Shown piece after piece: positions 1 to 64,000 of a stretch of DNA of 64,000 bases. Position 1 is the stretch's first letter. Each line of letters begins with the position of its first letter. The position numbers were made by a program, and so were the translations under genes. Where the stretch lies: contig NZ_FNVQ01000007.1 of assembly GCF_900108065.1 (NCBI RefSeq), forward strand, positions 62,001-126,000, read 5' to 3'. Source of the DNA: Marinobacterium lutimaris (GTDB lineage Bacteria > Pseudomonadota > Gammaproteobacteria > Pseudomonadales > Balneatricaceae). The notes under the pieces are model-generated. The model had not been told where the DNA came from. It did not search any database and saw nothing but the letters and a program-made list of their open reading frames with translations.

Positions 1-272
1 CGGGCGATGATGGCGCCGAGGATTGCCATCGAGCCGATAGCGACAACGAGAACACCGATCAACTGTACAAAGGCGTTATCGATGCCGATGGCGCCGAGTC
101 CAAGGTAGGTTGAAAAACCTGCGAAGGTGCCGACCATCAAGACATCGCCGTGGGAGAACTTGATGACATCCAGCACCCCGAAAAACAGGGTGAATCCAAC
201 GGCTACCAGCGCATACATCATGCCCAGCATCATGCCGTTGACAATAAACTGACCGAGAAGGCCCATATCCAT
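1..272 (-). CDS. Branched-chain amino acid ABC permease (LivH type), N-terminal part
   Basis: The reading frame begins MDMGLLGQFIVNGMMLGMMY and stays open to the window edge, so only about 90 N-terminal residues are visible. They are hydrophobic, with the FFGVLDVIKFSHGD segment typical of LivH-family inner membrane permeases. With the binding protein upstream on the same strand it would import branched-chain amino acids or related small amides. The start is the ATG at 270-272, preceded by a GAGG/AGGT stretch; a second in-frame ATG lies two codons in. It is 109 bp downstream of the binding protein gene and separated from it by a strong hairpin. Substrate cannot be told from this fragment. Confidence 0.88.
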   Translation of the reverse strand, partial: MDMGLLGQFIVNGMMLGMMYALVAVGFTLFFGVLDVIKFSHGDVLMVGTFAGFSTYLGLGAIGIDNAFVQLIGVLVVAIGSMAILGAIIA

Positions 273-327
273 GGTTACCTGCCTCTTTTAATTATGAAGA
301 GAAGTTTTTAAAGCGCGCGGAGAGGCC

Positions 328-363
328 TTTTTAGCCCGTCCCGTTTAGGGGCCGGGCTAAAAA
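328..363 (-). other. Intercistronic hairpin between binding protein and permease genes
   Basis: Arms TTTTTAGCCCG (328-338) and CGGGCTAAAAA (353-363) are perfectly complementary over 11 bp, and the loop contains a further CCC/GGG pairing. Neither strand has a U tract after the stem, so it is not a classic terminator. A stem here would protect the 3' end of the abundant binding protein mRNA and lower read-through to the permease. That role is inferred. Confidence 0.6.
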
Positions 364-381
364 GTCACGCAGGAGCGTTGA

Positions 382-1551
382 TCAGAGACCCGAAAGTTTG
401 CGGGTTCCGTCAGCGTATTCACTGTCTTCCCAGACAACCCATTTACCGTCCTGGATTACGTAGGGAGTGATGGCCGCCACGGTATTCTGGCCGTGATCGT
501 CAAAGGAGATTTTGCCAACCACAGAGTCATGGTCCTGGATATTACCGAGGTATTCGGTCAGGGCTTTACGGTTAGGTCCAACCTCTTCGATACCATCCAG
601 AATCAGGTTCATGGCTGAAAACGCGAATGGACCGTAGGCTTCTTCGGATTCGGTAAAGCCGGCTGCCTTGTATTTTTCCGAGAAGTATTGGCCACCAGGA
701 AGTTTCTCAAGTGGTGCGCCTTCAAGGAAGCTGACGACGCCCTCGGCCAGTTCGCCGGTACCGTCGATAAAGGAGTCAGACTTGATGCCGGATACACCCT
801 GGAACTGGGACTCGATACCAAGCTTGTCCATCTGTGCGCGGATACGTACGCCCAGCGGTGTCAGGCCGCCGAAGTAGATAACATCCGGGTTGAGCTGCTT
901 GGCCTTGGTCAGCTCGGCGGTGAAGTCCTGCTGGTCGGCCGGTACACCGAAGTCCGCCAGAATCTCACCACCGTTGGCGGTCAGGTATTCGCTGAAGTAC
1001 TTGTTGTGGCCTTTGCCGTAGTCGGTGGTGTCGTGAATGATGACCCAGGTTTTGTAACCCTGGTCGGTCATGAACTTCGCGGCGACTTCGTTCTGGTTGA
1101 TCATCGTGCCGTTTACACGATGGATCTCTTTGTAGTCGTTTGCGTAGGTGATCTCGGGAAGAACTGCGCCCCAGACTGACATCGGCAGGTTAAAGCGGTG
1201 GTAGATATCCACGGCGCCCATGGCAACCGCAGAGCAGTAGTGGCCGACCAGGCCGATGATGGAGCGGTCGGCAGCGATCTTGGTGGCGATTTGCACGCCC
1301 ACATTCGGCTTACATTCAGAATCTTGCGTAACGAGTTCGTACTCGTACTTGGCGTTCGGGTCGGCATTGCGCAGTTGAACAGCGAGTTCGGCAGAGTTGC
1401 GTCCGCCGACGCCTACCGCGGAAACACCGCCGGTCAGTGGGCCGATAAAGGCGACTTTCACAGTGTCTTTGGCGTTTGCTACGCCGGTACCCAGTGCAGC
1501 GGTAATTGCGAGAGTGAGCAGTGGTGCTGTGGTTTTACGTAAGATTCCCAT
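382..1551 (-). CDS. Periplasmic branched-chain amino acid-type substrate-binding protein
   Basis: A 389-residue type I periplasmic binding protein of the LivJ/LivK-like family that delivers ligand to the LivH-type permease encoded next. Residues 1 to about 27 form a Sec signal peptide ending VANA before KD. The mature protein opens VKVAFIGPLTGGVSAVGVGG, the usual first strand and ligand loop of this family. Two cysteines (SECKP and GHYCSA) could form the small disulfide loop seen in LivJ relatives. I chose the ATG at 1549-1551; the TTG just before it extends the frame by one codon. A purine-rich GGGGG lies about 10 nt upstream. Length fits the family (about 370-400). The ligand may be an amino acid, amide or urea-like compound; sequence alone does not decide. 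Confidence 0.9.
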   Translation of the reverse strand: MGILRKTTAPLLTLAITAALGTGVANAKDTVKVAFIGPLTGGVSAVGVGGRNSAELAVQLRNADPNAKYEYELVTQDSECKPNVGVQIATKIAADRSIIGLVGHYCSAVAMGAVDIYHRFNLPMSVWGAVLPEITYANDYKEIHRVNGTMINQNEVAAKFMTDQGYKTWVIIHDTTDYGKGHNKYFSEYLTANGGEILADFGVPADQQDFTAELTKAKQLNPDVIYFGGLTPLGVRIRAQMDKLGIESQFQGVSGIKSDSFIDGTGELAEGVVSFLEGAPLEKLPGGQYFSEKYKAAGFTESEEAYGPFAFSAMNLILDGIEEVGPNRKALTEYLGNIQDHDSVVGKISFDDHGQNTVAAITPYVIQDGKWVVWEDSEYADGTRKLSGL

Positions 1552-1755
1552 CAAGTAAGCCCCCTATTTGGCTTGATTCAACGCTCGATTCAAAACAAGT
1601 CGCACGAAACCTAAAGGCTGAGGGGTGTCTGCTTGCCATCCTTTTGTTTTGATTATTTGTGCTGTCGTAACCTGGGCTTTAGTGCCCGGCCGCTTATTGC
1701 GATCTAAAGGTGCGACATGGCCAGCGCATTCATACTGACCAAAGCACTTTGCTTA

Positions 1756-1770
1756 GTCAAGTGACTTGAC
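1756..1770. promoter_or_regulatory. Perfect 15-bp palindrome, candidate operator of the XRE-cupin regulator
   Basis: GTCAAGTGACTTGAC is a perfect inverted repeat around a central G, lying between the regulator stop (1808) and the binding protein start (1551). On the minus strand it contains TTGACT, a plausible -35 element for the transporter genes, so binding here would block their transcription. Beside it (1742-1754) is a second small inverted repeat AAGCA/TGCTT. Promoter assignment is inference. Confidence 0.5.
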
Positions 1771-1807
1771 CAATGGGAAAGTGGTTTTCTTTTTGGATGT
1801 ATTTTGA

Positions 1808-2371
1808 TCAGAAAGTGGAGGGAGTGTTCACCCAGAGTACCCGGGTATCCTTGTCGGTAGGGTTACGATACCCGTGGGGGAGGCGGGACTGAAAGAAAAA
1901 CGAGTCGCCGGGATAGAGGTGATATTCGGTGCCGTCTACGTTCAACTCAAGCTCGCCCTCGAGCACATAGCCGACCTCTTCACCCTCATGGGATATTGGA
2001 CCTGAGCTGCCACCGCCAGCACGTACGATGTGAATGGCGCCAAAAAGTAAGTGCCCCTGAGAGGGCGAAATCAGCGTCTCCAGTGTCACTCCTTCACCGC
2101 GGCGGATGTTGCTTGTGTGCAGAAGCTGGCGAGTTCCTGCCCGAGAGACAACGCTGTCATCGGTATCGCTGAAGAGGTTGCTGATGGAGGTTTCCAGTAC
2201 CGCGACGATACGATGAAGTAGCTGCAGCGAGGGTTGAACCTTGTCGTTTTCCAGCTTTGACAAAAAGCTTTCCGAACACTCAACCTCAGCTGCCAGATCG
2301 CGCAGCCGCATCCCTTTGACCTTGCGCGCATGGCGCAGCTTCATACCTATCGGCGGTGTGGATTCACTCAT
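1808..2371 (-). CDS. XRE-family transcriptional regulator with C-terminal cupin sensor
   Basis: A 187-residue cytoplasmic regulator. Residues about 8-65 form a lambda-repressor-like helix-turn-helix (MKLRHARKVKGMRLRDLA, then SESFLSKLENDKVQPSL). Residues about 110-180 are a cupin (HEGEEVGYVLEGELELNVDG, then YHLYPGDSFFFQS and PHGYRNP), the layout of PuuR and related regulators that bind a small ligand in the cupin barrel. It lies immediately upstream of the amino acid ABC genes on the same strand, and a perfect palindrome lies between them, so it most likely controls that transporter and perhaps itself. The ATG at 2369-2371 gives the standard family length. The ligand is unknown; polyamine or amino acid sensing is common in relatives. 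Confidence 0.88.
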   Translation of the reverse strand: MSESTPPIGMKLRHARKVKGMRLRDLAAEVECSESFLSKLENDKVQPSLQLLHRIVAVLETSISNLFSDTDDSVVSRAGTRQLLHTSNIRRGEGVTLETLISPSQGHLLFGAIHIVRAGGGSSGPISHEGEEVGYVLEGELELNVDGTEYHLYPGDSFFFQSRLPHGYRNPTDKDTRVLWVNTPSTF

Positions 2372-2734
2372 TGCATAGTCCGTTCGTGTTTACTGATGCC
2401 CGGCAGCGACGGGCGGTTTTTGTAGCGGGGAAGTTCAGATGAAGCTTCACGCTGTGTTCATATCATGATGGGCGTGGTTTTGATGATCGCGCAAGTATTA
2501 GGCGCGGAAAAAATCATCGTTTTGGCGGTCGTGAATGATGCCTGAACGGTGTCGGAAAGGCCCGCTGCAAGCGCCTTCTAAGAGAGGAAATAGCCCAGAT
2601 TAAAGCTGATATTTCGCACAGGTTAACGGGCGATATATGTTGCTTATGTGAGGCTTAATGTTGTGAAAAGGTCGCTATTGTCTTGGTAAAGAGGGGGTTC
2701 TTTTTTTGCAGAAAACCCCTCTTTTTGGCACTTG
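2372..2734. other. Non-coding gap between regulator and zntB
   Basis: No credible gene was found. A GCCCG/CGGGC hairpin followed by GGTTTTTG lies at 2398-2421 on the plus strand, and TGAAGCTTCA is a short palindrome at about 2440. The zntB-proximal end holds the AAAGAGGGG/CCCCTCTTT stem listed separately. The promoter of the regulator gene must be in this stretch but no convincing -35/-10 pair stands out. Confidence 0.4.
2688..2726. terminator. Probable terminator downstream of zntB
   Basis: Arms AAAGAGGGG and CCCCTCTTT, loop rich in T/A, and a T run on the plus-strand side. It starts 9 bp beyond the zntB stop. The U-rich tail is better on the plus strand than for zntB itself, so direction is uncertain; it may work both ways. 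Confidence 0.45.
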
Positions 2735-3718
2735 TCAGAACCAGCGTTGACGGCGGAAATACCAGACCTGAAGGGCCACCAGCAGAGTCAGAATCAACAT
2801 GAAAACTCCGAAGGCGTAGGGATTGTCCGAGCCGGGAATTCCGCCCACGTTGATGCCGAGAAGGCCGGTTAAAAAGCCCAAGGGCAGGAATACGGCGGCG
2901 ATCAGTGAGAGCAGATACATGCGCTGGTTGAGCTGATCGGACTGCTGACTGACCAGCTCATCCTGGGCCATGGCGGCGCGTTCGCGGATCATATCGAGAT
3001 CCTCGATATGGCGCAGCAGGCGGTCGCTGATCTCGCGCAGTTCCAGACGGTGATCGTTGGAGAGCCAGCTGGCGCGGTCGTTCTGCAACTGGCTAAAAGC
3101 ATCGCGCTGAGGGCCGAAGTAGCGCCTCAGGGTGATGGTCTGGCGGCGCAGGTTGGAGAGTGCCTGGCGGATGGCGGCGCTATGGCCTTCGTCCAGCAGT
3201 TGCAGCTCCAGGGACGAGAGCTCCTCTTCGATCTCTTCCACTACCTCGCCCATGCGCTCCACCAGGTTGCCACTGAGCTGCACCAGGAAGTCGGCGACGT
3301 TGGCTGGTCCTTCGCCCTTACGACAGTCTTCCGCAAGACTGGTGACCGAGAGCAGTCGGCGTTTGCGGGTGGAGATGATTCTGTCGGGCGTGACATAGAG
3401 CCGCACGGACACCATATCCTCGGGATCGGCGCCGGGGTTAAGGTTCACGCCACGCAGAGCGATCAGCAGGCCGTCACCGGTCAGGGTCGCGCGGGGGCGG
3501 GTGTTCTCGGTGAGTAGTGCTTCGCAGACCAGCTCGCTAAGGCCAGACTGGTTACGCAGCCATTCGCTTTGCTCGGGTTCTGTGTAGTCCAGATGCAGCC
3601 AGGCCAGTCCCTGATCCGGCCGCCAGGCGTTGATTTCGGCGGCATCCATATCGCGGGCGCCGCCCTGGCCGTCCAGCAGCAGGGCGTGCAACGGTTTTAA
3701 CGCTATGGGTTTAGTCAT
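2735..3718 (-). CDS. zntB: CorA-family zinc transporter ZntB
   Basis: A 327-residue inner membrane zinc transporter of the CorA superfamily. A long cytoplasmic N-terminal part (to about residue 265) ends in helical stretches (EEIEEELSSLELQLLDEG). Two C-terminal transmembrane helices follow, LLSLIAAVFLPLGFLTGLLG and FGVFMLILTLLVALQVWYF, with the signature GINVGG after the first and a short basic tail FRRQRWF. The GxN motif and GGIPG are diagnostic of ZntB rather than CorA. Length equals E. coli ZntB. It follows a small unknown gene with a 9-bp gap, so it may be the last gene of the small operon that begins at 4370. Confidence 0.92.
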   Translation of the reverse strand: MTKPIALKPLHALLLDGQGGARDMDAAEINAWRPDQGLAWLHLDYTEPEQSEWLRNQSGLSELVCEALLTENTRPRATLTGDGLLIALRGVNLNPGADPEDMVSVRLYVTPDRIISTRKRRLLSVTSLAEDCRKGEGPANVADFLVQLSGNLVERMGEVVEEIEEELSSLELQLLDEGHSAAIRQALSNLRRQTITLRRYFGPQRDAFSQLQNDRASWLSNDHRLELREISDRLLRHIEDLDMIRERAAMAQDELVSQQSDQLNQRMYLLSLIAAVFLPLGFLTGLLGINVGGIPGSDNPYAFGVFMLILTLLVALQVWYFRRQRWF

Positions 3719-3727
3719 TGGAGGAGG

Positions 3728-4114
3728 TCAGCTGGTCTGCCATTGAATCTTTTCGGCATCGCCGTTTTCCACGCGCCACCACTCATCGGGATCGTCACCT
3801 TCGGACCAGCCGGAGGCGATACAGCGCACCTGGGTATCCAGGGCTTTGGCGATCTCGTGGGCGCAATCCAGGTCGCGCACCCAGGGGGTGTCTTCTGAGC
3901 GGAACCAGACGCTGATCCAGGCCTTGCCAACCGCTTTTTCGTGGATCATCACCGGTACGGTGTTGCTGTCGATGACGATCTCCAGGGCATGGGTTCCACC
4001 GACGCTGTTAATGGTCTGCACCCGCTCACAGCGCTCGCCAAGCCAGTCGAGAATAACCTCCAGCGGCCGGTTCTTGATGTAGACCTCGATATCGGGGTGG
4101 CGCTCGTCACTCAT
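3728..4114 (-). CDS. Conserved hypothetical protein, 128 residues
   Basis: Function not recognised. The product is acidic and soluble, with no signal peptide or membrane segment. It has a Trp-rich C-terminal half (WISVWFRSEDTPWVRDLDCA, then DPDEWWRVENGD) and begins MSDERHPDIEVYIKNRPLE. Its start overlaps the stop of the upstream membrane protein gene by 8 bp and its stop lies 9 bp before zntB, so the three are likely co-transcribed and translationally coupled. Composition matches its neighbours. It could be a small regulator or accessory factor, but nothing in the sequence says which. Confidence 0.75.
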   Translation of the reverse strand: MSDERHPDIEVYIKNRPLEVILDWLGERCERVQTINSVGGTHALEIVIDSNTVPVMIHEKAVGKAWISVWFRSEDTPWVRDLDCAHEIAKALDTQVRCIASGWSEGDDPDEWWRVENGDAEKIQWQTS

Positions 4115-4370
4115 CTTTACTGTCCAGAAAACTGAAGATACGGAGAATGCTGAGGCTGAGATAGCCTGCCGCAGCGAGTATGATGCCGACCCCTATCAGG
4201 ATCAAGCCGGCCAGTGCCGCCAGCTCAGCATCGAGGCCAGCGGGCATCAGGTACTGTCCGGCGGCGACCAGAGCGAAGCCGAGCGCGAAAACGCCAAACC
4301 CAGCCAGCAGCAGGGAGAAATTTTCCCTCGGGCTGTTGGCGCGTTTATGCAGCCACTCTCGAATGCGCAT
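4107..4370 (-). CDS. Small two-helix inner membrane protein
   Basis: An 87-residue protein with a basic, hydrophilic start (MRIREWLHKRANSPREN) followed by two hydrophobic helices, FSLLLAGFGVFALGFALVAAG and LAALAGLILIGVGIILAAAG, then a short charged tail. No family is recognised. The ATG at 4368-4370 has a strong GGAGG seven bases upstream. It overlaps the next gene by 8 bp. A small AGACGC/GCGTCT inverted repeat (4382-4401) sits in its leader. An accessory role for the downstream genes is possible but unproven. Confidence 0.75.
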   Translation of the reverse strand: MRIREWLHKRANSPRENFSLLLAGFGVFALGFALVAAGQYLMPAGLDAELAALAGLILIGVGIILAAAGYLSLSILRIFSFLDSKDE

Positions 4371-4437
4371 CGAAAACCTCCAGACGCCCTTTATAGCGTC
4401 TAAGCCGGGCCGCGATCAATGCAGGAAAAGTGATCAG

Positions 4438-4460
4438 CCAGGCGGTTTATGGTCGCCTGG
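4438..4460 (-). terminator. Candidate terminator of rlmA
   Basis: Inverted repeat CCAGGCG/CGCCTGG, 7 bp, 7 bases past the rlmA stop. The following minus-strand sequence has only a weak, delayed U run, so termination may be partial. Confidence 0.4.
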
Positions 4461-4466
4461 GTTCGA

Positions 4467-5306
4467 TCAGGCGCGCCGGTAAAGGCCGAAACGTATATCG
4501 GCGCTGCACTCCAGGCTGGTGTGAGCCAGGATGCGGTCGCGGGTTTCCTGGCGGATACGGTGCCCGTGAGGCGTCATCAGCAGTAGATCAGAGAGTGCTT
4601 CGCCACCGTCCACTTCAAACTGGAACTCCAGGCTTTCGGTACGTACCGGCTCAAACAGCGGCACCAGGTCGGCCTCGGGGTTGAACTCACGCTTGCGGAC
4701 TTCATCGTAGATCAGCTCGCGCAGTTCAATCAGATGCTCCGGCCCCGGCCAAATCACCAGTAGAAGGCCGCCGGGCTTCAGTGCCCTGGCCATCGGTTCC
4801 GGCATAACGCGGCTGAACATCAGGGTCATGGCGTCCAGAGAGCCGGGCAGGATCGGCAGATCGGCGCCCGTACCTACCAGCCAGTCGATATTCTCGCTGC
4901 GTCTGCAGGCGGCCTTGATGGCATGGCGGGAGATATCGAGCCCGGCGATAGCGGCGTTGAGGCCGGCAGTGGAGAACGCTTCTTCGATCTGGGTGGTGTA
5001 GTAACCCTCGCCGCAGCCCAGATCCAGCAGTTCAGGCTGCGGGGTGTTTTTGAGCTCTTCCAGCAGTATCTGCGTCAGGCGCTCGGCGATCAGCCAGTAG
5101 AAACCGGCATCGAGAAAGCGGCGCCGTGCCTGGATCATCTCACTGTTGTCGCCGGGATCCTTGGACTTCTTGCGCTGCGGCAGCAGCAGGTTCCAGTAAC
5201 CCTGACGGGCGCGATCGAAACTGTGGCCGGCTTCGCAGCGCAGCTGTCGCCCATCTTCAGCGGTGGCCAGGGGAGCCTGGCACACCGGGCAGCCAAGTGA
5301 AATCAT
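4467..5306 (-). CDS. rlmA: 23S rRNA (guanine-N1)-methyltransferase RlmA
   Basis: A 279-residue S-adenosylmethionine-dependent enzyme that methylates N1 of a guanine in 23S rRNA helix 35 (G745 in E. coli). The N-terminal zinc site is visible as Cys6, Cys9, Cys24 and His28 (CPVC then CEAGH), followed by the family signature RARQGYWNLLLP and the SAM-binding loop LLDLGCGEGYYT. Length matches E. coli RlmA (269). It starts 4 bp after the dapE stop, so it is probably translated from the dap transcript. The related enzyme RlmA(II) methylates G748, but in Gram-negatives the RlmA(I) specificity is usual. Confidence 0.9.
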   Translation of the reverse strand: MISLGCPVCQAPLATAEDGRQLRCEAGHSFDRARQGYWNLLLPQRKKSKDPGDNSEMIQARRRFLDAGFYWLIAERLTQILLEELKNTPQPELLDLGCGEGYYTTQIEEAFSTAGLNAAIAGLDISRHAIKAACRRSENIDWLVGTGADLPILPGSLDAMTLMFSRVMPEPMARALKPGGLLLVIWPGPEHLIELRELIYDEVRKREFNPEADLVPLFEPVRTESLEFQFEVDGGEALSDLLLMTPHGHRIRQETRDRILAHTSLECSADIRFGLYRRA

Positions 5307-5310
5307 TGGC

Positions 5311-6456
<1,146 letters not shown>

Positions 6457-6513
6457 TTAGGCTCCTGAAAACGACGACGAGCCACCGCAATAAGCGGCAG
6501 CCCGTCGCTGTTC

Positions 6514-7545
6514 TTAGTTATGTTTGTGCAGTTCTTCGTTCAGTTCAATCGCGCTCTTGTTGGTTTTCACCTCGATGCGACCGTTCTGGGAGTTGCGGCG
6601 GAACAGCAGGTCCGGCTTGCCGGCCAGGTCTGCAGCCTTGACCACTTCCACGTCGTTGTTCTGGTCGTCCAGCAGGGTGACCTTGGAGCCGCCGGTGACG
6701 TACAGGCCAGCTTCCACGGTGCAGCGATCGCCCAGCGGGATACCGAGACCGGAGTTAGCGCCCAGCAGGCAGTTCTCGCCCACAGAGATGACCACGTTGT
6801 TACCGCCGGACAGGGTGCCCATGGTGGAGGCGCCGCCGCCCACGTCGGAACCGTTACCCACGACAACGCCTGCAGAGATGCGGCCTTCAACCATGCTTAC
6901 GCCCAGAGTACCGGCGTTGAAGTTGATGAAGCCTTCGTGCATGACGGTGGTGCCTTCACCCACGTGCGCGCCCAGGCGGATGCGGGAGGTGTCGCCGACA
7001 CGGATACCGGCCGGTACCGCGTAGTTGGCCATTTTCGGGAACTTGTCCACAGACTGAACGTCGAGAACGCGACCCTGGGCACGGGCTTCCAGCTGGCGAC
7101 GCGGCAGGTCTTCCAGCGCTACGGCGCCTTCATTGGTCCAGGCCACGTTCGGCAGCAGGCCGAACATGCCGGCCAGGCTCAGGCCGTGCGGCTTGACCAG
7201 ACGGTTGGAGAGCAGAGCTAGCTTCAGGTAAACCTCAGCGGTGCTGGTAGGGCCTTCGTCGCTGGCCAGGATGCACAGAACCAGCGGCTGCTTGGTGCCT
7301 TCGAGCACTTCGGTAACCAGAGCCTGGTCTTTGGCGCCAACAGACAGGAAAGCAGCTTCCAGCTTTTTCAGGTCAGCGTCTTTCAGTTCGATTGCCGCGT
7401 TACCGCCTTCGTAGGCAACAACACCGGAAACTGCGTCGATCAGCTCGGCGCTGGCGTTCAGCAGCGGTGCGCTGTAGTAAACCTCAAGCCACTCACCAGT
7501 GCTGGATTTAGTACCGACCCCCAGGCCGAATGCGAAGTTTGGCAT
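6514..7545 (-). CDS. dapD: Tetrahydrodipicolinate N-succinyltransferase DapD (long type)
   Basis: A 343-residue cytoplasmic acyltransferase that succinylates tetrahydrodipicolinate using succinyl-CoA. The C-terminal half is a left-handed beta helix of hexapeptide repeats (GAHVGEGTTVMHEGFIN, then VEGRISAGVVVGNGSDVGG and IPLGDRCTVEAGLYVTGG). At 343 residues it is the longer Pseudomonas-type form rather than the 274-residue E. coli type, which is useful for placing the organism. It sits 60 bp upstream of dapE and 48 bp downstream of the ArsC-like gene, in a dapC-arsC-dapD-dapE order common in gammaproteobacteria. Confidence 0.95.
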   Translation of the reverse strand: MPNFAFGLGVGTKSSTGEWLEVYYSAPLLNASAELIDAVSGVVAYEGGNAAIELKDADLKKLEAAFLSVGAKDQALVTEVLEGTKQPLVLCILASDEGPTSTAEVYLKLALLSNRLVKPHGLSLAGMFGLLPNVAWTNEGAVALEDLPRRQLEARAQGRVLDVQSVDKFPKMANYAVPAGIRVGDTSRIRLGAHVGEGTTVMHEGFINFNAGTLGVSMVEGRISAGVVVGNGSDVGGGASTMGTLSGGNNVVISVGENCLLGANSGLGIPLGDRCTVEAGLYVTGGSKVTLLDDQNNDVEVVKAADLAGKPDLLFRRNSQNGRIEVKTNKSAIELNEELHKHN

Positions 7546-7593
7546 CTTGTATGTCCTCGTAATGCGTTGAAATCGTTTTATTTATACGGCGCG

Positions 7594-7938
7594 TTAGACG
7601 CCAAACAGTGCGGCATAGTCCGCTTCCTTGAAGCCGACACGAATGGTGTCGGCATGCTCAAGGACCGGACGCTTGATCAGTGTAGGACGCTCAACGAGCA
7701 GGGCGCGCAGCCCGGCTTCATCCACATTTCGTTCCGCTTCCGGCAGCTGACGCCAGGTGGTGCCGCGCTTGTTCAGCACGGTGTCGATACCGAGGGCATC
7801 ACACCAGCGGTCGATGCTGGCGGCATCCAGTCCATCCTTGCGGAAATCGTGGAAGCTGAACGCTATGCCGTTGGCTTCCAGCCATTTGCGGGTTTTGCGC
7901 ACGGTGTCGCAGTTGCTGATTCCGTAAACGGTGGTCAT
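7594..7938 (-). CDS. ArsC/Spx-family reductase-like protein (YffB type)
   Basis: A 114-residue thioredoxin-fold protein of the ArsC superfamily. The N-terminus MTTVYGISNCDTVRKTRKWL places the single family Cys at position 10, and the later segment LIKRPVLEH matches the family's conserved RPV loop. It is similar in size to YffB, which occurs next to dap genes in many gammaproteobacteria. True arsenate reduction is unlikely in this setting; glutathione-linked reductase activity has been proposed for relatives, but the role is unresolved. It lies 12 bp downstream of dapC and is almost certainly co-transcribed with it. Confidence 0.88.
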   Translation of the reverse strand: MTTVYGISNCDTVRKTRKWLEANGIAFSFHDFRKDGLDAASIDRWCDALGIDTVLNKRGTTWRQLPEAERNVDEAGLRALLVERPTLIKRPVLEHADTIRVGFKEADYAALFGV

Positions 7939-7950
7939 GGCAAAAATCCT

Positions 7951-9159
7951 TTACAGCGATTCTACGTAGCGACGGATGCGCTCAGAGGCTTCAACCACCT
8001 CGGAAACGGTGGCTACCAGCGCCATGCGCACAAAGCCGGCGCCGGGCAGGCGGCCGTCCGCCATTGGGCGCGACAGGTAGCTGCCGGGCAGTACGGTCAG
8101 GTTCTGCTGCTCATACAGACCGCGGGTGAAGGCGTCATCGGCGATCGGAGTCGGCACCCACAGGTAGAAGCTGGCATCCGGCTTCTTCACATCCAGCACC
8201 GGCGACAGCACCTTGATGGCGGCGTCGAACTTGTGGCGGTACTGGCTGCGGTTTTCCAGCACGTGGTCTTCATCGTTCCAGGCGGCGATGGAGGCCAGCT
8301 GATGCTGAATCGGCATGGAGCTGCCGTGGTAGGTGCGGAACAGCAGGAACGGCTCCATCAGCTCGGCATCGCCGGCGATAAAGCCGGAGCGCAGACCCGG
8401 CAGGTTGGAGCGCTTCGACAGGCTGTGGAACACCACGCAGTTGCGGTAGTCGTGACGACCCAGCTCGGCGCAGGCTTGCAGCAGACCTGCCGGCGGGTTG
8501 GCTTCGTCGAAGTAGATCTCGGAGTAGCACTCGTCGGAGGCAACGACGAAGTCGTATTCGTCGGACAGCGCGATCAGCTTCTTGAACTGCTCGATGGTAT
8601 GAGCTGAGCCGGTCGGGTTGCTCGGTGAGCAGACGAACAGAAGCTGGCAGCGCTTCCATACATCGGCAGGGATCGCATCGTAATCCGGTACGAAGCCGGT
8701 TTCCGGCAGCGTCGGCAGGTAGTAGGGCTCGGCGCCGGAGAGGTAAGCCGCGCCTTCATAGATCTGGTAGAAGGGATCAGGCGTCAGCACCAGTGCGTCC
8801 GGTGAGCGTTTCACCAGTGCCTGGGTGAAGGCGAAGATCGCTTCGCGGGTGCCGTTGACCGGCAGTACGTGGCGCTCGGCATCCATGGAGCCTTGCTGCA
8901 GTTTGAAGCGGCGCTCACACCATTCGGCGATCGCCTGGCGCAGCTCCGGCATCCCCTTGGTGCTGGGGTAGTTGGAGACGCGATCCAGGTTGTTTTTCAG
9001 CACGTCGAGCACGAACGGCGGTGCCGGATGCTTGGGTTCACCGATCCCCAGAGAGATATGTTCCAGATCAGCAGGCGGCGTCACGCCGCGCTTGAGCTCT
9101 GCCAGTTTTTCAAACGGGTAGGGCTGTAGGCGATCCATATCGGGGTTCATGCGGCTCAT
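7951..9159 (-). CDS. dapC: N-succinyldiaminopimelate aminotransferase DapC
   Basis: A 402-residue PLP-dependent class I/II aminotransferase converting N-succinyl-2-amino-6-ketopimelate to N-succinyl-LL-diaminopimelate. The PLP lysine lies in FHSLSKRSNLPGLRSGF; the substrate region shows SLGIGEPKHPAPPF near residue 35 and the cofactor-binding FVCSPSNPTG around residue 175. The first ATG (9157-9159) has AAGGA at good spacing; a second ATG three codons on matches the usual family start, so the true start may be 9150. It begins the dapC-arsC-dapD-dapE run and is divergent from ugpB across a 304-bp gap. Confidence 0.93.
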   Translation of the reverse strand: MSRMNPDMDRLQPYPFEKLAELKRGVTPPADLEHISLGIGEPKHPAPPFVLDVLKNNLDRVSNYPSTKGMPELRQAIAEWCERRFKLQQGSMDAERHVLPVNGTREAIFAFTQALVKRSPDALVLTPDPFYQIYEGAAYLSGAEPYYLPTLPETGFVPDYDAIPADVWKRCQLLFVCSPSNPTGSAHTIEQFKKLIALSDEYDFVVASDECYSEIYFDEANPPAGLLQACAELGRHDYRNCVVFHSLSKRSNLPGLRSGFIAGDAELMEPFLLFRTYHGSSMPIQHQLASIAAWNDEDHVLENRSQYRHKFDAAIKVLSPVLDVKKPDASFYLWVPTPIADDAFTRGLYEQQNLTVLPGSYLSRPMADGRLPGAGFVRMALVATVSEVVEASERIRRYVESL

Positions 9160-9298
9160 CGGGCTGTCCTTCAGACTGAACTATAACCACGCCAAGTATG
9201 CGGTTTTGGCGGCATTTAGGGTCGCAAAGTATACCGGATGGCGAGTAATCGGCCAATCGCCCAGCGGCTGCGCTGGCCCGGTTTCTCGCACCGAGTTG

Positions 9299-9378
9299 TT
9301 CATTTAAATGAAACAGAACTGACATCGCACTATCAGCGATATGAAGCATTCTGCTGCTCTAATTTGGGTTCATTTGAA
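9299..9378. promoter_or_regulatory. Repeated GTTCATTT sites upstream of ugpB, candidate GlpR operators
   Basis: The dapC-ugpB gap (9160-9463) carries the perfect 14-bp palindrome TTCATTTAAATGAA (9299-9312) and a second imperfect site GTTCATTTGAAAC (9368-9380) 70 bp on. Both begin GTTCATTT and end GAAAC. A divergent regulatory region with paired sites fits control by the DeoR protein encoded at the end of the ugp operon, but binding is inferred. Nothing else was recognised in the gap. Confidence 0.4.
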
Positions 9379-9463
9379 ACTTGATGGCCAGAAATCTGTT
9401 CATGGCATCTCAGGCTTGCCAGGTTTTGCCTGGTTCGAAGGATTGATAAGGGAGCAAACCGCA

Positions 9464-10774
9464 ATGGCTCGAAAAATGGTACGCAGCAGTTTGGGTGTAG
9501 CACTGGCGTCGGTAATGGCATTCAATGCCCAGGCCGCAACCCAGATCGAGTGGTGGCACGCCATGGGCGGCACCCTGGGGGAAAAGATCAACGAGATCGC
9601 CGCCGGGTTTAACGCCAGCCAGGATGACTACGAGGTCAAACCGGTGTTCAAAGGCAACTACACCGAGACCATGACCGCTGCCGTAGCCGCGTTTCGTGCC
9701 AAGCAACAGCCGCATATCGTGCAGGTGTTCGAGGTCGGTACCGCGTCGATGATGGCCGCCGAAGGCGCCGTCTACCCGACCTGGAAACTGATGGAAGACG
9801 CCGGCGAAGCCTTCGATCCGGATAACTACCTCAGCGCCATCACCGGCTACTACACCAGCGACGACGGCAAGATGCTGTCGATGCCGTTCAACAGCTCCAC
9901 ACCGGTGCTCTACTACAACGCCGATGCGTTAGAGAAAGCCGGCGCCGAGCCGCCAAAAACCTGGGAAGATATGGGCCAGGTCGGTCAGAAACTGCTGGAT
10001 GCCGGTTACAAGTGCGGCTTCACCACCGGCTGGCAGTCCTGGGTGCAGCTGGAGAACTTCAGCGCCCGCCAGGATATTCCCTTTGCCTCCAACAACAACG
10101 GTTTCTCCGGTCTGGATACGGTGCTGGAGTTCAACAGCGACAAGCATGTGCAGCATATCGCCCAGCTGGCCGACTGGCAGAAGAGCGGCATCTTCGGCTA
10201 CGGCGGTCGTCGCTCCGACAGCCTGCCGAAGTTCTACAGCGGCGAATGCGCCATGTATATGGGTTCTTCTGCGTCCTATTCCGGCGTGAAAAGCAGCGTG
10301 CAGGATTTCGAGTTTGGCGTAGCTCAGCTGCCGTACTGGCAGTCGATGATCGATAGCCCGAAAAACACCATCATCGGTGGCGCTACGCTCTGGACTCTGC
10401 AGGGGCATGACAGTGAAGACTACAAGGGCGTGGCCCAATTCTTTACTTACCTCTCTTCACCGGAAGTGCAGGCGGACTGGCACCAGTTCACTGGTTATCT
10501 GCCGATCACTCATGCCGCCGCCGAACTGACCCGTGAGCAGGGCTTCTATGCGGCAAACCCTGGCACCGATGTGGCGATCACCCAGATGACCAGCGGTGAG
10601 CCGACGGCCAACTCCAAGGGGCTGCGTCTGGGTAACTTTGTACAGATCCGTGACGTGATCAACGAAGAGCTGGAGAAGGTCTGGGCCGGCGATGCCTCCG
10701 CCAAGGACGCTCTGGATGAAGCGGTGGAGCGCGGTAACGACCTGCTGCGCAAGTTTGAACGCGCCAATCGCTGA
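9464..10774 (+). CDS. ugpB: Glycerol-3-phosphate-binding protein UgpB
   Basis: A 436-residue periplasmic binding protein of the UgpBAEC importer, which takes up sn-glycerol-3-phosphate and glycerophosphodiesters. The signal peptide is MARKMVRSSLGVALASVMAFNAQA, and the mature start ATQIEWWHAMGGTLGEKINE matches UgpB closely, as do PFNSSTPVLYYNADALEKAG and WQSWVQLENFSA. An in-frame upstream GTG/ATG region exists, but the ATG at 9464 has GGGAG before it and gives a clean signal peptide. It heads ugpB-A-E-C-Q-glpR-HAD. Regulation by phosphate (PhoB) is known in E. coli, but no clear Pho box was seen; paired GTTCATTT sites lie upstream. Confidence 0.95.
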   Translation: MARKMVRSSLGVALASVMAFNAQAATQIEWWHAMGGTLGEKINEIAAGFNASQDDYEVKPVFKGNYTETMTAAVAAFRAKQQPHIVQVFEVGTASMMAAEGAVYPTWKLMEDAGEAFDPDNYLSAITGYYTSDDGKMLSMPFNSSTPVLYYNADALEKAGAEPPKTWEDMGQVGQKLLDAGYKCGFTTGWQSWVQLENFSARQDIPFASNNNGFSGLDTVLEFNSDKHVQHIAQLADWQKSGIFGYGGRRSDSLPKFYSGECAMYMGSSASYSGVKSSVQDFEFGVAQLPYWQSMIDSPKNTIIGGATLWTLQGHDSEDYKGVAQFFTYLSSPEVQADWHQFTGYLPITHAAAELTREQGFYAANPGTDVAITQMTSGEPTANSKGLRLGNFVQIRDVINEELEKVWAGDASAKDALDEAVERGNDLLRKFERANR

Positions 10775-10789
10775 TTCGTAACAGGGAGC

Positions 10790-10820
10790 ACCGGTGCCTC
10801 GGCTTGTCCGAGGTGCCGGT
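10790..10820 (+). other. Hairpin between ugpB and ugpA
   Basis: ACCGGTGCCTCGG pairs with CCGAGGTGCCGGT around a CTTGT loop: 13 bp with two G-U pairs, ending 10 nt before the ugpA ATG. There is no U tract. It sits where binding-protein operons often carry a stem that stabilises the upstream message and limits downstream expression. It also covers a GTG that could be read as an earlier ugpA start. Confidence 0.6.
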
Positions 10821-10829
10821 CATTTCGTT

Positions 10830-11726
10830 ATGTCCAATATAAGTTCTGAACGCGTGCCGGCTTTCGATAGCCATTGGCTGCCCTGGCTGCTGGTGCTGCC
10901 GCAGTTGCTGATCACGCTGGTGTTTTTTATCTGGCCCGCCGCCCAGGCGGTGTGGCAGTCGTTCCTGATGGAAGATGCCTTTGGGCTCTCCACCGAGTTT
11001 GTCGGCCTGGAAAACTACCAGCTGCTGTTCACCGATCCGGGCTACTACAAAACCCTCTGGACCACCGTCATCTTCAGTGCCGGCGTGACGGCGCTCTCCA
11101 TGGGGCTGTCGTTGACCCTGGCGGTGATGGCAGACCAGGTGGTGCGCGGCGCCCAGGTCTACAAGACGCTGTTGATCTGGCCCTATGCCGTGGCACCCGC
11201 GATCGCCGGTGTGCTCTGGCTATTCATGTTCCATCCCACCGTGGGTGTGCTGGCGTATCTGCTGGATCAGCTGGGTTACGAGTGGAACCACTTTCTCAAT
11301 GGCGATCAGGCGATGCTGCTGGTGATTATCGCCTCCGCCTGGAAGCAGATCAGTTACAACTTTCTGTTTTTTCTTGCCGGATTGCAGGCGATCCCGCGCT
11401 CACTGCATGAGGCGGCGGCCATCGATGGCGCAGGTCCGCTGCGGCGCTTTATCACCATCACTTTTCCGTTGCTGTCGCCGACTACCTTCTTCTTGCTTGT
11501 GATCAACGTGGTGTACGCGTTTTTTGAAACCTTCGGCGTGATTCACGCGGTCACCCAGGGCGGGCCCGGCGATGCCACGCGTACCCTGGTGTACAACGTC
11601 TATGACGACGGTTTTGTCGGTCTGGATCTGGGGGGCTCCGCGGCACAGTCGGTGGTGCTGATGCTGCTGGTGGGTGCACTCACCGTGGTGCAGTTCCGCT
11701 ATGTCGAGCGCAGGGTGCAGTACTGA
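10830..11726 (+). CDS. ugpA: Glycerol-3-phosphate ABC permease UgpA
   Basis: A 298-residue inner membrane permease, six predicted helices, pairing with UgpE. The sequence [24 protein letters not shown] aligns with the start of E. coli UgpA (295 residues). The coupling-helix motif typical of binding-protein-dependent permeases is [21 protein letters not shown] chose the ATG at 10830 for family length; a GTG at 10794 in the same frame has a better Shine-Dalgarno (GGGAG) but lies inside a strong hairpin. Between this gene and ugpE is a 26-bp tandem duplication. Confidence 0.94.
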
Positions 11727-11727
11727 A

Positions 11728-11779
11728 ATGGAGAGCTGAGGTTGAGAGCTGAGATGGAGAGCTAAGGTTGAGAGCTGAT
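11728..11779 (+). repeat. Two tandem 26-bp repeats before ugpE, each with a three-codon minigene
   Basis: Units 11728-11753 and 11754-11779 differ at two positions. Each starts ATGGAGAGC followed by a stop (TGA or TAA), so each encodes Met-Glu-Ser-stop, and each carries several GGAG/GAGAG purine blocks that resemble ribosome-binding sites. The second unit runs into the ugpE ATG at 11778. The duplication may tune ugpE translation or simply be a slippage product. Confidence 0.75.
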
Positions 11780-12626
11780 GGTTGAGAATCGATTCTGGCT
11801 GAACCTGATTAGCCACGGGGTGCTGGCGCTGGGCGTGCTGCTGGTGGCCTTTCCAATCTGGATCGCTTTTGTGGCGTCTACCTATCCGGCGCAGGCACTG
11901 GTGACTGGTACCGTGCCGCTCTGGCCCGGTGATCAGCTGCTGGAAAACTTTGGCCGTGTGCTGGGCACAGGCAGTGACTCATCGGTTGGCGTATCGGTGG
12001 CGCTGATGCTGTTCAACAGCCTGGTGATGGCGCTGGGGATCGCTTTGGGCAAGATCGCCATTTCCGTACTGGCGGCCTATGCCATCGTTTTTTTCCGCTT
12101 TCCGTTGCGGATGTTCTGCTTCTGGCTGATCTTCATGACGCTGATGCTGCCGGTGGAGGTACGCATCATCCCCACCTTTCAGGTGGTGGCGGATCTGGGA
12201 ATGCTGAACAGCTACACAGGGCTGACGCTGCCGCTGATCGCCAGCGCCACCGCCACCTTCCTGTTGCGTCAGTTCTTTATGACGGTACCGCCGGAGCTGG
12301 CGGAGGCGGCGCGGGTGGATGGTGCCGGCCCTATCCGTTTCCTGATCGATATCCTGCTGCCGCTGTCGCGCACCAACCTCGCGGCACTGTTCGTGATCAT
12401 GTTTATCTACGGCTGGAACCAGTATCTCTGGCCGCTGCTGATCACCACCAGCGAGGACTACTACACCGTGGTGATGGGGATCCAGCGGATGCTGGCGGTG
12501 GGGGACGGCGAGGTGGCCTGGAACGAGGTGATGCCAACCACTTTGCTGGCGCTGCTGCCGCCGGTGGGCGTGGTGCTGATGATGCAGCGCCTGTTCGTCA
12601 AGGGACTGATAGAAACCGAAAAGTAA
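11778..12626 (+). CDS. ugpE: Glycerol-3-phosphate ABC permease UgpE
   Basis: A 282-residue inner membrane permease and partner of UgpA. It is strikingly like E. coli UgpE (281 residues), including [37 protein letters not shown], the permease loop [16 protein letters not shown] and [11 protein letters not shown]. The start [16 protein letters not shown] matches the E. coli N-terminus, which supports the ATG at 11778. The ribosome-binding site lies in the second copy of the tandem repeat. UgpC follows after 10 bp. Confidence 0.96.
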
Positions 12627-12636
12627 GAGAACGGCC

Positions 12637-13731
12637 ATGGCTACACTGACACTGGATCAACTGAACAAAACCTACGACAACGGCCAGGTGGCGGTTCAAG
12701 GGCTGTCGATGGATATCGCCGATGGCGAGTTTATCGTGATTGTCGGGCCTTCGGGCTGCGGTAAATCCTCGCTGCTGCGGATGCTGGCGGGGCTAGAGCG
12801 GATCAGCGCCGGCGAGCTGAAAATCGGCGATCAGCGCGTCAACGAACTGGAACCGGCGAAGCGCGATATCGCCATGGTGTTTCAGAACTATGCGCTCTAT
12901 CCGCATATGAGTGTCTACGACAACATGGCCTATGGCCTGAAAAACCGCGGCTTCGACAAAGCCGAGATCAAACGCTGCGTCGAAGCCGCTGCCGAGACCC
13001 TGCAACTGGAACAGCTGCTGACACGCAAGCCGCGCCAGCTCTCCGGCGGGCAGCGCCAGCGCGTGGCCATGGGGCGGGCCATCGTGCGTAACCCCCAGGT
13101 GTTTCTGTTTGATGAGCCGCTCTCAAACCTGGATGCCAAGCTGCGTGTGCAGATGCGGATCGAGATTAAGCGGCTGCAGCGTGAGCTGGGTACCACGGCG
13201 GTCTATGTGACCCACGATCAGGTGGAGGCGATGACGCTGGCGGATCGCCTGGTGGTGATGCGCAACGGCGTCGCCGAGCAGATCGGCACGCCGATGGAGA
13301 TCTATAACCGTCCCGCGACACCTTTTGTAGCGGGCTTTATCGGTTCGCCGGCGATGAACTTCCTCGATGGCAGCCTGGCGCGAGGCCAACTTAGCATCGG
13401 TGAGCGCCAGATTCAGCTGCCGGAGTACGCTAATGCCTGTACTGAGTTTAACGAGCGCGTGCAGGTTGGCATCCGTCCCGAGCATCTGCACCGGATCATC
13501 CCCGGCCAGCCCGTCGAGGGCGTGCCGCTGGAGGTGGATGTGCAGCTGGCGGAGCCGCTGGGCGCCGATACGCTGCTGCATGGTCGGCTGGCGGGCACCG
13601 ATAATCAATTTACACTAAGGCTGCGAGGCGAGTATGTGGCCGCCGACGAGGAGCGCATCGCTCTGTCGCTGGATCCTTCGCAACTGCACCTTTTTGATAA
13701 ACAGAGTGGACAGAGGATCGAACCGTGTTGA
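12637..13731 (+). CDS. ugpC: Glycerol-3-phosphate ABC ATPase UgpC
   Basis: A 364-residue ATP-binding subunit of the Ugp importer, MalK-like. Walker A is [11 protein letters not shown], the signature [19 protein letters not shown], Walker [13 protein letters not shown], and the switch His in [15 protein letters not shown]. The C-terminal regulatory OB-fold region (about 240-360) includes [11 protein letters not shown]. Length is that of E. coli UgpC (356). It overlaps ugpQ by 7 bp, which suggests translational coupling of uptake and hydrolysis. Confidence 0.95.
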
Positions 13732-14510
13732 AAACCGAGTCAGAGCGCGACTTAAGGCCAGGGGTTAAACCGCAGCTGCCAAAAATCATCGGCCATCGCG
13801 CCATCGCCTCGCTGGCGCCGGAAAATACACTGGGCGCGGTCCGAGAAGCGGCTCGTCAGGGCGTTAAATGGGTGGAGATGGATGTCAGCCTGCTGGCGGA
13901 CGATACGCCGGTGATCCACCATGACCCGACGCTGGAACGCCTCTCCAATGCGACGGGCACCCTCTGTGAAATGCAGCTGGCCGATCTGGCCGGTGTGAAT
14001 GTGGCGGCACGGTTCGAAGGCTGGGGCGTCGAGCCGGTGCCGACCCTTCGAGAGATGCTGGCGCTGCTGACCGAGCTGAAGCTGGGATTCAACCTGGAGA
14101 TCAAGGATCAGGGGCTGGATCCGGCCAGAGTGGTTGCGGCGATCGCGCCGGAGCTCTGCGCTTTTGATCCCGCGCGGCTGGTGATCTCCAGCTTCAGCGA
14201 AGCGCTGTTACAAGAGTGCCAGCGCCAACTGCCCGAGCTTGCGCGCGGTCTGCTGCTCTCTGAGTTGGAAGGGAATTGGAGCGATAAGCTCGAGTCGTTG
14301 CAGGCGTTCAGCCTCCACAGCCACTGGCGTGCGCTCAATGAACAGACCATCGCCCAGGCAAAAGCGGTTGGCTGTCGCGTGCTGACCTGGACCGTTAACG
14401 ATATTGAGGAGGCGCAGCGTCTGCTGCAGCTGGGTGTGGATTCCGTTATCACCGATATTCCCCAGCAGTTTGGCTCAGAGTATGACAGGGAGCTGGATGA
14501 AGCTCAGTGA
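13725..14510 (+). CDS. ugpQ: Glycerophosphodiester phosphodiesterase UgpQ
   Basis: A 261-residue cytoplasmic GDPD-family enzyme cleaving glycerophosphodiesters to glycerol-3-phosphate and an alcohol. The family signatures are present: [18 protein letters not shown], then [18 protein letters not shown] and FNLEIKDQG with metal-binding Glu/Asp, and a C-terminal [12 protein letters not shown]. The usual HRG has become HRA, a mild variation. The start is a GTG (13725) with AGAGGA upstream, overlapping ugpC. As in E. coli it is the hydrolase that follows the Ugp transporter. Confidence 0.93.
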
Positions 14511-15294
14511 ACGCCAGCAACGGATCGTCGATACGCTCAGGGAGAGCGAAGAGCTCGGCGTGGATGAGCTGGCGCAGCGCTTCGATGTCTCAACCCAGAC
14601 CATCCGCAAGGATATCAACCAGCTCTCCGAGGCGGGACTGACGCGGCGTATCCATGGTGGCATAGCGCTTCCCGCCAGCGGCCGCAATATCTCCTTCCGT
14701 TCCCGCCAGGCTACCAATGTGAGCGCCAAACGCGCCATGGCTAGGGCCTGCGCCGAGCTTATTCCCGATGGCGCCTCGGTGTTTCTCGGCATAGGCACCA
14801 GTGTGGCGCTGCTGGCCGAGGCGCTGACTGAGCGTCGCGATCTGCGCGTGCTCACCAATAACCTGGATGTGGCCGAGCTGCTTTGCGATTATCCACAGAT
14901 CGGCGTATCGCTCAGCGGAGGCCAGTTGCGCCATAGCGACCGGGATCTGGTGGGTGGCGCGGCGGTGGATTTTATCCGCGCTCACCGGGTCGATTTTGGC
15001 GTCGTTGGCGCCGGTGGGCTGGATAGCGAAGCGGGTATGCTCGATTTCGACCCTCGCGAGGCAGAGGTCAGCCGCACCATCCTGGCCTGTGCCCGCCAGC
15101 GGATTCTGCTGGTGGACCGGAGCAAATGGCGGCGCCGGGCGATGGTAGTAGTCGATGATTTCAATGCACTGGATCTGATGGTGACAGACGCCCTGCCCGA
15201 AGACGGGGCAGCTGTGCTGGCAAGGGCAGGCGTTCAGGTGGTAGAAGCCCTCGGCGTGAATGGAAAGAACGAAACAGAGAGCGCTAACCGATGA
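14497..15294 (+). CDS. DeoR-family regulator, GlpR-like
   Basis: A 265-residue transcriptional regulator. The N-terminal helix-turn-helix ([20 protein letters not shown], then FDVSTQTIRKDINQLSEAG and RIHGG) is the DeoR signature. The C-terminal sensor domain resembles ribose-5-phosphate isomerase and shows FLGIGTSVALLAEAL and VLTNNLDVAELL. GlpR proteins of this class sense glycerol-3-phosphate, which fits its place in the ugp operon. The ATG at 14497 has GGGAG before it and overlaps ugpQ by 14 bp. The stop overlaps the next gene by 4 bp. It likely represses the operon through sites upstream of ugpB. Confidence 0.9.
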   Translation: MKLSERQQRIVDTLRESEELGVDELAQRFDVSTQTIRKDINQLSEAGLTRRIHGGIALPASGRNISFRSRQATNVSAKRAMARACAELIPDGASVFLGIGTSVALLAEALTERRDLRVLTNNLDVAELLCDYPQIGVSLSGGQLRHSDRDLVGGAAVDFIRAHRVDFGVVGAGGLDSEAGMLDFDPREAEVSRTILACARQRILLVDRSKWRRRAMVVVDDFNALDLMVTDALPEDGAAVLARAGVQVVEALGVNGKNETESANR

Positions 15295-16073
15295 GTCAAT
15301 TCGATGCCGAACAACTGAACCGGATCCGTTTTCTGCTCACCGATGTGGACGATACGCTGACCAGCGATGGCCTTATCCTGCCCGATACCCTGGCGATGAT
15401 CTATCGGCTGGAAGAGGCGGGTATCCATGTGATTCCGATCACCGGCGCCTGCGCCGGCTGGTGTGACCATATGGCGCGGGCCTGGCCGGTGAGTGCGGTA
15501 ATTGGTGAGAACGGCGCGTTCCATATGCGTCGCAGCGACAAGGGTTTCGAACGCTGTGACTGGACGCAGGAAGCGCAGATGCGCAGCGATCAGGCGGAGG
15601 TCAAAGCGCTGATCGAGTCGTTGATCCTGCCGGCTTATCCCGGGCTTTCACTGGCGGCGGATCAGCCTTACCGACTGGCCGATGTGGCGATCGATATTGG
15701 TCAGGATGCCAGGCTGGATCAGGCCCAGGTGGCTGAGATTATCGAGCGGCTGCATCAGCGAGGTATCAACGCTCGAGCCAGCTCTATCCATATCAACGCC
15801 TGGCGCGGCAGTTTCAGCAAATACGCCATGGCGGTGAAACTGCTCTACGACTTGTATGGCCTTAGCGGTGCGCAGCTGCAGGAGCAGGTGGCGTTTGTGG
15901 GTGATTCCGCCAATGACGAAACCATGTTCGAGGGTCTCAGCTGCACCTTTGGCGTGGCCAATATCGCCAGGGCGTTGCCCTATATGAAACATCGGCCAGC
16001 TGAAGTGCTCAGCCAGCCGATGGGGGCGGGTTTTGTGGAGCTTGGCGAGCGGTTGCTGGCCGCCCGCGCTTAG
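15291..16073 (+). CDS. HAD-superfamily (type IIB-like) phosphatase
   Basis: A 260-residue cytoplasmic HAD hydrolase. Motif I is LLTDVDDTLTSDG (nucleophile Asp18 and acid Asp20), motif II is IPITGACAGWC, and motif IV is FVGDSANDETMFEG. The cap is inserted between motifs II and III, as in Cof-type phosphatases. It starts within an ATGA overlap with the GlpR-like gene and ends the ugp operon. Position suggests that it dephosphorylates a product of glycerophosphodiester breakdown such as glycerol-3-phosphate, but this is inferred; the sequence does not fix the substrate. The first 60 residues fit the family well. Confidence 0.85.
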   Translation: MSQFDAEQLNRIRFLLTDVDDTLTSDGLILPDTLAMIYRLEEAGIHVIPITGACAGWCDHMARAWPVSAVIGENGAFHMRRSDKGFERCDWTQEAQMRSDQAEVKALIESLILPAYPGLSLAADQPYRLADVAIDIGQDARLDQAQVAEIIERLHQRGINARASSIHINAWRGSFSKYAMAVKLLYDLYGLSGAQLQEQVAFVGDSANDETMFEGLSCTFGVANIARALPYMKHRPAEVLSQPMGAGFVELGERLLAARA

Positions 16074-16093
16074 TCAGCCTGACCTCAGGCTGA
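16074..16093. other. Inverted repeat at the HAD/fumC convergence
   Basis: TCAGCCTGA and TCAGGCTGA, 9-bp arms with a two-base spacer, covering the fumC stop codon. It may help end transcription from both sides, but neither strand shows a U tract. Confidence 0.4.
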
Positions 16094-17455
16094 GGGTCCG
16101 GTGAGCTGAGCCGGGTCCAGCATCTGCTCCAGTTCCTCTCGGCTCAGGTCGGTTTCCTGCTCCACCACGTCGATGATCGGACGACCCTCGGCGTAGGCCT
16201 GTTTCGCCAGCGCAGCGGCCTTCTCATAGCCGATGACGCGGTTCAGCGCGGTGACCAGAATCGGGTTTCGCGACAGAGCCGCGTTGATCACATCCTCCCG
16301 CACCTTGAAGCTGCGGATCGCCTTGTCTGCCAGACTCTCGGCCGCATTGCTCAGCAGCGCGATGCTGTCCAGCAGGTTGTAGGCGATCACCGGCAGCATC
16401 ACGTTAAGCTGGAAATTGCTGCGCTGGGCGCTGAGCGCCACGGTGGTGTCGTTGCCGCACACCTGCATACAGGTCATCAGCACCGCTTCCGGAATCACCG
16501 GGTTCACCTTGCCGGGCATGATCGATGAGCCTGGCTGCAGGGCTTCCAGCTCGATCTCGCCAAGCCCCGCCAGCGGGCCGGAGTTCATCCAGCGCAGGTC
16601 ATCGGCGATCTTGATCATGGAAGTGGCGCAGGTGCGCAGGTTAGCGGAGAGCTCCAGCGCCGTGTCCTGGCTCGACAGTGCGGTAAAGCGGTTTGGTGCC
16701 GGCGACAGCGTCATCCCGGTGCGGGCGCTGAGGTTGCGGCAGAACAGGCGCGGGAAGGTGGCCGGTGAGTTGATGCCGGTGCCGACGGCGGTACCGCCCT
16801 GGGCCAGCTCCGCCAGGCGCGGTGCGGTCTGTTCCAGCCTTTCTACCGACGCCTTGATCTGCTGCTGCCAGCCGCTCAGTTCCTGTCCCATCGTGACCGG
16901 CATCGCGTCCATCAGATGGGTACGGCCGGTTTTGACCAGGTCCTTAAGGTCGGAACTCTTGCGGCGGATCGCATTTTTCAAGTGGCGCAGCGCAGGGATC
17001 AGCTTGAGCTGCAGCTCGCTCAGGGCACTCAGGTGCAGCGCCGTGGGGATCACGTCGTTGGAGCTCTGGCTCATATTGATATGATCGTTGGGGTGCAGCT
17101 TGAGCCCTGCGTCTTTCTCGATCAGGTGGGAGAGCACCTCGTTCATGTTCATGTTGCTGCTGGTGCCGGAACCAGTCTGGAAAACATCAACCGGAAACTG
17201 CTCATGAAACTCGCCGGCGACGATCCGGTCGCAGGCGGCGATGATCGCTTTACTGTGCTCTTCTTCGAGCAGGCCCAGCTCCGCGTTGGTCTGGGCACAG
17301 GCCGCCTTGATCTGCGCCAGGGCGACAAGAAACGGCGCCGGCATGCGGCGGTCACTGATCTGGAAGTTGTTTACGGCTCGCTGGGTCTGGGCGCCGTAAA
17401 GCGCTTCCTCAGGTACTTCGACCTGGCCCAGGCTGTCATGTTCTGTGCGCGTCAT
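16085..17455 (-). CDS. fumC: Fumarate hydratase, class II
   Basis: A 456-residue cytoplasmic enzyme interconverting fumarate and malate without an iron-sulfur cluster. Class II signatures are clear: GSGTSSNMNMNEV (about residues 97-109), the substrate region NDHINMSQSSNDV, TGRTHLMDA, and the flexible catalytic loop GSSIMPGKVNPV. Length is near E. coli FumC (467). The ATG has a strong AAGGAGG upstream. It converges with the HAD gene across 11 bp. Oxygen-stable fumarases are often induced by iron limitation or oxidative stress; no Fur or SoxS box was recognised here. Confidence 0.95.
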   Translation of the reverse strand: MTRTEHDSLGQVEVPEEALYGAQTQRAVNNFQISDRRMPAPFLVALAQIKAACAQTNAELGLLEEEHSKAIIAACDRIVAGEFHEQFPVDVFQTGSGTSSNMNMNEVLSHLIEKDAGLKLHPNDHINMSQSSNDVIPTALHLSALSELQLKLIPALRHLKNAIRRKSSDLKDLVKTGRTHLMDAMPVTMGQELSGWQQQIKASVERLEQTAPRLAELAQGGTAVGTGINSPATFPRLFCRNLSARTGMTLSPAPNRFTALSSQDTALELSANLRTCATSMIKIADDLRWMNSGPLAGLGEIELEALQPGSSIMPGKVNPVIPEAVLMTCMQVCGNDTTVALSAQRSNFQLNVMLPVIAYNLLDSIALLSNAAESLADKAIRSFKVREDVINAALSRNPILVTALNRVIGYEKAAALAKQAYAEGRPIIDVVEQETDLSREELEQMLDPAQLTGPSA

Positions 17456-17555
17456 ACACCCTCCTTTGTGTCTGTTTCCACTGGTGCCTGCCCAAAACTC
17501 AGGGGTTCCGAGACAGACGCTCAGAGTATCTTTGAGTATGGTTTACATCGACGGA

Positions 17556-17584
17556 ATCACAACAGACGGGCGGTCTGTTGTGAT
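17556..17584. promoter_or_regulatory. Perfect 12-bp inverted repeat upstream of fumC
   Basis: ATCACAACAGAC and GTCTGTTGTGAT are perfectly complementary around GGGCG. The site lies about 100 bp upstream of fumC and 186 bp upstream of the alpha/beta hydrolase. The divergent gap (17456-17769) is otherwise AT-richer promoter-like sequence without a gene. The repeat could be an operator or a transcribed hairpin. Confidence 0.45.
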
Positions 17585-17769
17585 CCAGCCACACTTCCAC
17601 TCTATGTGGCAGATAATACTTGGATAAGTTTCAATCGGATGTTGCTTCTATAGAGCGTAAGGCGAGCTCAGTCTCGGCGGGTTATAGTAGAGATCTGCCC
17701 GGCACAGGAGACAGCGCCGGATCTGCACAGCTTTCGGGATAAAAATAAAAAGGCGGCGGGAGGATAGCG

Positions 17770-18645
17770 ATGCGACGGGGAAACATACTCTCTTTGGATA
17801 GCGGCGGGTTTCATCGCCTGCATTACCAGGAGTGGGGTAGCGCCAGTAACGAACGGGTGCTGATCTGCGTTCATGGTATGGCGCGCAACAGTCGGGATTT
17901 TGACGAGCTGGCGCTGGCACTGAGTCGCAATTATCGCGTCATCTGCCCGGACCTGCCGGGCCGGGGCGAGAGTGACTGGCTTGCCAACCCGAAGGATTAC
18001 TCCCTGGTGCAGTATGTTCAGGATATGGTCGCGCTGATCGCCCGGGTCGATGCTGCCCGCGTGGACTGGATCGGCACCTCCCTCGGTGGGCTGATCGGCA
18101 TCTGTCTGGCGGCGCAGCCGAATACGCCGATCCGCCGCCTGGTCCTGAATGATATCGGCCCGTTCATCCCCCAAGCGGCGCTGCAGCGAATCGCCGGCTA
18201 CCTGGGGGATCACCGCTTCGATGACGAAAGCGCCATGGAGAGTTGGCTGCGTGATCTCTACACCGCTTTCAGTGGCCTCAGTGACCGCCAGTGGCAACAT
18301 CTGGTGACCCACGGCCAGCGCCAGTGCGACGATGGTCGGCTGGGGTTGCACTATGACCCGGCCATTGCCGTTAACGCCGCAGAGAACTCCCGGGCGGATG
18401 TGGATATCTGGTCGCTCTGGGAGCGGGTAGATTGTCCACAGCTACTGCTGCACGGGCGAGAATCCGATGTGCTCAGGCTGGAAACAGTGCAGCAGATGCA
18501 GAGCCGGCGGCCGGATCTGCAGGTACACAGCCTGGATGGGATAGGCCATGCGCCGGCCCTGATGAGCAAAGATCAGATCACACTGCTGGTTGATTGGCTG
18601 CGCGCCACCCAATCCCAGGTATTTACGGATAAAGAGGAGCTGTAA
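17770..18645 (+). CDS. Alpha/beta-fold hydrolase
   Basis: A 291-residue soluble hydrolase. The oxyanion segment ICVHGMARNSRDFDELA is followed by ICPDLPGRGESDWL, the nucleophile elbow GTSLGG (Ser in about residue 100), an acid region LLLHGRESDVL and the catalytic His in LDGIGHAPALM. This is the layout of small-molecule esterases and C-C hydrolases. The substrate is unknown. It ends 9 bp before the kinase gene at 18655, so the two probably form an operon. No export signal is present. Confidence 0.85.
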   Translation: MRRGNILSLDSGGFHRLHYQEWGSASNERVLICVHGMARNSRDFDELALALSRNYRVICPDLPGRGESDWLANPKDYSLVQYVQDMVALIARVDAARVDWIGTSLGGLIGICLAAQPNTPIRRLVLNDIGPFIPQAALQRIAGYLGDHRFDDESAMESWLRDLYTAFSGLSDRQWQHLVTHGQRQCDDGRLGLHYDPAIAVNAAENSRADVDIWSLWERVDCPQLLLHGRESDVLRLETVQQMQSRRPDLQVHSLDGIGHAPALMSKDQITLLVDWLRATQSQVFTDKEEL

Positions 18646-18654
18646 AGAGAAACT

Positions 18655-19689
18655 ATGAGTCTGCTTACCCGCTGGCCAAGAGAGCAGCTGATGCTCAGTG
18701 TCGAAGAGCGCCGCCGTGCCGTACAGGCAGTGGAAAAGGCGTTCGCGCCCACGCTTGAGTCCCTGCAGGTGGATATCGGTCTGAAGGAGCAGTTCGAGCA
18801 GATCTATGTGCCGCTGGCGGCCTGGCTGGTGGAACGCCAGCGTGGTCAAAGCAAGCCGCTGGTAGTGGGTATCAACGGTGCCCAGGGGGCGGGAAAATCC
18901 ACCCTGTTCAACCTGCTGGAGGTGATCCTGGAGGAGGGCTTCGGTCTGCGTGTGATCGGCTTCTCCATCGATGATCTCTATCGCACCCGCGCCGAGCGGG
19001 AGGAGCTGGGGCGTGAGGTACACCCGCTGATGGAAACCCGCGGCGTGCCCGGTACCCATGATGTGGCGCTGGGGATAGAACTGCTGGAATCACTGCTTCA
19101 TGCCGGTCCCGATACGCTGACCAAGATCCCGGTGTTCGACAAGTCCATCGATGACCGCTGTCCGCCCACCGTCTGGCAGGAGTGGCTGGGACCGGTGGAT
19201 GTGATCGTGTTTGAAGGCTGGTGTGTCGGAGCGGAGCCGCAAACCGAAGAGGAGCTGGCGCAGGCGGTGAACTCGCTGGAAGCGGATGAGGATCCGGACG
19301 GTGTTTGGCGTCGTTATGTGAATGCGCAACTGGCCGGACCCTACCAGCGGTTGTTCGAGTATCTGGATCTGTTGCTGATGCTCAAGGTGCCCAGCATGCA
19401 GGCGGTGTATCAGTGGCGCGCCCAGCAGGAGGAAAAACTGGCGGAGAGAGTGCGCTATATCTATGACACGCTGCAGCCCACCTCGCATCTGCGCATCATG
19501 AACCCCTCGGAGATCCGACGTTTTATCGCCCATTACGAGCGTCTCACCCGCGCCATGCTGGAGGAACTGCCCGACCGGGTGGATATCTGCCTCTATCTCA
19601 ACGAAAACCACAAGATCAGCGATATTCTGATCAATAAGGGACGGCCACTGCTGACATCACGGCAGAGCGGTGTGGAGTTCAGCCTTTAG
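18655..19689 (+). CDS. P-loop kinase of the D-glycerate 3-kinase type
   Basis: A 344-residue cytoplasmic P-loop enzyme. Walker A is VGINGAQGAGKSTLFNLL (about residues 70-87), followed by IGFSIDDLYRTRAERE and ETRGVPGTHDVALG, and the Walker-B-like segment VDVIVFEGWCVGAEPQ. This set of motifs is that of the plant-type glycerate kinase/YggC-like family related to phosphoribulokinase and uridine kinase. The product would phosphorylate glycerate to 3-phosphoglycerate if the family assignment holds. No other glycerate genes are adjacent, so the in vivo substrate remains open. Confidence 0.82.
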   Translation: MSLLTRWPREQLMLSVEERRRAVQAVEKAFAPTLESLQVDIGLKEQFEQIYVPLAAWLVERQRGQSKPLVVGINGAQGAGKSTLFNLLEVILEEGFGLRVIGFSIDDLYRTRAEREELGREVHPLMETRGVPGTHDVALGIELLESLLHAGPDTLTKIPVFDKSIDDRCPPTVWQEWLGPVDVIVFEGWCVGAEPQTEEELAQAVNSLEADEDPDGVWRRYVNAQLAGPYQRLFEYLDLLLMLKVPSMQAVYQWRAQQEEKLAERVRYIYDTLQPTSHLRIMNPSEIRRFIAHYERLTRAMLEELPDRVDICLYLNENHKISDILINKGRPLLTSRQSGVEFSL

Positions 19690-19865
19690 GTGCGCTTTTG
19701 CGCTTTCCTGTTCTCGTGTGCGCAGGTCGACGCCGTTGTAAGAGGCGCGCACCCAAAGGGCATAATAACCTCGCGCCGGTTGGGTCTGGTGCGGTGGTGG
19801 TTAAATACCCCGGTGGTTGATCGCAGCGGGGCGCCGCGCCTTAGCGAAGCGGCTTCGACCGAGCC

Positions 19866-20558
19866 TTATATTGGCAGCAGCGTGGTAGAAGCAAACCCTA
19901 CCACCACCGAGTTGATGGCGCGGTTGGTCTTGTCGGAGACAATCTGCGCCATCATGTCCTGGTAGGCGATCAGCTTGCCGAAAATCCGCTCGAAGCTGTA
20001 GTTGGGCACGCCGTTGTCGGCGATGCCGTTGGAGAGCAGAAACAGGTTACCGTCAGGCTGGCGTCGGTTGTTCAGGCGCCAGGCGATCGCCTCCAGGTTA
20101 CGGGCGGAGTTGAACAGTTTCTGCTGATCGATATCGTTAAGCATGAAGAACTCGTCGCGGTAGCTGTAAGAAGCATGCAGCATGCCGCTGATTCCCACCA
20201 TCAGCGCAAACACCCTGTCTCCGCGAAAGTCCGGTTCAAACGCCAGTGGAATCGCATCGGTGCCGTAGCGGCCGTTCAGTTCAGGGTGGTTGATCAGACG
20301 CGGCGAATCCAGCAGCAACTGCAGGCGCCGGCTGACGGTGATGCCGGGCGGGCCCTTTTTCAGTTCTCTTGGATTGCGCTTATAGAGCTTGATGGTGAGT
20401 TCGCGTACCAGATCATTGAGCGCGCGGATATGGGAGTCGGCCACCATATCGATGTCGGACTTGGCCAGGTTCTTTATCTCGAAGGGGCGTGCTTTGCCGC
20501 CGCTGGCGCAACCCTGCAGCACCAGTATCATCAAAACCAGGCCGAGCACTCGACTCAT
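19866..20558 (-). CDS. Lipoprotein coupled to the MCE gene letB
   Basis: A 230-residue predicted lipoprotein: MSRVLGLVLMILVLQGCASG carries a lipobox LQGC with Cys17 as the lipidated residue. No Asp follows the Cys, which favours outer membrane sorting. The rest (FEIKNLAKSDIDMVADSHIR, then a predicted helical, Tyr/Phe-rich middle) matches no family I can name. Its ATG overlaps the letB stop by 4 bp, so it is translationally coupled to the MCE tunnel protein. This placement makes it a candidate outer membrane partner of the LetAB lipid pathway, which is inference. Confidence 0.82.
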   Translation of the reverse strand: MSRVLGLVLMILVLQGCASGGKARPFEIKNLAKSDIDMVADSHIRALNDLVRELTIKLYKRNPRELKKGPPGITVSRRLQLLLDSPRLINHPELNGRYGTDAIPLAFEPDFRGDRVFALMVGISGMLHASYSYRDEFFMLNDIDQQKLFNSARNLEAIAWRLNNRRQPDGNLFLLSNGIADNGVPNYSFERIFGKLIAYQDMMAQIVSDKTNRAINSVVVGFASTTLLPI

Positions 20559-23251
20559 TGACTCACTCCCTGTGTCTCTTGGCTCATCGGCGGAGCCTCA
20601 TCATCCAACCTGAACACGGTCAATTCCTTTACCGCAGGCGCACTCAGGTCATCAGTGGTGAAACTGACGCCGCCGCCCACCAGCGTCTCCAGGCTGGCAA
20701 GCTTGATATCCAGGCCGCTGAAGAGGCCGGCGTGACTCTTGACGCCGCTCTCGTTGAAGAAGCGGCTGGAACTGCGCACCAGTGTCGCATGGCTGGGACG
20801 AATATGCGCATAAACCTTCACGCCATCGCCCCGAAGATTGATCTCGTACCCGGTTACTTCGCCCACCGGCACCTGTCGATAGAGTACCGGGCTACCTAGC
20901 CCGATTGAGCCCAGCTCGCGGGCGTGAAGCTCCACTGTCAGCCCAGGCTGCGGTTGGTAGGCGGGCGGCTCGCGCAGGGCGATAAAGTCATGGGCGATAG
21001 CTCTTGTGTCGGTTCCGTCACCGGGCAGCGCTTCCACCTGGTTACCAAACAGAACATTGGTGGGGTTAAGGATGCCGCTGAGACGGATCTGTGGTTCGTT
21101 GATCCAGAACCGGGTGCCCTCCCGGGCCAGGAAGGCGGCTTCATGGAACAGGCTTGCCTTTGCGATGCGGGCGCCATTGGCGCTGACCACGCGGATACTG
21201 TCGATCCGGCCAACCTGCTGACCGCGATAGTTGATTGCTGCACCCGGTGGCAGTTCTGCGCCCGGGGAAAAACTGATCTGGATCTGCAGTGCCTGTTCCT
21301 GTGCGGCCTGCCGGTCAGGGTAGAGGCGGAAGTGCTGCGCCGCTGCAAGGGCGTCTCCATCCTCGGGGGTATCAAAGGCGATGCCGCCCTTCACCAGCTG
21401 TTTCAGGGAACCGGTGTTGACCTGGACTCCCTCCTGCAGGCTGGCGCGAGCTTCGATACCGCCGGAGATCCAGAAGCGGCTGCTGCCGTTCAGTAACTGG
21501 CTGTGCTCAGGGGCGATGGTCAGATCGATCAGCACCGAGCGACCGGCATCGCCAAGGCGATAGTGGCTGACCTCGCCGACCTCCAGCCCGCGATACAGCA
21601 CCGGTGAACCCACGGCCACGGCGCCTAACTGCGGCGCCTCCAGCGTCAGCTTCAACCCGGCGCTGCCGCTATCGAGGTCGCCGCTCTCGGTTGCGCTCTC
21701 GCGATCCGTGTACAGGTTAAAACGCCGCGGTGCTACGACCTGGTTGCCGGGGTTGTTGCCCGGATTGAACAGGCTGATGCCGCCTCGAATCAGTGTCTGG
21801 GCGCTGCCGGTTTCCAGCGATACACCATCCAGATCAGCGGCGAAACGAATACCACTGCTGTTCCAGAAGCGGGTGTGGCTGCCGATAAGCTGGCGGTATT
21901 TCTCCTTGATCACGGCGTGAATAAGCACCTGGCTGCCATCGGCGGTCAGCTCGTAGCCGTTGACTTCACCCACCGGCAATTGCCGGTAAAGCAGCGGTGA
22001 GCCGCGATTGATCGAGCCCAGTTCATCGCTGATCAGTTCCAGTTCCATTCCCTGCTGGACCGGCAGCCTGGCCGGGGCTTCGGCCAGTGCCGTGAACCTG
22101 AAAGTCTCGCTGCCAGGGCCTGGGGCCAGCTCGATATACTGACCGCCCAGCAGTTTCTGCAGATTCAGTTCGCCGGAGCTGAGGCTGGGTTCCACCAGCC
22201 AGAAGCGGCTGCCGGCGCGCAGCAAGGGTCGGGCGCGCGGGTCGATCAGCAGCTGTGCGTGCAGCGCCTGGAAGTCATCACTGAGCTTGATATTGCGTAC
22301 GCGGCCGATACGGACGCCACCGGTGCGCACCTCTGTGCCGGGGCTCAGCTGGGTGTCGGCGGGGAAGGTCAGCTGCACAGGAACGCCGTCCTCGGCGGCC
22401 TCGTAGTCGGCGAACAGGCGAAACTGGTCGCCATCCTCGGCGGCCGGGTTTTCCTGCGGGTCAGGCGTGTAGAAATGGACGCCGCCGGCGATGATGGTGG
22501 CCAAGGAGCCAAGACGGAAATCGATATCGGGAAACTTGCCCTTAACCTCGAGGCTGCTGGCGTTCCAGAAGCGGGAGTGTTTTTTCACCAGGTGGGCGTA
22601 TTGTTGCTCCACATAAAGGTCCACCAGGATCTGGTCATCATTGGCGCTGAGGCGATAATCGATCACCTCGCCCACGTTGACGTCGCGGTAATAGACCGGG
22701 GAGCCGCGCCGTACCGCGTTGACCGAGTCGGCAAACAGGGTGATGTAAAGGCCATCCTGGTCGCGGATTGCCGGCGGAGGTTCGTCGGCAGCAACGAACT
22801 GACGTGTCTCTGGCCCATCGCCGGGGCGGATGCCGATGTAGTGGCCGGAGACCAGAGTCTCAAGTCCACGTACGCCGGAAAGGGATATCTGCGGCTTCAC
22901 CAGCCAGAACTGGGTTTTTTCGTGCAGCAGCGACTCGGCGTGGGTGGCGATCTCTATCCGTGCGGTAACGCTTTGCAGATCGTCATTGAGCCTCAGGCTG
23001 CGCACGGTACCGCTGGGAAGACCACGGTAGATCACCTGGGTCTTGTTCTCCTCCAGACCCTCGGCGGAGCTGAACACTACGTCAACCATGACGCCGGCAT
23101 CGTTGTAGCTTTTGAGCACCAGCCAACCGGCGATCATCGCCGCCAGCAGCGGCAGAATCCAGACCGCGGAGGGGCCGCGGTGACGCCGCACCCGGGGGCG
23201 GATTTCCCCGGGGGATGGGTTTTCGGAGCTCGTATCAGACTTCGGATCCAC
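20555..23251 (-). CDS. letB: Seven-MCE-domain intermembrane lipid transport protein LetB
   Basis: An 898-residue periplasm-spanning protein (E. coli LetB/YebT 877). After a short cytoplasmic stretch, one helix (AVWILPLLAAMIAGWLVLKS, about residues 30-50) anchors it in the inner membrane. Seven MCE repeats follow, each with a YRG/YRQ-x-x-VGEV-type strand (for example VYYRDVNVGEVIDY, LLYRQLPVGEVNGY, VLYRGLEVGEVSHY) and a FW-containing turn. Stacked MCE rings form a hydrophobic tunnel for phospholipid movement between membranes. It overlaps the second half-LetA gene by 17 bp and the lipoprotein gene by 4 bp. Confidence 0.93.
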   Translation of the reverse strand: MDPKSDTSSENPSPGEIRPRVRRHRGPSAVWILPLLAAMIAGWLVLKSYNDAGVMVDVVFSSAEGLEENKTQVIYRGLPSGTVRSLRLNDDLQSVTARIEIATHAESLLHEKTQFWLVKPQISLSGVRGLETLVSGHYIGIRPGDGPETRQFVAADEPPPAIRDQDGLYITLFADSVNAVRRGSPVYYRDVNVGEVIDYRLSANDDQILVDLYVEQQYAHLVKKHSRFWNASSLEVKGKFPDIDFRLGSLATIIAGGVHFYTPDPQENPAAEDGDQFRLFADYEAAEDGVPVQLTFPADTQLSPGTEVRTGGVRIGRVRNIKLSDDFQALHAQLLIDPRARPLLRAGSRFWLVEPSLSSGELNLQKLLGGQYIELAPGPGSETFRFTALAEAPARLPVQQGMELELISDELGSINRGSPLLYRQLPVGEVNGYELTADGSQVLIHAVIKEKYRQLIGSHTRFWNSSGIRFAADLDGVSLETGSAQTLIRGGISLFNPGNNPGNQVVAPRRFNLYTDRESATESGDLDSGSAGLKLTLEAPQLGAVAVGSPVLYRGLEVGEVSHYRLGDAGRSVLIDLTIAPEHSQLLNGSSRFWISGGIEARASLQEGVQVNTGSLKQLVKGGIAFDTPEDGDALAAAQHFRLYPDRQAAQEQALQIQISFSPGAELPPGAAINYRGQQVGRIDSIRVVSANGARIAKASLFHEAAFLAREGTRFWINEPQIRLSGILNPTNVLFGNQVEALPGDGTDTRAIAHDFIALREPPAYQPQPGLTVELHARELGSIGLGSPVLYRQVPVGEVTGYEINLRGDGVKVYAHIRPSHATLVRSSSRFFNESGVKSHAGLFSGLDIKLASLETLVGGGVSFTTDDLSAPAVKELTVFRLDDEAPPMSQETQGVSQ

Positions 23252-23876
23252 TCGCGTTCTCCTGCAGGTGACGGTCCCAGATCAGTCGGGTATCCAGGGT
23301 GCCAGCGGCCAGCATGGTGAAAATGACGACGCCGGCAAAGGCGATGGCGCCGGCCTGGCCATCGATATAGGCCAGGTTGCCGAACTGAACCAGGGCGACC
23401 AGTATACCGACGACAAAAATATCCAGCATCGACCAGCGGCCGATCCAGTGAACGACTCGGAACATCACCATCTTCTGCTGCATATTGGTGGTCCAGCCGC
23501 GCTGTATGGTTAACAGCAGGGTGCATAGCGCAATGATCTTGCCCACCGGAATCAGAATACTGGCGGCCAGCACCACAAAGGCGATGCCCCAGAGTCCGTG
23601 ATGGGCCAGCTGCATCACGCCGCCAAAGATGGTCGAGGGTTCACCTTGGCCCAGGGTTGTGACCCGCATGATCGGCAAGAGGTTCGCGGGCAGCAGCAAC
23701 AGTGTGGCGGTCAGCAACAGCGCCCAGGTGCGTTTCAGTGAGTCTGGAGTGCGTGCATGCAGCATCGCCTGACAGCGCGGACAGTGGGTATGTTCCTGCT
23801 GTAATGGCCAGAGTGCGCCGCAGTCGTGGCAGCGGATCAGGCCTTGGGCCAAGGCGCTGTGGCGCCAGTTATTCAT
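23235..23876 (-). CDS. PqiA/LetA-domain membrane protein, second half
   Basis: A 213-residue inner membrane protein. It begins with a zinc-ribbon-like pair, CHDCGALW and CPRCQAML, followed by four hydrophobic helices (LLLTATLLLLPANLLPIMRV is the PqiA signature). It corresponds to the C-terminal PqiA domain of E. coli LetA (427 residues), which here is encoded as a separate gene. It overlaps the first half by 8 bp and letB by 17 bp, so the three products are made together. It likely feeds lipid to the LetB tunnel. Confidence 0.9.
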   Translation of the reverse strand: MNNWRHSALAQGLIRCHDCGALWPLQQEHTHCPRCQAMLHARTPDSLKRTWALLLTATLLLLPANLLPIMRVTTLGQGEPSTIFGGVMQLAHHGLWGIAFVVLAASILIPVGKIIALCTLLLTIQRGWTTNMQQKMVMFRVVHWIGRWSMLDIFVVGILVALVQFGNLAYIDGQAGAIAFAGVVIFTMLAAGTLDTRLIWDRHLQENASGSEV

Positions 23877-24528
23877 GCCGGGCTCCTTCGCTGGGTGCGT
23901 CTTCTGCGGGGCTGCTCAGATCATCGATCTGGTGCCAGAACAGGTCTTCATCCATCTGCGATGAACTCAGTGCGGTGATCAGTATCAGCGCACCCAGGGA
24001 GTAGAGCCCGAGTCCCGGATGCACCTCCGCCATGTCCACCAGTTTGACGACGGAAACCAGCACGCTGATCAGGTAGACCTCCAGCATGCTCCACTCGTCG
24101 AGGTGGTGAAGGGCGCGCATCGCCAGTGGCAAACCCGGCCAGCGCCGACGCAGGTGCAGGGCCAGAGACAGGTAAGCCTGAAGCAGAAACTTGGTGCAGG
24201 GCACGAGGATGGCGAACAGCAGAATACAGAGGGAAACCAGCGGCAGGCTGTCTTCGTACAACGCCATGGCACTGGAGAAAATCGTCTGCTGCTGGTGGCG
24301 TCCCAGTACTTCAAGACTTAACACCGGGAACAGGTTGGCCGGCAGCAGCAGTATCAGGCCGGCGATCGCCAGGGCCAGGGAACGCTCCACACTGTTGGGG
24401 TGGCTCGATATCAGCCGGGAGCCACAGCGCGGGCAGTAGACGACCTGATCGCCGCTGATCTCCGGTCGGGATAGCAGCAGGTCGCACTCATGGCATGCGA
24501 TACGTGTGTCTGGGGCCAGGGTACTCAT
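23869..24528 (-). CDS. PqiA/LetA-domain membrane protein, first half
   Basis: A 219-residue inner membrane protein with CHECDLLL and CPRCGSRL cysteine pairs near the N-terminus and four helices, including ILLLPANLFPVLSLEVLG, the PqiA signature. It matches the N-terminal PqiA domain of LetA. I chose the ATG at 24526-24528 because GGGAGA sits six bases upstream; the frame could be opened seven codons earlier from a TTG. Together with the next gene it reconstitutes a full LetA. Such split pairs also occur in other gammaproteobacteria. Confidence 0.9.
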   Translation of the reverse strand: MSTLAPDTRIACHECDLLLSRPEISGDQVVYCPRCGSRLISSHPNSVERSLALAIAGLILLLPANLFPVLSLEVLGRHQQQTIFSSAMALYEDSLPLVSLCILLFAILVPCTKFLLQAYLSLALHLRRRWPGLPLAMRALHHLDEWSMLEVYLISVLVSVVKLVDMAEVHPGLGLYSLGALILITALSSSQMDEDLFWHQIDDLSSPAEDAPSEGARHE

Positions 24529-24634
24529 TAATCTCCCGGTTACAGGCAAACCGCGTCGGGCATGATCCGACGCAGAAAATCAGCAGGCTTATCGTTTATA
24601 GTACCGCCTTCGAAGTTTCCCACAGGAGAGCGTA

Positions 24635-25285
24635 ATGGCAAACCAGAATAGTGACATCAGTGCCCTGAGACGGGAATACGTTGCCGAAGGCCTGCACAAG
24701 GCCGACCTGCGTGACGATCCGTTTGAACAGTTTCAGAGCTGGTTCGACAAGGCGTTGATCGCCCACCCGGATGATGCCACTTCGATGACGCTGGCTACCG
24801 CTGACAGCGAAGGACGTCCGGGCGCCCGCATCGTGCTGCTCAAGCACTTCGACAACCACGGCTTCTGTTGGTTTACTGATTTTCGCAGCGAAAAGGGGCA
24901 GCACCTGGAGCAGAACCCTTACGCCGAGATCATGTTCTACTGGTACGGGCTGGAGCGTCAGGTGCGGATCCGCGGGCCGGTCGAAAAACTGGAATACGCC
25001 TTTGGTGAGCGCTACTTCAATGCGCGTCCCATCGGCAGCCGCCTGAGTGCTGCCGTGTCCCACCAGAGTTCACCGGTGGACAGCCGGGCGACGCTGGAAA
25101 AAGCGGTCAGCGAGATGAGCGCTGCCCATGAGGATGGTAATATCCGCTGTCCTGAAACCTGGGGCGGCTACCGTCTGGTGCCGGAGCGCTTCGAGTTCTG
25201 GCAGGGGCGTGAGAACCGTCTTCACGACCGCTTCGTCTTTTCCCTGGACGACGGCAAGTGGCAGGTGGATCGTCTCCAGCCCTGA
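24635..25285 (+). CDS. pdxH: Pyridoxamine 5'-phosphate oxidase
   Basis: A 216-residue FMN enzyme that oxidises pyridoxine/pyridoxamine 5'-phosphate to pyridoxal 5'-phosphate, the last step of vitamin B6 synthesis and salvage. Recognisable segments are RREYVAEGLHKADLRDDPFEQF, the FMN-binding GARIVLLKHFDNHGFCWFTD, RSEKGQHLEQNPYAEIMFYW and the C-terminal WGGYRLVPERFEFWQGRENR-LHDR. Length equals E. coli PdxH (218). The ATG has CAGGAG upstream. It is divergent from the letAB operon across 106 bp. Confidence 0.96.
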   Translation: MANQNSDISALRREYVAEGLHKADLRDDPFEQFQSWFDKALIAHPDDATSMTLATADSEGRPGARIVLLKHFDNHGFCWFTDFRSEKGQHLEQNPYAEIMFYWYGLERQVRIRGPVEKLEYAFGERYFNARPIGSRLSAAVSHQSSPVDSRATLEKAVSEMSAAHEDGNIRCPETWGGYRLVPERFEFWQGRENRLHDRFVFSLDDGKWQVDRLQP

Positions 25286-25335
25286 GCCGGTTGAGTAAAG
25301 CCGCCGCCCAAGCAAACCTATTACCGGAAAGTCAG

Positions 25336-25803
25336 ATGAAAATTACCCAAGATTCCGCCGTTTTCTTTCGTTACTCACTGGCGCCGGTGGGTGAGCCGCT
25401 GGCGGCTCCAACGGACGAGGATCCGGTGCTGAGCTATCTGCACGGCCATGGCCAGATCGTACCCGGTCTGGAAGCTGCCCTCGAAGGGCGTGAAGCGGGT
25501 GAAAGCTTCAGCATCGAACTGAGCGCGGAACAGGCTTATGGCCCGCGGGATGAAAGCCTGATCGAAACGGTTGAGCGCGAAGCCTTCGCTGGCGTTAAAA
25601 GCCTGCGCAAGGGCGCGCTGGTGCAGGTCAACGATGAATCAGGGAAGCCTGCACTGGCCCGCGTTCTCAACCTGGATACCCGCGAAGTTGAGCTGGATCT
25701 GAATCATCCCTATGCCGGCATGGATCTGGCGTTCAATGTGGCGGTGGTTGATGTGCGCGCCGCAACCGAACAGGAACTGGCGGATCTGAGCGTCAGCAAC
25801 TGA
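25336..25803 (+). CDS. FKBP-type peptidyl-prolyl isomerase, SlyD/FkpB-like
   Basis: A 155-residue cytoplasmic prolyl isomerase. The split FKBP fold (about residues 1-65 and 125-150) includes FFRYSLAPVG, HGHGQIVPGLEAALEGREAG and DLNHPYAGMDLAFNVAV. The inserted chaperone flap spans about residues 70-120. There is no His-rich metal-binding tail, so it is closer to FkpB/SlpA or a tail-less SlyD. I chose the ATG at 25336, with GGAAAG upstream; the frame extends further but the extension is not conserved-looking. It follows pdxH by 50 bp and may share its transcript. Confidence 0.9.
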   Translation: MKITQDSAVFFRYSLAPVGEPLAAPTDEDPVLSYLHGHGQIVPGLEAALEGREAGESFSIELSAEQAYGPRDESLIETVEREAFAGVKSLRKGALVQVNDESGKPALARVLNLDTREVELDLNHPYAGMDLAFNVAVVDVRAATEQELADLSVSN

Positions 25804-25896
25804 AGCTGAGAACTCAACGCGTTAGCCGCGTCCAGCTAATCTGCTTGCTTCCTTAAACGCCTTTCATTCCCCCTGGGCCCTCCATCACGGAGCGGC

Positions 25897-26157
25897 TCAG
25901 GACACTTTCTCCCGCCATTTCAGATCACCGATCTGCACATTCAGCCATTCGAACCCTATACGACGTGCCACCGCTGCGGCGCCATCCAGACTTTTAAATT
26001 CACGCTCACCTTTAGAACGCTGAAGATTCAATACCACCACTTCGCCATCACGCATTAAAAACTTCAAAGTCCAGCCGCGAGACATCGAAATTGGAATCGC
26101 CTGGCACGACTCAAATACCCCCGCCTTGAAAAGAAGCTTAATCTCTCGTTCCTGCAT
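25897..26157 (-). CDS. Conserved hypothetical protein, 86 residues
   Basis: A small soluble protein, MQEREIKLLFKAGVFESCQA at the start, with the middle stretch GWTLKFLMRDGEVVVLNLQR and an end GFEWLNVQIGDLKW. It has no signal peptide or membrane segment. AGGA lies eight bases before the ATG. Similar short proteins occur singly in pseudomonad-like genomes and plasmids, but I cannot name a function. Its upstream region (26158 onward) is clearly AT-rich compared with the rest of the window, so it may have arrived by transfer. Confidence 0.68.
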   Translation of the reverse strand: MQEREIKLLFKAGVFESCQAIPISMSRGWTLKFLMRDGEVVVLNLQRSKGEREFKSLDGAAAVARRIGFEWLNVQIGDLKWREKVS

Positions 26158-26731
26158 TGTTTTAATCCTTTATTGATTCATCGTTATTAGCATATTGATT
26201 AGTTTATAGCCGATAGCGACTAGTCGCAAATTTAAAGCGCATTTTTAATGGTTTTAAGTTGTTGTTTGTAATGGGTTTTTAAAGTTTTTTGCGGTCGCCG
26301 TTCAGGGTGAGGTAATGCTTTTCTAAGTGGCTGAAAAATAAACGATTTTCGGCGAATCCTTGTTAGATGTTTTTGTGAGTCAGGAGTCGGTTTTTAGAAC
26401 GTTTAGAGCTTAAAAGATGATTTTGATCAATCAATAACCATCATATGAAGTTTCGAAGGGCAGGTATGAGCTGCTGGTCTGAATACTGAACGTCGGAGCT
26501 GGCGCCCGGTCTCAGGGCGCGATGAGATCAACCAGGCCCTAACACAAAAAGTCAGATACGAAAGTGAAAAGCGGGATAGAGGATGAAGCGCTCAAATGAT
26601 TGAAAACGATAGAGAAGTGAGGATTGTGAAGCGGCTCGGAATGCGCCTGGATATGCGCTGGGGCGGGCTATAAGGGAGTCTGTCCGGACAGGCATTACCT
26701 GCCCGGATCTCAACAGTGGTGGTTGGAGGGA
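26158..26731. other. 574-bp AT-rich non-coding region
   Basis: No gene longer than about 15 codons has a supporting ribosome-binding site. The first 260 bases are AT-rich and would hold the promoter of the 86-residue gene. Two features stand out: a GCGCCC/GGGCGC hairpin (26502-26520) and the perfect palindrome CTGTCCGGACAG (26680-26691), which is followed by a 12-base string, GCATTACCTGCC (26692-26703), repeated at 27007-27018 on the other side of the 66-residue gene. Confidence 0.5.
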
Positions 26732-26932
26732 TTACTGTTCTTTGGCGACGGCGAGACGGGCACGCAGCGCGTCTTCCACGCGGGTCAGGTGTTCACGCAT
26801 CTCTTTGACAGACTCGTCGCTTTCGCTGAGCTCGGGGGTGTAGCTGAACATGTCCAGCATCTCGACCAGGAAGCGCTCCTCGTTCATCTGTTTGAGCTGT
26901 TCAGCTGACCAGATTTTCATTTTGGTGGGCAT
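26732..26932 (-). CDS. Small acidic hypothetical protein, 66 residues
   Basis: The product MPTKMKIWSAEQLKQMNEER continues as a Glu-rich, probably helical peptide (SDESVKEMREHLTRVEDALR) with no membrane segment. The ATG at 26930-26932 has AAGGAG upstream, which is why I shortened the frame from the longer open stretch. No family is recognised. The amphipathic pattern suggests a coiled-coil or a protein-binding peptide. It is an isolated gene, flanked by two copies of a 12-bp repeat. Confidence 0.65.
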   Translation of the reverse strand: MPTKMKIWSAEQLKQMNEERFLVEMLDMFSYTPELSESDESVKEMREHLTRVEDALRARLAVAKEQ

Positions 26933-27174
26933 TTTCTTCTCCTTGTATGACAAGTCTGCTTGCAGGTTATTAATACGAAACTCATTTATACAAAATGTCA
27001 GGCCCCGCATTACCTGCCAGATTATTGCATCTGTTCAATTTCAGTAATGGGATAAACCTGGCTTTTTTTCAAGCAGTAAACGGGTCGAAGCCTTGCTTGA
27101 GCTGAGTCAATATTCTTCAAAAGGTTCAGCGTTAATCTATCGCTAACGTTAAATGAGAAGAAAAGGTGACCGCT

Positions 27175-27309
27175 ATGTTTGGTGTTGATGCCTACAGCCT
27201 CGAAGTTCTTGTACCCAGTGTCATCGGTGTTGTTGCGATGGCCGGTGTTATGGTCTGGGCGTTTATCAAAGTTCGCCACTTGATGAACGAAGAACCTAAG
27301 CACAAGTAA
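27175..27309 (+). CDS. 44-residue single-pass membrane protein
   Basis: A short frame from ATG 27175 to TAA 27307-27309 encodes a 44-residue peptide. It starts MFGVDAYSLEVLVPS, has one hydrophobic helix (VIGVVAMAGVMVWAFIKV, about residues 16-33) and ends in a polar, Lys-rich tail. A good Shine-Dalgarno (AAAAGGTG) lies nine bases upstream and a strong terminator is found at 27491-27524, so this is a complete small transcription unit. It resembles in shape the small accessory subunits of membrane complexes (CydX, CcoQ), but there is no sequence match I can name and no oxidase gene is nearby. Confidence 0.7.
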   Translation: MFGVDAYSLEVLVPSVIGVVAMAGVMVWAFIKVRHLMNEEPKHK

Positions 27310-27343
27310 TCTGAATTCGACGACGCGGATCGGTTTCCGCAGC

Positions 27344-27382
27344 GCCTTGGCGGCAGGCTTTTAAGCCCGCCGCTCCCAAGGC
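27344..27382 (+). other. Imperfect hairpin 3' of the 44-residue gene
   Basis: Outer arms GCCTTGG (27344-27350) and CCAAGGC (27376-27382), with inner CGGC/GCCG and GGCTT/AAGCC pairing. No U tract follows, so it is not a terminator by itself. Confidence 0.45.
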
Positions 27383-27390
27383 AGCTCGTG

Positions 27391-27446
27391 AGAAAGCTCT
27401 CCTTAGAAAGTTCTTCTAAGAAAGCTCTCGTAAGAAAGCTGTTAAG
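27391..27446 (+). repeat. Four tandem 14-bp repeats
   Basis: Units starting AGAAAG at 27391, 27405, 27419 and 27433, exactly 14 bases apart: AGAAAGCTCTCCTT, AGAAAGTTCTTCTA, AGAAAGCTCTCGTA, AGAAAGCTGTTAAG. They lie in the 3' untranslated part of the small membrane protein transcript. Confidence 0.75.
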
Positions 27447-27490
27447 CCCAGCCTGCGTAAACCGGATATCGTTGAAACTGCTCCTCGTGA

Positions 27491-27524
27491 AACAGGGCTC
27501 GCCATGTGCGGGCCCTGTTTTTTT
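27491..27524 (+). terminator. Rho-independent terminator of the 44-residue gene
   Basis: AACAGGGCTCGC pairs with GCGGGCCCTGTT (12 bp, one G-U) around CATGT, followed directly by seven T. This is the cleanest terminator in the window. It separates the small gene from the unit starting at 27622. Confidence 0.9.
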
Positions 27525-27621
27525 ATGCGCTTTTTAAACCCTGTGTTAAAACGCAGCAGGCTTCCGGTAGAGCTGATGCGGCGTATGATAGAGATCAGGG
27601 GCATTTACCGAGGAGCAGCGC

Positions 27622-27957
27622 ATGAATATCTGGGCCATGGATAAGGATCAGAGCATCCGGCATCTGTTACTGCTGTTGCAGAGTCGTTTGGGAGAAACCG
27701 CATTTGCCGTCGATGAGCAGACCAGCTGTGATCGCTGTGCGGTGTTTCTGCGGCATCCCGAAGATCCACAGCTGCGTGCTTACCTTTACACGCTCGGCCA
27801 AGAGGAGGGACGCTACGGTCTGCATCTGGAGTATCCGCCCAACTCGGCGAGTGCCGCACTCTTCGATGCGCTGGAGGGGCAGTCCCTGAACGCCGTGGTG
27901 GACAGTCTGGCTGTACACTTCGATATCCCTGTCATCGACCCGCTACCGGGTCACTGA
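27622..27957 (+). CDS. Conserved hypothetical protein, 111 residues
   Basis: A soluble protein starting MNIWAMDKDQSIRHLLLLLQ, with a Cys pair (TSCDRCAVFL) and a mixed alpha/beta pattern (LRAYLYTLGQEEGRYGLHLE). No signal peptide. GAGGAG lies eight bases before the ATG. No known family was recognised; it could be an immunity-like or SMI1-like small domain, but that is speculation. TATAAT (27966-27971), just downstream, may belong to the promoter of the next gene. Confidence 0.7.
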   Translation: MNIWAMDKDQSIRHLLLLLQSRLGETAFAVDEQTSCDRCAVFLRHPEDPQLRAYLYTLGQEEGRYGLHLEYPPNSASAALFDALEGQSLNAVVDSLAVHFDIPVIDPLPGH

Positions 27958-28003
27958 AGCCTGTCTATAATTTAACTGTTAGTTGAACTAGGCAGGTTTG
28001 CAT

Positions 28004-28411
28004 ATGGTTAATCCGGTATTGCCTCAGGTTCTTGCTGTGTTGCGCGCTCACCCGGATGGCATCAGCGAATACAGGTTGATGAAAGCGCTGGATCGGCAAC
28101 GGCTGTTCGAGGAACAACAAGGTGCGGGGCCGGGATTGCTACCGTTGTATCGCAAACATTTTCTGATTATGAATGCGCTCTATGATCTGCAGGATATTCT
28201 CTGGCAGGAGGAAAATCGTGTGCTGGAGATCTCGCCGCTGCATATCGAGCTGCACGAGCGTCAGCGGGCAGAGGCGCCGGAGCAAGAACCGGAATGGTAC
28301 CCGCAGCTCGCCGAGTATTATCTGGACTGGAACGAATACCGCGATACCACGGCGGAAGATATTGATCGGATGATGGCCGCGCTTAACGATAAACCCTCGT
28401 TACCGCATTAA
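28004..28411 (+). CDS. DnaJ-related protein, N-terminal domain type
   Basis: A 135-residue protein. The stretch [39 protein letters not shown] matches the N-terminal domain of gammaproteobacterial DnaJ-related proteins. In those proteins a J-domain usually follows, but this one stops soon after, at about residue 135, and has no HPD motif. It may be a stand-alone form. The ATG at 28004 has GCAGG upstream; a TTG two codons earlier is possible. It overlaps the yaiI stop on the other strand by 4 bp. Confidence 0.75.
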
Positions 28412-28896
28412 GCGCCTTTATCCGATTCGGGCGGCTTTGCCGGGACCTGACGTTTGGCGCGTGCGATCAGCGTATCCAGGTGTCGGGCGAACTCGCGGCG
28501 GTCCGTCTGGCTAAGAGCCGCGGGGCCCGCGGTCTGGATGCCGCTGGATCTCAGTGTCTCGTAAAAGTCGCGCATGTTCAGTCGCGCTTTTACGTTGTTG
28601 GCGGTGAGCAGTTCGCCGCGGGGGCTTAGCGCCAGAGCGCCTTTCTCGATCACCTCGGCGGCCAGCGGGATATCGCTGGTAATCACCAGATCGCCGGACT
28701 CGACGCGACGCACGATCTCATTATCGGCGATGTCGAACCCCTGGCTGACCTGAATCGCCTTGATAAGTTTCGATGGCGGCGTGCGAATGTACTGATTGGC
28801 TACCAGTGTGGTTTCTATACCGGCGCGTTCGGCGGCGCGGAAAATAATCTCTTTGATCACCACCGGACAGGCGTCCGCATCTACCCAGATTTTCAT
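28408..28896 (-). CDS. yaiI: YaiI/YqxD-family (UPF0178) protein
   Basis: A 162-residue cytoplasmic protein of the UPF0178 family. It begins [20 protein letters not shown], with the acidic DADACP motif, and continues [20 protein letters not shown] and [18 protein letters not shown]. The Asp residues place it in the PIN-like/NYN nuclease superfamily by fold prediction, but no activity is established for the family. It is convergent with the preceding gene and has its own short leader. Confidence 0.9.
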
Positions 28897-28986
28897 TACT
28901 GCTCTCGTTGGTTAGCTGGCGTCACTCGAGCGCGGTCGAGTGCAAGGCCGCCACTCTAGACCAGCAGCCTCACATCTACCAGTAGT

Positions 28987-29517
28987 TCAGTCAGCCCAGC
29001 CGGAGCCTATAGCCCTGAACGGCATATCCAGTTCCATTTCCGGAACCTGCAAGCCTACCCAGGCCGGGAAGGTGTTGCTGTTGGGGCCGGGGAATACGCG
29101 ATACTCATCTTTCCACGGGTAGTTTTCCACCGCCGACTGGATCTTGGGAATCAGCTCATCCGCTTTCGCGCCGCGCAGGTCATAAATGACCTCTGGACGG
29201 GCGCCGAACCAGTAGCGGTCCGGTTGATCCTGCACCGATCTCAGCACGGGGAGCCCGCGGCGCTCACGCCATCCGACCACTTCGTGAACGGTGTAGCTGT
29301 CGGCGTTGCTGGGCTTGATGGCGATCCAGGTGTGAACCGCAAATATACCGCGCCAGCCCCAGGCGTCGGCGGCATAAACCTGCACCACTGCCTCGGGCGT
29401 ATCTGCCGGAGCCGGGGCGATGCCCGCTGATTCGCGGCTGGCGGTTTGCCAGCCATCGTTGGAGCAGCCGGCGACCACTGCGGCGAGTAGAAAAATGGCG
29501 GATAAGCGTTTCAACAT
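28987..29517 (-). CDS. Lipoprotein with DUF3750-like domain
   Basis: A 176-residue predicted lipoprotein: MLKRLSAIFLLAAVVAGCSN has the lipobox VAGC with Cys18 lipidated and Ser next, which suggests outer membrane sorting. The domain that follows contains GWRGIFAVHTWIAIKPSNAD, VIYDLRGAKADELIPKI and a final NTFPAWVGLQVPEMELDMPF. These match the DUF3750 pattern as I remember it. No function is known for the family. It is a single gene. Confidence 0.78.
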   Translation of the reverse strand: MLKRLSAIFLLAAVVAGCSNDGWQTASRESAGIAPAPADTPEAVVQVYAADAWGWRGIFAVHTWIAIKPSNADSYTVHEVVGWRERRGLPVLRSVQDQPDRYWFGARPEVIYDLRGAKADELIPKIQSAVENYPWKDEYRVFPGPNSNTFPAWVGLQVPEMELDMPFRAIGSGWAD

Positions 29518-29692
29518 CTGTATCTCCTTGGTCTGACAGTTTCAGCGGCCAGCGCTTGCTCGGTGGCTAGTCGACAGCAGCGACGGCGAAGGTAGGGCGG
29601 CGAGGTACCACTGCTTGGAGCAGCAACGCTTCCTTGTCATACTGACTGCTTAAATCCTCTCTTTGTTCACGACGTTTTTTCAAGGCAGGTCC

Positions 29693-30040
29693 ATGAGCTA
29701 TACCCTGATACCCGAAGACGAAGACCGGAATCTCAAGAACATCACCACGCTTGTTTATGCTCTGCAGGCTGCCTCTTTCCTGATCGGTATTACCTTCCTG
29801 GTCGCGGTGATCATCAATTACGTGAAGCAGCCCGACGTACGCGGAACCTTCTATGAGTCGCACTTCCGCTGGCAGATACGCACCTTCTGGTTCAGTCTTT
29901 TCTGGTTTATTACCGGCTTTCTGTCGGTGATTATCCTGGTGGGTTACGCGATTCTTGCTATCAATACGGTCTGGGTAATCTATCGGATTATCAAGGGCTG
30001 GCTCAGGCTCAGCGAAGGCAAGCCGATGTATGTCTGGTGA
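29693..30040 (+). CDS. Small inner membrane protein (DUF4870-like)
   Basis: A 115-residue protein with three hydrophobic helices: LVYALQAASFLIGITFLVAV, FWFSLFWFITGFLSVIIL and VGYAILAINTVWVIYRIIKG. It ends RLSEGKPMYVW. The spacing and the ESHFRWQIRTFW motif are those of DUF4870-type or TMEM-like membrane proteins. I chose the ATG at 29693 because AAGGCAGG lies upstream; the longer frame begins at an implausible site. Function unknown. It stands alone between divergent and convergent genes. Confidence 0.78.
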   Translation: MSYTLIPEDEDRNLKNITTLVYALQAASFLIGITFLVAVIINYVKQPDVRGTFYESHFRWQIRTFWFSLFWFITGFLSVIILVGYAILAINTVWVIYRIIKGWLRLSEGKPMYVW

Positions 30041-30190
30041 CTCCAGAAGCTGATGAGCAAAAAGCCCTGGCCTGAATTAAACGGTAAAGAGTAGCTGGGA
30101 AAGATTAGCTGGGAGATAGCAGCTTTGAGAGACGGGCCGACGGCTGGGCCGGCCCGGCAGGGATGGTTTAACGCGGCTTAGTCGCTAAGC

Positions 30191-30757
30191 CTAGCTGTTG
30201 AGCAGGGCCATAAACTGAGAAAGCCAGGCCGGATGCGCGGGCCAGGCCGGCGCGGTGACCAGGTTGCCATCGGTGGTGGCCTGATCGACTTCGATCTCAG
30301 CGAACTCGCCACCGGCCAGACGTACCTCCGGTGAACAGGCCGGATAGGCCGAGCAGCGACGGCCTTTCAGCACATCGGCGGCGGCCAGCAACTGGGCGCC
30401 ATGACAGATCGCAGCCACCGGTTTGTTGGTGTCGAAGAAGTGGCGCACCATCTCGATCACTCTCCCGTTCAGACGCAGATATTCCGGTGCGCGACCGCCG
30501 GGGATCACCAGTGCGTCATAGGCGGCGGGGTCGATCTCGTCGAAACTGGCATTCAGCGCGAAGCGATGCCCCGGCTTTTCGCTGTAGGTCTGATCACCTT
30601 CAAAGTCATGGATCGCAGTGGCCACGCTGTCACCGGCCTTCTTATCCGGACACACCGCGTCCACCTGGTGGCCTACCGCAAGCAGGGTCTGGAAGGGCAC
30701 CATGGTTTCGTAATCTTCGGTGAAGTCGCCGGTGATCATCAGAATCTTTTTGCTCAT
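30191..30757 (-). CDS. DJ-1/PfpI-family protein
   Basis: A 188-residue cytoplasmic protein of the glutamine amidotransferase-like DJ-1/PfpI superfamily. The nucleophile elbow AICHGAQLL puts Cys in the usual place (about residue 117) with a following His. [13 protein letters not shown] and the opening [17 protein letters not shown] are also typical. Relatives act as protein deglycases, chaperones or proteases. The ATG at 30755-30757 has GGAGAG upstream; a GTG one codon earlier opens the frame. A GGCTTAG/CTAAGCC hairpin (30175-30191) sits on the stop codon and could end the transcript. Confidence 0.88.
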
Positions 30758-30860
30758 CACTCTCTCCTTGATGGAATGCCTTGATAAAACGCCTTAAACG
30801 CGCGAACACAATGAGTGGGAACGTCGCTCAAGGGAATTGTTCCGGCTGAGTTATCGGCGC

Positions 30861-31658
30861 TTAGCCGCCGAAAAACCTTGCGACCAGCTCGCTGGTTGAG
30901 AGCCCGAACCGGTCCAGCAGCAGTTTAGCCGACATGAGCAGAGTGATGATGACAATCAGTGGCCGTACCAGGCTCGTTCCGCGGCTGACCACCAGCCGTG
31001 CGCCGAGCTGGCCACCGATCAGCTGACCGGCGGCCATGGCGAAACCGGCAATCCAGACGATGTGTCCGCTGAACAGGAAAAACAGCAGCGAGGCGAGGTT
31101 GGAGGTGAAGTTGAGTACCTTGGTGTGCGCCGTGGCGCGGGCCAGGCCAAAGCCTGCCAGGGAGACAAAGGCGAGGGTGAAAAAGGTGCCGGTGCCCGGG
31201 CCGAAAAAGCCATCGTAAAAACCGATCGCGAAAGTAATCGCGGTGCTGAACAGCAGCACGCTGATGCGCCGGTCACGGTCCTGATCACCGATCTTTGGTG
31301 AAAACGCGAAGTAGAGCGCAATCAGTATCAGCAGTGCCGGCATGATCGCTGCGAGAATACTGCTGTCGATCAGCTGCACCATCACCGTGCCCAGTGCCGA
31401 GCCAATAAAGGTGCAGATGATCATCGTGCGCATCTCACGCAGATTCACCAGACGTTTGCGGACAAAGTAGAGTGTTGCGGCCAGGGTGCCGAAGCTGCCC
31501 TGCAGCTTGTTGGTGGCGAGTGCCTGCACCGGGCTGAGGCCGCTGGCGAGAAGTACCGGCAGGGTGATCAGGCCGCCGCCGCCGGCGATGGCGTCGATGG
31601 TGCCGGCGCCAAGGCCGGTGAGCAATAGTAGCAGGATCAGGCTGAGATCCAGTTCCAT
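30861..31658 (-). CDS. TauE/SafE-family sulfite/sulfonate exporter (TSUP)
   Basis: A 265-residue inner membrane protein of the TSUP family with about eight helices. Both TauE half-repeats are visible: LTGLGAGTIDAIAGGGGLITLP near the N-terminus and IGFYDGFFGPGTGTFFTLAF near the middle. TSUP members export sulfite, sulfoacetate or related anions. It is divergent from the sulfonate-type ABC operon and about 3.4 kb from the sulfite dehydrogenase genes, so export of sulfite or a sulfonate is plausible. The DAIAGGGGL motif is perfectly kept. Confidence 0.9.
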   Translation of the reverse strand: MELDLSLILLLLLTGLGAGTIDAIAGGGGLITLPVLLASGLSPVQALATNKLQGSFGTLAATLYFVRKRLVNLREMRTMIICTFIGSALGTVMVQLIDSSILAAIMPALLILIALYFAFSPKIGDQDRDRRISVLLFSTAITFAIGFYDGFFGPGTGTFFTLAFVSLAGFGLARATAHTKVLNFTSNLASLLFFLFSGHIVWIAGFAMAAGQLIGGQLGARLVVSRGTSLVRPLIVIITLLMSAKLLLDRFGLSTSELVARFFGG

Positions 31659-31903
31659 GGTGCGAGTGTCCTGGGTGGCGAGTGTGTGGGTGCTGCTTTG
31701 AAAGTACAGCGGCGCGGTGAATTATCCCGGAAAAGGTTCGCAACGTCTGCTGCGGCGGAAATAACACTGAAGGGAAAGGAAACGGCAGGGATTACATTCG
31801 TAACTATTGATATTGCCAAAAGATCTTAATCTGACCTTTTTACTTTGTTTTTGTTTATATAGCATTGTCTCCTCAGATTTACACTTCATCCGGAGTTTCA
31901 ATC

Positions 31904-32923
31904 ATGCGTCGTCTATTTGCTCTCGTCTCCGTCCTGTTAATGGGCTGGAGCGGTCTTGCCTTTGCGGCGGACAAATCCCTGGAGGTCGGTTACATGCCGA
32001 TTATCCCGGTATCCCAGTCCTTCGTTGTGCTGGAAGGGGATACCCTGGACCAGGCGGGCGTCAGCGATCCCGACCTGATCAAGTTCCAGAACGGCCCCGC
32101 CATTGTTCAGGCGTTGCTGGCCGGTCAGCTTGATGTGGCTTACATGGGCATCGGTCCGGCCATGGTGGCTCGCGCCAAGGGCGCGGATATCAAGGTAGTG
32201 GCCTCCAACGTGGTTGAGCAGATCAGCCTGATCTCTCTGGGTGAGCTGGCTCCCTATTTTACCGATGGCGAAGCGGCCACAGCCTTTGCACGTTTCCAGG
32301 CGGACAAGGGACGCAAAGCGGTGATCACCACCTTCCCCCAGGGTTCGGTGCCGGAAACCGTGCTGCAGTACTGGTTGCGTAATCAGCTGGGCCTGAGTGA
32401 ACAGCAGATCAACGACAATATCGACATCATCTATCAGGGTGCGGCCCAGGTGCAGCAGTCATTGATGACCGGCGCGGTAGATGGCGCTGCGATTCTGGAG
32501 CCGATCGTCAGTATCGTGCTTGATCGCAAGGATGACGCCCAGGTGGTTGCCGCTGGCTCCGAGATGTTCCCGCATCAGCCGGGTGCTGTCCTGGCGGTGC
32601 GGGAAAGCTTGATCGAAGAGCAGCCGGAACTGGTCAAGGCGCTGGTGAAAGCGCATATCGATGCGACCAACCTGTTGCGTGACCAGCCGGAAGAAGCCGC
32701 CAAGGCAGTGGGCAAGTATGTTGGCGGCGGTCGTCTGCCGGCGGATATCGTGCTCAAGGCGCTGCAGCGCTCCCACGATCAGTTCCAGGCCGATCCCAAC
32801 GCGATTATCGATGGCACCCGCACCATGCGCGATTTCCAGGCAGAGCTGGGTACGCTGAAAGCAGACGTGGACCTGAGCACCCTGTTCGATACCCGTTTCT
32901 ACGATGAGCTGGTTCAGGAGTAA
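31904..32923 (+). CDS. Sulfonate/nitrate-type ABC binding protein
   Basis: A 339-residue periplasmic binding protein of the SsuA/TauA/NMT1 class. The signal peptide is MRRLFALVSVLLMGWSGLAFA. The mature part starts LEVGYMPIIPVSQSFVV, then shows FQNGPAIVQALLAGQLDVAY and IGPAMVARAKGADIKVVA, typical of this class. I chose the ATG at 31904 (GGAG upstream, clean signal peptide). It begins an operon with a permease, an ATPase and a DsrE-like gene. The ligand may be an aliphatic sulfonate or another organosulfur compound; taurine, alkanesulfonate and nitrate binders cannot be separated by eye. Confidence 0.9.
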   Translation: MRRLFALVSVLLMGWSGLAFAADKSLEVGYMPIIPVSQSFVVLEGDTLDQAGVSDPDLIKFQNGPAIVQALLAGQLDVAYMGIGPAMVARAKGADIKVVASNVVEQISLISLGELAPYFTDGEAATAFARFQADKGRKAVITTFPQGSVPETVLQYWLRNQLGLSEQQINDNIDIIYQGAAQVQQSLMTGAVDGAAILEPIVSIVLDRKDDAQVVAAGSEMFPHQPGAVLAVRESLIEEQPELVKALVKAHIDATNLLRDQPEEAAKAVGKYVGGGRLPADIVLKALQRSHDQFQADPNAIIDGTRTMRDFQAELGTLKADVDLSTLFDTRFYDELVQE

Positions 32924-32932
32924 ACGGGCGCA

Positions 32933-33715
32933 ATGACGCAACAGGTGCATCCTCTGGCTCGCTCCCCTTGGGGGCGGGCCCTGCTTGGTTTAATTGGCGT
33001 GGCGGCGTTTGTCGCGCTGTGGAAATTTGCCCAGGTCTCCGGCTGGGCGCCCTCCGGTACTATTCCCGATCCTTTTCTGCTGCCGCAGGCGCTGATGGAT
33101 GAGTGGAACTCGGATCGTCTGATGCCGGCAATAATGTCGAGCCTGGTGCATTACGCCTGGGGGCTGGCGCTGGGCACCCTGTTCGGTTTCCTGGTCGGTA
33201 CAGTGGCCGCATCCTCATCCATGATGGATGCGCTGCACGCCTGGCTGGCGCGTATTCTGCGTCCGATTCCGCCACTGGCCTGGGTGGTATTCGCCATCGC
33301 CTGGTTCAAGGTCAGCCACGCCGGTGCTGCGTTCGTCATCGCCATCGGTGTGTTCTGGGTGAACTACTTTGCCACCTATTCCGCCGTACGCCATGTGGAC
33401 CCGAAATACTATGAGCTGGCGCGCGCTTTTGGCCAGAACGGTTATCTGCGCCAGGCGTTGCAGGTGACTCTGCCGGGTGCGGCGCCGGGGATCTTCTCAG
33501 GTATCCGCACCGGTATCGGCCAGGCGTGGATGACGCTGATTGCTGCCGAGTTGCTTGGTGTGCCGGGCATGGGGCAGGAGATGAACTCCGCTGCCGGTGT
33601 CGGCGCCTATGAGGCGGTTGTTGTCTACATGCTGGTTATCTCGCTGGTATATACCCTCAGCGATACTCTTTTTGCCCTGGTCGAGAAGCGAGTCCTCACA
33701 TGGCGTCCATCCTGA
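32933..33715 (+). CDS. Sulfonate/nitrate-type ABC permease
   Basis: A 260-residue inner membrane permease like SsuC and TauC. Six helices are predicted. The coupling motif is LARAFGQNGYLRQALQVTLP-GAAPGIFSGIRTG, followed by WMTLIAAELLGVPGMGQEMN, which is close to the family consensus. It starts 9 bp after the binding protein gene and overlaps the ATPase gene by 16 bp. No special start problem; the ATG is preceded by a purine-rich GGGCGC stretch. Confidence 0.9.
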   Translation: MTQQVHPLARSPWGRALLGLIGVAAFVALWKFAQVSGWAPSGTIPDPFLLPQALMDEWNSDRLMPAIMSSLVHYAWGLALGTLFGFLVGTVAASSSMMDALHAWLARILRPIPPLAWVVFAIAWFKVSHAGAAFVIAIGVFWVNYFATYSAVRHVDPKYYELARAFGQNGYLRQALQVTLPGAAPGIFSGIRTGIGQAWMTLIAAELLGVPGMGQEMNSAAGVGAYEAVVVYMLVISLVYTLSDTLFALVEKRVLTWRPS

Positions 33716-34431
33716 ATATCGAGAATCTCAGCTATCACTACGGCAACAGCGAGAGCCCGGTCTTCAGCGGGCTGGACCTGCGGGTTGAACCGGGTGAATT
33801 TATCGCCGTGGTGGGCGGTTCCGGCGTGGGTAAGTCTACGCTGCTGCGTTGCGTCGCTGGCCTTGCCGAATCCAGCGGCGGCTCGATCTCCCTTAACGTT
33901 CCTCATGACGATACCCGCCGCCGCCGCGGTATCGTTTTCCAGGATGGCCGGCTGATGCCCTGGCGCCGGCTGCGTGCAAACGTGGCTTACGGCCTCAAGG
34001 GCCTGAAGCTGACCGCTGAGCAGAAACGCGAACGCGTCGACGAAGTGCTCAAGCTCGCGCGCCTGGATGAGCTGGCCGATCGCTGGCCGCACCAGCTTTC
34101 CGGTGGCCAGGTGCAGCGTGGCGGTATCGCCCGTGCCCTGGCGGTTCATCCGCATCTGCTGCTGATGGATGAGCCGTTCAGCGCAGTGGATGCGATCACC
34201 CGTCGCCACCTGCAGGATCAGCTGCTGGCGATCTGGGAGCAGACCCGCAAGGCGGTGCTGTTCATAACCCATGATATCGAAGAAGCGGTTTACCTGGCCG
34301 ACCGTGTCATCGTGCTGGCCGGATCGCCTGCTAAAATTGCAATGGACCGTCGGATCGATCTGCCGCGGCCGCGTGGACGCGGCGCCGAAGAGCTGCAGAA
34401 CCTGGCGGATGAAATCTCCCGAGCCATCTGA
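33700..34431 (+). CDS. Sulfonate/nitrate-type ABC ATPase
   Basis: A 243-residue ATP-binding subunit like SsuB/TauB. Walker A is VGGSGVGKSTLLRCVAG, the Q-loop is FQDGRLMPW, the signature is LSGGQVQRGGIARALAVHP, Walker B is LLMDEPFSAVDAIT, and the switch His is in FITHDIEEAVYLADR. The consensus LSGGQ-x-QR-V/G is kept. It overlaps the permease gene and is followed after 17 bp by the DsrE-like gene, so the four genes are likely one operon. Confidence 0.93.
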   Translation: MASILNIENLSYHYGNSESPVFSGLDLRVEPGEFIAVVGGSGVGKSTLLRCVAGLAESSGGSISLNVPHDDTRRRRGIVFQDGRLMPWRRLRANVAYGLKGLKLTAEQKRERVDEVLKLARLDELADRWPHQLSGGQVQRGGIARALAVHPHLLLMDEPFSAVDAITRRHLQDQLLAIWEQTRKAVLFITHDIEEAVYLADRVIVLAGSPAKIAMDRRIDLPRPRGRGAEELQNLADEISRAI

Positions 34432-34448
34432 TTGTTGAGGATTGACCC

Positions 34449-34751
34449 ATGGCGGCGATCAAACTGATGATCCACGCGCCCACTCCCGAGGCGCTCAAGC
34501 GTGCACAGAACAATGCTCGTAACCTGCTCAAACTTGAGGATGACGCCGAGGTTGAGATCGTCGTCAACGGTCCGGCGGCGGCCGTGGCTGTTTTGATTAC
34601 CGACGCGGAAATTTTGCCACTGCTGGTGCTCTGCCGTAACAGCCTGGACGGGCAGCAACTACAGGAGCCCGAGGGCGTGCGTGTGGTTGCAGCGGCGGTA
34701 CAGCATCTGGCGCGACAGCAGGCGGCTGGATGGGCTTATATCCGAGCGTAA
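34449..34751 (+). CDS. DsrE/DsrF-like small protein (COG1416 type)
   Basis: A 100-residue cytoplasmic protein, MAAIKLMIHAPTPEALKRAQ, then AEVEIVVNGPAAAVAV and LVLCRNSLDGQQLQ, ending QAAGWAYIRA. The HAPTPEAL start and Cys-x-Asn-Ser-Leu element are those of the DsrE-fold COG1416 family. Its Cys could carry sulfane sulfur as in DsrE/TusD, but this family is not proven to. It follows the sulfonate-type ATPase by 17 bp, and sulfite dehydrogenase genes follow, so a sulfur role fits. Confidence 0.82.
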   Translation: MAAIKLMIHAPTPEALKRAQNNARNLLKLEDDAEVEIVVNGPAAAVAVLITDAEILPLLVLCRNSLDGQQLQEPEGVRVVAAAVQHLARQQAAGWAYIRA

Positions 34752-34758
34752 GCTCGGA
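34741..34758 (+). terminator. Hairpin ending the ABC-dsrE operon
   Basis: TCCGAGC and GCTCGGA, a perfect 7-bp stem closed by a GTAA (GNRA) tetraloop, span the dsrE-like stop codon. The following GCGCGTTTAT is only weakly T-rich, so termination may be partial. Confidence 0.45.
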
Positions 34759-34843
34759 GCGCGTTTATAATTCCGAATGTTATTAGAATATTTTTATATA
34801 AGGAAAGACGAATTTAAAGTGGGCTGCTAGGCTTGAAGCCGAG

Positions 34844-34891
34844 GTTGAATGAAACCGACGTTCAATGAAACCAACGTTCAATGAAACCAAA
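34844..34891 (+). repeat. Three 16-bp direct repeats upstream of sulfite dehydrogenase genes
   Basis: GTTGAATGAAACCGAC, GTTCAATGAAACCAAC and GTTCAATGAAACCAAA follow one another without a gap. They lie about 190 bp before the sulfite dehydrogenase ATG in a 329-bp gap (34752-35080) that contains no gene. A further perfect 8-bp stem CGTTATTC/GAATAACG lies at 35004-35025. The repeats may be binding sites for a transcription activator; the spacing of 16 bp is about one and a half helical turns. Confidence 0.75.
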
Positions 34892-35003
34892 AGTGTTTCG
34901 GCTGGTTGCCCGGGAGGCCCCGATTTAAAACATCGCTCCCCTGACTGGCTCCGAAGGGTGATACCTATAAAAATATGCCCGGTAAACAGTGAAGGTCTGA
35001 CGC

Positions 35004-35025
35004 CGTTATTCGACACGGAATAACG
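35004..35025 (+). other. Hairpin in the leader of the sulfite dehydrogenase gene
   Basis: CGTTATTC (35004-35011) pairs with GAATAACG (35018-35025) around GACACG, 56 bases before the start codon. It could be an RNA stem or an operator; no T run follows. Confidence 0.5.
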
Positions 35026-35080
35026 TGATCGCTTGCCTGTCACGCGTAACTCCTGAACCGGGCCCTTAGGAGAGTGCGTG

Positions 35081-36412
35081 ATGTCCACAAATAAAGAGAG
35101 AGAAGCGCGCGGCTTGCATGCGCTGTATGCCGAGAACCCCGAAAAGGCGGATCGCCTGGTCTGGGGGCGGGTCGTCGACCCGGAATCGCGACGCGGTTTT
35201 CTCAAGAAAAGCGGCCTCGCCGCCATGGGCGCTGCGATCGGTGCGGCGGCCATTCCCTTTGCCGATAAAATGCCCGGCGGTTTGATCCCGGTGGCGCTGG
35301 CAGACAACCATGAGCCATTCATGCTGGAAGGCAAAGATGGCCTGACGGTGCTCAACGACCGACCGGTCAACGCTGAAACTCCGGCCCATCTCCTCGATGA
35401 CGATATCACTCCCGGAAGCCGCATGTTCGTGCGTAACAACGGTATTCCTCCTGCTATCGAGAATATCGATCCCGCGACCTGGGAAGTGCGTATCGAAGGT
35501 GAATCCTGCGCCAATCCGATGAGCTTCACCATCGCCGAGCTTAAACAGAAATTCCAGCATTACACCTATCAGCTGCAGATCGAGTGTGGCGGTAACGGTC
35601 GCAGCGAATATGTTCCTTCCGCTAGCGGTAACCAGTGGACCACCGGTGCGGTGGCCTGCCCGACCTTTACCGGCGTGCGCCTACGCGATGTGCTGGAAGC
35701 CTGTGGTATCAAGAGCGATGCGGTCTACATCGGTTATTACGGCGCAGATACCCATGTCAGTGGTGATCCCAGTCGCATTCCGATCTCACGCGGTGTGCCG
35801 ATGCACAAAGCGCTGGAGGATGAATCGCTGATCGCCTGGGCGATGAATGGCGAGGATATCCCTTATCAGAACGGTTACCCGCTGCGCGTGGTCTGCGGCG
35901 GCTGGCCGGGGTCGGTCTCTGGTAAATGGCTGCAGCGGATCGTGATCCGTAATCAGAAACATGATGGACCGAAGATGGAGGTGCCCTCCTACAGCGTGCC
36001 GAAGTATCCGGTGGCGCCGGGGACCGAAGTGCCCAAATCCGATTACGTCACCATCGAGTCGATGCCGGTGAAGTCGTTGATCACCTATCCCCAGTCCGGG
36101 CTGACCCAGTCCAAGGATGAAAAGCTGGTCGTGCGCGGCCACGCCTGGGCCGGCGATCTGGCGGTGAGCAAGGTGGAGGTTTCCATCGATTTCGGCGCCA
36201 CCTGGATGGAGGCAGAGCTGAAAGCCCCGGCCAACCGCCTGGCCTGGCAGCGCTGGAGCACGGTGATCGACTTCCCCGAGATCGGCTATTACGAGATCTG
36301 GGCCAAGGCCACTGACTCTGAAGGTCACTCGCAACCGATGGTCGTTCCCGGCTGGAACCCGAAAGGCTATCTCAACAACGCCTGTCACCGCATCGCGGTG
36401 CAGCTAGTCTGA
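35081..36412 (+). CDS. Molybdenum sulfite dehydrogenase, SorA/SoxC-like
   Basis: A 443-residue periplasmic molybdopterin enzyme. The N-terminus has a twin-arginine signal: SRRGFLKKSGLAAMGAAIGA (about residues 40-60) before a cleavage site around VALA. The sulfite oxidase fold follows with the molybdenum Cys in LQIECGGNGRSEY and the dimerisation domain from about 300 (ITYPQSGLTQSKDEKLVVRG). The enzyme oxidises sulfite to sulfate, or acts in the Sox pathway if SoxC-like. The ATG at 35081 follows AGGAGAG; a GTG one codon earlier opens the frame. A cytochrome c gene follows, as in SorAB. No soxAXYZB genes are present, which favours a SorA role. Confidence 0.9.
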   Translation: MSTNKEREARGLHALYAENPEKADRLVWGRVVDPESRRGFLKKSGLAAMGAAIGAAAIPFADKMPGGLIPVALADNHEPFMLEGKDGLTVLNDRPVNAETPAHLLDDDITPGSRMFVRNNGIPPAIENIDPATWEVRIEGESCANPMSFTIAELKQKFQHYTYQLQIECGGNGRSEYVPSASGNQWTTGAVACPTFTGVRLRDVLEACGIKSDAVYIGYYGADTHVSGDPSRIPISRGVPMHKALEDESLIAWAMNGEDIPYQNGYPLRVVCGGWPGSVSGKWLQRIVIRNQKHDGPKMEVPSYSVPKYPVAPGTEVPKSDYVTIESMPVKSLITYPQSGLTQSKDEKLVVRGHAWAGDLAVSKVEVSIDFGATWMEAELKAPANRLAWQRWSTVIDFPEIGYYEIWAKATDSEGHSQPMVVPGWNPKGYLNNACHRIAVQLV

Positions 36413-36424
36413 GGAGGTATGGCC

Positions 36425-36802
36425 ATGTTAGCGCGACGAATGCGCCGGCTGCTGTTGCCGCTGGCGTTTGTGGTTCCTCTGGGAGCCTGGGCGGAAACAG
36501 ACCCGGATAGCGGGCTGGTCATCGCCGAGGGTTGGGAAACGGTGAAATCCACCTGCACCGCTTGTCACTCAGGTGCACTGGTGACGCAGAACGCTGGCTC
36601 CCGCAACCGCTGGGAATACCTGATCCGCTGGATGCAGGAAACCCAGGGCCTCTGGCCGCTGCCGCCGGAGATGGAAAACACCATTCTCGATTACCTCGCC
36701 AAGCACTATGGACCGAAAGAGGGGGCCCGCCGGGCGCCTTTGCCGCCGTCCATGATGCCGGAAAACCCCTACAAGGCCGCCAAGCAGGACTCGGCGGGAT
36801 AA
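36425..36802 (+). CDS. Cytochrome c subunit of sulfite dehydrogenase (SorB-like)
   Basis: A 125-residue periplasmic monohaem cytochrome. The signal peptide MLARRMRRLLLPLAFVVPLG ends near AWA. The single haem site CTACH follows at about residue 45 and a distal Met is available in PPEMEN. I preferred the ATG at 36425, since AGGAGG (36412-36417) is seven bases upstream; the ATG at 36419 is only one base from it. The gene starts 12 bp after the molybdoenzyme stop. It likely takes electrons from sulfite to the respiratory chain. Confidence 0.88.
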   Translation: MLARRMRRLLLPLAFVVPLGAWAETDPDSGLVIAEGWETVKSTCTACHSGALVTQNAGSRNRWEYLIRWMQETQGLWPLPPEMENTILDYLAKHYGPKEGARRAPLPPSMMPENPYKAAKQDSAG

Positions 36803-36835
36803 GCGCAAGTCAGGGGAAGGTTGCTCTGCCCCTGT

Positions 36836-36873
36836 GCCCGACCCGCCTGAACTTCAGGTAGGTCGGGCCTTTG
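36836..36873. terminator. Bidirectional-type terminator between SorB-like gene and the next ABC cluster
   Basis: GCCCGACC and GGTCGGGC, 8 bp, with nested CCTGA/TCAGG, followed by CTTTGACCTT. A second GGCACG/CGTGCC stem (36883-36898) follows. The region lies between convergent genes. Confidence 0.6.
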
Positions 36874-36930
36874 ACCTTAGGAGGCACGACTCCGTGCCGA
36901 TTAGTCGTGGCAGCCGAACAGCAGTTTATC

Positions 36931-37752
36931 CTAGCGCACAGTCAACCGACGGTTCAGGTAATCGGCAAAGAGTGTGAACAGCACGCACAGCGCCACCAGA
37001 ACGATGGAGAGCATGCCGACCACCGGGAAATCTGTGCCACCGTCCGAGATTTTGCTGTAGAGCGTCAGCGGCAGAATGTTCAGCTGGGTGCCGGACAGGG
37101 CCAGCGCGGTGCCGTAGGCGCCGAGGGCCACCGAGACCATCACGCACAGCGAGGTGATCATCGCCGGATAGAGCTGCGGCAGAAAAATGTATCGGTAACT
37201 CTGAAAACGGCTGGCGCCGAAGCTTTCCGATACCTGCAGCTGTTTCCAGTCGAAGTTGAGCATCACCGGCAGCAGAATAAATACCGCACGCGGGATCAGG
37301 TAGTAGCAGTAGGCCAGCCCCAGACCTACGGGGGTGAAAATCAGGTTGCCGAATATCGCTTCAGGGATGCCAATCGTACCCAGCAGCTGAGTCACGAAGC
37401 CGGCGCGACCAAAGGTCAGAATAAATCCGTAGGCGACGATCAGGCCACTGAATACCAGCGGCAGGGCAATCGCCATGCTGAGCCACTGGCGCAGATTGTC
37501 GCTGCAGCGGCTGAGAAAGTGGGCGATACAGAGCGCCACCGCCAGTGAGGCGATCCCCGCCCCCAGCGACAGGGCAAGGCTGCCCCAGAGGCTGGCCAGC
37601 AGATAACGGTCGGAGATCATCCGGTTGAAGGTGACCAGCGGCTCCGCCAGCGCTTCGGAAAATACCAGCGCCACCGGCAGCATAAAGAACAGTAAGTAGC
37701 CCAGGATGCCGGGCAAGCCCGGCAACCAGTGCATCCATCGGTTGGGTTTCAC
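36931..37752 (-). CDS. ABC permease, Fe3+/spermidine-type, unknown substrate
   Basis: A 273-residue inner membrane permease with six predicted helices. The coupling segment is LQVSESFGASRFQSYRYIFLP, and the C-terminal loop LTLYSKISDGGTDFPVVGML is typical of the iron(III)/thiamine/polyamine-type permeases. It lies at the end of the operon with a second permease (39888), an ATPase (38866) and a binding protein (37785). The gap to the binding protein gene is 32 bp. The operon has a DeoR-type regulator, so the substrate may be a phosphorylated sugar-like compound; this is inference. Confidence 0.85.
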   Translation of the reverse strand: MKPNRWMHWLPGLPGILGYLLFFMLPVALVFSEALAEPLVTFNRMISDRYLLASLWGSLALSLGAGIASLAVALCIAHFLSRCSDNLRQWLSMAIALPLVFSGLIVAYGFILTFGRAGFVTQLLGTIGIPEAIFGNLIFTPVGLGLAYCYYLIPRAVFILLPVMLNFDWKQLQVSESFGASRFQSYRYIFLPQLYPAMITSLCVMVSVALGAYGTALALSGTQLNILPLTLYSKISDGGTDFPVVGMLSIVLVALCVLFTLFADYLNRRLTVR

Positions 37753-37784
37753 CGGGATTGCATCCTAATCATGTGCGAGAGATA

Positions 37785-38864
37785 TCAGCGCGACAGCACC
37801 TGCTGTGACCATTCGCGGTCAAGCTCAGACTTGATCGCCGCAGCGGCCTTGAGATCCAGCGGCTGAATCTGCGGCGCTTTAACCAGCTTGTCCTTAACCG
37901 TATCCGGCAGTTCCAGGTCGGTCAGTACCGGGCGTACGAAACCCTCGGCAAAGATCGACTGTCCCTGGCTGGAGAGAATGAAGTTAAGCCATAGTTTGGC
38001 AGCTTCCGGGTTGGGGCCGTTCTTGACCATGGAGATGGCGTAGGGCGCTGCCAGGGATGCTTCTTGTGGGATAACAACGGCGACATCGTCGCCCATACCG
38101 TCCTGCACCATCGCCTTGAGGCCGTCGTTTTCATAACCGATCCAGATCGGGATCTCGCCCTTCACAAACTGCGCATAGGGAGTGGTGCCGACCACGCGGG
38201 CCACGTTGCCTTCGGCCTGCAGTTTGCCGAAGTATTCGCTGCCCGGTTTGATGTCATCCATGGAGCCGCCTTCGGCCAGGTTGGCCGCCAGCACCACGAC
38301 CTGACCCTGACCGGTGGTACGCGGATCCTGGTAGACGATGCTGTTGAGGTATTCCGGCTTCATCAGGTCGGCCCAGGAGGTGGGCACCTCTTTCACAAGT
38401 TTCTTGTTCACCAGAAATGCCACGTTAAGGGTGTGGATGGTGAACCACTTGCCGCTCTCTTCTTTGAAGACAGACGGAATCTTGTCGAAGTTGGTCGGTG
38501 TAAAGCTCTGCAGCAGATCCTTTTCGGTGGCATCGATCGCCGAGGCACCGAAGTAGTAAGCGGTATCGGCCTGCGGACGGTGACGGGACTTGTCCAGTGC
38601 GACCACGGTGGCTGCTGACCCCAGATCGTTGTACACGATCTCCATACCGGTGTAGCGCTGCTTGAACGCCTTGAACATGTTGCCCCAGTTGGCCCAGGTA
38701 GGTCCGGTATCGAAGGATACGACCATCCCTTCCTTCAGCGCAGCGTCGTATTGCGCCTGCTCGCCGGAATAGAGCGCGGGGCCCTCCAGGGTAGCGGCAA
38801 AGCTTGAGGAGAGGGGCAGTGCCGCCAGCAGGGCAGCGGCGAGTTTCGCTTTAAAGGCTTTCAT
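37785..38864 (-). CDS. Periplasmic binding protein, Fe3+/AfuA-like class
   Basis: A 359-residue extracytoplasmic solute-binding protein. The signal peptide is MKAFKAKLAAALLAALPLSSSFA. The mature part reads EGMVVSFDTGPTWANWGNMF, then AATVVALDKSRHRPQADTAYYFG and NPEAAKLWLNFILSSQGQ, the usual pattern of type II iron/phosphate-ester/polyamine binders. The ATG at 38862-38864 has GGAGA upstream. It is separated from the ATPase stop by one base. Ligand unknown; AfuA relatives bind sugar phosphates or ferric iron. Confidence 0.85.
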   Translation of the reverse strand: MKAFKAKLAAALLAALPLSSSFAATLEGPALYSGEQAQYDAALKEGMVVSFDTGPTWANWGNMFKAFKQRYTGMEIVYNDLGSAATVVALDKSRHRPQADTAYYFGASAIDATEKDLLQSFTPTNFDKIPSVFKEESGKWFTIHTLNVAFLVNKKLVKEVPTSWADLMKPEYLNSIVYQDPRTTGQGQVVVLAANLAEGGSMDDIKPGSEYFGKLQAEGNVARVVGTTPYAQFVKGEIPIWIGYENDGLKAMVQDGMGDDVAVVIPQEASLAAPYAISMVKNGPNPEAAKLWLNFILSSQGQSIFAEGFVRPVLTDLELPDTVKDKLVKAPQIQPLDLKAAAAIKSELDREWSQQVLSR

Positions 38865-38865
38865 T

Positions 38866-39891
38866 TCAGATCTCCGGATAGAGGACATGGATCGATTCAG
38901 GGGGAATAGCGATATGGGTCAGTGGTGCATTGAGGTGCGCAGAGCTCACATCCAGCGTGGCTCCGTTGATACTCACGCGGTATTCCATGGTGTGGCCCAG
39001 AAACTGCTCGCTCTGTATGGCGTCAACGGCGAAACGGTTGGGGCTGTTTTCCGGCGGGTTCAGGTAAACCTTTTCGGGACGCACGATCAGCTTCAGAGCG
39101 CTATTCGCCGCTGGTGTTGAGGCGATTTGAAGTTCTCCCAGGGAGCTGTTCACCCGACCTTGCGCATCGCTTTTGGCGCTGAGGATATTCGCCTTGCCGA
39201 CGAAGCCTGCGACCTCGATGCTGTTGGGCTCGTTGTAAAGCTTGATGGGCGCTGCACATTGCTGAATGCGACCGTTCTGCATCACCGCCACATGGTTGGC
39301 CATGGTCATCGCCTCCTCCTGATCGTGGGTAATCAGGAAGGTGGTCATATTCAGTTCGCGCTGTACCTTGACGATCTCGCAGCGCATTTCATGGCGTAAC
39401 GAGGCATCCAGCGCTGAGAGGGGCTCATCCAGCAGCAGGGCCGCGGGTTCAAACACCAGCGCGCGGGCCAGCGCGACGCGTTGGCGTTGGCCTCCCGAGA
39501 GCTGATGCGGAAGCCGGTGTTCCATACCGTTAAGGCCAACCAGCTCGATCATCGCCAGGGCTTTTTTCTCGGCATTGGCGATGCGGTTGATCTTCAGCGG
39601 GTAGAGCACGTTCTTCAGCACCGAGTAGTGCGGAAACAGCGCGTAATCCTGGAACACGATACCGAGGCGGCGCTGGGCGCAGCTGAGTCCGGCCTGGTTA
39701 ACGTCGTTGATCCAGATCTCTCCGCTGTCGGGTTGCTCGAACCCGGCCAGCAGTTTCAGCAGGGTGGTTTTTCCGCAGCCGCTTTTGCCGAGCACGGCGA
39801 CCAGTTCCCCGGTCTCGACCTTCAGTGACACATCGTGCACACCGGCTTCGCTGCCGGGGTAGGTGAAGTTGATGGCGTTGAACTCAATCAT
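38866..39891 (-). CDS. ABC ATPase of the unknown importer
   Basis: A 341-residue ATPase with Walker A LGKSGCGKTTLLKLLAG, signature [19 protein letters not shown], Walker B LLLDEPLSALDASLRHE, and switch His FLITHDQEEAMTMANHV. A C-terminal TOBE-like domain (about 240-341) includes LIVRPEKVYLNPP. It belongs to the Pot/Fbp/CUT type. The start overlaps the stop of the upstream permease by 4 bp and the stop is one base before the binding protein ATG. Confidence 0.92.
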   Translation of the reverse strand: MIEFNAINFTYPGSEAGVHDVSLKVETGELVAVLGKSGCGKTTLLKLLAGFEQPDSGEIWINDVNQAGLSCAQRRLGIVFQDYALFPHYSVLKNVLYPLKINRIANAEKKALAMIELVGLNGMEHRLPHQLSGGQRQRVALARALVFEPAALLLDEPLSALDASLRHEMRCEIVKVQRELNMTTFLITHDQEEAMTMANHVAVMQNGRIQQCAAPIKLYNEPNSIEVAGFVGKANILSAKSDAQGRVNSSLGELQIASTPAANSALKLIVRPEKVYLNPPENSPNRFAVDAIQSEQFLGHTMEYRVSINGATLDVSSAHLNAPLTHIAIPPESIHVLYPEI

Positions 39892-40667
39892 GCAGCGCGG
39901 TTTCCAGATCGGGACCAGTGGGGGTAGCTGGAGAGCAGCGACATCAGCATCGCCAGCAGCAAAAGCACCAGGGTTGCGGCACAGGCCAGGCCCGTGGCGC
40001 CGTAAAAAGCCTGCAGCAGCAGTGTCGGATAGGTGCGGTTCATAAAGCCGGCAATCAGGTTGCTGAGCTGGAACTCACCCAGCGAGATGGCGGCAACGGT
40101 AATCAACCCGGTCAGAATCGACTGACGCGCCAGCGGCAGAAACACCGTGATAAATCGCTGCAGGCCGCTGGCACCAAAGGATTGGGCGGCGCGGTCGAGT
40201 GAGGTCAGCGGTGACTTCTCCATATCGGCACTGAGACTGAAAAAGAAGTAGGGAAAGGTCAGTACCCAGTGGCCGATCACCAGTAGCCAGGAGGCGCCAA
40301 GCCAGGGCAGGGTGCTGGTGCTGAACGCGAGGATGAAACCAAAACCGATCACCAGCTCGGGTACCGCGATCGGCAGCAGTGCGCCAACCCGGGTGATGCG
40401 GTTGAGCAGCTCACTTTGACGTATCTGCAGCAGATAGACACAGGGAGTGATGCAGACAAGGTTAAGCACGCATGTCGCCAGACAGACCTGCAGGCTCATC
40501 ACCAGCGCATTACGGTAGGCGGTCGAATTCCACAGCTCCTCATACCAGGCAAGCGTGCTGCCGGTGGGCAGCAGGGTGTTCACCCAGCGTTCGCCAAACG
40601 AGCCGGCGGCCAGCAGCGCGATGGGGAGCAGCAGATAGACGATGTAAAGGTAAGTGATCTTTTTCAT
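39888..40667 (-). CDS. ABC permease of the unknown importer, second permease
   Basis: A 259-residue inner membrane permease with six helices and the coupling segment LDRAAQSFGASGLQRFITVFLP. MKKITYLYIVYLLLPIALLA is the N-terminal helix. The ATG at 40665-40667 was preferred to the one four codons upstream, since AGGA precedes it, though the distance is short. It is the first transporter gene of the operon and is separated from the LOG-family gene by 104 bp holding the palindrome TGATCGAATGTGATCA. Confidence 0.84.
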   Translation of the reverse strand: MKKITYLYIVYLLLPIALLAAGSFGERWVNTLLPTGSTLAWYEELWNSTAYRNALVMSLQVCLATCVLNLVCITPCVYLLQIRQSELLNRITRVGALLPIAVPELVIGFGFILAFSTSTLPWLGASWLLVIGHWVLTFPYFFFSLSADMEKSPLTSLDRAAQSFGASGLQRFITVFLPLARQSILTGLITVAAISLGEFQLSNLIAGFMNRTYPTLLLQAFYGATGLACAATLVLLLLAMLMSLLSSYPHWSRSGNRAA

Positions 40668-40685
40668 GATCCTAAACATTCATTT

Positions 40686-40701
40686 TGATCGAATGTGATC
40701 A
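40686..40701. promoter_or_regulatory. Inverted repeat TGATC-N6-GATCA, site 1
   Basis: TGATCGAATGTGATCA lies 19 bp upstream of the permease start, between it and the LOG-family gene, and is followed by another TGATCG half site. It has the same arms and spacing as site 2 at 41456. It is probably an operator of the DeoR-type protein encoded at 41495. Confidence 0.65.
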
Positions 40702-40771
40702 TGATCGTTTAGCGTGACAGGGGTATGACGGGGAAGTGACGAGCCGATGACGCCTGCACTTCCCCTGTGGC

Positions 40772-41398
40772 TCAGCGGCTGATCAGAGTGTCGATAACGC
40801 CGCTGAGTACCGGCTCGATGGCGTCGAGATACTGCACGCCGTCGACAAAGGGGGCGTCATGCAGGGCGAACACCGGTTTATCGTAATGTAGCCCGTAGGC
40901 CATCTCGGTCAGGGTGCCGTGGCTGCCGCCCACAGCGACCAGGGCAAAGGCAGTCTGGGCAATCAGGGAGTTACGTGTCGGTCCCATATTGGTCACCACC
41001 GGCAGGGTGACGTAGGCGTTGGCTTCCAGCCAGTCGTCGCCGGGCAGCAGGCCGATGGAGCGCCCGCCGCGCTCATACACACCGCGACATACCGCTTCCA
41101 TCACACCGTTGCGGCCGCCGCAGATCACATCGAGGCCGAGTTCGGCAAACTGCTGGCCCAGCTGACGGGCCAATTCAAGCTGTTCCGCGGTGGCCTGTTT
41201 GGGACCGATCACGCCAACTGCGGGGATCTGCAGTCCTGCGCGCTCTTTTGCCAATAGCGCAAGCAGGGCTTCATCGGTATTGCATTCAGTCAGACGACTA
41301 ACCAGGTCGGAGCTGGGGTCGATCACACGGATCAGGGTGGGTCTGCCGTTACGCAGCAGAAGACGGGAGGCGGGTTCGATGGAAAATAGGCTGTTCAT
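40772..41398 (-). CDS. LOG-family (TIGR00725-type) protein
   Basis: A 208-residue cytoplasmic protein of the lysine decarboxylase-like/LOG fold. The core runs IPAVGVIGPKQATAEQLELA, then GLDVICGGRNGVMEAVCRGV, IGLLPGDDWLEANAYVTLPV, and VGGSHGTLTEMAYGL, where the usual PGGxGTxxE of LOG enzymes is GGSHGTLTE. LOG enzymes release ribose-5-phosphate from nucleoside monophosphates. The start is the ATG at 41396-41398, although the ribosome-binding site is weak; the frame is open for a further 64 codons. It precedes the ABC operon, and both sides have the same operator-like repeat. Confidence 0.82.
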   Translation of the reverse strand: MNSLFSIEPASRLLLRNGRPTLIRVIDPSSDLVSRLTECNTDEALLALLAKERAGLQIPAVGVIGPKQATAEQLELARQLGQQFAELGLDVICGGRNGVMEAVCRGVYERGGRSIGLLPGDDWLEANAYVTLPVVTNMGPTRNSLIAQTAFALVAVGGSHGTLTEMAYGLHYDKPVFALHDAPFVDGVQYLDAIEPVLSGVIDTLISR

Positions 41399-41455
41399 GA
41401 ATTTTCTGTGACTCTTGCTGTAATGAAACAAACTGAGCAGAACGCTCTGATAGGA

Positions 41456-41471
41456 TGATCGTAAATGATCA
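41456..41471. promoter_or_regulatory. Inverted repeat TGATC-N6-GATCA, site 2
   Basis: TGATCGTAAATGATCA lies in the 96-bp divergent gap between the LOG-family gene and the DeoR-type gene, 23 bp before the latter's ATG. It shares arms and 6-bp spacer length with site 1, and both begin TGATCG. One regulator could control both divergent units and the ABC genes. Confidence 0.65.
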
Positions 41472-41494
41472 ATATGACACTTTAGGGATGGGGC

Positions 41495-42253
41495 ATGTCT
41501 CAACTTCGCCAGCAAAAACTGCTCGAAATCGTGCAATCCCAGGGTTACACCTCCATCGAAGTGCTGGCGCAGGCGCTGGGCTGCTCGCAACCTACGATTC
41601 GGCGTGACATCAAAAAACTCTGTGAAGAGAACCTGTTACAGCGTTTTCATGGCGGCGTTACCCAGGCGGAGTCGGACGTGCGCCTGGGACACAGTTTTAA
41701 AAACAGTGTCATGACCGGGGCCAAGGCAGCCATCGCCGCTGCTGCCCTGAATCAGCTTCGTCATGTGGATAGTTTTTTTCTCGATACCGGCACCACCTGT
41801 GACCAGCTGGCTGGTGCTCTGGCCGCTTTACCGGCGACTCAGATCATCACCCATAACCTCAGTGCCGCGCTGATCATCGCAAAGCTGGAAACACGGCACT
41901 CCGTGGTGGTGACCGGCGGCACTATTCGTGGTGCCGATGGTTCACTCACCGGCGCCAAAACCTGCCAGGATATCCGTTCCTACAGTGCCGACTGCGCCGT
42001 TATCTGCGCATCCGGCCTGGATGGAGAGGGCAACGTACTCGACTTCGATCTTGAGAAGGTTGAGGTGAAAAAAGCGATGATGCAGGCATCGACGCGCAAG
42101 ATCCTGCTACTCGACTCGTCGAAGTTTCGTAAGCGGGGAGCCGTGAAACTGGCTCCCCTGCAGGCGTTCGACCTATGCATCACCGACAGTGCTCCCGAAG
42201 GTGAGTATGCTGAGCTCTTTGCCAGCCGGTCCGTTGACTGCATCACCTCCTGA
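41495..42253 (+). CDS. DeoR-family transcriptional regulator
   Basis: A 252-residue regulator. The helix-turn-helix is LRQQKLLEIVQSQGYTSIEV, then ALGCSQPTIRRDIKKLCEEN and RFHGG. The sensor domain contains FFLDTGTTCDQLAGAL, IITHNLSAALI and ILLLDSSKF. DeoR proteins usually bind sugar phosphates, so the importer it faces may carry a phosphorylated compound or one phosphorylated inside the cell. It is transcribed away from the LOG-family gene and ABC operon. Its stop lies 2 bp from the convergent aminotransferase stop within the palindrome CCTGATATCAGG. Confidence 0.9.
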   Translation: MSQLRQQKLLEIVQSQGYTSIEVLAQALGCSQPTIRRDIKKLCEENLLQRFHGGVTQAESDVRLGHSFKNSVMTGAKAAIAAAALNQLRHVDSFFLDTGTTCDQLAGALAALPATQIITHNLSAALIIAKLETRHSVVVTGGTIRGADGSLTGAKTCQDIRSYSADCAVICASGLDGEGNVLDFDLEKVEVKKAMMQASTRKILLLDSSKFRKRGAVKLAPLQAFDLCITDSAPEGEYAELFASRSVDCITS

Positions 42254-42255
42254 TA

Positions 42256-43449
42256 TCAGGCGGCCGTCGCGAGACTGCGTTGAATCGCCACCTCCAGAAG
42301 TTTGCCCAACTCGATAATCTCTTCGCCGGTGACATTCAACGCCGGCATAAACCTCAGGCTGTTGGGTCTCGGGGCATTCAGCAGCAGCCCCAGATCGAAG
42401 GCGTGTTTTACCAGTGCGGGCGCGTCGATCTTGCCGGTATCCAGAGCGAGGAGCAGTCCCGCACCCCGGACCTGGCCCATGCCGTATTGGCTGGAAAGAT
42501 CGGCGAGCAGTTCGCTCAGTGCCTGGCTACTCAGGTTAACCTGATCCATAAAACCCTCAGAAGTCACCTGCTCGATAACCGCCAGTGCTGCGGCGCAGAC
42601 CAGCGGGTTGCCGTTGAAGGTGCCACCCTGATCGCCGTAATCGAAGCAGCTGGCGTGCTGTTTCGCCAGCAGGGCGGAGATCGGCACGCCACCGCCGAGG
42701 CCCTTGGCCAGGGTCAGTACATCTGGTTCGATCCCCAGCGCCTGGTACCTAAACAGCGAGCCGGTCCGGCCGATGCCGGTTTGCACCTCGTCCAGCATCA
42801 GCAGCAGGTTATGTTGATCGGCCAGCGCTCGCAGGCCTTGCAGAAACTCGGTGCTGGCCGGAACGACTCCCGCTTCGCCCTGGATCGGCTCCAGCATGAT
42901 GGCGCAGGTCTCCGCGTCGATAGCAGCAGCAACCGCGTCCAGGTCGCCATAGGGTACCTTGGTAAATCCGGGCACCTTGGGGTTGAACAGCGGCTCGAAC
43001 GCTGGTTTTCCAGTGGCGGACATGGTGGCCAGGGTCCGGCCATGAAAGCCGTTTTCAAAGGTGATGATCTTCCAGGCGCCGTTCTTATATTTACTGCCCC
43101 ATTTCCGCGCCAATTTGATAGCGCCTTCGTTGGCTTCGGCGCCGCTGTTGGCAAAGAACACCTGGTCCATTCCGCTGAGTGTCGTCAGCCGGTTGGCCAG
43201 CTTCACCGCCGGGCCGTTATAAAACGCGGGGCCAGGATTGAGCAGTGTCTGGCTCTGCGCGATCAGCGCATCGCTTATGGCTTGAGGGCTGTGGCCCAGG
43301 GTATTCACGGCCCAGCCCTGAACGAAGTCGAGCCAGGCGTTGCCCTGCTCATCGAACAGGTAGCTGCCGGCACCCCGTGTAAAGGTGATTTCCGGCCTGG
43401 GTGCTATCTGCATCAGGGCGTTGTAATCGCTGTTCTTGGAGCTTGTCAT
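42256..43449 (-). CDS. Class III aminotransferase, ArgD/acetylornithine type
   Basis: A 397-residue PLP enzyme. The core has ANSGAEANEGAIKLARKWGS, FENGFHGRTLATMSATGKP, the cofactor Asp in LLMLDEVQTGIGRTGSLF, and the PLP lysine in DVLTLAKGLGGGVPISALL. The family includes acetylornithine and succinylornithine transaminases and GABA or diamine transaminases; ArgD is the best guess. The ATG at 43447-43449 has AGAGGA upstream. Its leader contains two hairpins (43557-43618). It may serve arginine synthesis, but no other arg gene is adjacent. Confidence 0.85.
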   Translation of the reverse strand: MTSSKNSDYNALMQIAPRPEITFTRGAGSYLFDEQGNAWLDFVQGWAVNTLGHSPQAISDALIAQSQTLLNPGPAFYNGPAVKLANRLTTLSGMDQVFFANSGAEANEGAIKLARKWGSKYKNGAWKIITFENGFHGRTLATMSATGKPAFEPLFNPKVPGFTKVPYGDLDAVAAAIDAETCAIMLEPIQGEAGVVPASTEFLQGLRALADQHNLLLMLDEVQTGIGRTGSLFRYQALGIEPDVLTLAKGLGGGVPISALLAKQHASCFDYGDQGGTFNGNPLVCAAALAVIEQVTSEGFMDQVNLSSQALSELLADLSSQYGMGQVRGAGLLLALDTGKIDAPALVKHAFDLGLLLNAPRPNSLRFMPALNVTGEEIIELGKLLEVAIQRSLATAA

Positions 43450-43556
43450 GGGAGTTCCTCTGTATCGTCGACACGGCATTGCTCTGTCCGTGCCGACGGT
43501 ATCCGTTAATAAAATTGAGTGGTTGGATCTGGTTAATGCTCAAAGCAAGAGCGCAG

Positions 43557-43577
43557 GGCGTTTGGTTGCTAAACGCC
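43557..43577 (-). other. Leader hairpin 1 upstream of the aminotransferase
   Basis: GGCGTTT and AAACGCC, 7 bp, around GGTTGCT. It lies between the larger hairpin at 43584-43618 and the aminotransferase start. Confidence 0.55.
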
Positions 43578-43583
43578 AGAAAC

Positions 43584-43618
43584 GACAAAGGCCGCCGGGG
43601 ATACCGGCGGCCTTTGTC
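43584..43618 (-). terminator. Strong leader hairpin, possible attenuator
   Basis: GACAAAGGCCGCCGG pairs perfectly over 15 bp with CCGGCGGCCTTTGTC around five bases. On the minus strand the following sequence GTTTCTGG is moderately U-rich, so it may act as a conditional terminator of the aminotransferase transcript. The 517-bp gap (43450-43966) has no gene; beyond the hairpins, CCTGAG/CTCAGG (43632-43646) is a third small stem. Confidence 0.55.
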
Positions 43619-43966
43619 GAAAGAATCAGCCTGAGTGACTCAGGTGATCAGCGCTTATCGGGCAGGCAGGCGTAATCCCAAGGTGAACCTTGTGGAGTGA
43701 GCCTGTCGTCGGAGCGCGGAAGTGTTAGTCATGTGTTGGAGTATTCCAGAGTTTTTCTGACCAGGGAATAGGCCTACAGGCGAAATTTTTGTACCGAGAT
43801 TGACCCTCACATATCAGCGTGGAAATACGGCCTCGGTTACATTCCGGTACACTGGCAGAATCAAGTGCCGCGTTGACTATCGAAAGCCTTCTATTGATGG
43901 TTGGCTATCTATTCTCGGGTGTCGACGTGGCCGTTAATCCCGGTTTTATTCAGAGGAAGCGAAACC

Positions 43967-45430
43967 ATGCGGGTGCAGCAAGGAGCGGAAAATCCGGTTG
44001 CTAATCTGATGACCAACCTGAAGGCGGGCTGCAGGCTGGCGTTCGGCTTTCCTCTGCGCGGTCTTCGTTTTCATTATTCGCTGGGACAGCTGATCGCGCT
44101 TTTTGCGTTGCTAGCTCTTCTACAGGTGGCGCTTGCCTTCTTCACGGTTGATCCACCGCGGGTGTTCAGCCCGTACGGCGCCAACTATCTGGCGGCGGTG
44201 AATCTGCTGGTTATTCTGCTGTTGCTGGTGGTCGCGCGCATGGCCGGTGGCGGCGTCCGAGTATTCGGCCGCACCCTGTTGGCCGTAGCAGCGGCGCAGT
44301 TGCCTATCCTGCTGCTGACACAGCCGGCCAGTGAACTGTTGCTGCGGCTTGAGCTGCCCTACACCTATTACTGGGCCGGGCTGGTCGCGTTCTTCGGCTG
44401 GCAGTGGCTGGTGTTGAGCCGGGCCCTGAAGCTTAATCCCGGCCTGCGCTGGCCGAGGGTGGCGTCGACTGCGGTGCTGTTTCCGCTGGGTTTGCTGGGC
44501 AGCTTCTGGCTGTTCCCGCAGATTCCGCTCTGGTACACCGACTATCCACAGGAGTACAGCGAACCGGCGCCGGAGCTGGATGTGGAAAAGATCTACTACG
44601 CCCAGCCGGAACTACTGGCTGCTGGCCTGTCACGGCTTGAGCCGGGTGAAGCGGGCAAGACCGAACTCTATCTGCTGGCGCTGGGTGGCTACGGTGAGGA
44701 GAACGTTTTCCTCAAGGAAGTGGAGCATGTTCGCGAGCAGTTCGACCGCGACTTCGGCACCGGTTCGCACTCCGTGGTACTGGCCAATAACCCGGCGACT
44801 ACGGAGCGCTATCCGCTGGCCAACGCGCCTAACCTGCAGACGGCTCTGGACGGCATCGCGGCGAAGATGAACCCGGATGAGGACCTGCTGTTCCTGTTCA
44901 TGACTTCCCACGGCAGCCCGGATCATTACTTTTCACTGCAATTGGGTAATCTTGGACTGAACGACCTGACACCTGAGCAGCTGCGCCAGGCGCTGGACAG
45001 GGCTGGTATCCAATGGCGGGTACTGCTGGTGTCCAGCTGCTATTCGGGAGGTTTCGTCGAGGCGCTGAAGTCTCCGCAGACCCTGGTCATCACCGCCGCC
45101 GCTGAAGATCGCAGCTCCTTCGGCTGTGGCTCGCAAAGCGACTTTACCTACTTCGGCGATGCCTACTTCCGTCAGGCGCTGCCGCGGGAGCCGCGTTTTA
45201 TCGAGGCCTTTGATTTGGCTCGCGACTGGGTTACCGAACGTGAGCAAAAGGATGGTTTTACCCCATCCCGACCGCAGCGCTTTGTCGGCACTGAAATAGC
45301 GGCCAAGCTGGAGCTGTTCTATGAGGAGCCCAGTATCAGGGAAACCATCGAGCTGGCCGAGCGTAGCGAAGCGTGCAGACTTGATACCGGGCGCAGGCCC
45401 TGTAGTCTGGAAGCAAATAAAGAGCGCTGA
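43967..45430 (+). CDS. Membrane-anchored C13-family (legumain-like) cysteine peptidase
   Basis: A 487-residue protein with two parts. Residues about 35-200 hold five to six hydrophobic helices (LIALFALLALLQVALAFF, VNLLVILLLLVVARMAGG, TAVLFPLGLLGSFWLFP). The C-terminal 270 residues contain the caspase-fold dyad of clan CD: His315 in FMTSHGSPDHYF and Cys358 in VSSCYSGGFVEA. Family C13 includes legumain and GPI8. The active site would be periplasmic or cytoplasmic depending on topology; an even number of helices after a cytoplasmic start places it inside. I chose the ATG at 43967 for its AGAGGA upstream. Substrate unknown. Confidence 0.85.
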   Translation: MRVQQGAENPVANLMTNLKAGCRLAFGFPLRGLRFHYSLGQLIALFALLALLQVALAFFTVDPPRVFSPYGANYLAAVNLLVILLLLVVARMAGGGVRVFGRTLLAVAAAQLPILLLTQPASELLLRLELPYTYYWAGLVAFFGWQWLVLSRALKLNPGLRWPRVASTAVLFPLGLLGSFWLFPQIPLWYTDYPQEYSEPAPELDVEKIYYAQPELLAAGLSRLEPGEAGKTELYLLALGGYGEENVFLKEVEHVREQFDRDFGTGSHSVVLANNPATTERYPLANAPNLQTALDGIAAKMNPDEDLLFLFMTSHGSPDHYFSLQLGNLGLNDLTPEQLRQALDRAGIQWRVLLVSSCYSGGFVEALKSPQTLVITAAAEDRSSFGCGSQSDFTYFGDAYFRQALPREPRFIEAFDLARDWVTEREQKDGFTPSRPQRFVGTEIAAKLELFYEEPSIRETIELAERSEACRLDTGRRPCSLEANKER

Positions 45431-45591
45431 TCGGCAGAACCTTCTTGGCAGAGACATCTTTTTTTCGCTGCCGTGCGTACCCATAGATTAGAGATAGCCT
45501 GATTTAGATACACCGAGCGGCCGCCGACAGTTCCGGCCGCAGGCACAGGCTCAGGCTCTTATTAAGAAAGAGACAGAGACAGAGGGTGAAC

Positions 45592-46458
45592 ATGAGCTAC
45601 AAACAACTGACGCCGCAAGAGCAGTACGTGATTCTGCACAAAGGCACCGAGCGTCCCTTCACCGGAAAATACGACGACTTCTTTGCAACCGGCGTGTACA
45701 CCTGCAAGCAGTGTGGAGCACCGCTGTACCGCTCGGAAGACAAGTTTCCCTCCCACTGTGGCTGGCCCAGCTTCGATGATGAGATCGAGGGCGCCATCCG
45801 TCGTGAAGTGGATGCCGATGGCCGCCGCACCGAGATCCTCTGCGCCAACTGCGACGGTCACCTTGGCCATGTGTTCGAAGGCGAGATGCTGACCCGCAAG
45901 AACGTGCGCCACTGCGTCAACTCCATCTCCATGGACTTTGTCAGCGCCGAAGAGCTGGCCGAGAAAGTGGGCGGTACGCTGAAGAAAGCCTACTTCGCTG
46001 GGGGCTGTTTTTGGGGCGTTGAACATCTGCTGCAGCAGGTGCCGGGCGTGGTGTCCGTGGTCTCCGGCTACATGGGCGGTCATGTGGAAAACCCCAGCTA
46101 TGAGCTGGTGTGCACCAAGACGACCGGCCATCTGGAAACGGTTGAAGTGCTGTACGACGCCGGCCAGACCGACTTCGAGACCCTGGCCAAGCTGTTCTTC
46201 GAGATCCACGATCCTACCCAGGATAACGGCCAGGGGCCGGATATTGGGCCGCAGTACGCTTCTGCCATCTTCGTTAACGATGATGAGGAGCGCGGTATCA
46301 GCGACAAGCTGATCGCGCTGCTGGAGAACAAGGGGCTGAACGTGGTCACCCGCGTGCTGCCGATGCAGACCTTCTGGCGCGCCGAAGAGTTTCACCAGGA
46401 CTACTACGTGCGCACCGGCAAAGCCCCATACTGCCACAGCTACCAGAAACGGTTCTGA
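45592..46458 (+). CDS. Fused methionine sulfoxide reductase MsrB-MsrA
   Basis: A 288-residue bifunctional enzyme that repairs both methionine sulfoxide stereoisomers. Residues about 1-125 are MsrB with two zinc CxxC pairs (CKQCGAP, CANCDGH) and the catalytic Cys in [11 protein letters not shown]. Residues about 133-288 are MsrA with [15 protein letters not shown]. The order is B then A, as in several bacteria. No signal peptide is present, so the protein is cytoplasmic. I chose the ATG at 45592, with AGAGGG upstream. Its stop overlaps the arfB start by one base. Confidence 0.94.
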
Positions 46459-46874
46459 TGCTGGAGGTTTCACGTAGCGTCCATATTCCGGACGATGAGA
46501 TAGAACTGACCGCCATCCGCGCCCAGGGCGCTGGCGGTCAGAACGTCAACAAGGTCTCCAGCGCTATCCATCTGCGTTTCGATATCCGCGCCTCGTCGCT
46601 GCCCGAATTCTACAAGGAGCGCCTGCTGGCCCTGAGCGATAACCGCGTCAGCCAGGAGGGCGTGGTGGTGATCAAGGCGCAGCAGTTCCGCACCCAGGAA
46701 AAGAACCGCCTGGATGCGCTGGACCGGCTGCGTGAACTGATCCAGAGCGTGACCAAGGTACAGAAGGCGCGTAGGCCCACTAAACCCACGCGCAGCTCTC
46801 AACGCAAGCGGATGGATAAGAAAACCAAACACGGTAAAACCAAGTCGATGCGAGGCCGGGTGAAGGATTTCTGA
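46458..46874 (+). CDS. arfB: Alternative ribosome-rescue factor B (peptidyl-tRNA hydrolase)
   Basis: A 138-residue protein like YaeJ/ArfB, which frees peptide from stalled ribosomes lacking a stop codon. The GGQ motif is in [17 protein letters not shown] (about residues 21-37), and the C-terminal tail is basic ([20 protein letters not shown]), as needed to enter the mRNA channel. The ATG overlaps the msrBA stop by one base (TGATG), so translation is coupled. Co-expression of oxidation repair and ribosome rescue is seen in other gammaproteobacteria too. Confidence 0.93.
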
Positions 46875-46883
46875 TCGAGCCAC

Positions 46884-47642
46884 TCAGGGCTTCTGCTGCA
46901 GCAGTTCACCACCACCGGCCAGCAACTGGCCCTGGAGCCGGCTCGACAGGGGCGCGTCGGTGACCACCAGGTCATACTGTTCCAGCTGGCCGGCGCTACA
47001 GGGGGCGCTGTTGTCGAACTTGCTGCTGTCGATCAGCAGAATATGGAAACGGCTCTGTTCCAGCATCGCTTCCCGCGCCATCACCTCGTCATCGTTGTAA
47101 TCGAATAGCCTGCCGCTACTGTCCATAGCGCCCACTGAGGTGATGGCGATATCGGCGTGATAGCGCTGGAAAAAGCGCAGCGCATCGCCGCCGATCACAT
47201 CCTGATCCCGCAAACGGACCCGGCCGCCGGCCACCGTCAGCGCGCAGTCCTGGTGTTCGCAGAGCAGTCGCGCGGCGTGCAGGTTATTGGTGTACACCTG
47301 CAATCCCCGCAGTGGACCCAACTGCGCCGCCAGTTCCGCAAGGGTGGAGCCGGTGCCGAGAAAAACACTCTGAAAACCGTTCAGCCAGGTGGCGCAGAGT
47401 TCGCCGATTTTGCGTTTGCCCGCTGCATTCCTTATGCGGCGCTGGTCGTAGCTGATGTTTTCCCGGTGCGGAAAGGGCATCACCTCGCCGTGGTTGCGCA
47501 ACACCAGCCCCTGCTGCGCAAGGATGCGCACATCGGTGCGGATCGTCTGCACCGAGACATCAAAAGTATCCGCCAGCTGCTGCAGCTCGGTGCGGCCGCG
47601 AGTGTTGACCAGTTCGGTAATGGCCAGTCTTCGTTTGTGCAT
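46884..47642 (-). CDS. DeoR-family regulator of the phosphoester-type operon
   Basis: A 252-residue regulator: MHKRRLAITELVNTRGRTEL, then HTH FDVSTVQTIRTDV-like segment (DTFDVSVQTIRTDVRILAQQ), and a sensor domain with SVFLGTGSTLAELAAQL, VYTNNLHAARLL and ILLIDSSKF. The ATG at 47640-47642 has AGGAC upstream; the frame is open 11 codons earlier. It is divergent from the ABC operon at 47781, and the 138-bp gap carries paired AAACGAAAG repeats, a likely operator. The ligand probably is a phosphorylated metabolite by family analogy. Confidence 0.9.
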   Translation of the reverse strand: MHKRRLAITELVNTRGRTELQQLADTFDVSVQTIRTDVRILAQQGLVLRNHGEVMPFPHRENISYDQRRIRNAAGKRKIGELCATWLNGFQSVFLGTGSTLAELAAQLGPLRGLQVYTNNLHAARLLCEHQDCALTVAGGRVRLRDQDVIGGDALRFFQRYHADIAITSVGAMDSSGRLFDYNDDEVMAREAMLEQSRFHILLIDSSKFDNSAPCSAGQLEQYDLVVTDAPLSSRLQGQLLAGGGELLQQKP

Positions 47643-47661
47643 TAAATCTGTCCTTTTTACC

Positions 47662-47730
47662 AGCGAAAGCGGCAATGGCGATAAAACGAAAGCAATAAGC
47701 GTTGAAACGAAAGTTGGCTGTCATTTTCGT
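47662..47730. promoter_or_regulatory. CGAAAG repeats, candidate DeoR operator
   Basis: AAACGAAAG occurs at 47684-47692 and 47705-47713, 21 bp apart (two helical turns). A third half site GCGAAAG lies at 47663-47669 and an inverted TTTTCGT at 47724-47730. DeoR/GlpR-type operators often have such TTTCG/CGAAA half sites. The gap separates the divergent regulator and ABC genes. Confidence 0.6.
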
Positions 47731-47780
47731 GTAAGAACATGACATTACCTTTTCACCATCGAGTTTAAGGAGGTGAAGAG

Positions 47781-48761
47781 ATGCTGAAGAGAAACCTGCT
47801 GATTGCTGCGATTACCGCCGGACTGTCCCTGCCGCTGCTGGCCCAGGCCGATGACAAACTGGTGCTCTACACCAGCCAGCCCAACACCGACGCCCAGGCA
47901 ACGGTAGACGCGTTTAACGCAGCCTATCCGGAGATCGAGGTGGAGTGGGTGCGCGACGGCACCACCAAACTGATGGCGCGCCTGCGTGCCGAGCTGCAAA
48001 GCGGCGCCTCCCGCGCAGACCTGCTGTTGATCGCAGATAGCGTCACCATGGAATCGCTGAAGCAGGATGGCTACCTTCAGCCTTACCTCAGTGGCCAGCG
48101 CGAACACTACGATGTATCCCTCTATGAGCCCCAGGGGTACTACTACGGCACCAAGCTGATCACCACCGGGATAGTGCGCCACCAGCGTGCGGCCGAAGCG
48201 CCGCAGAGCTGGGCCGATCTGGCCGGTACCGAATACAAGGGGCAGGTGGCAATGCCGAGTCCCCTATACTCCGGCGCAGCGCTGATTCACCTGGCCACGC
48301 TCACTTCCAATCCGGATCTGGGCTGGGATTACTACCAGTCACTGGCTGACAACGAAACCCAGGCTCAGGGAGGTAACGGCGGCGTGCTTAAGGCCGTTGC
48401 GTCCGGCAACAAGCCCTACGGCGTGATCGTTGATTTCCTTGCCATCCGCGAGGCGGCCAAAGGCTCACCGATCGAGTTTGCCTTCCCCACCGAGGGCGGC
48501 AGCATGGTGACCGAACCGGTGGCGATCATGAAAGACGCCAAGAACCTGGATGCGGCGCAGAAGTTTGTCGACTTCGTGCTCTCTGAAAAGGGCCAGCAAC
48601 TGGTGCGTAGCCAGGGTTATCTGCCGGCCAGCGATCAGGTGGAACCACCAGAAGGCTTCCCGGCCCGCAGCGAGATCAAACTGATGCCGTTCGATGCAGC
48701 CGATGCGCTTGAAAATGCCGAGGCCAACAAGGCTCGTTTCAGCGAAATCTTCGGCGGCTGA
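47781..48761 (+). CDS. Periplasmic binding protein, AfuA/Fe3+-like class
   Basis: A 326-residue binding protein. The signal peptide MLKRNLLIAAITAGLSLPLL ends near AQA. The mature part DDKLVLYTSQPNTDAQATVD continues with VEWVRDGTTKLMARLRAELQ, then AMPSPLYSGAALIHLATLT and FPTEGGSMVTEPVAIM, the pattern of AfuA/FbpA-type binders. The AfuA family has been shown to bind sugar phosphates, while FbpA binds ferric iron with Tyr residues; the iron Tyr pair is not evident. TAAGGAGG stands nine bases before the ATG. It heads a six-gene operon. Confidence 0.88.
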   Translation: MLKRNLLIAAITAGLSLPLLAQADDKLVLYTSQPNTDAQATVDAFNAAYPEIEVEWVRDGTTKLMARLRAELQSGASRADLLLIADSVTMESLKQDGYLQPYLSGQREHYDVSLYEPQGYYYGTKLITTGIVRHQRAAEAPQSWADLAGTEYKGQVAMPSPLYSGAALIHLATLTSNPDLGWDYYQSLADNETQAQGGNGGVLKAVASGNKPYGVIVDFLAIREAAKGSPIEFAFPTEGGSMVTEPVAIMKDAKNLDAAQKFVDFVLSEKGQQLVRSQGYLPASDQVEPPEGFPARSEIKLMPFDAADALENAEANKARFSEIFGG

Positions 48762-48765
48762 TCCG

Positions 48766-50466
48766 ATGTTGCGTGCACTCTCCGGTGACCAGCCCCGCTG
48801 GCTGGTCGCCCTGATCCTTTCCCTGATCGTTCTGCTCAGCCTGACGCCGAGCCTGCGCCTGATGGTCGAAGCGCTGAGCCAGCTGGAGCTTGGCAGTGAG
48901 TCGCCACTGGCGCGGGTGCTGCGTGATGGCGCCACCTGGCAGGCGGCCTATCACAGTCTCTATACCTCCGGCCTGGCCACGCTGATTGCGCTGGTGCTGG
49001 GCGCGCTGTTCGCCTGTGCCTTGTCGCTGACCAATGTCTCCGGTCGTCAATGGCTGGTGTTCTGCTTCATGCTGCCGATGATGATTCCACCGCAGGTGAC
49101 GGCGCTGAGCTGGTTGCAGCTGTTCGGACCGAGCAGCCCGTTGCTGAATTCGTTAGGAATCGCTCCGGCGCTGGGTTCACCCCAGCCGCTTTATTCCGCC
49201 GAGGGCATCGCCCTGCTGATGGGGATTCAGCATGCGCCGCTGGTGTTTCTGACGCTGAGATCCAGCCTGATCAATATGCCGGCGGAGCTGATCGAGGCGG
49301 CACGGATCAACGGCGCCATTCAGCGCCGGGTCTGGCTCGATGTGATATTTCCGCTCTGCCGCAGTGGTCTGGCGGCGGCGGCGGCCATCGCCTTTGTCTC
49401 GGCGCTGGGCAACTTTGGTATCCCCGCCATGCTGGGGATTCCCGCCTCCTACTACGTGCTACCAACGCTGATCTACCAGCATATGGCGGGTTTCGGCCAG
49501 AGCATGCTCAGCGATGTGGCGGTGCTTTCCATGCTGATCGGTGTGCTGGCGCTGATCGGCGTGCTGGTGCAGCAGCGTTTTGTGCGCCGTGCCCAGTACG
49601 AGCTGCTAGGCCACACCGGCCGCGCCCAGGCTTTTGTGCTGGATAGCCGTCATCGTCTGCTGTTGCAACTGCTGCTCTGGACGGTGCTGGCGCTGATCCT
49701 GGTGGCGCCGCTGATCGCCCTGATCATCAGCTCCCTGGTGCCGGCGCTGGGCGTCGCACTGAATAGCGATACCTTCACCCTGAGTGCCTACGTGGAGATG
49801 CTGACGCGTCAGGGCTCCACCGCCCGTGCCTTCGGCAACAGCCTGCTGCTGGCCAGCGGTGCTGCGCTGTTCCTGATGTGCCTGAGCCTGCCGCTGGGCT
49901 GGATGATGTCGCGCATGTCGGTGCGGGCCCGCACCAGCCTTAACAGCCTGATCGAGATTCCCTACGCGCTGCCGGGTGTGGTGCTGGCGATCGCCTGCAT
50001 CCTGCTGTTTGCGCAGCCGCTGCCGCTGATCGAGGTAAGCCTGTACGGTTCGCTGGCGATCATCTTCGTCGCCTATCTGGCCCGCTTTATGAGCATCGCG
50101 CTTAAGCCGGTGCAGGCCAGCGCCGGGCAGCTCGATGGCTCGCTGGAAGAGGCGGCACAGCTCGCCGGGGCCGGGCCTTTGCGCCGACTGGTGCAGATCG
50201 TGCTGCCCTTGGTCGCACCGGCGCTGTTTGCCGGAGGTCTGCTGGTGTTTCTCACCGCAGTGAACGAACTCACTGTATCGGCGCTGCTGTGGAGTGCCGG
50301 TAACGAGACGCTTGGCGTGCTCGTATTCAACCTGGATGAGGGCGGCGACAGCGTGCTGGCCGCTGCCATCTCCGTCGTAATCGTTTTGATGGTGGTCGCG
50401 CTGATGCTGTTACTCAGCCTGATGGGGCGCTGGCTACCGCAAGGAGTTATACCTTGGCGAACCTGA
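48766..50466 (+). CDS. Fused two-domain ABC permease
   Basis: A 566-residue inner membrane protein made of two permease halves, each with about six helices. Coupling motifs are LIEAARINGAIQRRVWLDVIFP in the first half and LEEAAQLAGAGPLRRLVQIVLP in the second. Such a fusion is typical of FbpB/AfuB and ThiP-type transporters. I chose the ATG at 48766, four bases after the binding protein stop. Its stop overlaps the ATPase start by 13 bp. It uses one polypeptide where the 36931-40667 importer uses two. Confidence 0.88.
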   Translation: MLRALSGDQPRWLVALILSLIVLLSLTPSLRLMVEALSQLELGSESPLARVLRDGATWQAAYHSLYTSGLATLIALVLGALFACALSLTNVSGRQWLVFCFMLPMMIPPQVTALSWLQLFGPSSPLLNSLGIAPALGSPQPLYSAEGIALLMGIQHAPLVFLTLRSSLINMPAELIEAARINGAIQRRVWLDVIFPLCRSGLAAAAAIAFVSALGNFGIPAMLGIPASYYVLPTLIYQHMAGFGQSMLSDVAVLSMLIGVLALIGVLVQQRFVRRAQYELLGHTGRAQAFVLDSRHRLLLQLLLWTVLALILVAPLIALIISSLVPALGVALNSDTFTLSAYVEMLTRQGSTARAFGNSLLLASGAALFLMCLSLPLGWMMSRMSVRARTSLNSLIEIPYALPGVVLAIACILLFAQPLPLIEVSLYGSLAIIFVAYLARFMSIALKPVQASAGQLDGSLEEAAQLAGAGPLRRLVQIVLPLVAPALFAGGLLVFLTAVNELTVSALLWSAGNETLGVLVFNLDEGGDSVLAAAISVVIVLMVVALMLLLSLMGRWLPQGVIPWRT

Positions 50467-51482
50467 TTCTGGATAACGTCAGCAAGCATTTTGGCGATCA
50501 GCCCGCGGTGGACCGGCTAAACCTGTCGATCGAGCCGGGCGAGTTTGTCGCGCTGCTGGGGCCGAGCGGCTGCGGCAAAACCACCATGCTGAGGATGCTG
50601 GCGGGCTTTGAAAATATCACCGGCGGTTCCATCCGTCTGGGCGGTCAGTTGCTGGCGGGGGAGGGTGTGCATCTGCCACCGGAACAGCGCCGCATGGGCA
50701 TGGTGTTCCAGTCCTACGCGCTATGGCCGCACATGAGCGTGGCGCAGAACGTGGGCTATCCGCTGAAGATGCAAAAGCTCGCCGACAGCGAGCGCAAACG
50801 CCGCATCGGCGAGGCGCTGGAAGCAGTGCAACTGACGCACCTGGCGGATCGGGCGCCGAAAGATCTTAGCGGCGGTCAGCGTCAGCGTGTGGCGTTGGCG
50901 CGCTGCCTGGTGACCGAACCGGACGTGGTGCTGCTGGATGAGCCGCTGGCCAACCTGGACCGCCACCTGCGCGCATCCATGGAAGAGGCGTTTCGCGAAT
51001 TCCATCGCCGTACCGGTGCCACGATGATCTATGTCACCCACGACCAGGCCGAGGCGATGTCTTTGGCGAGTCGTATCGCGGTGATGAATGCGGGGCGTCT
51101 GGAGCAGTGGAGCACGCCACAGGAACTCTACACCTACCCGCGCAGTGAATGGGTGGCCGGCTTTATCGGCCAGGGTGGCGTGGCGCCTGTACACGGTGTC
51201 AGTGCCGGCATGGAGCTGGGCGAAGAGGCATTGCTTAAGGGGCTTTCCTCCGACGTCGGCGCCGCTACACCAGTGCTGATCCGTCCCCAGGATGTGCGCG
51301 TCAGCGAGCGCGGTATCGCCGTGGACGTGGCCGAGTCGATCTATCGCGGCGAGCGCTATGAACTCAAGCTGCGCCTCGCCAGCGGTGCTGAATTGATGGC
51401 CTATCACCACCAGCCACTGCAGGCGGGCCAGCGTGCCGCAGTTCAAATCAGCCGCGGCTGGTCACTGGAGTCCACGCGGTGA
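50454..51482 (+). CDS. ABC ATPase of the phosphoester-type importer
   Basis: A 342-residue ATPase: Walker A LGPSGCGKTTMLRMLAG, signature [19 protein letters not shown], Walker B VVLLDEPLANLDRHLRAS, and switch His YVTHDQAEAMSLASR, with a TOBE-like C-terminal domain (LIRPQDVRVSERG). The start is TTG (50454-50456) with AAGGAG nine bases upstream and lies within the permease gene. The stop overlaps the GTG of the MBL gene by 4 bp (GTGA). The tight overlaps couple transport to the downstream hydrolases. Confidence 0.92.
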   Translation: MANLILDNVSKHFGDQPAVDRLNLSIEPGEFVALLGPSGCGKTTMLRMLAGFENITGGSIRLGGQLLAGEGVHLPPEQRRMGMVFQSYALWPHMSVAQNVGYPLKMQKLADSERKRRIGEALEAVQLTHLADRAPKDLSGGQRQRVALARCLVTEPDVVLLDEPLANLDRHLRASMEEAFREFHRRTGATMIYVTHDQAEAMSLASRIAVMNAGRLEQWSTPQELYTYPRSEWVAGFIGQGGVAPVHGVSAGMELGEEALLKGLSSDVGAATPVLIRPQDVRVSERGIAVDVAESIYRGERYELKLRLASGAELMAYHHQPLQAGQRAAVQISRGWSLESTR

Positions 51483-52558
51483 GTGCAAGGCTTGAGATCC
51501 TCAGTGGCCTGGGTGGCAAGGCGCCGGCGGCTTTGCTGCTGGAAACCGCGACTGCCCGCATTCTGATTGAGGCCGGCGGTGCACTGGAGCCGGGTATGGA
51601 GATCGACTGGGAGCTGCCAGAAGATCGACCGCTGGATGCGGTGGTGATCACTCACGACCATGTGGACCATATCGGCGCTGCTGACATGCTGCCCGCGGGC
51701 GTCCCAGTTTATGCCACTGAACCTGTAGCCACGGCCCTGCCTGACTATCTGCAACACCGACCGCTGCCGTTGAATGGTGAGCTGGAGATCGCCGGTATCC
51801 GCGTGCGCTGCGGACAGGCGGGCCATTCGCTGGGTGGAGTCTGGCTGCACTTCGATATCGGCGGCGGGCTGTTCTACAGCGGAGACTATTCACTTGAATC
51901 GACTCTGTTCCGCTTTGATCCTCCGCCGCCTGCGGAGCTGGCGCTGCTGGATGCTTCCTACGGCCTCTATGACAACCCCCAGACCGACTGCCGCGCGGCG
52001 CTGCAGGCGCGACTTGAACAACCGACGCTGTTGCCGGTACCCGCCTCGGGACGGGCGCTGGAGATGGCGCTCTGGTTGGATGAGCAGGGGATCGATTGGG
52101 CTATGGATCAGCGCTGCGCCGATCAGTTGGACACACTTAAGTGCCTGCCTGAGGGCTGTTTTCAGCCAGGCGTCAGGGAGAGGTTAGAGCGGCTGTCTGG
52201 CTCAGGTTCGCTGGACCGGAGCCATGTGGCGCTCGTTGGCAGCCCCGAAGGACTGGGCGAAGAAATTGAGCGGCTGATCGCTCGTGGCGACCGGCAGCTG
52301 ATCTACACAGGTTACACGCCGCCAAAAGCGCGTGCCGATGTGGAGGAGGGCCGGGCCAGTTGGCTGCGCTGGAATGTGCATCCGCGCAGCTCGGACCTTA
52401 GACGCCTATCCGACATCCTTGGTGCGCGGCGCACGGTACCGCTGTTTACTGGCCTTGAGCCGCTGACGCGCTGGCGTGCGCTGCTGGGCGATGCGCTTTA
52501 CCTGCCAGCTCAGGGCTGGGCAGCCCGGTCGACAAACGCCGCAATATCTATCGATTGA
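51479..52558 (+). CDS. MBL-fold metallohydrolase (CPSF/beta-CASP-like)
   Basis: A 359-residue metallo-beta-lactamase-fold protein. The metal motif is H59-x-H61-x-D63-H64 in VITHDHVDHIGAADM. Further metal residues are in the QAGHSLGGVWLHF and YSGDYSLESTLF segments. The later TGYTPPKARADVEEG and NVHPRSSDLRRL recall the beta-CASP region of CPSF-type nucleases. Such enzymes cleave RNA or DNA phosphodiesters. The GTG start is inside the ATPase stop. Placement in an import operon suggests action on the imported compound. It is not PhnP-like by these motifs. No signal peptide. Confidence 0.85.
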   Translation: MSARLEILSGLGGKAPAALLLETATARILIEAGGALEPGMEIDWELPEDRPLDAVVITHDHVDHIGAADMLPAGVPVYATEPVATALPDYLQHRPLPLNGELEIAGIRVRCGQAGHSLGGVWLHFDIGGGLFYSGDYSLESTLFRFDPPPPAELALLDASYGLYDNPQTDCRAALQARLEQPTLLPVPASGRALEMALWLDEQGIDWAMDQRCADQLDTLKCLPEGCFQPGVRERLERLSGSGSLDRSHVALVGSPEGLGEEIERLIARGDRQLIYTGYTPPKARADVEEGRASWLRWNVHPRSSDLRRLSDILGARRTVPLFTGLEPLTRWRALLGDALYLPAQGWAARSTNAAISID

Positions 52559-52589
52559 ACCCGTATGGAAAGAACGATTGAGACGACAG

Positions 52590-53171
52590 ATGAGTGATTC
52601 ATTCCCTTTCCCGAGCCAGAGCCTGACCCGCAAACCCTTCGTGTTTATGCGTCACGGCGAGACCGAGATGAATGCCCACAATATCCTCTGCGGAGCCAGC
52701 GATGTGGCGCTGAGCAAGCTGGGGGAGCAGCAGGCGTTGAGCGCCCGTTGGCTGGACAGGCACTGCTGGAGCTGCGTGGCCACCAGCGGCCTTTACCGGG
52801 CGAGGCACACGGCGCATCTGGCGTTGCCGCGGCACCCGCTGTACAGCTTTGAAGGCTTGAATGAACGCCACTGGGGCAGCCTGGAGCTGGCGCCGCTGAG
52901 CGTGCAGACCCCGTACGAGGAAACCCCGCCGGATGGCGAACCCTGGAGCGCTTTTCAGGCGCGTGTACTGAAAACACTGAACCGGCTGCTGGCGGTGCAT
53001 GAGCTGCCGCTGGTGGTGGCGCACTCCGGCGTATACCGCGTGATCCGCGCACTGCAGACGGGTACACCGTACGGACCGCGCATCGATAACGCTCAGCCGG
53101 TTTTGATCGAACCGGTCGAGAACGGCTGGCGCATGACAACACTTGAGGAGAACTGGCTTGAGCAAGTCTGA
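52590..53171 (+). CDS. Histidine phosphatase-family protein
   Basis: A 193-residue enzyme of the phosphoglycerate mutase/acid phosphatase family. The catalytic RHG is Arg21-His22-Gly23 in FVFMRHGETEMNAHN, with TSGLYRARHTAHLAL, LNERHWGSLE (general acid Glu) and the second His in VVAHSGVYRVI. The ATG at 52590 was chosen; the upstream ribosome-binding site is modest (GAGACGA). It starts 31 bp after the MBL gene. The likely role is removal of a phosphate from a small ester; substrates are not predictable within the family. Confidence 0.87.
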   Translation: MSDSFPFPSQSLTRKPFVFMRHGETEMNAHNILCGASDVALSKLGEQQALSARWLDRHCWSCVATSGLYRARHTAHLALPRHPLYSFEGLNERHWGSLELAPLSVQTPYEETPPDGEPWSAFQARVLKTLNRLLAVHELPLVVAHSGVYRVIRALQTGTPYGPRIDNAQPVLIEPVENGWRMTTLEENWLEQV

Positions 53172-53643
53172 TTTAGACATGTCCGTTTTAGGTAAGGCTG
53201 ATACTGTCATCGTGGATGTGGATGGCACCCTGGCGCACTTTGATCCGACCGAGGTGCACCAGTGGGTGCTGGGTGAAAAGAAAGCCTGGGATCCGTTTTT
53301 CGAGCATATGAAACAGGCGCCGGTCATTGAGCCAGTGCGTGCGCTGGTAAGGATTCTGAAATCCCAGGGCCAGCGCATAGTGATCTGCAGCGGGCGTCCC
53401 GATTCACACCGGGAGCACACCCTGGAGTGGCTCGACCGCCACGAGATCCCCTATGACGGCGCATACCTGCGTGCTCTGGGCGATGATGAGGTGGATGACG
53501 AGGCGGTGAAACAGCAGTTGCTGGAACAGATTCGCGCTGATGGTTTCAGCCCCTGGCTGGTGCTGGACGACCGCGATGCGGTGGTGGCGCGCTGGCGTGA
53601 ACTGGGTCTGACCTGCCTGCAGTGCGCGCCGGGCGCATTCTGA
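53158..53643 (+). CDS. HAD phosphatase of the polynucleotide kinase 3'-phosphatase type
   Basis: A 161-residue HAD-fold phosphatase. Motif I is TVIVDVDGTLAHFDPTE (Asp20, Asp22), motif II ICSGRPDSHREHTLEWLDRH, and the C-terminal motif LVLDDRDAVVARWRELGL. This arrangement (SGR then T-x-x-WL and DDR) is that of the phosphatase domain of T4 polynucleotide kinase and its free-standing relatives. TTG at 53158 is the best start, with GAGGAG seven bases before it and an overlap with the preceding gene; an ATG seven codons on (53179) lacks a ribosome-binding site. It ends the operon. Confidence 0.85.
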   Translation: MSKSDLDMSVLGKADTVIVDVDGTLAHFDPTEVHQWVLGEKKAWDPFFEHMKQAPVIEPVRALVRILKSQGQRIVICSGRPDSHREHTLEWLDRHEIPYDGAYLRALGDDEVDDEAVKQQLLEQIRADGFSPWLVLDDRDAVVARWRELGLTCLQCAPGAF

Positions 53644-53665
53644 ACCGCAGAAATGTGGCCGAGAG

Positions 53666-55588
53666 TCAGGCGATCTGAAGCTGGTCGGCGGGGGCCGGCC
53701 GGCCGATAACATAGCCCTGCATAAAACGCACATCCCGGGCCTTGAGGTAGTCGAGGATCTGCTCATCCTCGACAAACTCGGCGATCAGCGGGATATCCAG
53801 GCTGCTGGCAAAGCTGATGATCGCCTCCACCAGCACGCTGGCCTTGTGGTTGCCCAATACCGAGCGGATCAGCGAACCGTCGATCTTGAGATAATCCGCA
53901 TCGATCTTCAGCATATGGTCGAAGTTGGAGTAGCCGCTGCCGAAATCGTCGATGGCGAGCTGAATGCCCGCCTCTTTTAATCGCTTCAGCACCCGCAGCA
54001 CCTCATCCTGGTAACCGATCGATTCGGACTCGATCACTTCGATAATCAGCCGTCCCTGCAGACCCTGATGCTCATATTCCCGCAGCAGGTAATTGATGGT
54101 TTCCTCGTCTATCAGGTCATAGCGGGTCAGGTTGATCGACAGACTGGAGCTGCGCGGCCCGAACAGGCTAAAGCTCTGGTCGATGATGGCGCAGGTGAGC
54201 TGACGATAAAGGTGGCTTTTGCGTATCACCGGAAGAAAGTGAAACGGAGTGTGCACCCTGTTTTCGCCGTCGAGAAGACGGGCCAGGGCCTCGTAATGAC
54301 GCACCTGGCCGGTGTTGGCGTCGAGGATGGGCTGAAACCAGGGCTGGACGCGATTGTGGCGAAACGCCTCGTTGATCTCATTGAGCCAGTGAAGGTTGGT
54401 CTCGTAGCGATTCTCCGGTCGCAGCGCCTCGTTGAATACCACCAGGGCGCGACCGTTGCGCGACGCTTCATCCATCGCTTCGCGGGCGTCGTGCTGCAGG
54501 CGCACCGGGTCTTTTTCATTCAGGACAATGCCGGCGCGGGCGGTCAGCGTGATGCGGCGTTGATCATCCGCCTTGATCGGTTCGAAGACGCTGGCCAGTA
54601 AACGTGAGGCCAGGTTGGACGCGCGGCTCTCGTCGTAACCGCGCAGCAGAATGAAATACTCATCCACCTGCGACCGGTACAGGGTGGTGTCGGCCGGCAG
54701 CTGCGCGCGTAGCGCTTCGGCGACCTGGAACAGCAGATGGTCGCCGACATCGTAGCCAAACAGGGTGTTGACGGCGTGAAACTCGTCCAGGTTGATCAGA
54801 ATGCCGCCCATCGGCTGTTCGTTCTCGGCCAGGTCCGCCTCCATTTTCGCGATGCGCGGCAGGCCGGTGATCGGGTCGTAGTAGAGCTCTTTTTCCAGCT
54901 CTCTTTCGCGTCGCTGGCGCAGCTGGTGGTATAGGTGCAACAAGGGGTAGATCGGCGCCAGCCCCAGCAGCGAGACCAGAGCGGCCAGTTCCAGACTATG
55001 CATCAGCAGGGTGTTTGGACCGTCCACCTTCATATCCGCAGCCATAACGAAATAGGAGCCGTCGGAACGCTGGGTCGGTACAAAGGCGGAGCGAAAGGTG
55101 CCCCATTCGTTGGTGTAGACTGGTGTGAAGATGGCGGTTTTCGAGTGGTACGCCTCAAACAGCTCTTCGGGGGCAGAGCCGTAAGGATTGTAGAAAGTGC
55201 TCGGGGTGCCGCGCTGCAGATCCAGGTGGGTCTCATTGCTGACGATAAAGAACGCCTTTTCTCCAACCACATCCATGGAGTAAACGTACTCCACATCAGG
55301 CAGGTCGGCGACCAGCTGATCCAGGGTCGCAACGATCATGCGGTACTGTGCCTGGCCAGGCTCACGGTTGAGGCCGTACAGGTCGTGAAAATAGCGCCCG
55401 ATCAGGTGGCCGCCTGAGCGCGCCGCAGTGAGCAGTGTCGAACTTGTCTGGGAGAGCTGTTCAACCTGGCTGGCGCGAAAGGTCAGCCCGGTCAGTGTCA
55501 GGGTGGCGATAAAATAGAGGATAAAAAGCGTGGCGATGAGGCCACGCTCAGTGCGGAAAAACAGTGCGTATCCTTTGTCTTTTGCCAT
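53666..55588 (-). CDS. Membrane GGDEF/EAL protein with degenerate GGDEF
   Basis: A 640-residue c-di-GMP signalling protein. One helix (LIATLFILYFIATLTLTGL, near residue 20) and a second near residue 210 (LAALVSLLGLAPIYPLLHLY) bracket a periplasmic sensor. A GGDEF-like domain follows in which the active-site motif reads SQVDEYF, so cyclase activity is unlikely. The EAL domain keeps YEALARL, DDFGSGYSNFDHML, and EFVEDEQ with GYVIGRP, so it probably degrades c-di-GMP. The start is either ATG 55588 or GTG 55639; a GAACGGG/CCCGTTC hairpin lies between them. Confidence 0.88.
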   Translation of the reverse strand: MAKDKGYALFFRTERGLIATLFILYFIATLTLTGLTFRASQVEQLSQTSSTLLTAARSGGHLIGRYFHDLYGLNREPGQAQYRMIVATLDQLVADLPDVEYVYSMDVVGEKAFFIVSNETHLDLQRGTPSTFYNPYGSAPEELFEAYHSKTAIFTPVYTNEWGTFRSAFVPTQRSDGSYFVMAADMKVDGPNTLLMHSLELAALVSLLGLAPIYPLLHLYHQLRQRRERELEKELYYDPITGLPRIAKMEADLAENEQPMGGILINLDEFHAVNTLFGYDVGDHLLFQVAEALRAQLPADTTLYRSQVDEYFILLRGYDESRASNLASRLLASVFEPIKADDQRRITLTARAGIVLNEKDPVRLQHDAREAMDEASRNGRALVVFNEALRPENRYETNLHWLNEINEAFRHNRVQPWFQPILDANTGQVRHYEALARLLDGENRVHTPFHFLPVIRKSHLYRQLTCAIIDQSFSLFGPRSSSLSINLTRYDLIDEETINYLLREYEHQGLQGRLIIEVIESESIGYQDEVLRVLKRLKEAGIQLAIDDFGSGYSNFDHMLKIDADYLKIDGSLIRSVLGNHKASVLVEAIISFASSLDIPLIAEFVEDEQILDYLKARDVRFMQGYVIGRPAPADQLQIA

Positions 55589-55824
55589 CTTTGTGGAGAT
55601 GAACGGGTGGAACTGGTCGCCCGTTCTCCTTTCCTTCACGGCCAGAGATTAATCTGTTCATAAAACCACCAGTAGATTAAGGGTACAAGCCCCTTTCTGT
55701 TCAAGTAATGATCGAAAACAGCGTCGGTGGTAAAGCTGTGGCAGATCGGGGGCTGTCTTTTTTGCTGGCGGCTCTGGTAGGGTCATACACCAGTGAAGAC
55801 TAAATAATCATGTTGAGGCGTAGC

Positions 55825-56493
55825 ATGGGAGTTTCGAGGTTAGCGTTGGCTCTGGCCACGCTGGTAGCCACAGCGCCGGTGTTGGCGGCAGGACCGGATG
55901 GCGCAGCGATGGAGCAGTATCTGCGCAGCAAGCATTACATGGACCGGCTGTTCAAGCTGGGGATCTACTGGGACCGCAATGTGCTGCAACGCCAGCAGCA
56001 GTGCCAGGAAAATTATGAAGTGGAACCTACCACCTTCATGCTGCTGGACCCGCCGCAGTTTGAGGCCGGTAACCCGGTACCGGTGCATGGTATCTGGCAG
56101 CAGCGTTTCCGCCTCAGCCGCTGCGGCGAAACGGTGACCTATAACGCCATCGCCGTGGCCAAGTCCGGCAATGTGGAGCTGCAGCCCCAGGTGCCGGGAG
56201 AGTCCCGCGCCGGCCCCAGCCTGATCAAGGATCTTTATGAGCAGGCGGTGGCGGTGGAGTCGGCCAACATGACCGAAGCCAAGGGCGACTGCAAAAAGGT
56301 GCTGGTCACAGATACCTGGGTCAGCCTGCCCCCTGCGCCGCGGGTGCTGGGTGGCCAGACCATCGATAATGTCTGGGAAGAAGAGTGGACCATGGATCGT
56401 TGCGGTACCGAGTTCCAGATGAGTTTCTGCTTCAAGCCCAGTGCTCAGCAGAGCGGGGTGGACTGGGCGCCACGCAACTGCAACTCGCTGTAG
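55825..56493 (+). CDS. Exported protein of unknown function
   Basis: A 222-residue protein with a Sec signal peptide (MGVSRLALALATLVATAPVLA) and Cys residues in four spaced places (QQCQENYE, SRCGETVTY, KGDCKKV, DRCGTEF), which suggests disulfides in the periplasm. No known family is recognised; the middle section GIYWDRNVLQRQQQCQENYE looks conserved in shape. The ATG at 55825 has GAGG seven bases upstream and was preferred to the ATG at 55810. It stands alone, divergent from the GGDEF/EAL gene. Confidence 0.75.
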   Translation: MGVSRLALALATLVATAPVLAAGPDGAAMEQYLRSKHYMDRLFKLGIYWDRNVLQRQQQCQENYEVEPTTFMLLDPPQFEAGNPVPVHGIWQQRFRLSRCGETVTYNAIAVAKSGNVELQPQVPGESRAGPSLIKDLYEQAVAVESANMTEAKGDCKKVLVTDTWVSLPPAPRVLGGQTIDNVWEEEWTMDRCGTEFQMSFCFKPSAQQSGVDWAPRNCNSL

Positions 56494-56621
56494 CAGTGTC
56501 TGTAGCACTCTCGGCATAACGCCCCATAGCCGGGCTTTATCGTGGGCATTGGCAGGCTCTTGGCGCGAGTGGGAACTGAATTACCTATACTGTCCAGAAG
56601 CGGTATAGAGGTGGAGATCCA

Positions 56622-57044
56622 ATGAACCAGTCCAGTGAGCAGAAGACAGGTACAGGCGGCGCACGCTGGCTCTGGCTGGTGCTGACCTGGGTTGCGCTGG
56701 GGCTGGCGATACTCGGCGCCATTCTGCCGGGTCTACCGACCACCGTGTTTGTGCTCATCGCTGCCTGGAGCGCCTCCCGCTGCTCGCCACGGCTGCGCGC
56801 CTGGATGGAGAATCACTCCCTGTTCGGCGAGCGCCTGCGCAACTGGGAACAGGGCGGTGTCATCGATCGCAAATCAAAAATCAGCGCCAGCATCGGTATG
56901 CTGCTGGCTGCGGCTATCGTGGTGTACGTGATCCGGCATCCGTTGCTGCTGGTGCTGATTCTCGGCACCATCGCCGTAGGTGCGCTGGTGGTCTGGACGC
57001 GTCCCGAACAGCTTCCAGAACAGCAGCGTGATTCCAGCTTCTGA
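56622..57044 (+). CDS. YbaN-like (DUF454) inner membrane protein
   Basis: A 140-residue membrane protein. The family pattern is clear: LVLTWVALGLAILGAILPGLP-TTVFVLIAAWSASRCSPRL, then a basic loop (WMENHSLFGERLRNWEQGGV-IDRKSK) and two C-terminal helices (GMLLAAAIVVYVIRHPLL). DUF454 proteins such as YbaN have no assigned role. GGTGGAG lies before the ATG. It converges with the exported esterase gene. Confidence 0.87.
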   Translation: MNQSSEQKTGTGGARWLWLVLTWVALGLAILGAILPGLPTTVFVLIAAWSASRCSPRLRAWMENHSLFGERLRNWEQGGVIDRKSKISASIGMLLAAAIVVYVIRHPLLLVLILGTIAVGALVVWTRPEQLPEQQRDSSF

Positions 57045-57101
57045 AGTTCGTCGGATCCCGCGTTTCTTTCTTCCCTCATCTCAGGGCTGGCTTATCTCTT
57101 C

Positions 57102-58745
57102 TCAGGGATAGGCCGCGAGCGCTGTAAGCCCGTCCGCAAGGATCTCCTGCCAGATAAAGTAGTCGTGACCGCCTGAGTATTCTCGATACTCCACCGGATA
57201 TTCCCTGGCGGTCAGCACGTCTCGCAAGTGACGGTTGGTTTCTAAGATCCCCACGCCATCTCTGGCGGTTTCAAACACTCCCGCGCTGAGGAAAAAACGT
57301 ATCGGCTGGGAAGGGGTGGTTGCCACCTGCAGCGCTACATACTCTGAGTTTTCTGCGGGTGTGCCCGGCGCCGACCACCAGAAGGAGCCGGACATGGAGA
57401 GTACATTGGCAAACAGCTGCGGATGACTCAGGGCGACAGTGGTGGCGGCGAGTCCACCGTAGCTGGAGCCAGCTAGAATCGTCTGCTCCGGCCGGGCATC
57501 CATATTTAAAGTGTGTTCTGCCCAGGGCAGAAGTTCATCGGCCATGAAATCGGCAAATTTCGGATTGGCAGGCAGTTCCTGAGCCCGTGCTTCCCGGCTG
57601 GGGTTGTCGATGAAGACGGCCGCGATAGAGTGCAGAGTCCCTTGTTCTACCAGGTTGTCGATGATCCGCGGCACATCGATTTTTCGGGTGTACTCCTTAC
57701 CATCAAACAGTATGAGTAATTGGCTGTCGGGGTCCTTGGGATCGAAGTGCTCCGACCTGTAGATCCAAAGGTTGCGACGGTTGCCAAGAATCTCACTGGA
57801 AAGCTGATGTTCGCTGAGCTGCCCCTGCCGAGGAGCACTCTCTTCATTCTGCGGCGGTGTGTTCAGTTTTCGTAGATCGATACTGGAATCGTAGTTATAG
57901 GGGCTGGCGGTTGCGGCGGATGCAGGCCAGGGATAGCGATTGAGAGGATCTGCCTGTGCGGTGGCGGTGATGGCAACGCGTCGCTCCCAGGGTTTGCCCG
58001 CAAACTCCGGGATGTCCGGCGCAAGCTGGTAAGCGAGCCGGGTGTCATCAGGCACGATATAGCTCTTAAACCAGATATCGGAGTCGAGCAGGCGCGACAT
58101 GGGGTCGTGATCGTTGGGGGGCGCGCCAAAAATACGCACATTGCTTTTGGCCCCCCGGTAGAGAAATGTCATTACCCGGCTATCCGGCTGATCCGTGGGT
58201 TCGATAAGCGGAGTGCCCTGCTTGGCCAGGCTTTGCCAGATTGTGTCGATGGAGTCTCCCGATTTGATCGCATGGGCCAGTTTGTTGACTTCGGGGCTGA
58301 GGTACTCCGGTTGCGGGGGAATCTGCTCCTCAGGCGGAACCTGGCGGGTAATGCTCAGGCGGTAATCGATCTGCGGCGACACCTCTGCGTCTGACGCCTG
58401 AGTCGTGTTGTGAATTCTCAACGGTTGAGGTGACTCGGCGGTGACGAACCGAAACTGCCCCTGGTGCTCCACCGACTCAAGCAGCTGTCGCATCGGTTTG
58501 CCGGGGCCGGAAGGGATCAACAGATCCGCCTTGGCGTTACTGGCGCTGCTGTTGATACTGATTGTGCCCGCAATGTAGGAGCCAAGGGGTAGGTCCAGCT
58601 CGATTTCAGTAGTAGTGGTTAGCTTGCCTGTAAAGGAGTCGGCACTGGAAAGAGCAGGTTCGGCGCTGGTGAGCTGACAGCTCAGTGCAGCTGTGGCAAG
58701 TGTGGATAGTAATAGCTTGCGAGGTGCGTTTAGCGGTAGAGGCAT
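57102..58745 (-). CDS. Exported Fes-like siderophore esterase
   Basis: A 547-residue alpha/beta hydrolase with an N-terminal signal peptide (MPLPLNAPRKLLLSTLATAALS, then CQLTSA). Residues about 170-290 resemble the N-terminal domain of enterobactin esterase Fes (VMTFLYRGAKSNVRIFGAPP, then DPMSRLLDSDIWFKSY). The catalytic domain has the nucleophile elbow AGSSYGG (Ser428) and GGHDYFIWQ with the catalytic His. Cutting of a triscatecholate in the periplasm, as by PfeE or IroE, would release iron from imported ferric siderophore. The start at 58745 is internal to a longer frame but gives the signal peptide. It follows the receptor gene. Confidence 0.84.
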   Translation of the reverse strand: MPLPLNAPRKLLLSTLATAALSCQLTSAEPALSSADSFTGKLTTTTEIELDLPLGSYIAGTISINSSASNAKADLLIPSGPGKPMRQLLESVEHQGQFRFVTAESPQPLRIHNTTQASDAEVSPQIDYRLSITRQVPPEEQIPPQPEYLSPEVNKLAHAIKSGDSIDTIWQSLAKQGTPLIEPTDQPDSRVMTFLYRGAKSNVRIFGAPPNDHDPMSRLLDSDIWFKSYIVPDDTRLAYQLAPDIPEFAGKPWERRVAITATAQADPLNRYPWPASAATASPYNYDSSIDLRKLNTPPQNEESAPRQGQLSEHQLSSEILGNRRNLWIYRSEHFDPKDPDSQLLILFDGKEYTRKIDVPRIIDNLVEQGTLHSIAAVFIDNPSREARAQELPANPKFADFMADELLPWAEHTLNMDARPEQTILAGSSYGGLAATTVALSHPQLFANVLSMSGSFWWSAPGTPAENSEYVALQVATTPSQPIRFFLSAGVFETARDGVGILETNRHLRDVLTAREYPVEYREYSGGHDYFIWQEILADGLTALAAYP

Positions 58746-58839
58746 GGTGATGGAACTCCAGCTGGACCGGAAGTGGATAAGAACAGGTAAACGGCGTCTG
58801 GTAACGCCGCGCACCTGGGTATCCAACTTATGCTGTGAA

Positions 58840-61227
58840 TCAGAACTGGTAGGTGAATGATGCGTTGATGCTGCGTGGCTCCCCGTAGACAACGTAGGGC
58901 TTGATCAGGCTGCCGTAGTACTTCTCATCCGTAACATTGTTGACGTTAAGCGAGAGTCTGATGTTGTCGTTTACTCGGTAGCCGGCCATCAGATCGACCA
59001 GTGTGTAAGCGCCCTGCTCGACGTTGCCGTAAGAGCCTGAGATGCTGGTAGCGTTCCTGCGGCTCACCGAGGCGCCTACTTTCAGTCCCGGGAGCACCGA
59101 CGGACGGTAACTGATACTGGCGTTGAGGGTGCGGGTGGGAATGTAAGTCTGGGTATCCTGGCCTTCAGCATCTTCAATATTCAGGGCCGCGAAGCCGGCA
59201 GTAATATCGAGTGTGTCGGTGGGGCTGCCAGTGACCTCCAACTCGACCCCGGTGGTAGTTACCCCGTCCTCTGCTGAGTAATAGCTTCTGCCGGTACCGT
59301 CGGTCAGGGTGCCGGCGAACTCGGCGACACTATCCTTCTCGGTCCTGAACAGGGCAAATGTGGCGGCCATCTGATCATCCAGAAAAGAGGTTTTTAGACC
59401 GATCTCATAATTTTTGCCTTCAGCTGGATCGATGTAACGACCGTTTTCATCGATATAACTTTGCGGGGTGAAGGTCGTGGTGTAGCTGGCATAGGTGGAT
59501 AAGTTGTCGGTGATTTTATAAACCGCGCCGGCATAGGGGGTGAGTACACCACTATCGTCGCTACCCCAGTCACTATCCCAGTAGCCGGTGCCGCTGCGTT
59601 CCCAGTTGGAAAGACGGGTGCCAAGAAGCAGGCTGAGTTTGTCGGTCAGGTGGAGATTGTTGGCGAGGAAAAGTGCCGCCTGCTTCTCGGTGTAGTCGGT
59701 ACCGTCGGTACGGTCGTCATAGGTGGGGGTATCGGTGCTGCCGTCCCAGCTGTCCAGGTCGATTACGGTGCCAAGCAGGTCGTAGTCATAGTTGGAGGTT
59801 TCTTCGAGATCGCGTTTGGCCAAATCGATACCGGCAACAAACTCGTGATCCCGCCCCCACAGGGAGTAATCGCCATTCAGGGTCAGGTTAAACAGGTGCT
59901 CTTTCGACGATAACTCGTACTGTTGTACGCCATCGATCTCAAGCACCCCGCTGTAGACCCAGAGATTGATCAACTCGGCGTCCTGATCGATATCCTCGTA
60001 GGCGTAGGTACCCTTGATCTGCCAGTCGTTGGCCAGAGTGTGTTCAAGTTCCACGAACAGGTCATTGGTCACCACATCCCGGTAGGCCCAGTCGCTGGTG
60101 GCATTGGTGGAAACATCGTAATCGGTGCCGTCAAACGCGGGGATGCCGCCCCACTGAGAACCCTGGTTATTGTCTTCGTAACGGGTGAAACCGGCGCTTA
60201 AAAGGGTTCTGTCGGACAGGTCTGTCTCGATAATGGCGGAGGCGATGTTGGAGTCTGTTTCGTAACGGTCGAGATAGGAGTCGGCGTTTTCCACTGCAAA
60301 AATTGCCCGGCCGCGCACCGTGCCCGCTTCATTCAGTGCGCCTGAGAAGTCGGCGTCGGCGCGCCTGTAGTCCCAGGATCCTGCCGACACCTTGAGTTCC
60401 GCCTGGGACTCATCGGTAGGGCGCTTGCGGATAAGGTTGATGGTGGCGGACGGATCGCCGTTGGCGCTGACCAGCCCGGTGGCGCCGCGGATCACTTCCA
60501 CGCGATCATAGATCGCCATATCGATATCGCCGTACTGGTAAGAGTAGTTCAGTGGCAGGCTGACGCCGTCGATAAGGAAATTGGTGATCTCGAAACCGCG
60601 GGAGGTGAACTGGGTGCGGTCTGATTCCATCTTCTCTACGGTGATGCCGGTGGTGCTGTCGAGTACATCGTTAATGGTGCCAAGCTGAAAATCCTCGATC
60701 TGCTTGGCGGTTACCACACTGACACTTTGCGGAGTGTCGAGGATATCCATCTGCATTTTGGTAGCGGAGGGCGACGAGGTGATCTTGTAGGACTCGGCGC
60801 TTTCCGTCGCTGTTGCGGTGTCGGTTACGCTGATAGTGGGCAGCATAGATTCGTCAGTGCTGATCACCTGCAGTGTATAACTGCCATCTGTCTGTTTGAC
60901 CGCTTGCAACCCGCTGCCAGTGAGCAGTGCGGCAAAACCTTGTTCTAGGGTGTAATTACCGTTCAAGCCAGGGCTGTTCTTGCCCTGAGCTGCAGTGGAT
61001 GCTCCGACCAAAAATACCCCCGCCTGGGTGGAAAAACGATTCAGCGCAGCCGTTAGCGGGCCCGCAGGTATCTTGTAGAGCTTGGTTTCTACCTCTGCGG
61101 TGGTAGCAGTACTGCCGGATTGAGCCTGCGCCTGAGGCGTCCAGCCGGCAAATGTACACAGGCTACCGATGGCGAGCAGGTGAATCGCAAGCGCAAGCGG
61201 CTTGCGGCTAAGGGGGAGCGTTTTCAT
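58840..61227 (-). CDS. TonB-dependent siderophore receptor with STN signalling domain
   Basis: A 795-residue outer membrane receptor. A signal peptide ends near QAQA (about residue 35). An STN domain (about 45-125, LYKIPAGPLTAALNRFSTQA, YTLEQGFAALLTGSGLQA) is the periplasmic part that talks to FecR-type proteins. The plug is about 150-260 (MDILDTPQSVSVVTAKQIED, then IYDRVEVIRGATGLVSANGD), then a 22-strand barrel ending INASFTYQF with terminal Phe. It belongs to the FecA/FpvA type and precedes an esterase gene, so the ligand may be a catecholate siderophore. Confidence 0.94.
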   Translation of the reverse strand: MKTLPLSRKPLALAIHLLAIGSLCTFAGWTPQAQAQSGSTATTAEVETKLYKIPAGPLTAALNRFSTQAGVFLVGASTAAQGKNSPGLNGNYTLEQGFAALLTGSGLQAVKQTDGSYTLQVISTDESMLPTISVTDTATATESAESYKITSSPSATKMQMDILDTPQSVSVVTAKQIEDFQLGTINDVLDSTTGITVEKMESDRTQFTSRGFEITNFLIDGVSLPLNYSYQYGDIDMAIYDRVEVIRGATGLVSANGDPSATINLIRKRPTDESQAELKVSAGSWDYRRADADFSGALNEAGTVRGRAIFAVENADSYLDRYETDSNIASAIIETDLSDRTLLSAGFTRYEDNNQGSQWGGIPAFDGTDYDVSTNATSDWAYRDVVTNDLFVELEHTLANDWQIKGTYAYEDIDQDAELINLWVYSGVLEIDGVQQYELSSKEHLFNLTLNGDYSLWGRDHEFVAGIDLAKRDLEETSNYDYDLLGTVIDLDSWDGSTDTPTYDDRTDGTDYTEKQAALFLANNLHLTDKLSLLLGTRLSNWERSGTGYWDSDWGSDDSGVLTPYAGAVYKITDNLSTYASYTTTFTPQSYIDENGRYIDPAEGKNYEIGLKTSFLDDQMAATFALFRTEKDSVAEFAGTLTDGTGRSYYSAEDGVTTTGVELEVTGSPTDTLDITAGFAALNIEDAEGQDTQTYIPTRTLNASISYRPSVLPGLKVGASVSRRNATSISGSYGNVEQGAYTLVDLMAGYRVNDNIRLSLNVNNVTDEKYYGSLIKPYVVYGEPRSINASFTYQF

Positions 61228-61341
61228 CCGGGTTATACCTTCCTTGGTTGTGCATTTACTCCTAAGAACAACTGAGCGAACTAAACCCGGAACCGCTTTT
61301 TTAGTTTTTTAAAATTAATTTCTCTGCTGGTTAGCCTGGCA

Positions 61342-62361
61342 TCAGGGCTTTGTTAGGCCGGGCTGAGACGGTTCGATGCAGACCCACCAGGGCAGGGTAC
61401 GGTGGATTCGTACCGGCAGAACGGTTGTCAGCATTTGCAGAACACGGTCGCTGTCCTGCACCGGGAACTGGCCATAAACCCTGAGATCGGATACTTCGTC
61501 CGCAACGCCGATATGACCCTGTTGGTAGCGGCGTAACTCATCCACCAACTGTTTTAAGGGCATGTTATGTGCGACCAGCACGCCACGGGTCCAGGCGCCG
61601 GTGGCATCGGTGGCTACGGCTGCTTCAACGACTTCACGGTTGAAGCTCTGTTGCTGTCCGGCGTTTACGATGCTCTTGATAGAAGAGGTGCCGGGCTGGA
61701 TCTCCACTGCGCCTTCTATAACGGACAGCAGGATTTTGCTATCGAGTTGGCGAACGTTGAACACTGTTCCGAGAGCACGCAGCCGTCCTTGGGCGGTGTC
61801 TACCACCAATGAACGGCCGGGGTCCTTGGCTGTTTCGATAAAGATCTCGCCGCTGAGGAGTTGAATGCGGCGTATGTCGGCATCGTAGTGAATATTGGCG
61901 GCGCTATCGGTATTGAGCCAGAGACGGGTGCCGTCATCGAGTATCCACTCTCGCTGCTCGCCAATGGCGGTGCTGCAGTCTGCGCCCCAGGCGCTGATGC
62001 TTTCGGTGATCGACTTGCTGATGCTGGCAGGAAGAAGCCCCTGCTTGGATCCCAGTCCGGCTAGTACGCCAAGGGCGACGACGCTTGCCGATGCGGTGAG
62101 AACCCGTCGCCTCTGCAGTAGCCGGCTGTTCGCTTCCTGTAACTTGCGGCTGGTTAATCTTGGGTTCGGTGTTTGGCTCAGCGGAGCGAAACGGCCGCAA
62201 ACCTGCTCTACATAGCTCCAGGCGGTACGGTGCTCTGCAGCGGTATCAAGCCATTGCAGCCAGGCCTCATGTTGCGCAGGCGTGGCGGAATCGTCCCTGA
62301 GCTTGGCGTACCAGTAGGCAGCCTGCTCCAGCGCGGCGTTGGAAGGCTCAGTGCTCGGCAT
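61342..62361 (-). CDS. FecR-family anti-sigma regulator
   Basis: A 339-residue membrane-crossing regulator. The cytoplasmic N-terminal part (DDSATPAQHEAWLQWLDTAA) binds sigma; a single helix follows near residue 90 (VLTASASVVALGVLAGLG), then the periplasmic FecR domain (SAWGADCSTAIGEQREWILD, RLWLNTDSAANIHYDADIRR) that meets the STN domain of the receptor. The gene overlaps the sigma gene by 14 bp. The set fecI-fecR-fecA-like with an esterase forms a cell-surface signalling operon. Confidence 0.92.
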   Translation of the reverse strand: MPSTEPSNAALEQAAYWYAKLRDDSATPAQHEAWLQWLDTAAEHRTAWSYVEQVCGRFAPLSQTPNPRLTSRKLQEANSRLLQRRRVLTASASVVALGVLAGLGSKQGLLPASISKSITESISAWGADCSTAIGEQREWILDDGTRLWLNTDSAANIHYDADIRRIQLLSGEIFIETAKDPGRSLVVDTAQGRLRALGTVFNVRQLDSKILLSVIEGAVEIQPGTSSIKSIVNAGQQQSFNREVVEAAVATDATGAWTRGVLVAHNMPLKQLVDELRRYQQGHIGVADEVSDLRVYGQFPVQDSDRVLQMLTTVLPVRIHRTLPWWVCIEPSQPGLTKP

Positions 62362-62884
62362 AGAGCGGCAATTCCCTGGCCGTGAATCGGGCCTGGAGTT
62401 GCAGGCAGATTAGCATCGCCTTGGCCACATGCTTGCGTACCATGCGTCCGGAAATACCCAGCTCTGTGCCTACCGCATCGTCGGTCATCTGACAGACTAC
62501 GGCCAGCAGGAACGCTTTGGCAGTATTCGGGTGCAGGGCTTGTAGCATAAGACTGATCTCTTCGAGCGCCTCCATCACCGCGGCCTGATGCTCGGCAGAT
62601 GGATGAAGCTCCTCCGGGCTGGCGGAAAGAGTCTCGAGCCAGGCGCGTTCGATTTCCTGCCTGCGCCAGAGGTTGAGGCATAGGTGCTTGGCTGTCGTGC
62701 AAAGATAGCCACGGGCTTGAGCAACGGTGAAAAAGCGTGGCGGAGTGGAGCAGGTCAGCAGTCGAACAAAAGTGTCCTGAGCCAGGTCGGCTGCGGTATC
62801 CGAGCATTCCAGCCGTTGTCGCAACCAGGCCCAGAGCCAGCCGTGGTGCTGCTGATAAAAACTACTCAGAGTGGTACTTGGCAT
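62348..62884 (-). CDS. ECF sigma factor, FecI type
   Basis: A 178-residue ECF sigma factor. Region 2 reads FYQQHHGWLWAWLRQRLECS, then AADLAQDTFVRLL, and region 4 is in KAFLLAVVCQMTDDAVGTELGISGRMVRKHVAKAM. The start at ATG 62884 is preferred: a predicted promoter (TTGAAT, 18-bp spacer, TATTTA on the minus strand) would place the transcript start downstream of a GTG at 62932 that opens the frame. A Fur-box-like sequence lies within the promoter. It would direct transcription of the receptor gene when the siderophore is present. Confidence 0.9.
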   Translation of the reverse strand: MPSTTLSSFYQQHHGWLWAWLRQRLECSDTAADLAQDTFVRLLTCSTPPRFFTVAQARGYLCTTAKHLCLNLWRRQEIERAWLETLSASPEELHPSAEHQAAVMEALEEISLMLQALHPNTAKAFLLAVVCQMTDDAVGTELGISGRMVRKHVAKAMLICLQLQARFTARELPLYAEH

Positions 62885-62933
62885 TAATTGGTGGCTGGAC
62901 ACGGCGGAACTCCGAGAGAAAACGAATTCCACA

Positions 62934-62963
62934 TAAATATAAATGATTATGATTCGTATTCAA
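62934..62963 (-). promoter_or_regulatory. Promoter of fecI-like gene with embedded Fur box
   Basis: On the minus strand TTGAAT and TATTTA are 18 bp apart. Between them lies AATCATAATCATT, which matches 12 of 13 positions in the central part of the Fur consensus (AATGATAATCATT). Iron-replete cells would thus silence the sigma gene. This is read by eye against the consensus; no score was computed. Confidence 0.6.
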
Positions 62964-63171
62964 GTAATTCGTTTTGAATCTTCGGCACGGATGTCGCTGA
63001 ATTCTATGGTGGGTTCTGTCGGCGCAGGCGTAGGGCGCAACTTGTGCTTTTATCGTCAGAGCTTTCGCGGCAAAGTCTGGGGATCTATGGCATACTGTGC
63101 ACTTTACGACCGGCGTCTCGCTCAGTCGAAGTCGCCGCATCCTCCACTGTATAAAATTTCGGAATTTCCCC

Positions 63172-64000
63172 TTGCTGACCACTGCCAACATCACCATGCA
63201 GTTTGGCGCCAAGCCGCTGTTTGAAAACGTCTCCGTCAAATTTGGCGACGGCAACCGCTATGGCCTTATTGGCGCCAATGGTTGCGGTAAATCCACCTTC
63301 ATGAAGATCCTCGGCGGTGATCTGGAGCCGAGCAGCGGCAACGTGTCTACCGACCCGAACGAGCGTCTCGGTAAGCTGCGCCAGGATCAGTTCGCCTATG
63401 AAGAGTTCAGCGTCATCGACACGGTGATCATGGGCAACGAAGAGCTTTGGGCGATCAAGTCCGAGCGTGACGCCATCTACGCCAAGGCTGAGATGACCGA
63501 GGAAGACGGTATCCGCGCCGGTGAACTGGAAGCTGAGTTCGCCGAAATGGATGGTTACACCGCCGACTCGCGTGCGGGCGAGCTGCTGCTGGGTCTGGAG
63601 ATTCCGGTAGAGCAGCACTACGGCCCGATGAGCGAGATCGCGCCGGGCTGGAAGCTGCGCGTGCTGCTGGCGCAGGCTCTGTTCTCCGATCCCGATATCC
63701 TGCTGCTCGACGAGCCTACCAACAACCTGGATATCAACACCATCCGCTGGCTTGAGGGCGTGCTTAACCAGCGCACCTGCACCATGGTAATCATCTCGCA
63801 CGACCGTCACTTCCTGAACTCGGTCTGCACCCATATGGCGGATATCGATTACGGTGAGCTGCGCGTCTATCCGGGTAACTACGACGAGTACATGACCGCG
63901 TCGACCCAGGTACGCGAGAAAATGCTCTCCGATAACGCCAAGAAAAAGGCTCAGATCGCCGATCTGAAAACCTTCGTCAGCCGCTTCTCGGCCAACGCCT
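63172..64000 (+). CDS. ybiT: ABC-F family protein, YbiT-like, N-terminal part
   Basis: The first 276 residues of an ABC-F translation factor; the frame is open at the window end. Walker A is [16 protein letters not shown], the signature is [19 protein letters not shown], Walker B is [17 protein letters not shown], and the switch His is [10 protein letters not shown]. The segment [20 protein letters not shown] and the linker [20 protein letters not shown] agree with E. coli YbiT almost word for word. The start is TTG at 63172, since [20 protein letters not shown] matches the YbiT N-terminus; no ATG is in frame before it. ABC-F proteins act on the ribosome rather than as transporters. Confidence 0.92.

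Follow-up and report, generated by a model that had tools for sequence, protein, structure and literature searches.

The window analysed here, a stretch of 64,000 nucleotides from Marinobacterium lutimaris (contig NZ_FNVQ01000007.1), contains six close-packed genes for an ABC importer and three hydrolases, opposite a divergent DeoR/GlpR-type regulator. The question raised by this locus is which compound is taken up and processed by these proteins. On balance, the cassette appears to be an operon of the Pho regulon through which the cell draws on external organophosphate during phosphate scarcity, with a nucleotide-type phosphodiester as the most likely class of ligand.

Organization of the locus

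The regulator gene (46884-47675, minus strand) encodes a protein with both the DeoRC (136 bits) and the HTH_DeoR (45.8 bits) domains of Pfam, which places it in the DeoR/GlpR family; its scores with the NCBIfam models that it matches are all under the cut-offs. The six genes on the plus strand encode a periplasmic substrate-binding protein (SBP, 47781-48761, SBP_bac_6), AfuA/VcA0625-like in sequence and fold; an ABC permease with two BPD_transp_1 stretches (48766-50466, ATG at 48766, longest open reading frame from 48694); an ATPase with ABC_tran and TOBE_2 domains (50454-51482); a metallo-beta-lactamase-fold hydrolase (MBL, 51479-52558, Lactamase_B_2) of the beta-CASP type, a putative intracellular phosphodiesterase; a histidine (RHG) phosphatase of branch 1 (52590-53171, ATG at 52590; His_Phos_1 93.3 bits, alignment A5); and a HAD phosphatase of the PNKP 3'-phosphatase type (53158-53643). 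The last has two candidate TTG starts, at 53143 (longest open reading frame) and at 53158.

Reading frame calls and Pfam confirm the gene set and the facing regulator given in a preliminary description of the locus, as well as the close packing. The ATPase gene overlaps the permease gene by 13 bp, the MBL gene overlaps the ATPase gene by 4 bp and the HAD gene (from 53158) overlaps the RHG gene by 14 bp, with a gap of 31 bp 5' of the latter. The genes had also been called fused in translation; they do overlap, but the proteins are separate and there is no protein fusion. A scan of 53560-53760 revealed no terminator-like site.

Conservation and the variable phosphatases

It is important to know whether the hydrolases belong to the importer, and the co-occurrence check proposed earlier was run across genomes. 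Of 80 related loci selected by the MBL, 76 have the SBP, permease, ATPase and MBL genes in one cluster, and the association exceeds chance. In a sample of 398 genomes, all 17 genomes bearing the MBL carry the SBP and the MBL is absent from every genome without an SBP match; 11 of the 28 SBP-bearing genomes have no MBL at the thresholds applied. The MBL distances track those of the SBP, permease and ATPase (r 0.90-0.92, 40 of 86 loci). The outcome that would have refuted the link, an absence of co-occurrence elsewhere, did not arise. The cassette genes are thus one linked unit, which occurs among Alpha-, Beta- and Gammaproteobacteria and is also carried by some plasmids. A search of E. coli genomes in blastn mode gave no match, and two weak partial matches were seen in phages. 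No description of the cassette was found among the literature matches listed (titles and abstract openings, with subscription journals and bioRxiv mostly outside this scope).

The position after the MBL gene is variable. Among the 80 loci, 20 have only the RHG phosphatase, 33 only the HAD phosphatase and 21 both, while neither was detected in six. The slot can also be filled by a dual-specificity phosphatase, one of which matches PTP-SAK (29 bits, cut-off 27), or by a SurE 5'/3'-nucleotidase, an assignment backed by Pfam on the protein of locus L139. The RHG and HAD enzymes look like interchangeable alternatives rather than two obligatory steps, which corrects the preliminary description. RHG phosphatases, dual-specificity phosphatases and SurE act on other phosphoesters as well. 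The HAD protein is a member of the PNKP-type 3'-phosphatase family, with predicted activity on nucleic-acid ends: HAD_PNKP is matched at 102.4 bits (cut-off 27.6), the profile matches include Pnkp1 and T4 polynucleotide kinase, and the DxD, S/T, K and DD motifs are present. Residues D25, D27, K123, D142 and D143 are invariant and S83 is nearly so. No NCBIfam family was matched at E<=1e-10 by any of 24 HAD members.

Neighbour clustering of 86 loci gave, among the 30 most widespread clusters listed, no extra gene common to most genera. A uridine phosphorylase gene lies near the cassette in six loci, all enterobacterial, along with metE and other genes; this arrangement matches the E. coli gene order and looks like a common insertion site rather than a pathway gene. 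Together with the S-methyl-5-thioribose kinase gene near 25 Halomonas/Vreelandella loci, it gives weak hints only of a nucleotide ligand. Loci without the MBL have other genes near the importer: an EEP-family gene 3' of it in L247-L249 (Pfam on the L247 protein), which counts in favour of the main reading, an inositol-monophosphatase-family gene in L245, and phnF/phnD-like genes in L252 and L253, both of one genus (NCBIfam on L252). The neighbours in L245, L252 and L253, along with the SBP genomes without MBL, suggest that more than one organophosphate may be handled within the clade.

The Pho box and the DeoR-type repeats

A candidate PhoB box, CTGTCAT-TTTC-GTGTAAG (47718-47735, plus strand), lies 45 bp upstream of the SBP start and agrees with the consensus at 11 of 14 positions. 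This direct repeat (seven conserved plus four), which the preliminary description overlooked, is followed at 10 bp by a candidate -10 hexamer, TACCTT (47746-47751, plus strand), an arrangement that fits a Pho-regulon promoter. Similar positions are found in many loci. With a zone of 40-55 bp before the SBP start that was picked, like the -10 offset, after inspection of the sequences, and with many of the loci closely related, a score of at least 9/14 is reached in 68 of 83 loci compared with 58 of 1149 other open reading frames of the same loci, and of at least 10/14 in 50 of 83 compared with 5 of 1149. A TANNNT hexamer stands exactly 10 bp downstream of the box in 54 of the 68, while each other offset from 4 to 16 occurs in at most one. 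At least one locus has a box in the zone in 17 of 25 genus labels and none has it in the other eight. In loci read afterwards, without a matched control, boxes scoring at least 10 were seen in 9 of 11 importer relatives that lack a full MBL (from -250 to +90 relative to the SBP start) and in 6 of 9 plasmid variants newly read (same range, relative to the first gene). The genome itself encodes PhoB (352.7 bits, cut-off 296.2). Its sole exact consensus Pho box adjoins the genes of porphobilinogen synthase and polyphosphate kinase.

Since the Pho box/-10 layout recurs in 17 genera, the cassette is probably a Pho-regulon importer of an organophosphate and not an iron importer. The box makes phosphorus acquisition the likely purpose; PhoB would bind at 47718-47735, and the cassette is apparently switched on under phosphate shortage. 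Proteins named 'PotA/PotD', possible homologues, are listed as PhoB-dependent and induced by phosphorus stress in a Phaeobacter strain (PMC10132767).

The Pho layout recurs beside repeats of another type. Two direct ACGAAAG repeats with a spacing of 21 bp (47686-47713, plus strand) form a candidate operator to which the DeoR-type protein may bind. A divergent DeoR-family gene is present in 57 of 80 related loci, in five of which (Thalassospira) the regulator is closer to the Phaeobacter type. Of the 53 loci whose DeoR is of the type in this window, 41 have at least two CGAAAG copies, compared with none of 23 loci without DeoR and none of six with a Phaeobacter-type regulator. In the M. lutimaris genome this site is the sole exact instance of the pattern, and a search there gave no further regulon member, because sites with up to two mismatches (31) are fewer than those of a reversed-pattern control (57).

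The regulators found with the cassette are of the DeoR/GlpR, LacI and SorC-type sugar-binding kinds, which usually sense sugars or sugar phosphates. This agrees with an alternative in which the same Pho-regulated machine takes up a non-nucleotide phosphodiester (glycerophosphodiesters, inositol cyclic phosphate and sugar phosphodiesters are examples); the beta-CASP fold would then have been recruited for small-molecule diesters. Other evidence on it is discussed below.

The binding protein and its possible ligands

In some records the importer is annotated as an iron or spermidine/putrescine uptake system and the permease as an 'iron ABC transporter'. By sequence, the SBP is nearest to binders of sugar phosphates and pyridoxal phosphate (PLP), with E-values of 1.4e-22 to 3.2e-16 compared with 6.6e-07 for Haemophilus FbpA, and among solved binding proteins the nearest have glucose-6-phosphate or PLP as ligand. 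As these ligands are small, an oligonucleotide as the ligand is doubtful. In the fold search sugar-phosphate binders come first, with iron and metal-citrate binders just behind, some of them at a higher TM-score (FutA1, 0.81).

The permease annotation and the closeness of HitA and FutA1 by fold would suit an Fe(3+) importer that carries unrelated hydrolases along. Iron binders cannot be told apart by the fold search on its own. However, the association of MBL and phosphatase recurs across genera, a Pho box is present, and the sequence stands nearer to the sugar-phosphate and PLP binders than to FbpA. Iron uptake was rejected as the main reading on the first two grounds; an iron ligand is unlikely when the box, the enzymes and the sequence similarity are taken together, and chance passengers behind an iron importer are extremely improbable. 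The Fe(3+) ligands of FbpA include an adjacent tyrosine pair; the SBP region aligned to AfuA H205-D206, read with this pair in mind, is VDFL.

In AfuA the sugar is bound by H205, D206 and E229 and the phosphate is coordinated by S37, T60 and S148-G149-T150. The SBP residues T61, S87 and S164-G165 align with the phosphate-coordinating residues, and T150 is replaced by A166. S87 is the consensus residue among SBP relatives, yet it is outside the list of residues conserved at 90% or more. In the hexose site only D206 is kept, as D218, while H205 and E229 correspond to V217 and V243. With two of three sugar-binding residues different, hexose-phosphate uptake as in AfuABC was demoted. These substitutions, and the beta-CASP nature of the MBL by profile and fold, make it improbable that the cassette imports a sugar-phosphate monoester, the phosphatases dephosphorylating the ligand and the MBL serving for something else (lactone opening, a minor diester). 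That proposal would account for the ligands of the nearest solved proteins, for the phosphatase gene that follows in most loci, and for the low score of the MBL (24.9 bits, cut-off 144) with a general metal-dependent hydrolase model.

The best NCBIfam match of the SBP, below cut-off, is a 2-aminoethylphosphonate family. With the phnS2/PhnU2/PhnT2 models the SBP and permease give their best matches and the ATPase is near its best, and a relative of the importer stands beside the phnF/phnD-like genes mentioned above. A phosphonate importer of the PhnSTUV2/AepXVW type with a PhnP-like MBL is nevertheless very improbable. Every score is far under the curated cut-offs of TIGR03261/03262/03265 (138.6 against 392.75, 183.1 against 593.25 and 305.1 against 457.7), and the neighbour clusters listed, the 30 most widespread, included no recognised phosphonatase or C-P lyase gene.

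The beta-CASP enzyme

Profile matches of the MBL are aCPSF1, CPSF73 and TTHA0252, and the top Foldseek matches of its AF2 model (pLDDT 93.9) are beta-CASP nucleases. In addition to the fold, the HxHxDH sequence, the third His, the Asp and motifs A and B are present. Residues D63, H64, D136, D158 and H301 are invariant (alignment A2). The chain has 359 residues, and Pfam shows no added domain. As modelled, this small protein is of the beta-CASP type, compact and with the RNase J/CPSF73 fold. From its family, a phosphodiesterase activity would be expected.

Motif C of beta-CASP enzymes carries His in those acting on RNA and Val in those acting on DNA. Neither is present in the MBL, where the position is occupied by an invariant F323 (alignments A1 and A2); the MBL type linked to SurE has a His near this column. 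The replacement of His by Phe suggests that the enzyme may not act on RNA, and it is in keeping with the non-nucleotide diester introduced above. So are the inositol-monophosphatase-family gene of L245 and the functional parallel of E. coli ugp with UgpQ (PMC4415409). In S. meliloti, fbpC1, possibly of a related importer, is listed with a neighbouring inositol-phosphate phosphatase (PMC12542648), which would agree with it too. However, the HAD_PNKP match, SurE and the PTP-SAK-like phosphatase point to nucleic acids and nucleotide ends. To our knowledge, the beta-CASP fold occurs only in nucleic-acid processing. A non-nucleotide diester is therefore rather unlikely.

Proposed function

The gene order and its conservation, the protein families, the beta-CASP fold, the Pho box/-10 layout and the swapping of phosphatases are established by computation. 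The scheme put forward in the preliminary description, in which a phosphodiester or nucleotide-like compound is taken up, cleaved intracellularly and dephosphorylated, remains the best-fitting reading and the genes are linked, with the ligand and activities predicted and the two terminal enzymes looking like alternatives. In the order of steps that we infer, PhoB would activate the operon from its box, and the divergent DeoR-type protein on the ACGAAAG repeats would add ligand-specific control. The SBP would capture a small phosphate-bearing ligand, which the ABC complex would import. The MBL would hydrolyse the phosphodiester inside the cell. An interchangeable phosphomonoesterase, here RHG and PNKP-type HAD, would then free phosphate, and the remaining alcohol or nucleoside would enter general metabolism.

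The weakest step of this explanation is the assignment of a nucleotide ligand. A cyclic or linear nucleotide-type phosphodiester (2',3'-cyclic nucleotides and very short oligonucleotides are examples) has a little under an even chance. More tentatively still, the cassette could be a dedicated phosphate-starvation pathway for salvage of degraded RNA or DNA. Its ABC importer would take up 2',3'-cyclic nucleotides or di-/oligonucleotides, a beta-CASP nuclease-fold enzyme recruited for nutrition would digest them intracellularly, and one of several unrelated end-phosphatases would follow. If the proposal is true, it would add a further route of organophosphate acquisition to the three proteobacterial classes and the plasmids named above, and a beta-CASP enzyme working in nutrient acquisition. 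The swappable phosphatases are a natural test set for inferring the ligand.

Comparison with known systems

By analogy, the cassette would work like UgpBAEC-UgpQ of E. coli but is built from different enzymes. The binding protein of Ugp belongs to a different family from the SBP. That system, which imports glycerophosphodiesters and glycerol-3-phosphate and has an intracellular phosphodiesterase, shares Pho regulation (with PHO boxes in ugp; PMC4415409), ABC import and a diesterase encoded with the importer, features that in the cassette are predicted from sequence. The cassette differs in having the MBL in place of UgpQ, phosphatases of its own and DeoR/LacI/SorC-type regulators.

The hexose-phosphate importers AfuABC (A. 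pleuropneumoniae) and VcA0625 and the PLP binder P5PA share the SBP fold, and parts of the phosphate cradle align (G60-T61, S87, S164-G165). They differ in the two hexose residues, and the available parts of their descriptions mention no MBL or phosphatase. PhnSTUV2/AepXVW resembles the cassette in the below-cut-off matches of SBP and permease and in a role in phosphorus acquisition, with scores far below the cut-off and different enzymes.

With aCPSF1, CPSF73, TTHA0252 and RNase J the MBL shares the fold, HxHxDH and motifs A and B; it differs in its short chain, the lack of an added Pfam domain, the Phe of motif C and its place in a nutrient-import operon. The HAD protein is similar to the 3'-phosphatase domain of T4 polynucleotide kinase and Pnkp in the HAD_PNKP profile, catalytic motifs and C-terminal end, but it stands alone, without a kinase or ligase domain, and belongs to an import operon. 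PhnP, the cyclic phosphodiesterase of the C-P lyase pathway, has the MBL fold and is not known to be a beta-CASP protein; no PhnP family is among the Pfam and NCBIfam matches listed for the cassette proteins. The likeness, putative on the side of the cassette, lies in an enzyme of the MBL fold that acts on a small phosphodiester within a Pho-regulated pathway.

Results and Discussion

Region 46884-53643 of the window consists of a DeoR/GlpR-family regulator diverging from six genes that share one strand. The tight packing reported for the six in the preliminary description was confirmed: neighbouring genes overlap by 13, 4 and 14 bp, and the widest gap is 31 bp. The Pfam families found are SBP_bac_6 in the binding protein (SBP), two BPD_transp_1 stretches in the permease, ABC_tran and TOBE_2 in the ATPase, Lactamase_B_2 in the metallo-beta-lactamase-fold hydrolase (MBL), His_Phos_1 in the histidine phosphatase (RHG) and HAD_PNKP in the HAD phosphatase. 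The HAD gene ends 22 bp from a convergent gene (53666-55639), the product of which we take by eye to be a GGDEF-EAL protein. By eye, 45586-46874 presumably holds an MsrB-MsrA fusion, then an ArfB-like peptidyl-tRNA hydrolase gene, and 43901-45430 presumably codes for a membrane protein carrying a C13-peptidase-like domain.

Genome contigs were scanned with a 10-sequence MBL alignment (A1), which gave 242 relatives, and the best 80 loci were retained. SBP, permease, ATPase and MBL occur together in 76 of these 80; a coordinate rule alone counts 74, missing the ATPase that is present in L069 and L071. These loci were chosen by their MBL, so the counts tell how often the importer accompanies the enzyme, not the reverse. 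The four loci without the full set are all from Alcaligenes, and the four Alcaligenes genomes have only distant SBP relatives (best E 4e-42). One or more cassette genes appear to be split in two in six of the 80 loci (L036, L054, L065, L079, L082 and L095). In a phylum sample of 398 genomes, own included, the MBL (E<=1e-30) was found in 17 and the SBP (E<=1e-70) in 28; the SBP is present in all 17 MBL-bearing genomes, and at these thresholds 11 genomes have it without the MBL. Co-occurrence of the hydrolases with the importer in other genomes had been named as a check of the linked pathway, and for the MBL both counts show this linkage to be real. MBL distances follow those of the SBP, permease and ATPase (r 0.896, 0.917 and 0.904; 40 of 86 loci), with none of 999 permutations as high and with shared ancestry contributing.

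The MBL occurs in two of 369 genomes of a class-level sample, the own genome being one. The cassette is patchily distributed, because a full-length orthologue is found in 4/8 genomes of its genus, counting the own genome; the MBL of Marinobacterium mangrovicola is 91% identical to that of the window. In Enterobacter hormaechei (L017) a cassette without HAD lies on a conjugative plasmid near IS elements. In L034 (1-3766) and L051 (11369-15185) the cassette adjoins another importer, distantly related and of the PhnS2-like family.

The best profile match of the MBL is to the beta-CASP group (aCPSF1, 2ycb, 8e-17, then CPSF73 and TTHA0252), of which it is a compact member of 359 residues. Ysh1, aCPSF1 and TTHA0252 are among the solved structures nearest to its AlphaFold2 model (pLDDT 93.9; TMq 0.76-0.79). 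Residues D63, H64, D136, D158 and H301 are invariant in a second alignment (A2), and H59, H61 and H116 nearly so. F323, also invariant in A1 and A2, presumably occupies the motif C position, as assigned by eye against the beta-CASP motifs. The MBL of Alcaligenes endophyticus (L092, 8893-10080) may be inactive, because Gln replaces the metal-site residues H59, H61 and H116; the other three Alcaligenes copies retain these His residues. On a Falsirhodobacter algicola plasmid (L144, 6938-8011) an MBL relative has lost HxHxDH, and no importer was found beside it in the displayed stretch; it is probably a decaying or repurposed copy.

The gene position after the MBL is variable. It holds RHG only in 20 of the 80 loci, HAD only in 33, both in 21, and neither was detected in six. 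In other loci the same slot holds a dual-specificity phosphatase (L022, L136, L137, L128-L130) or the 5'/3'-nucleotidase SurE (L139, L140, L145, L135), with a gene annotated as Na/Pi cotransporter adjoining in L140 and L145 (Pfam run on L145). In the two Alcaligenes loci inspected, L048 and L092, the gene after the MBL is convergent, being Y_phosphatase3 by Pfam in L048; in L019 and L132 a phosphatase after the MBL is absent. Eleven relatives of the importer that lack a full MBL (L245-L255) were also collected. Among them, an Exo_endo_phos-type gene follows the ATPase in L247-L249 (Pfam on L247 only), an inositol-monophosphatase-family gene lies about 1.6 kb past it in L245, L250 has a SurE-like gene and an MBL fragment, and L252 and L253 adjoin phnF/phnD-like genes (NCBIfam on L252). 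RHG and HAD had been proposed to remove terminal phosphates. Varied phosphatases occupy the same place, and therefore the RHG and HAD of the window are more likely alternative or complementary than two fixed steps. On a Paracoccus marcusii plasmid (L142, 12212-13534) a gene annotated as DNA/RNA non-specific endonuclease, on the opposite strand some 0.9 kb past the cassette, may or may not be related to it.

An E. coli Pho box-like motif occurs upstream of the SBP gene across loci. It was scored over 200 bp on both strands as the match to CTGTCAT-N4-CTGTCAT (14 positions), the PHO box being as described in PMC4415409. At least 11/14 is reached in 38/83 loci, as against 21/1096 regions upstream of other ORFs from these loci and 56/4150 shuffled sequences. 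In a fixed zone, from 40 to 55 bp ahead of the start codon, boxes of at least 9 occur in 68/83 loci versus 58/1149 other ORFs and of at least 10 in 50/83 versus 5/1149, and TANNNT stands exactly 10 bp past the box in 54/68 (at most 1/68 at any other offset from 4 to 16), the zone and this -10 offset having been picked after inspection of the sequences, and the loci being mutually dependent. With labels assigned by hand from record titles, the zone contains a box in one or more loci for 17/25 genera. None was found there in Azospirillum, Phaeobacter (where a box scoring 11 lies farther upstream), Paracoccus, Alloyangia (where the first gene is the ATPase, not the SBP), Pokkaliibacter, Litchfieldella, Halotalea and Comamonas. 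Among later loci, which have no matched control, a box of at least 10 occurs in 9/11 importer relatives (L252 and L253 being near-identical) and 6/9 new plasmid variants; some keep the 11-bp phase. The best box is at or inside the predicted start in L247, L250 and L254, and tied between -94 and +19 in L246. The own genome encodes PhoB, and its only exact consensus box (G000 C11:465186-465203, L215) adjoins the genes of porphobilinogen synthase and polyphosphate kinase. At least two CGAAAG repeats precede the box in 41/53 loci with the window-type DeoR, in 0/23 without DeoR and in 0/6 with the Phaeobacter-type DeoR; they are a good candidate for the DeoR operator.

The nearest solved relatives of the SBP by sequence are VcA0625, AfuA and P5PA, which bind glucose-6-phosphate, hexose phosphates and PLP, respectively. 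In the fold search, metal-citrate and iron binders are close behind, some with higher TM-scores. In the alignment, compared with the residues given in PMC4546632 and PMC8427247, T61, S87 and S164-G165 fall at positions of the phosphate cradle and T150 becomes A166; the AfuA sugar residues H205, D206 and E229 correspond to V217, D218 and V243. A small phosphate-bearing ligand is plausible. Hexose 6-phosphate is not supported, because H205 and E229 are replaced by valines.

Phosphate starvation would lead PhoB to activate the operon, with DeoR-type control by ligand or metabolite. The SBP would capture the ligand and the ABC complex import it, the beta-CASP MBL would cleave a diester inside the cell, and a phosphatase would then liberate Pi. 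A nucleotide ligand is favoured, because a nuclease-fold MBL is combined with a PNKP-type HAD, SurE or a PTP-SAK-like phosphatase, each tied to nucleotide or RNA-end chemistry. A glycerophospho- or sugar phosphodiester as the ligand instead is a serious rival. The nucleotide reading is also fitted by two neighbouring genes, which may nevertheless reflect insertion sites. S-methyl-5-thioribose kinase (460.5 bits in L073, cut-off 275) is encoded upstream on the opposite strand in L018 and 24 other Halomonas/Vreelandella loci. Uridine phosphorylase lies downstream in L078 (12130-12891; 522.2 bits, cut-off 262), where metE lies upstream, and in five other enterobacterial loci; it probably represents host gene order around an insertion site, though fitting nucleoside use.

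No earlier account of the cassette in the open literature was recognised among the matches listed, and we rate it as a probable organophosphate importer under Pho control, coupled to intracellular enzymes that were not expected there. It would work like Ugp-UgpQ, the glycerophosphodiester importer and diesterase of E. coli, yet does not belong to that system.
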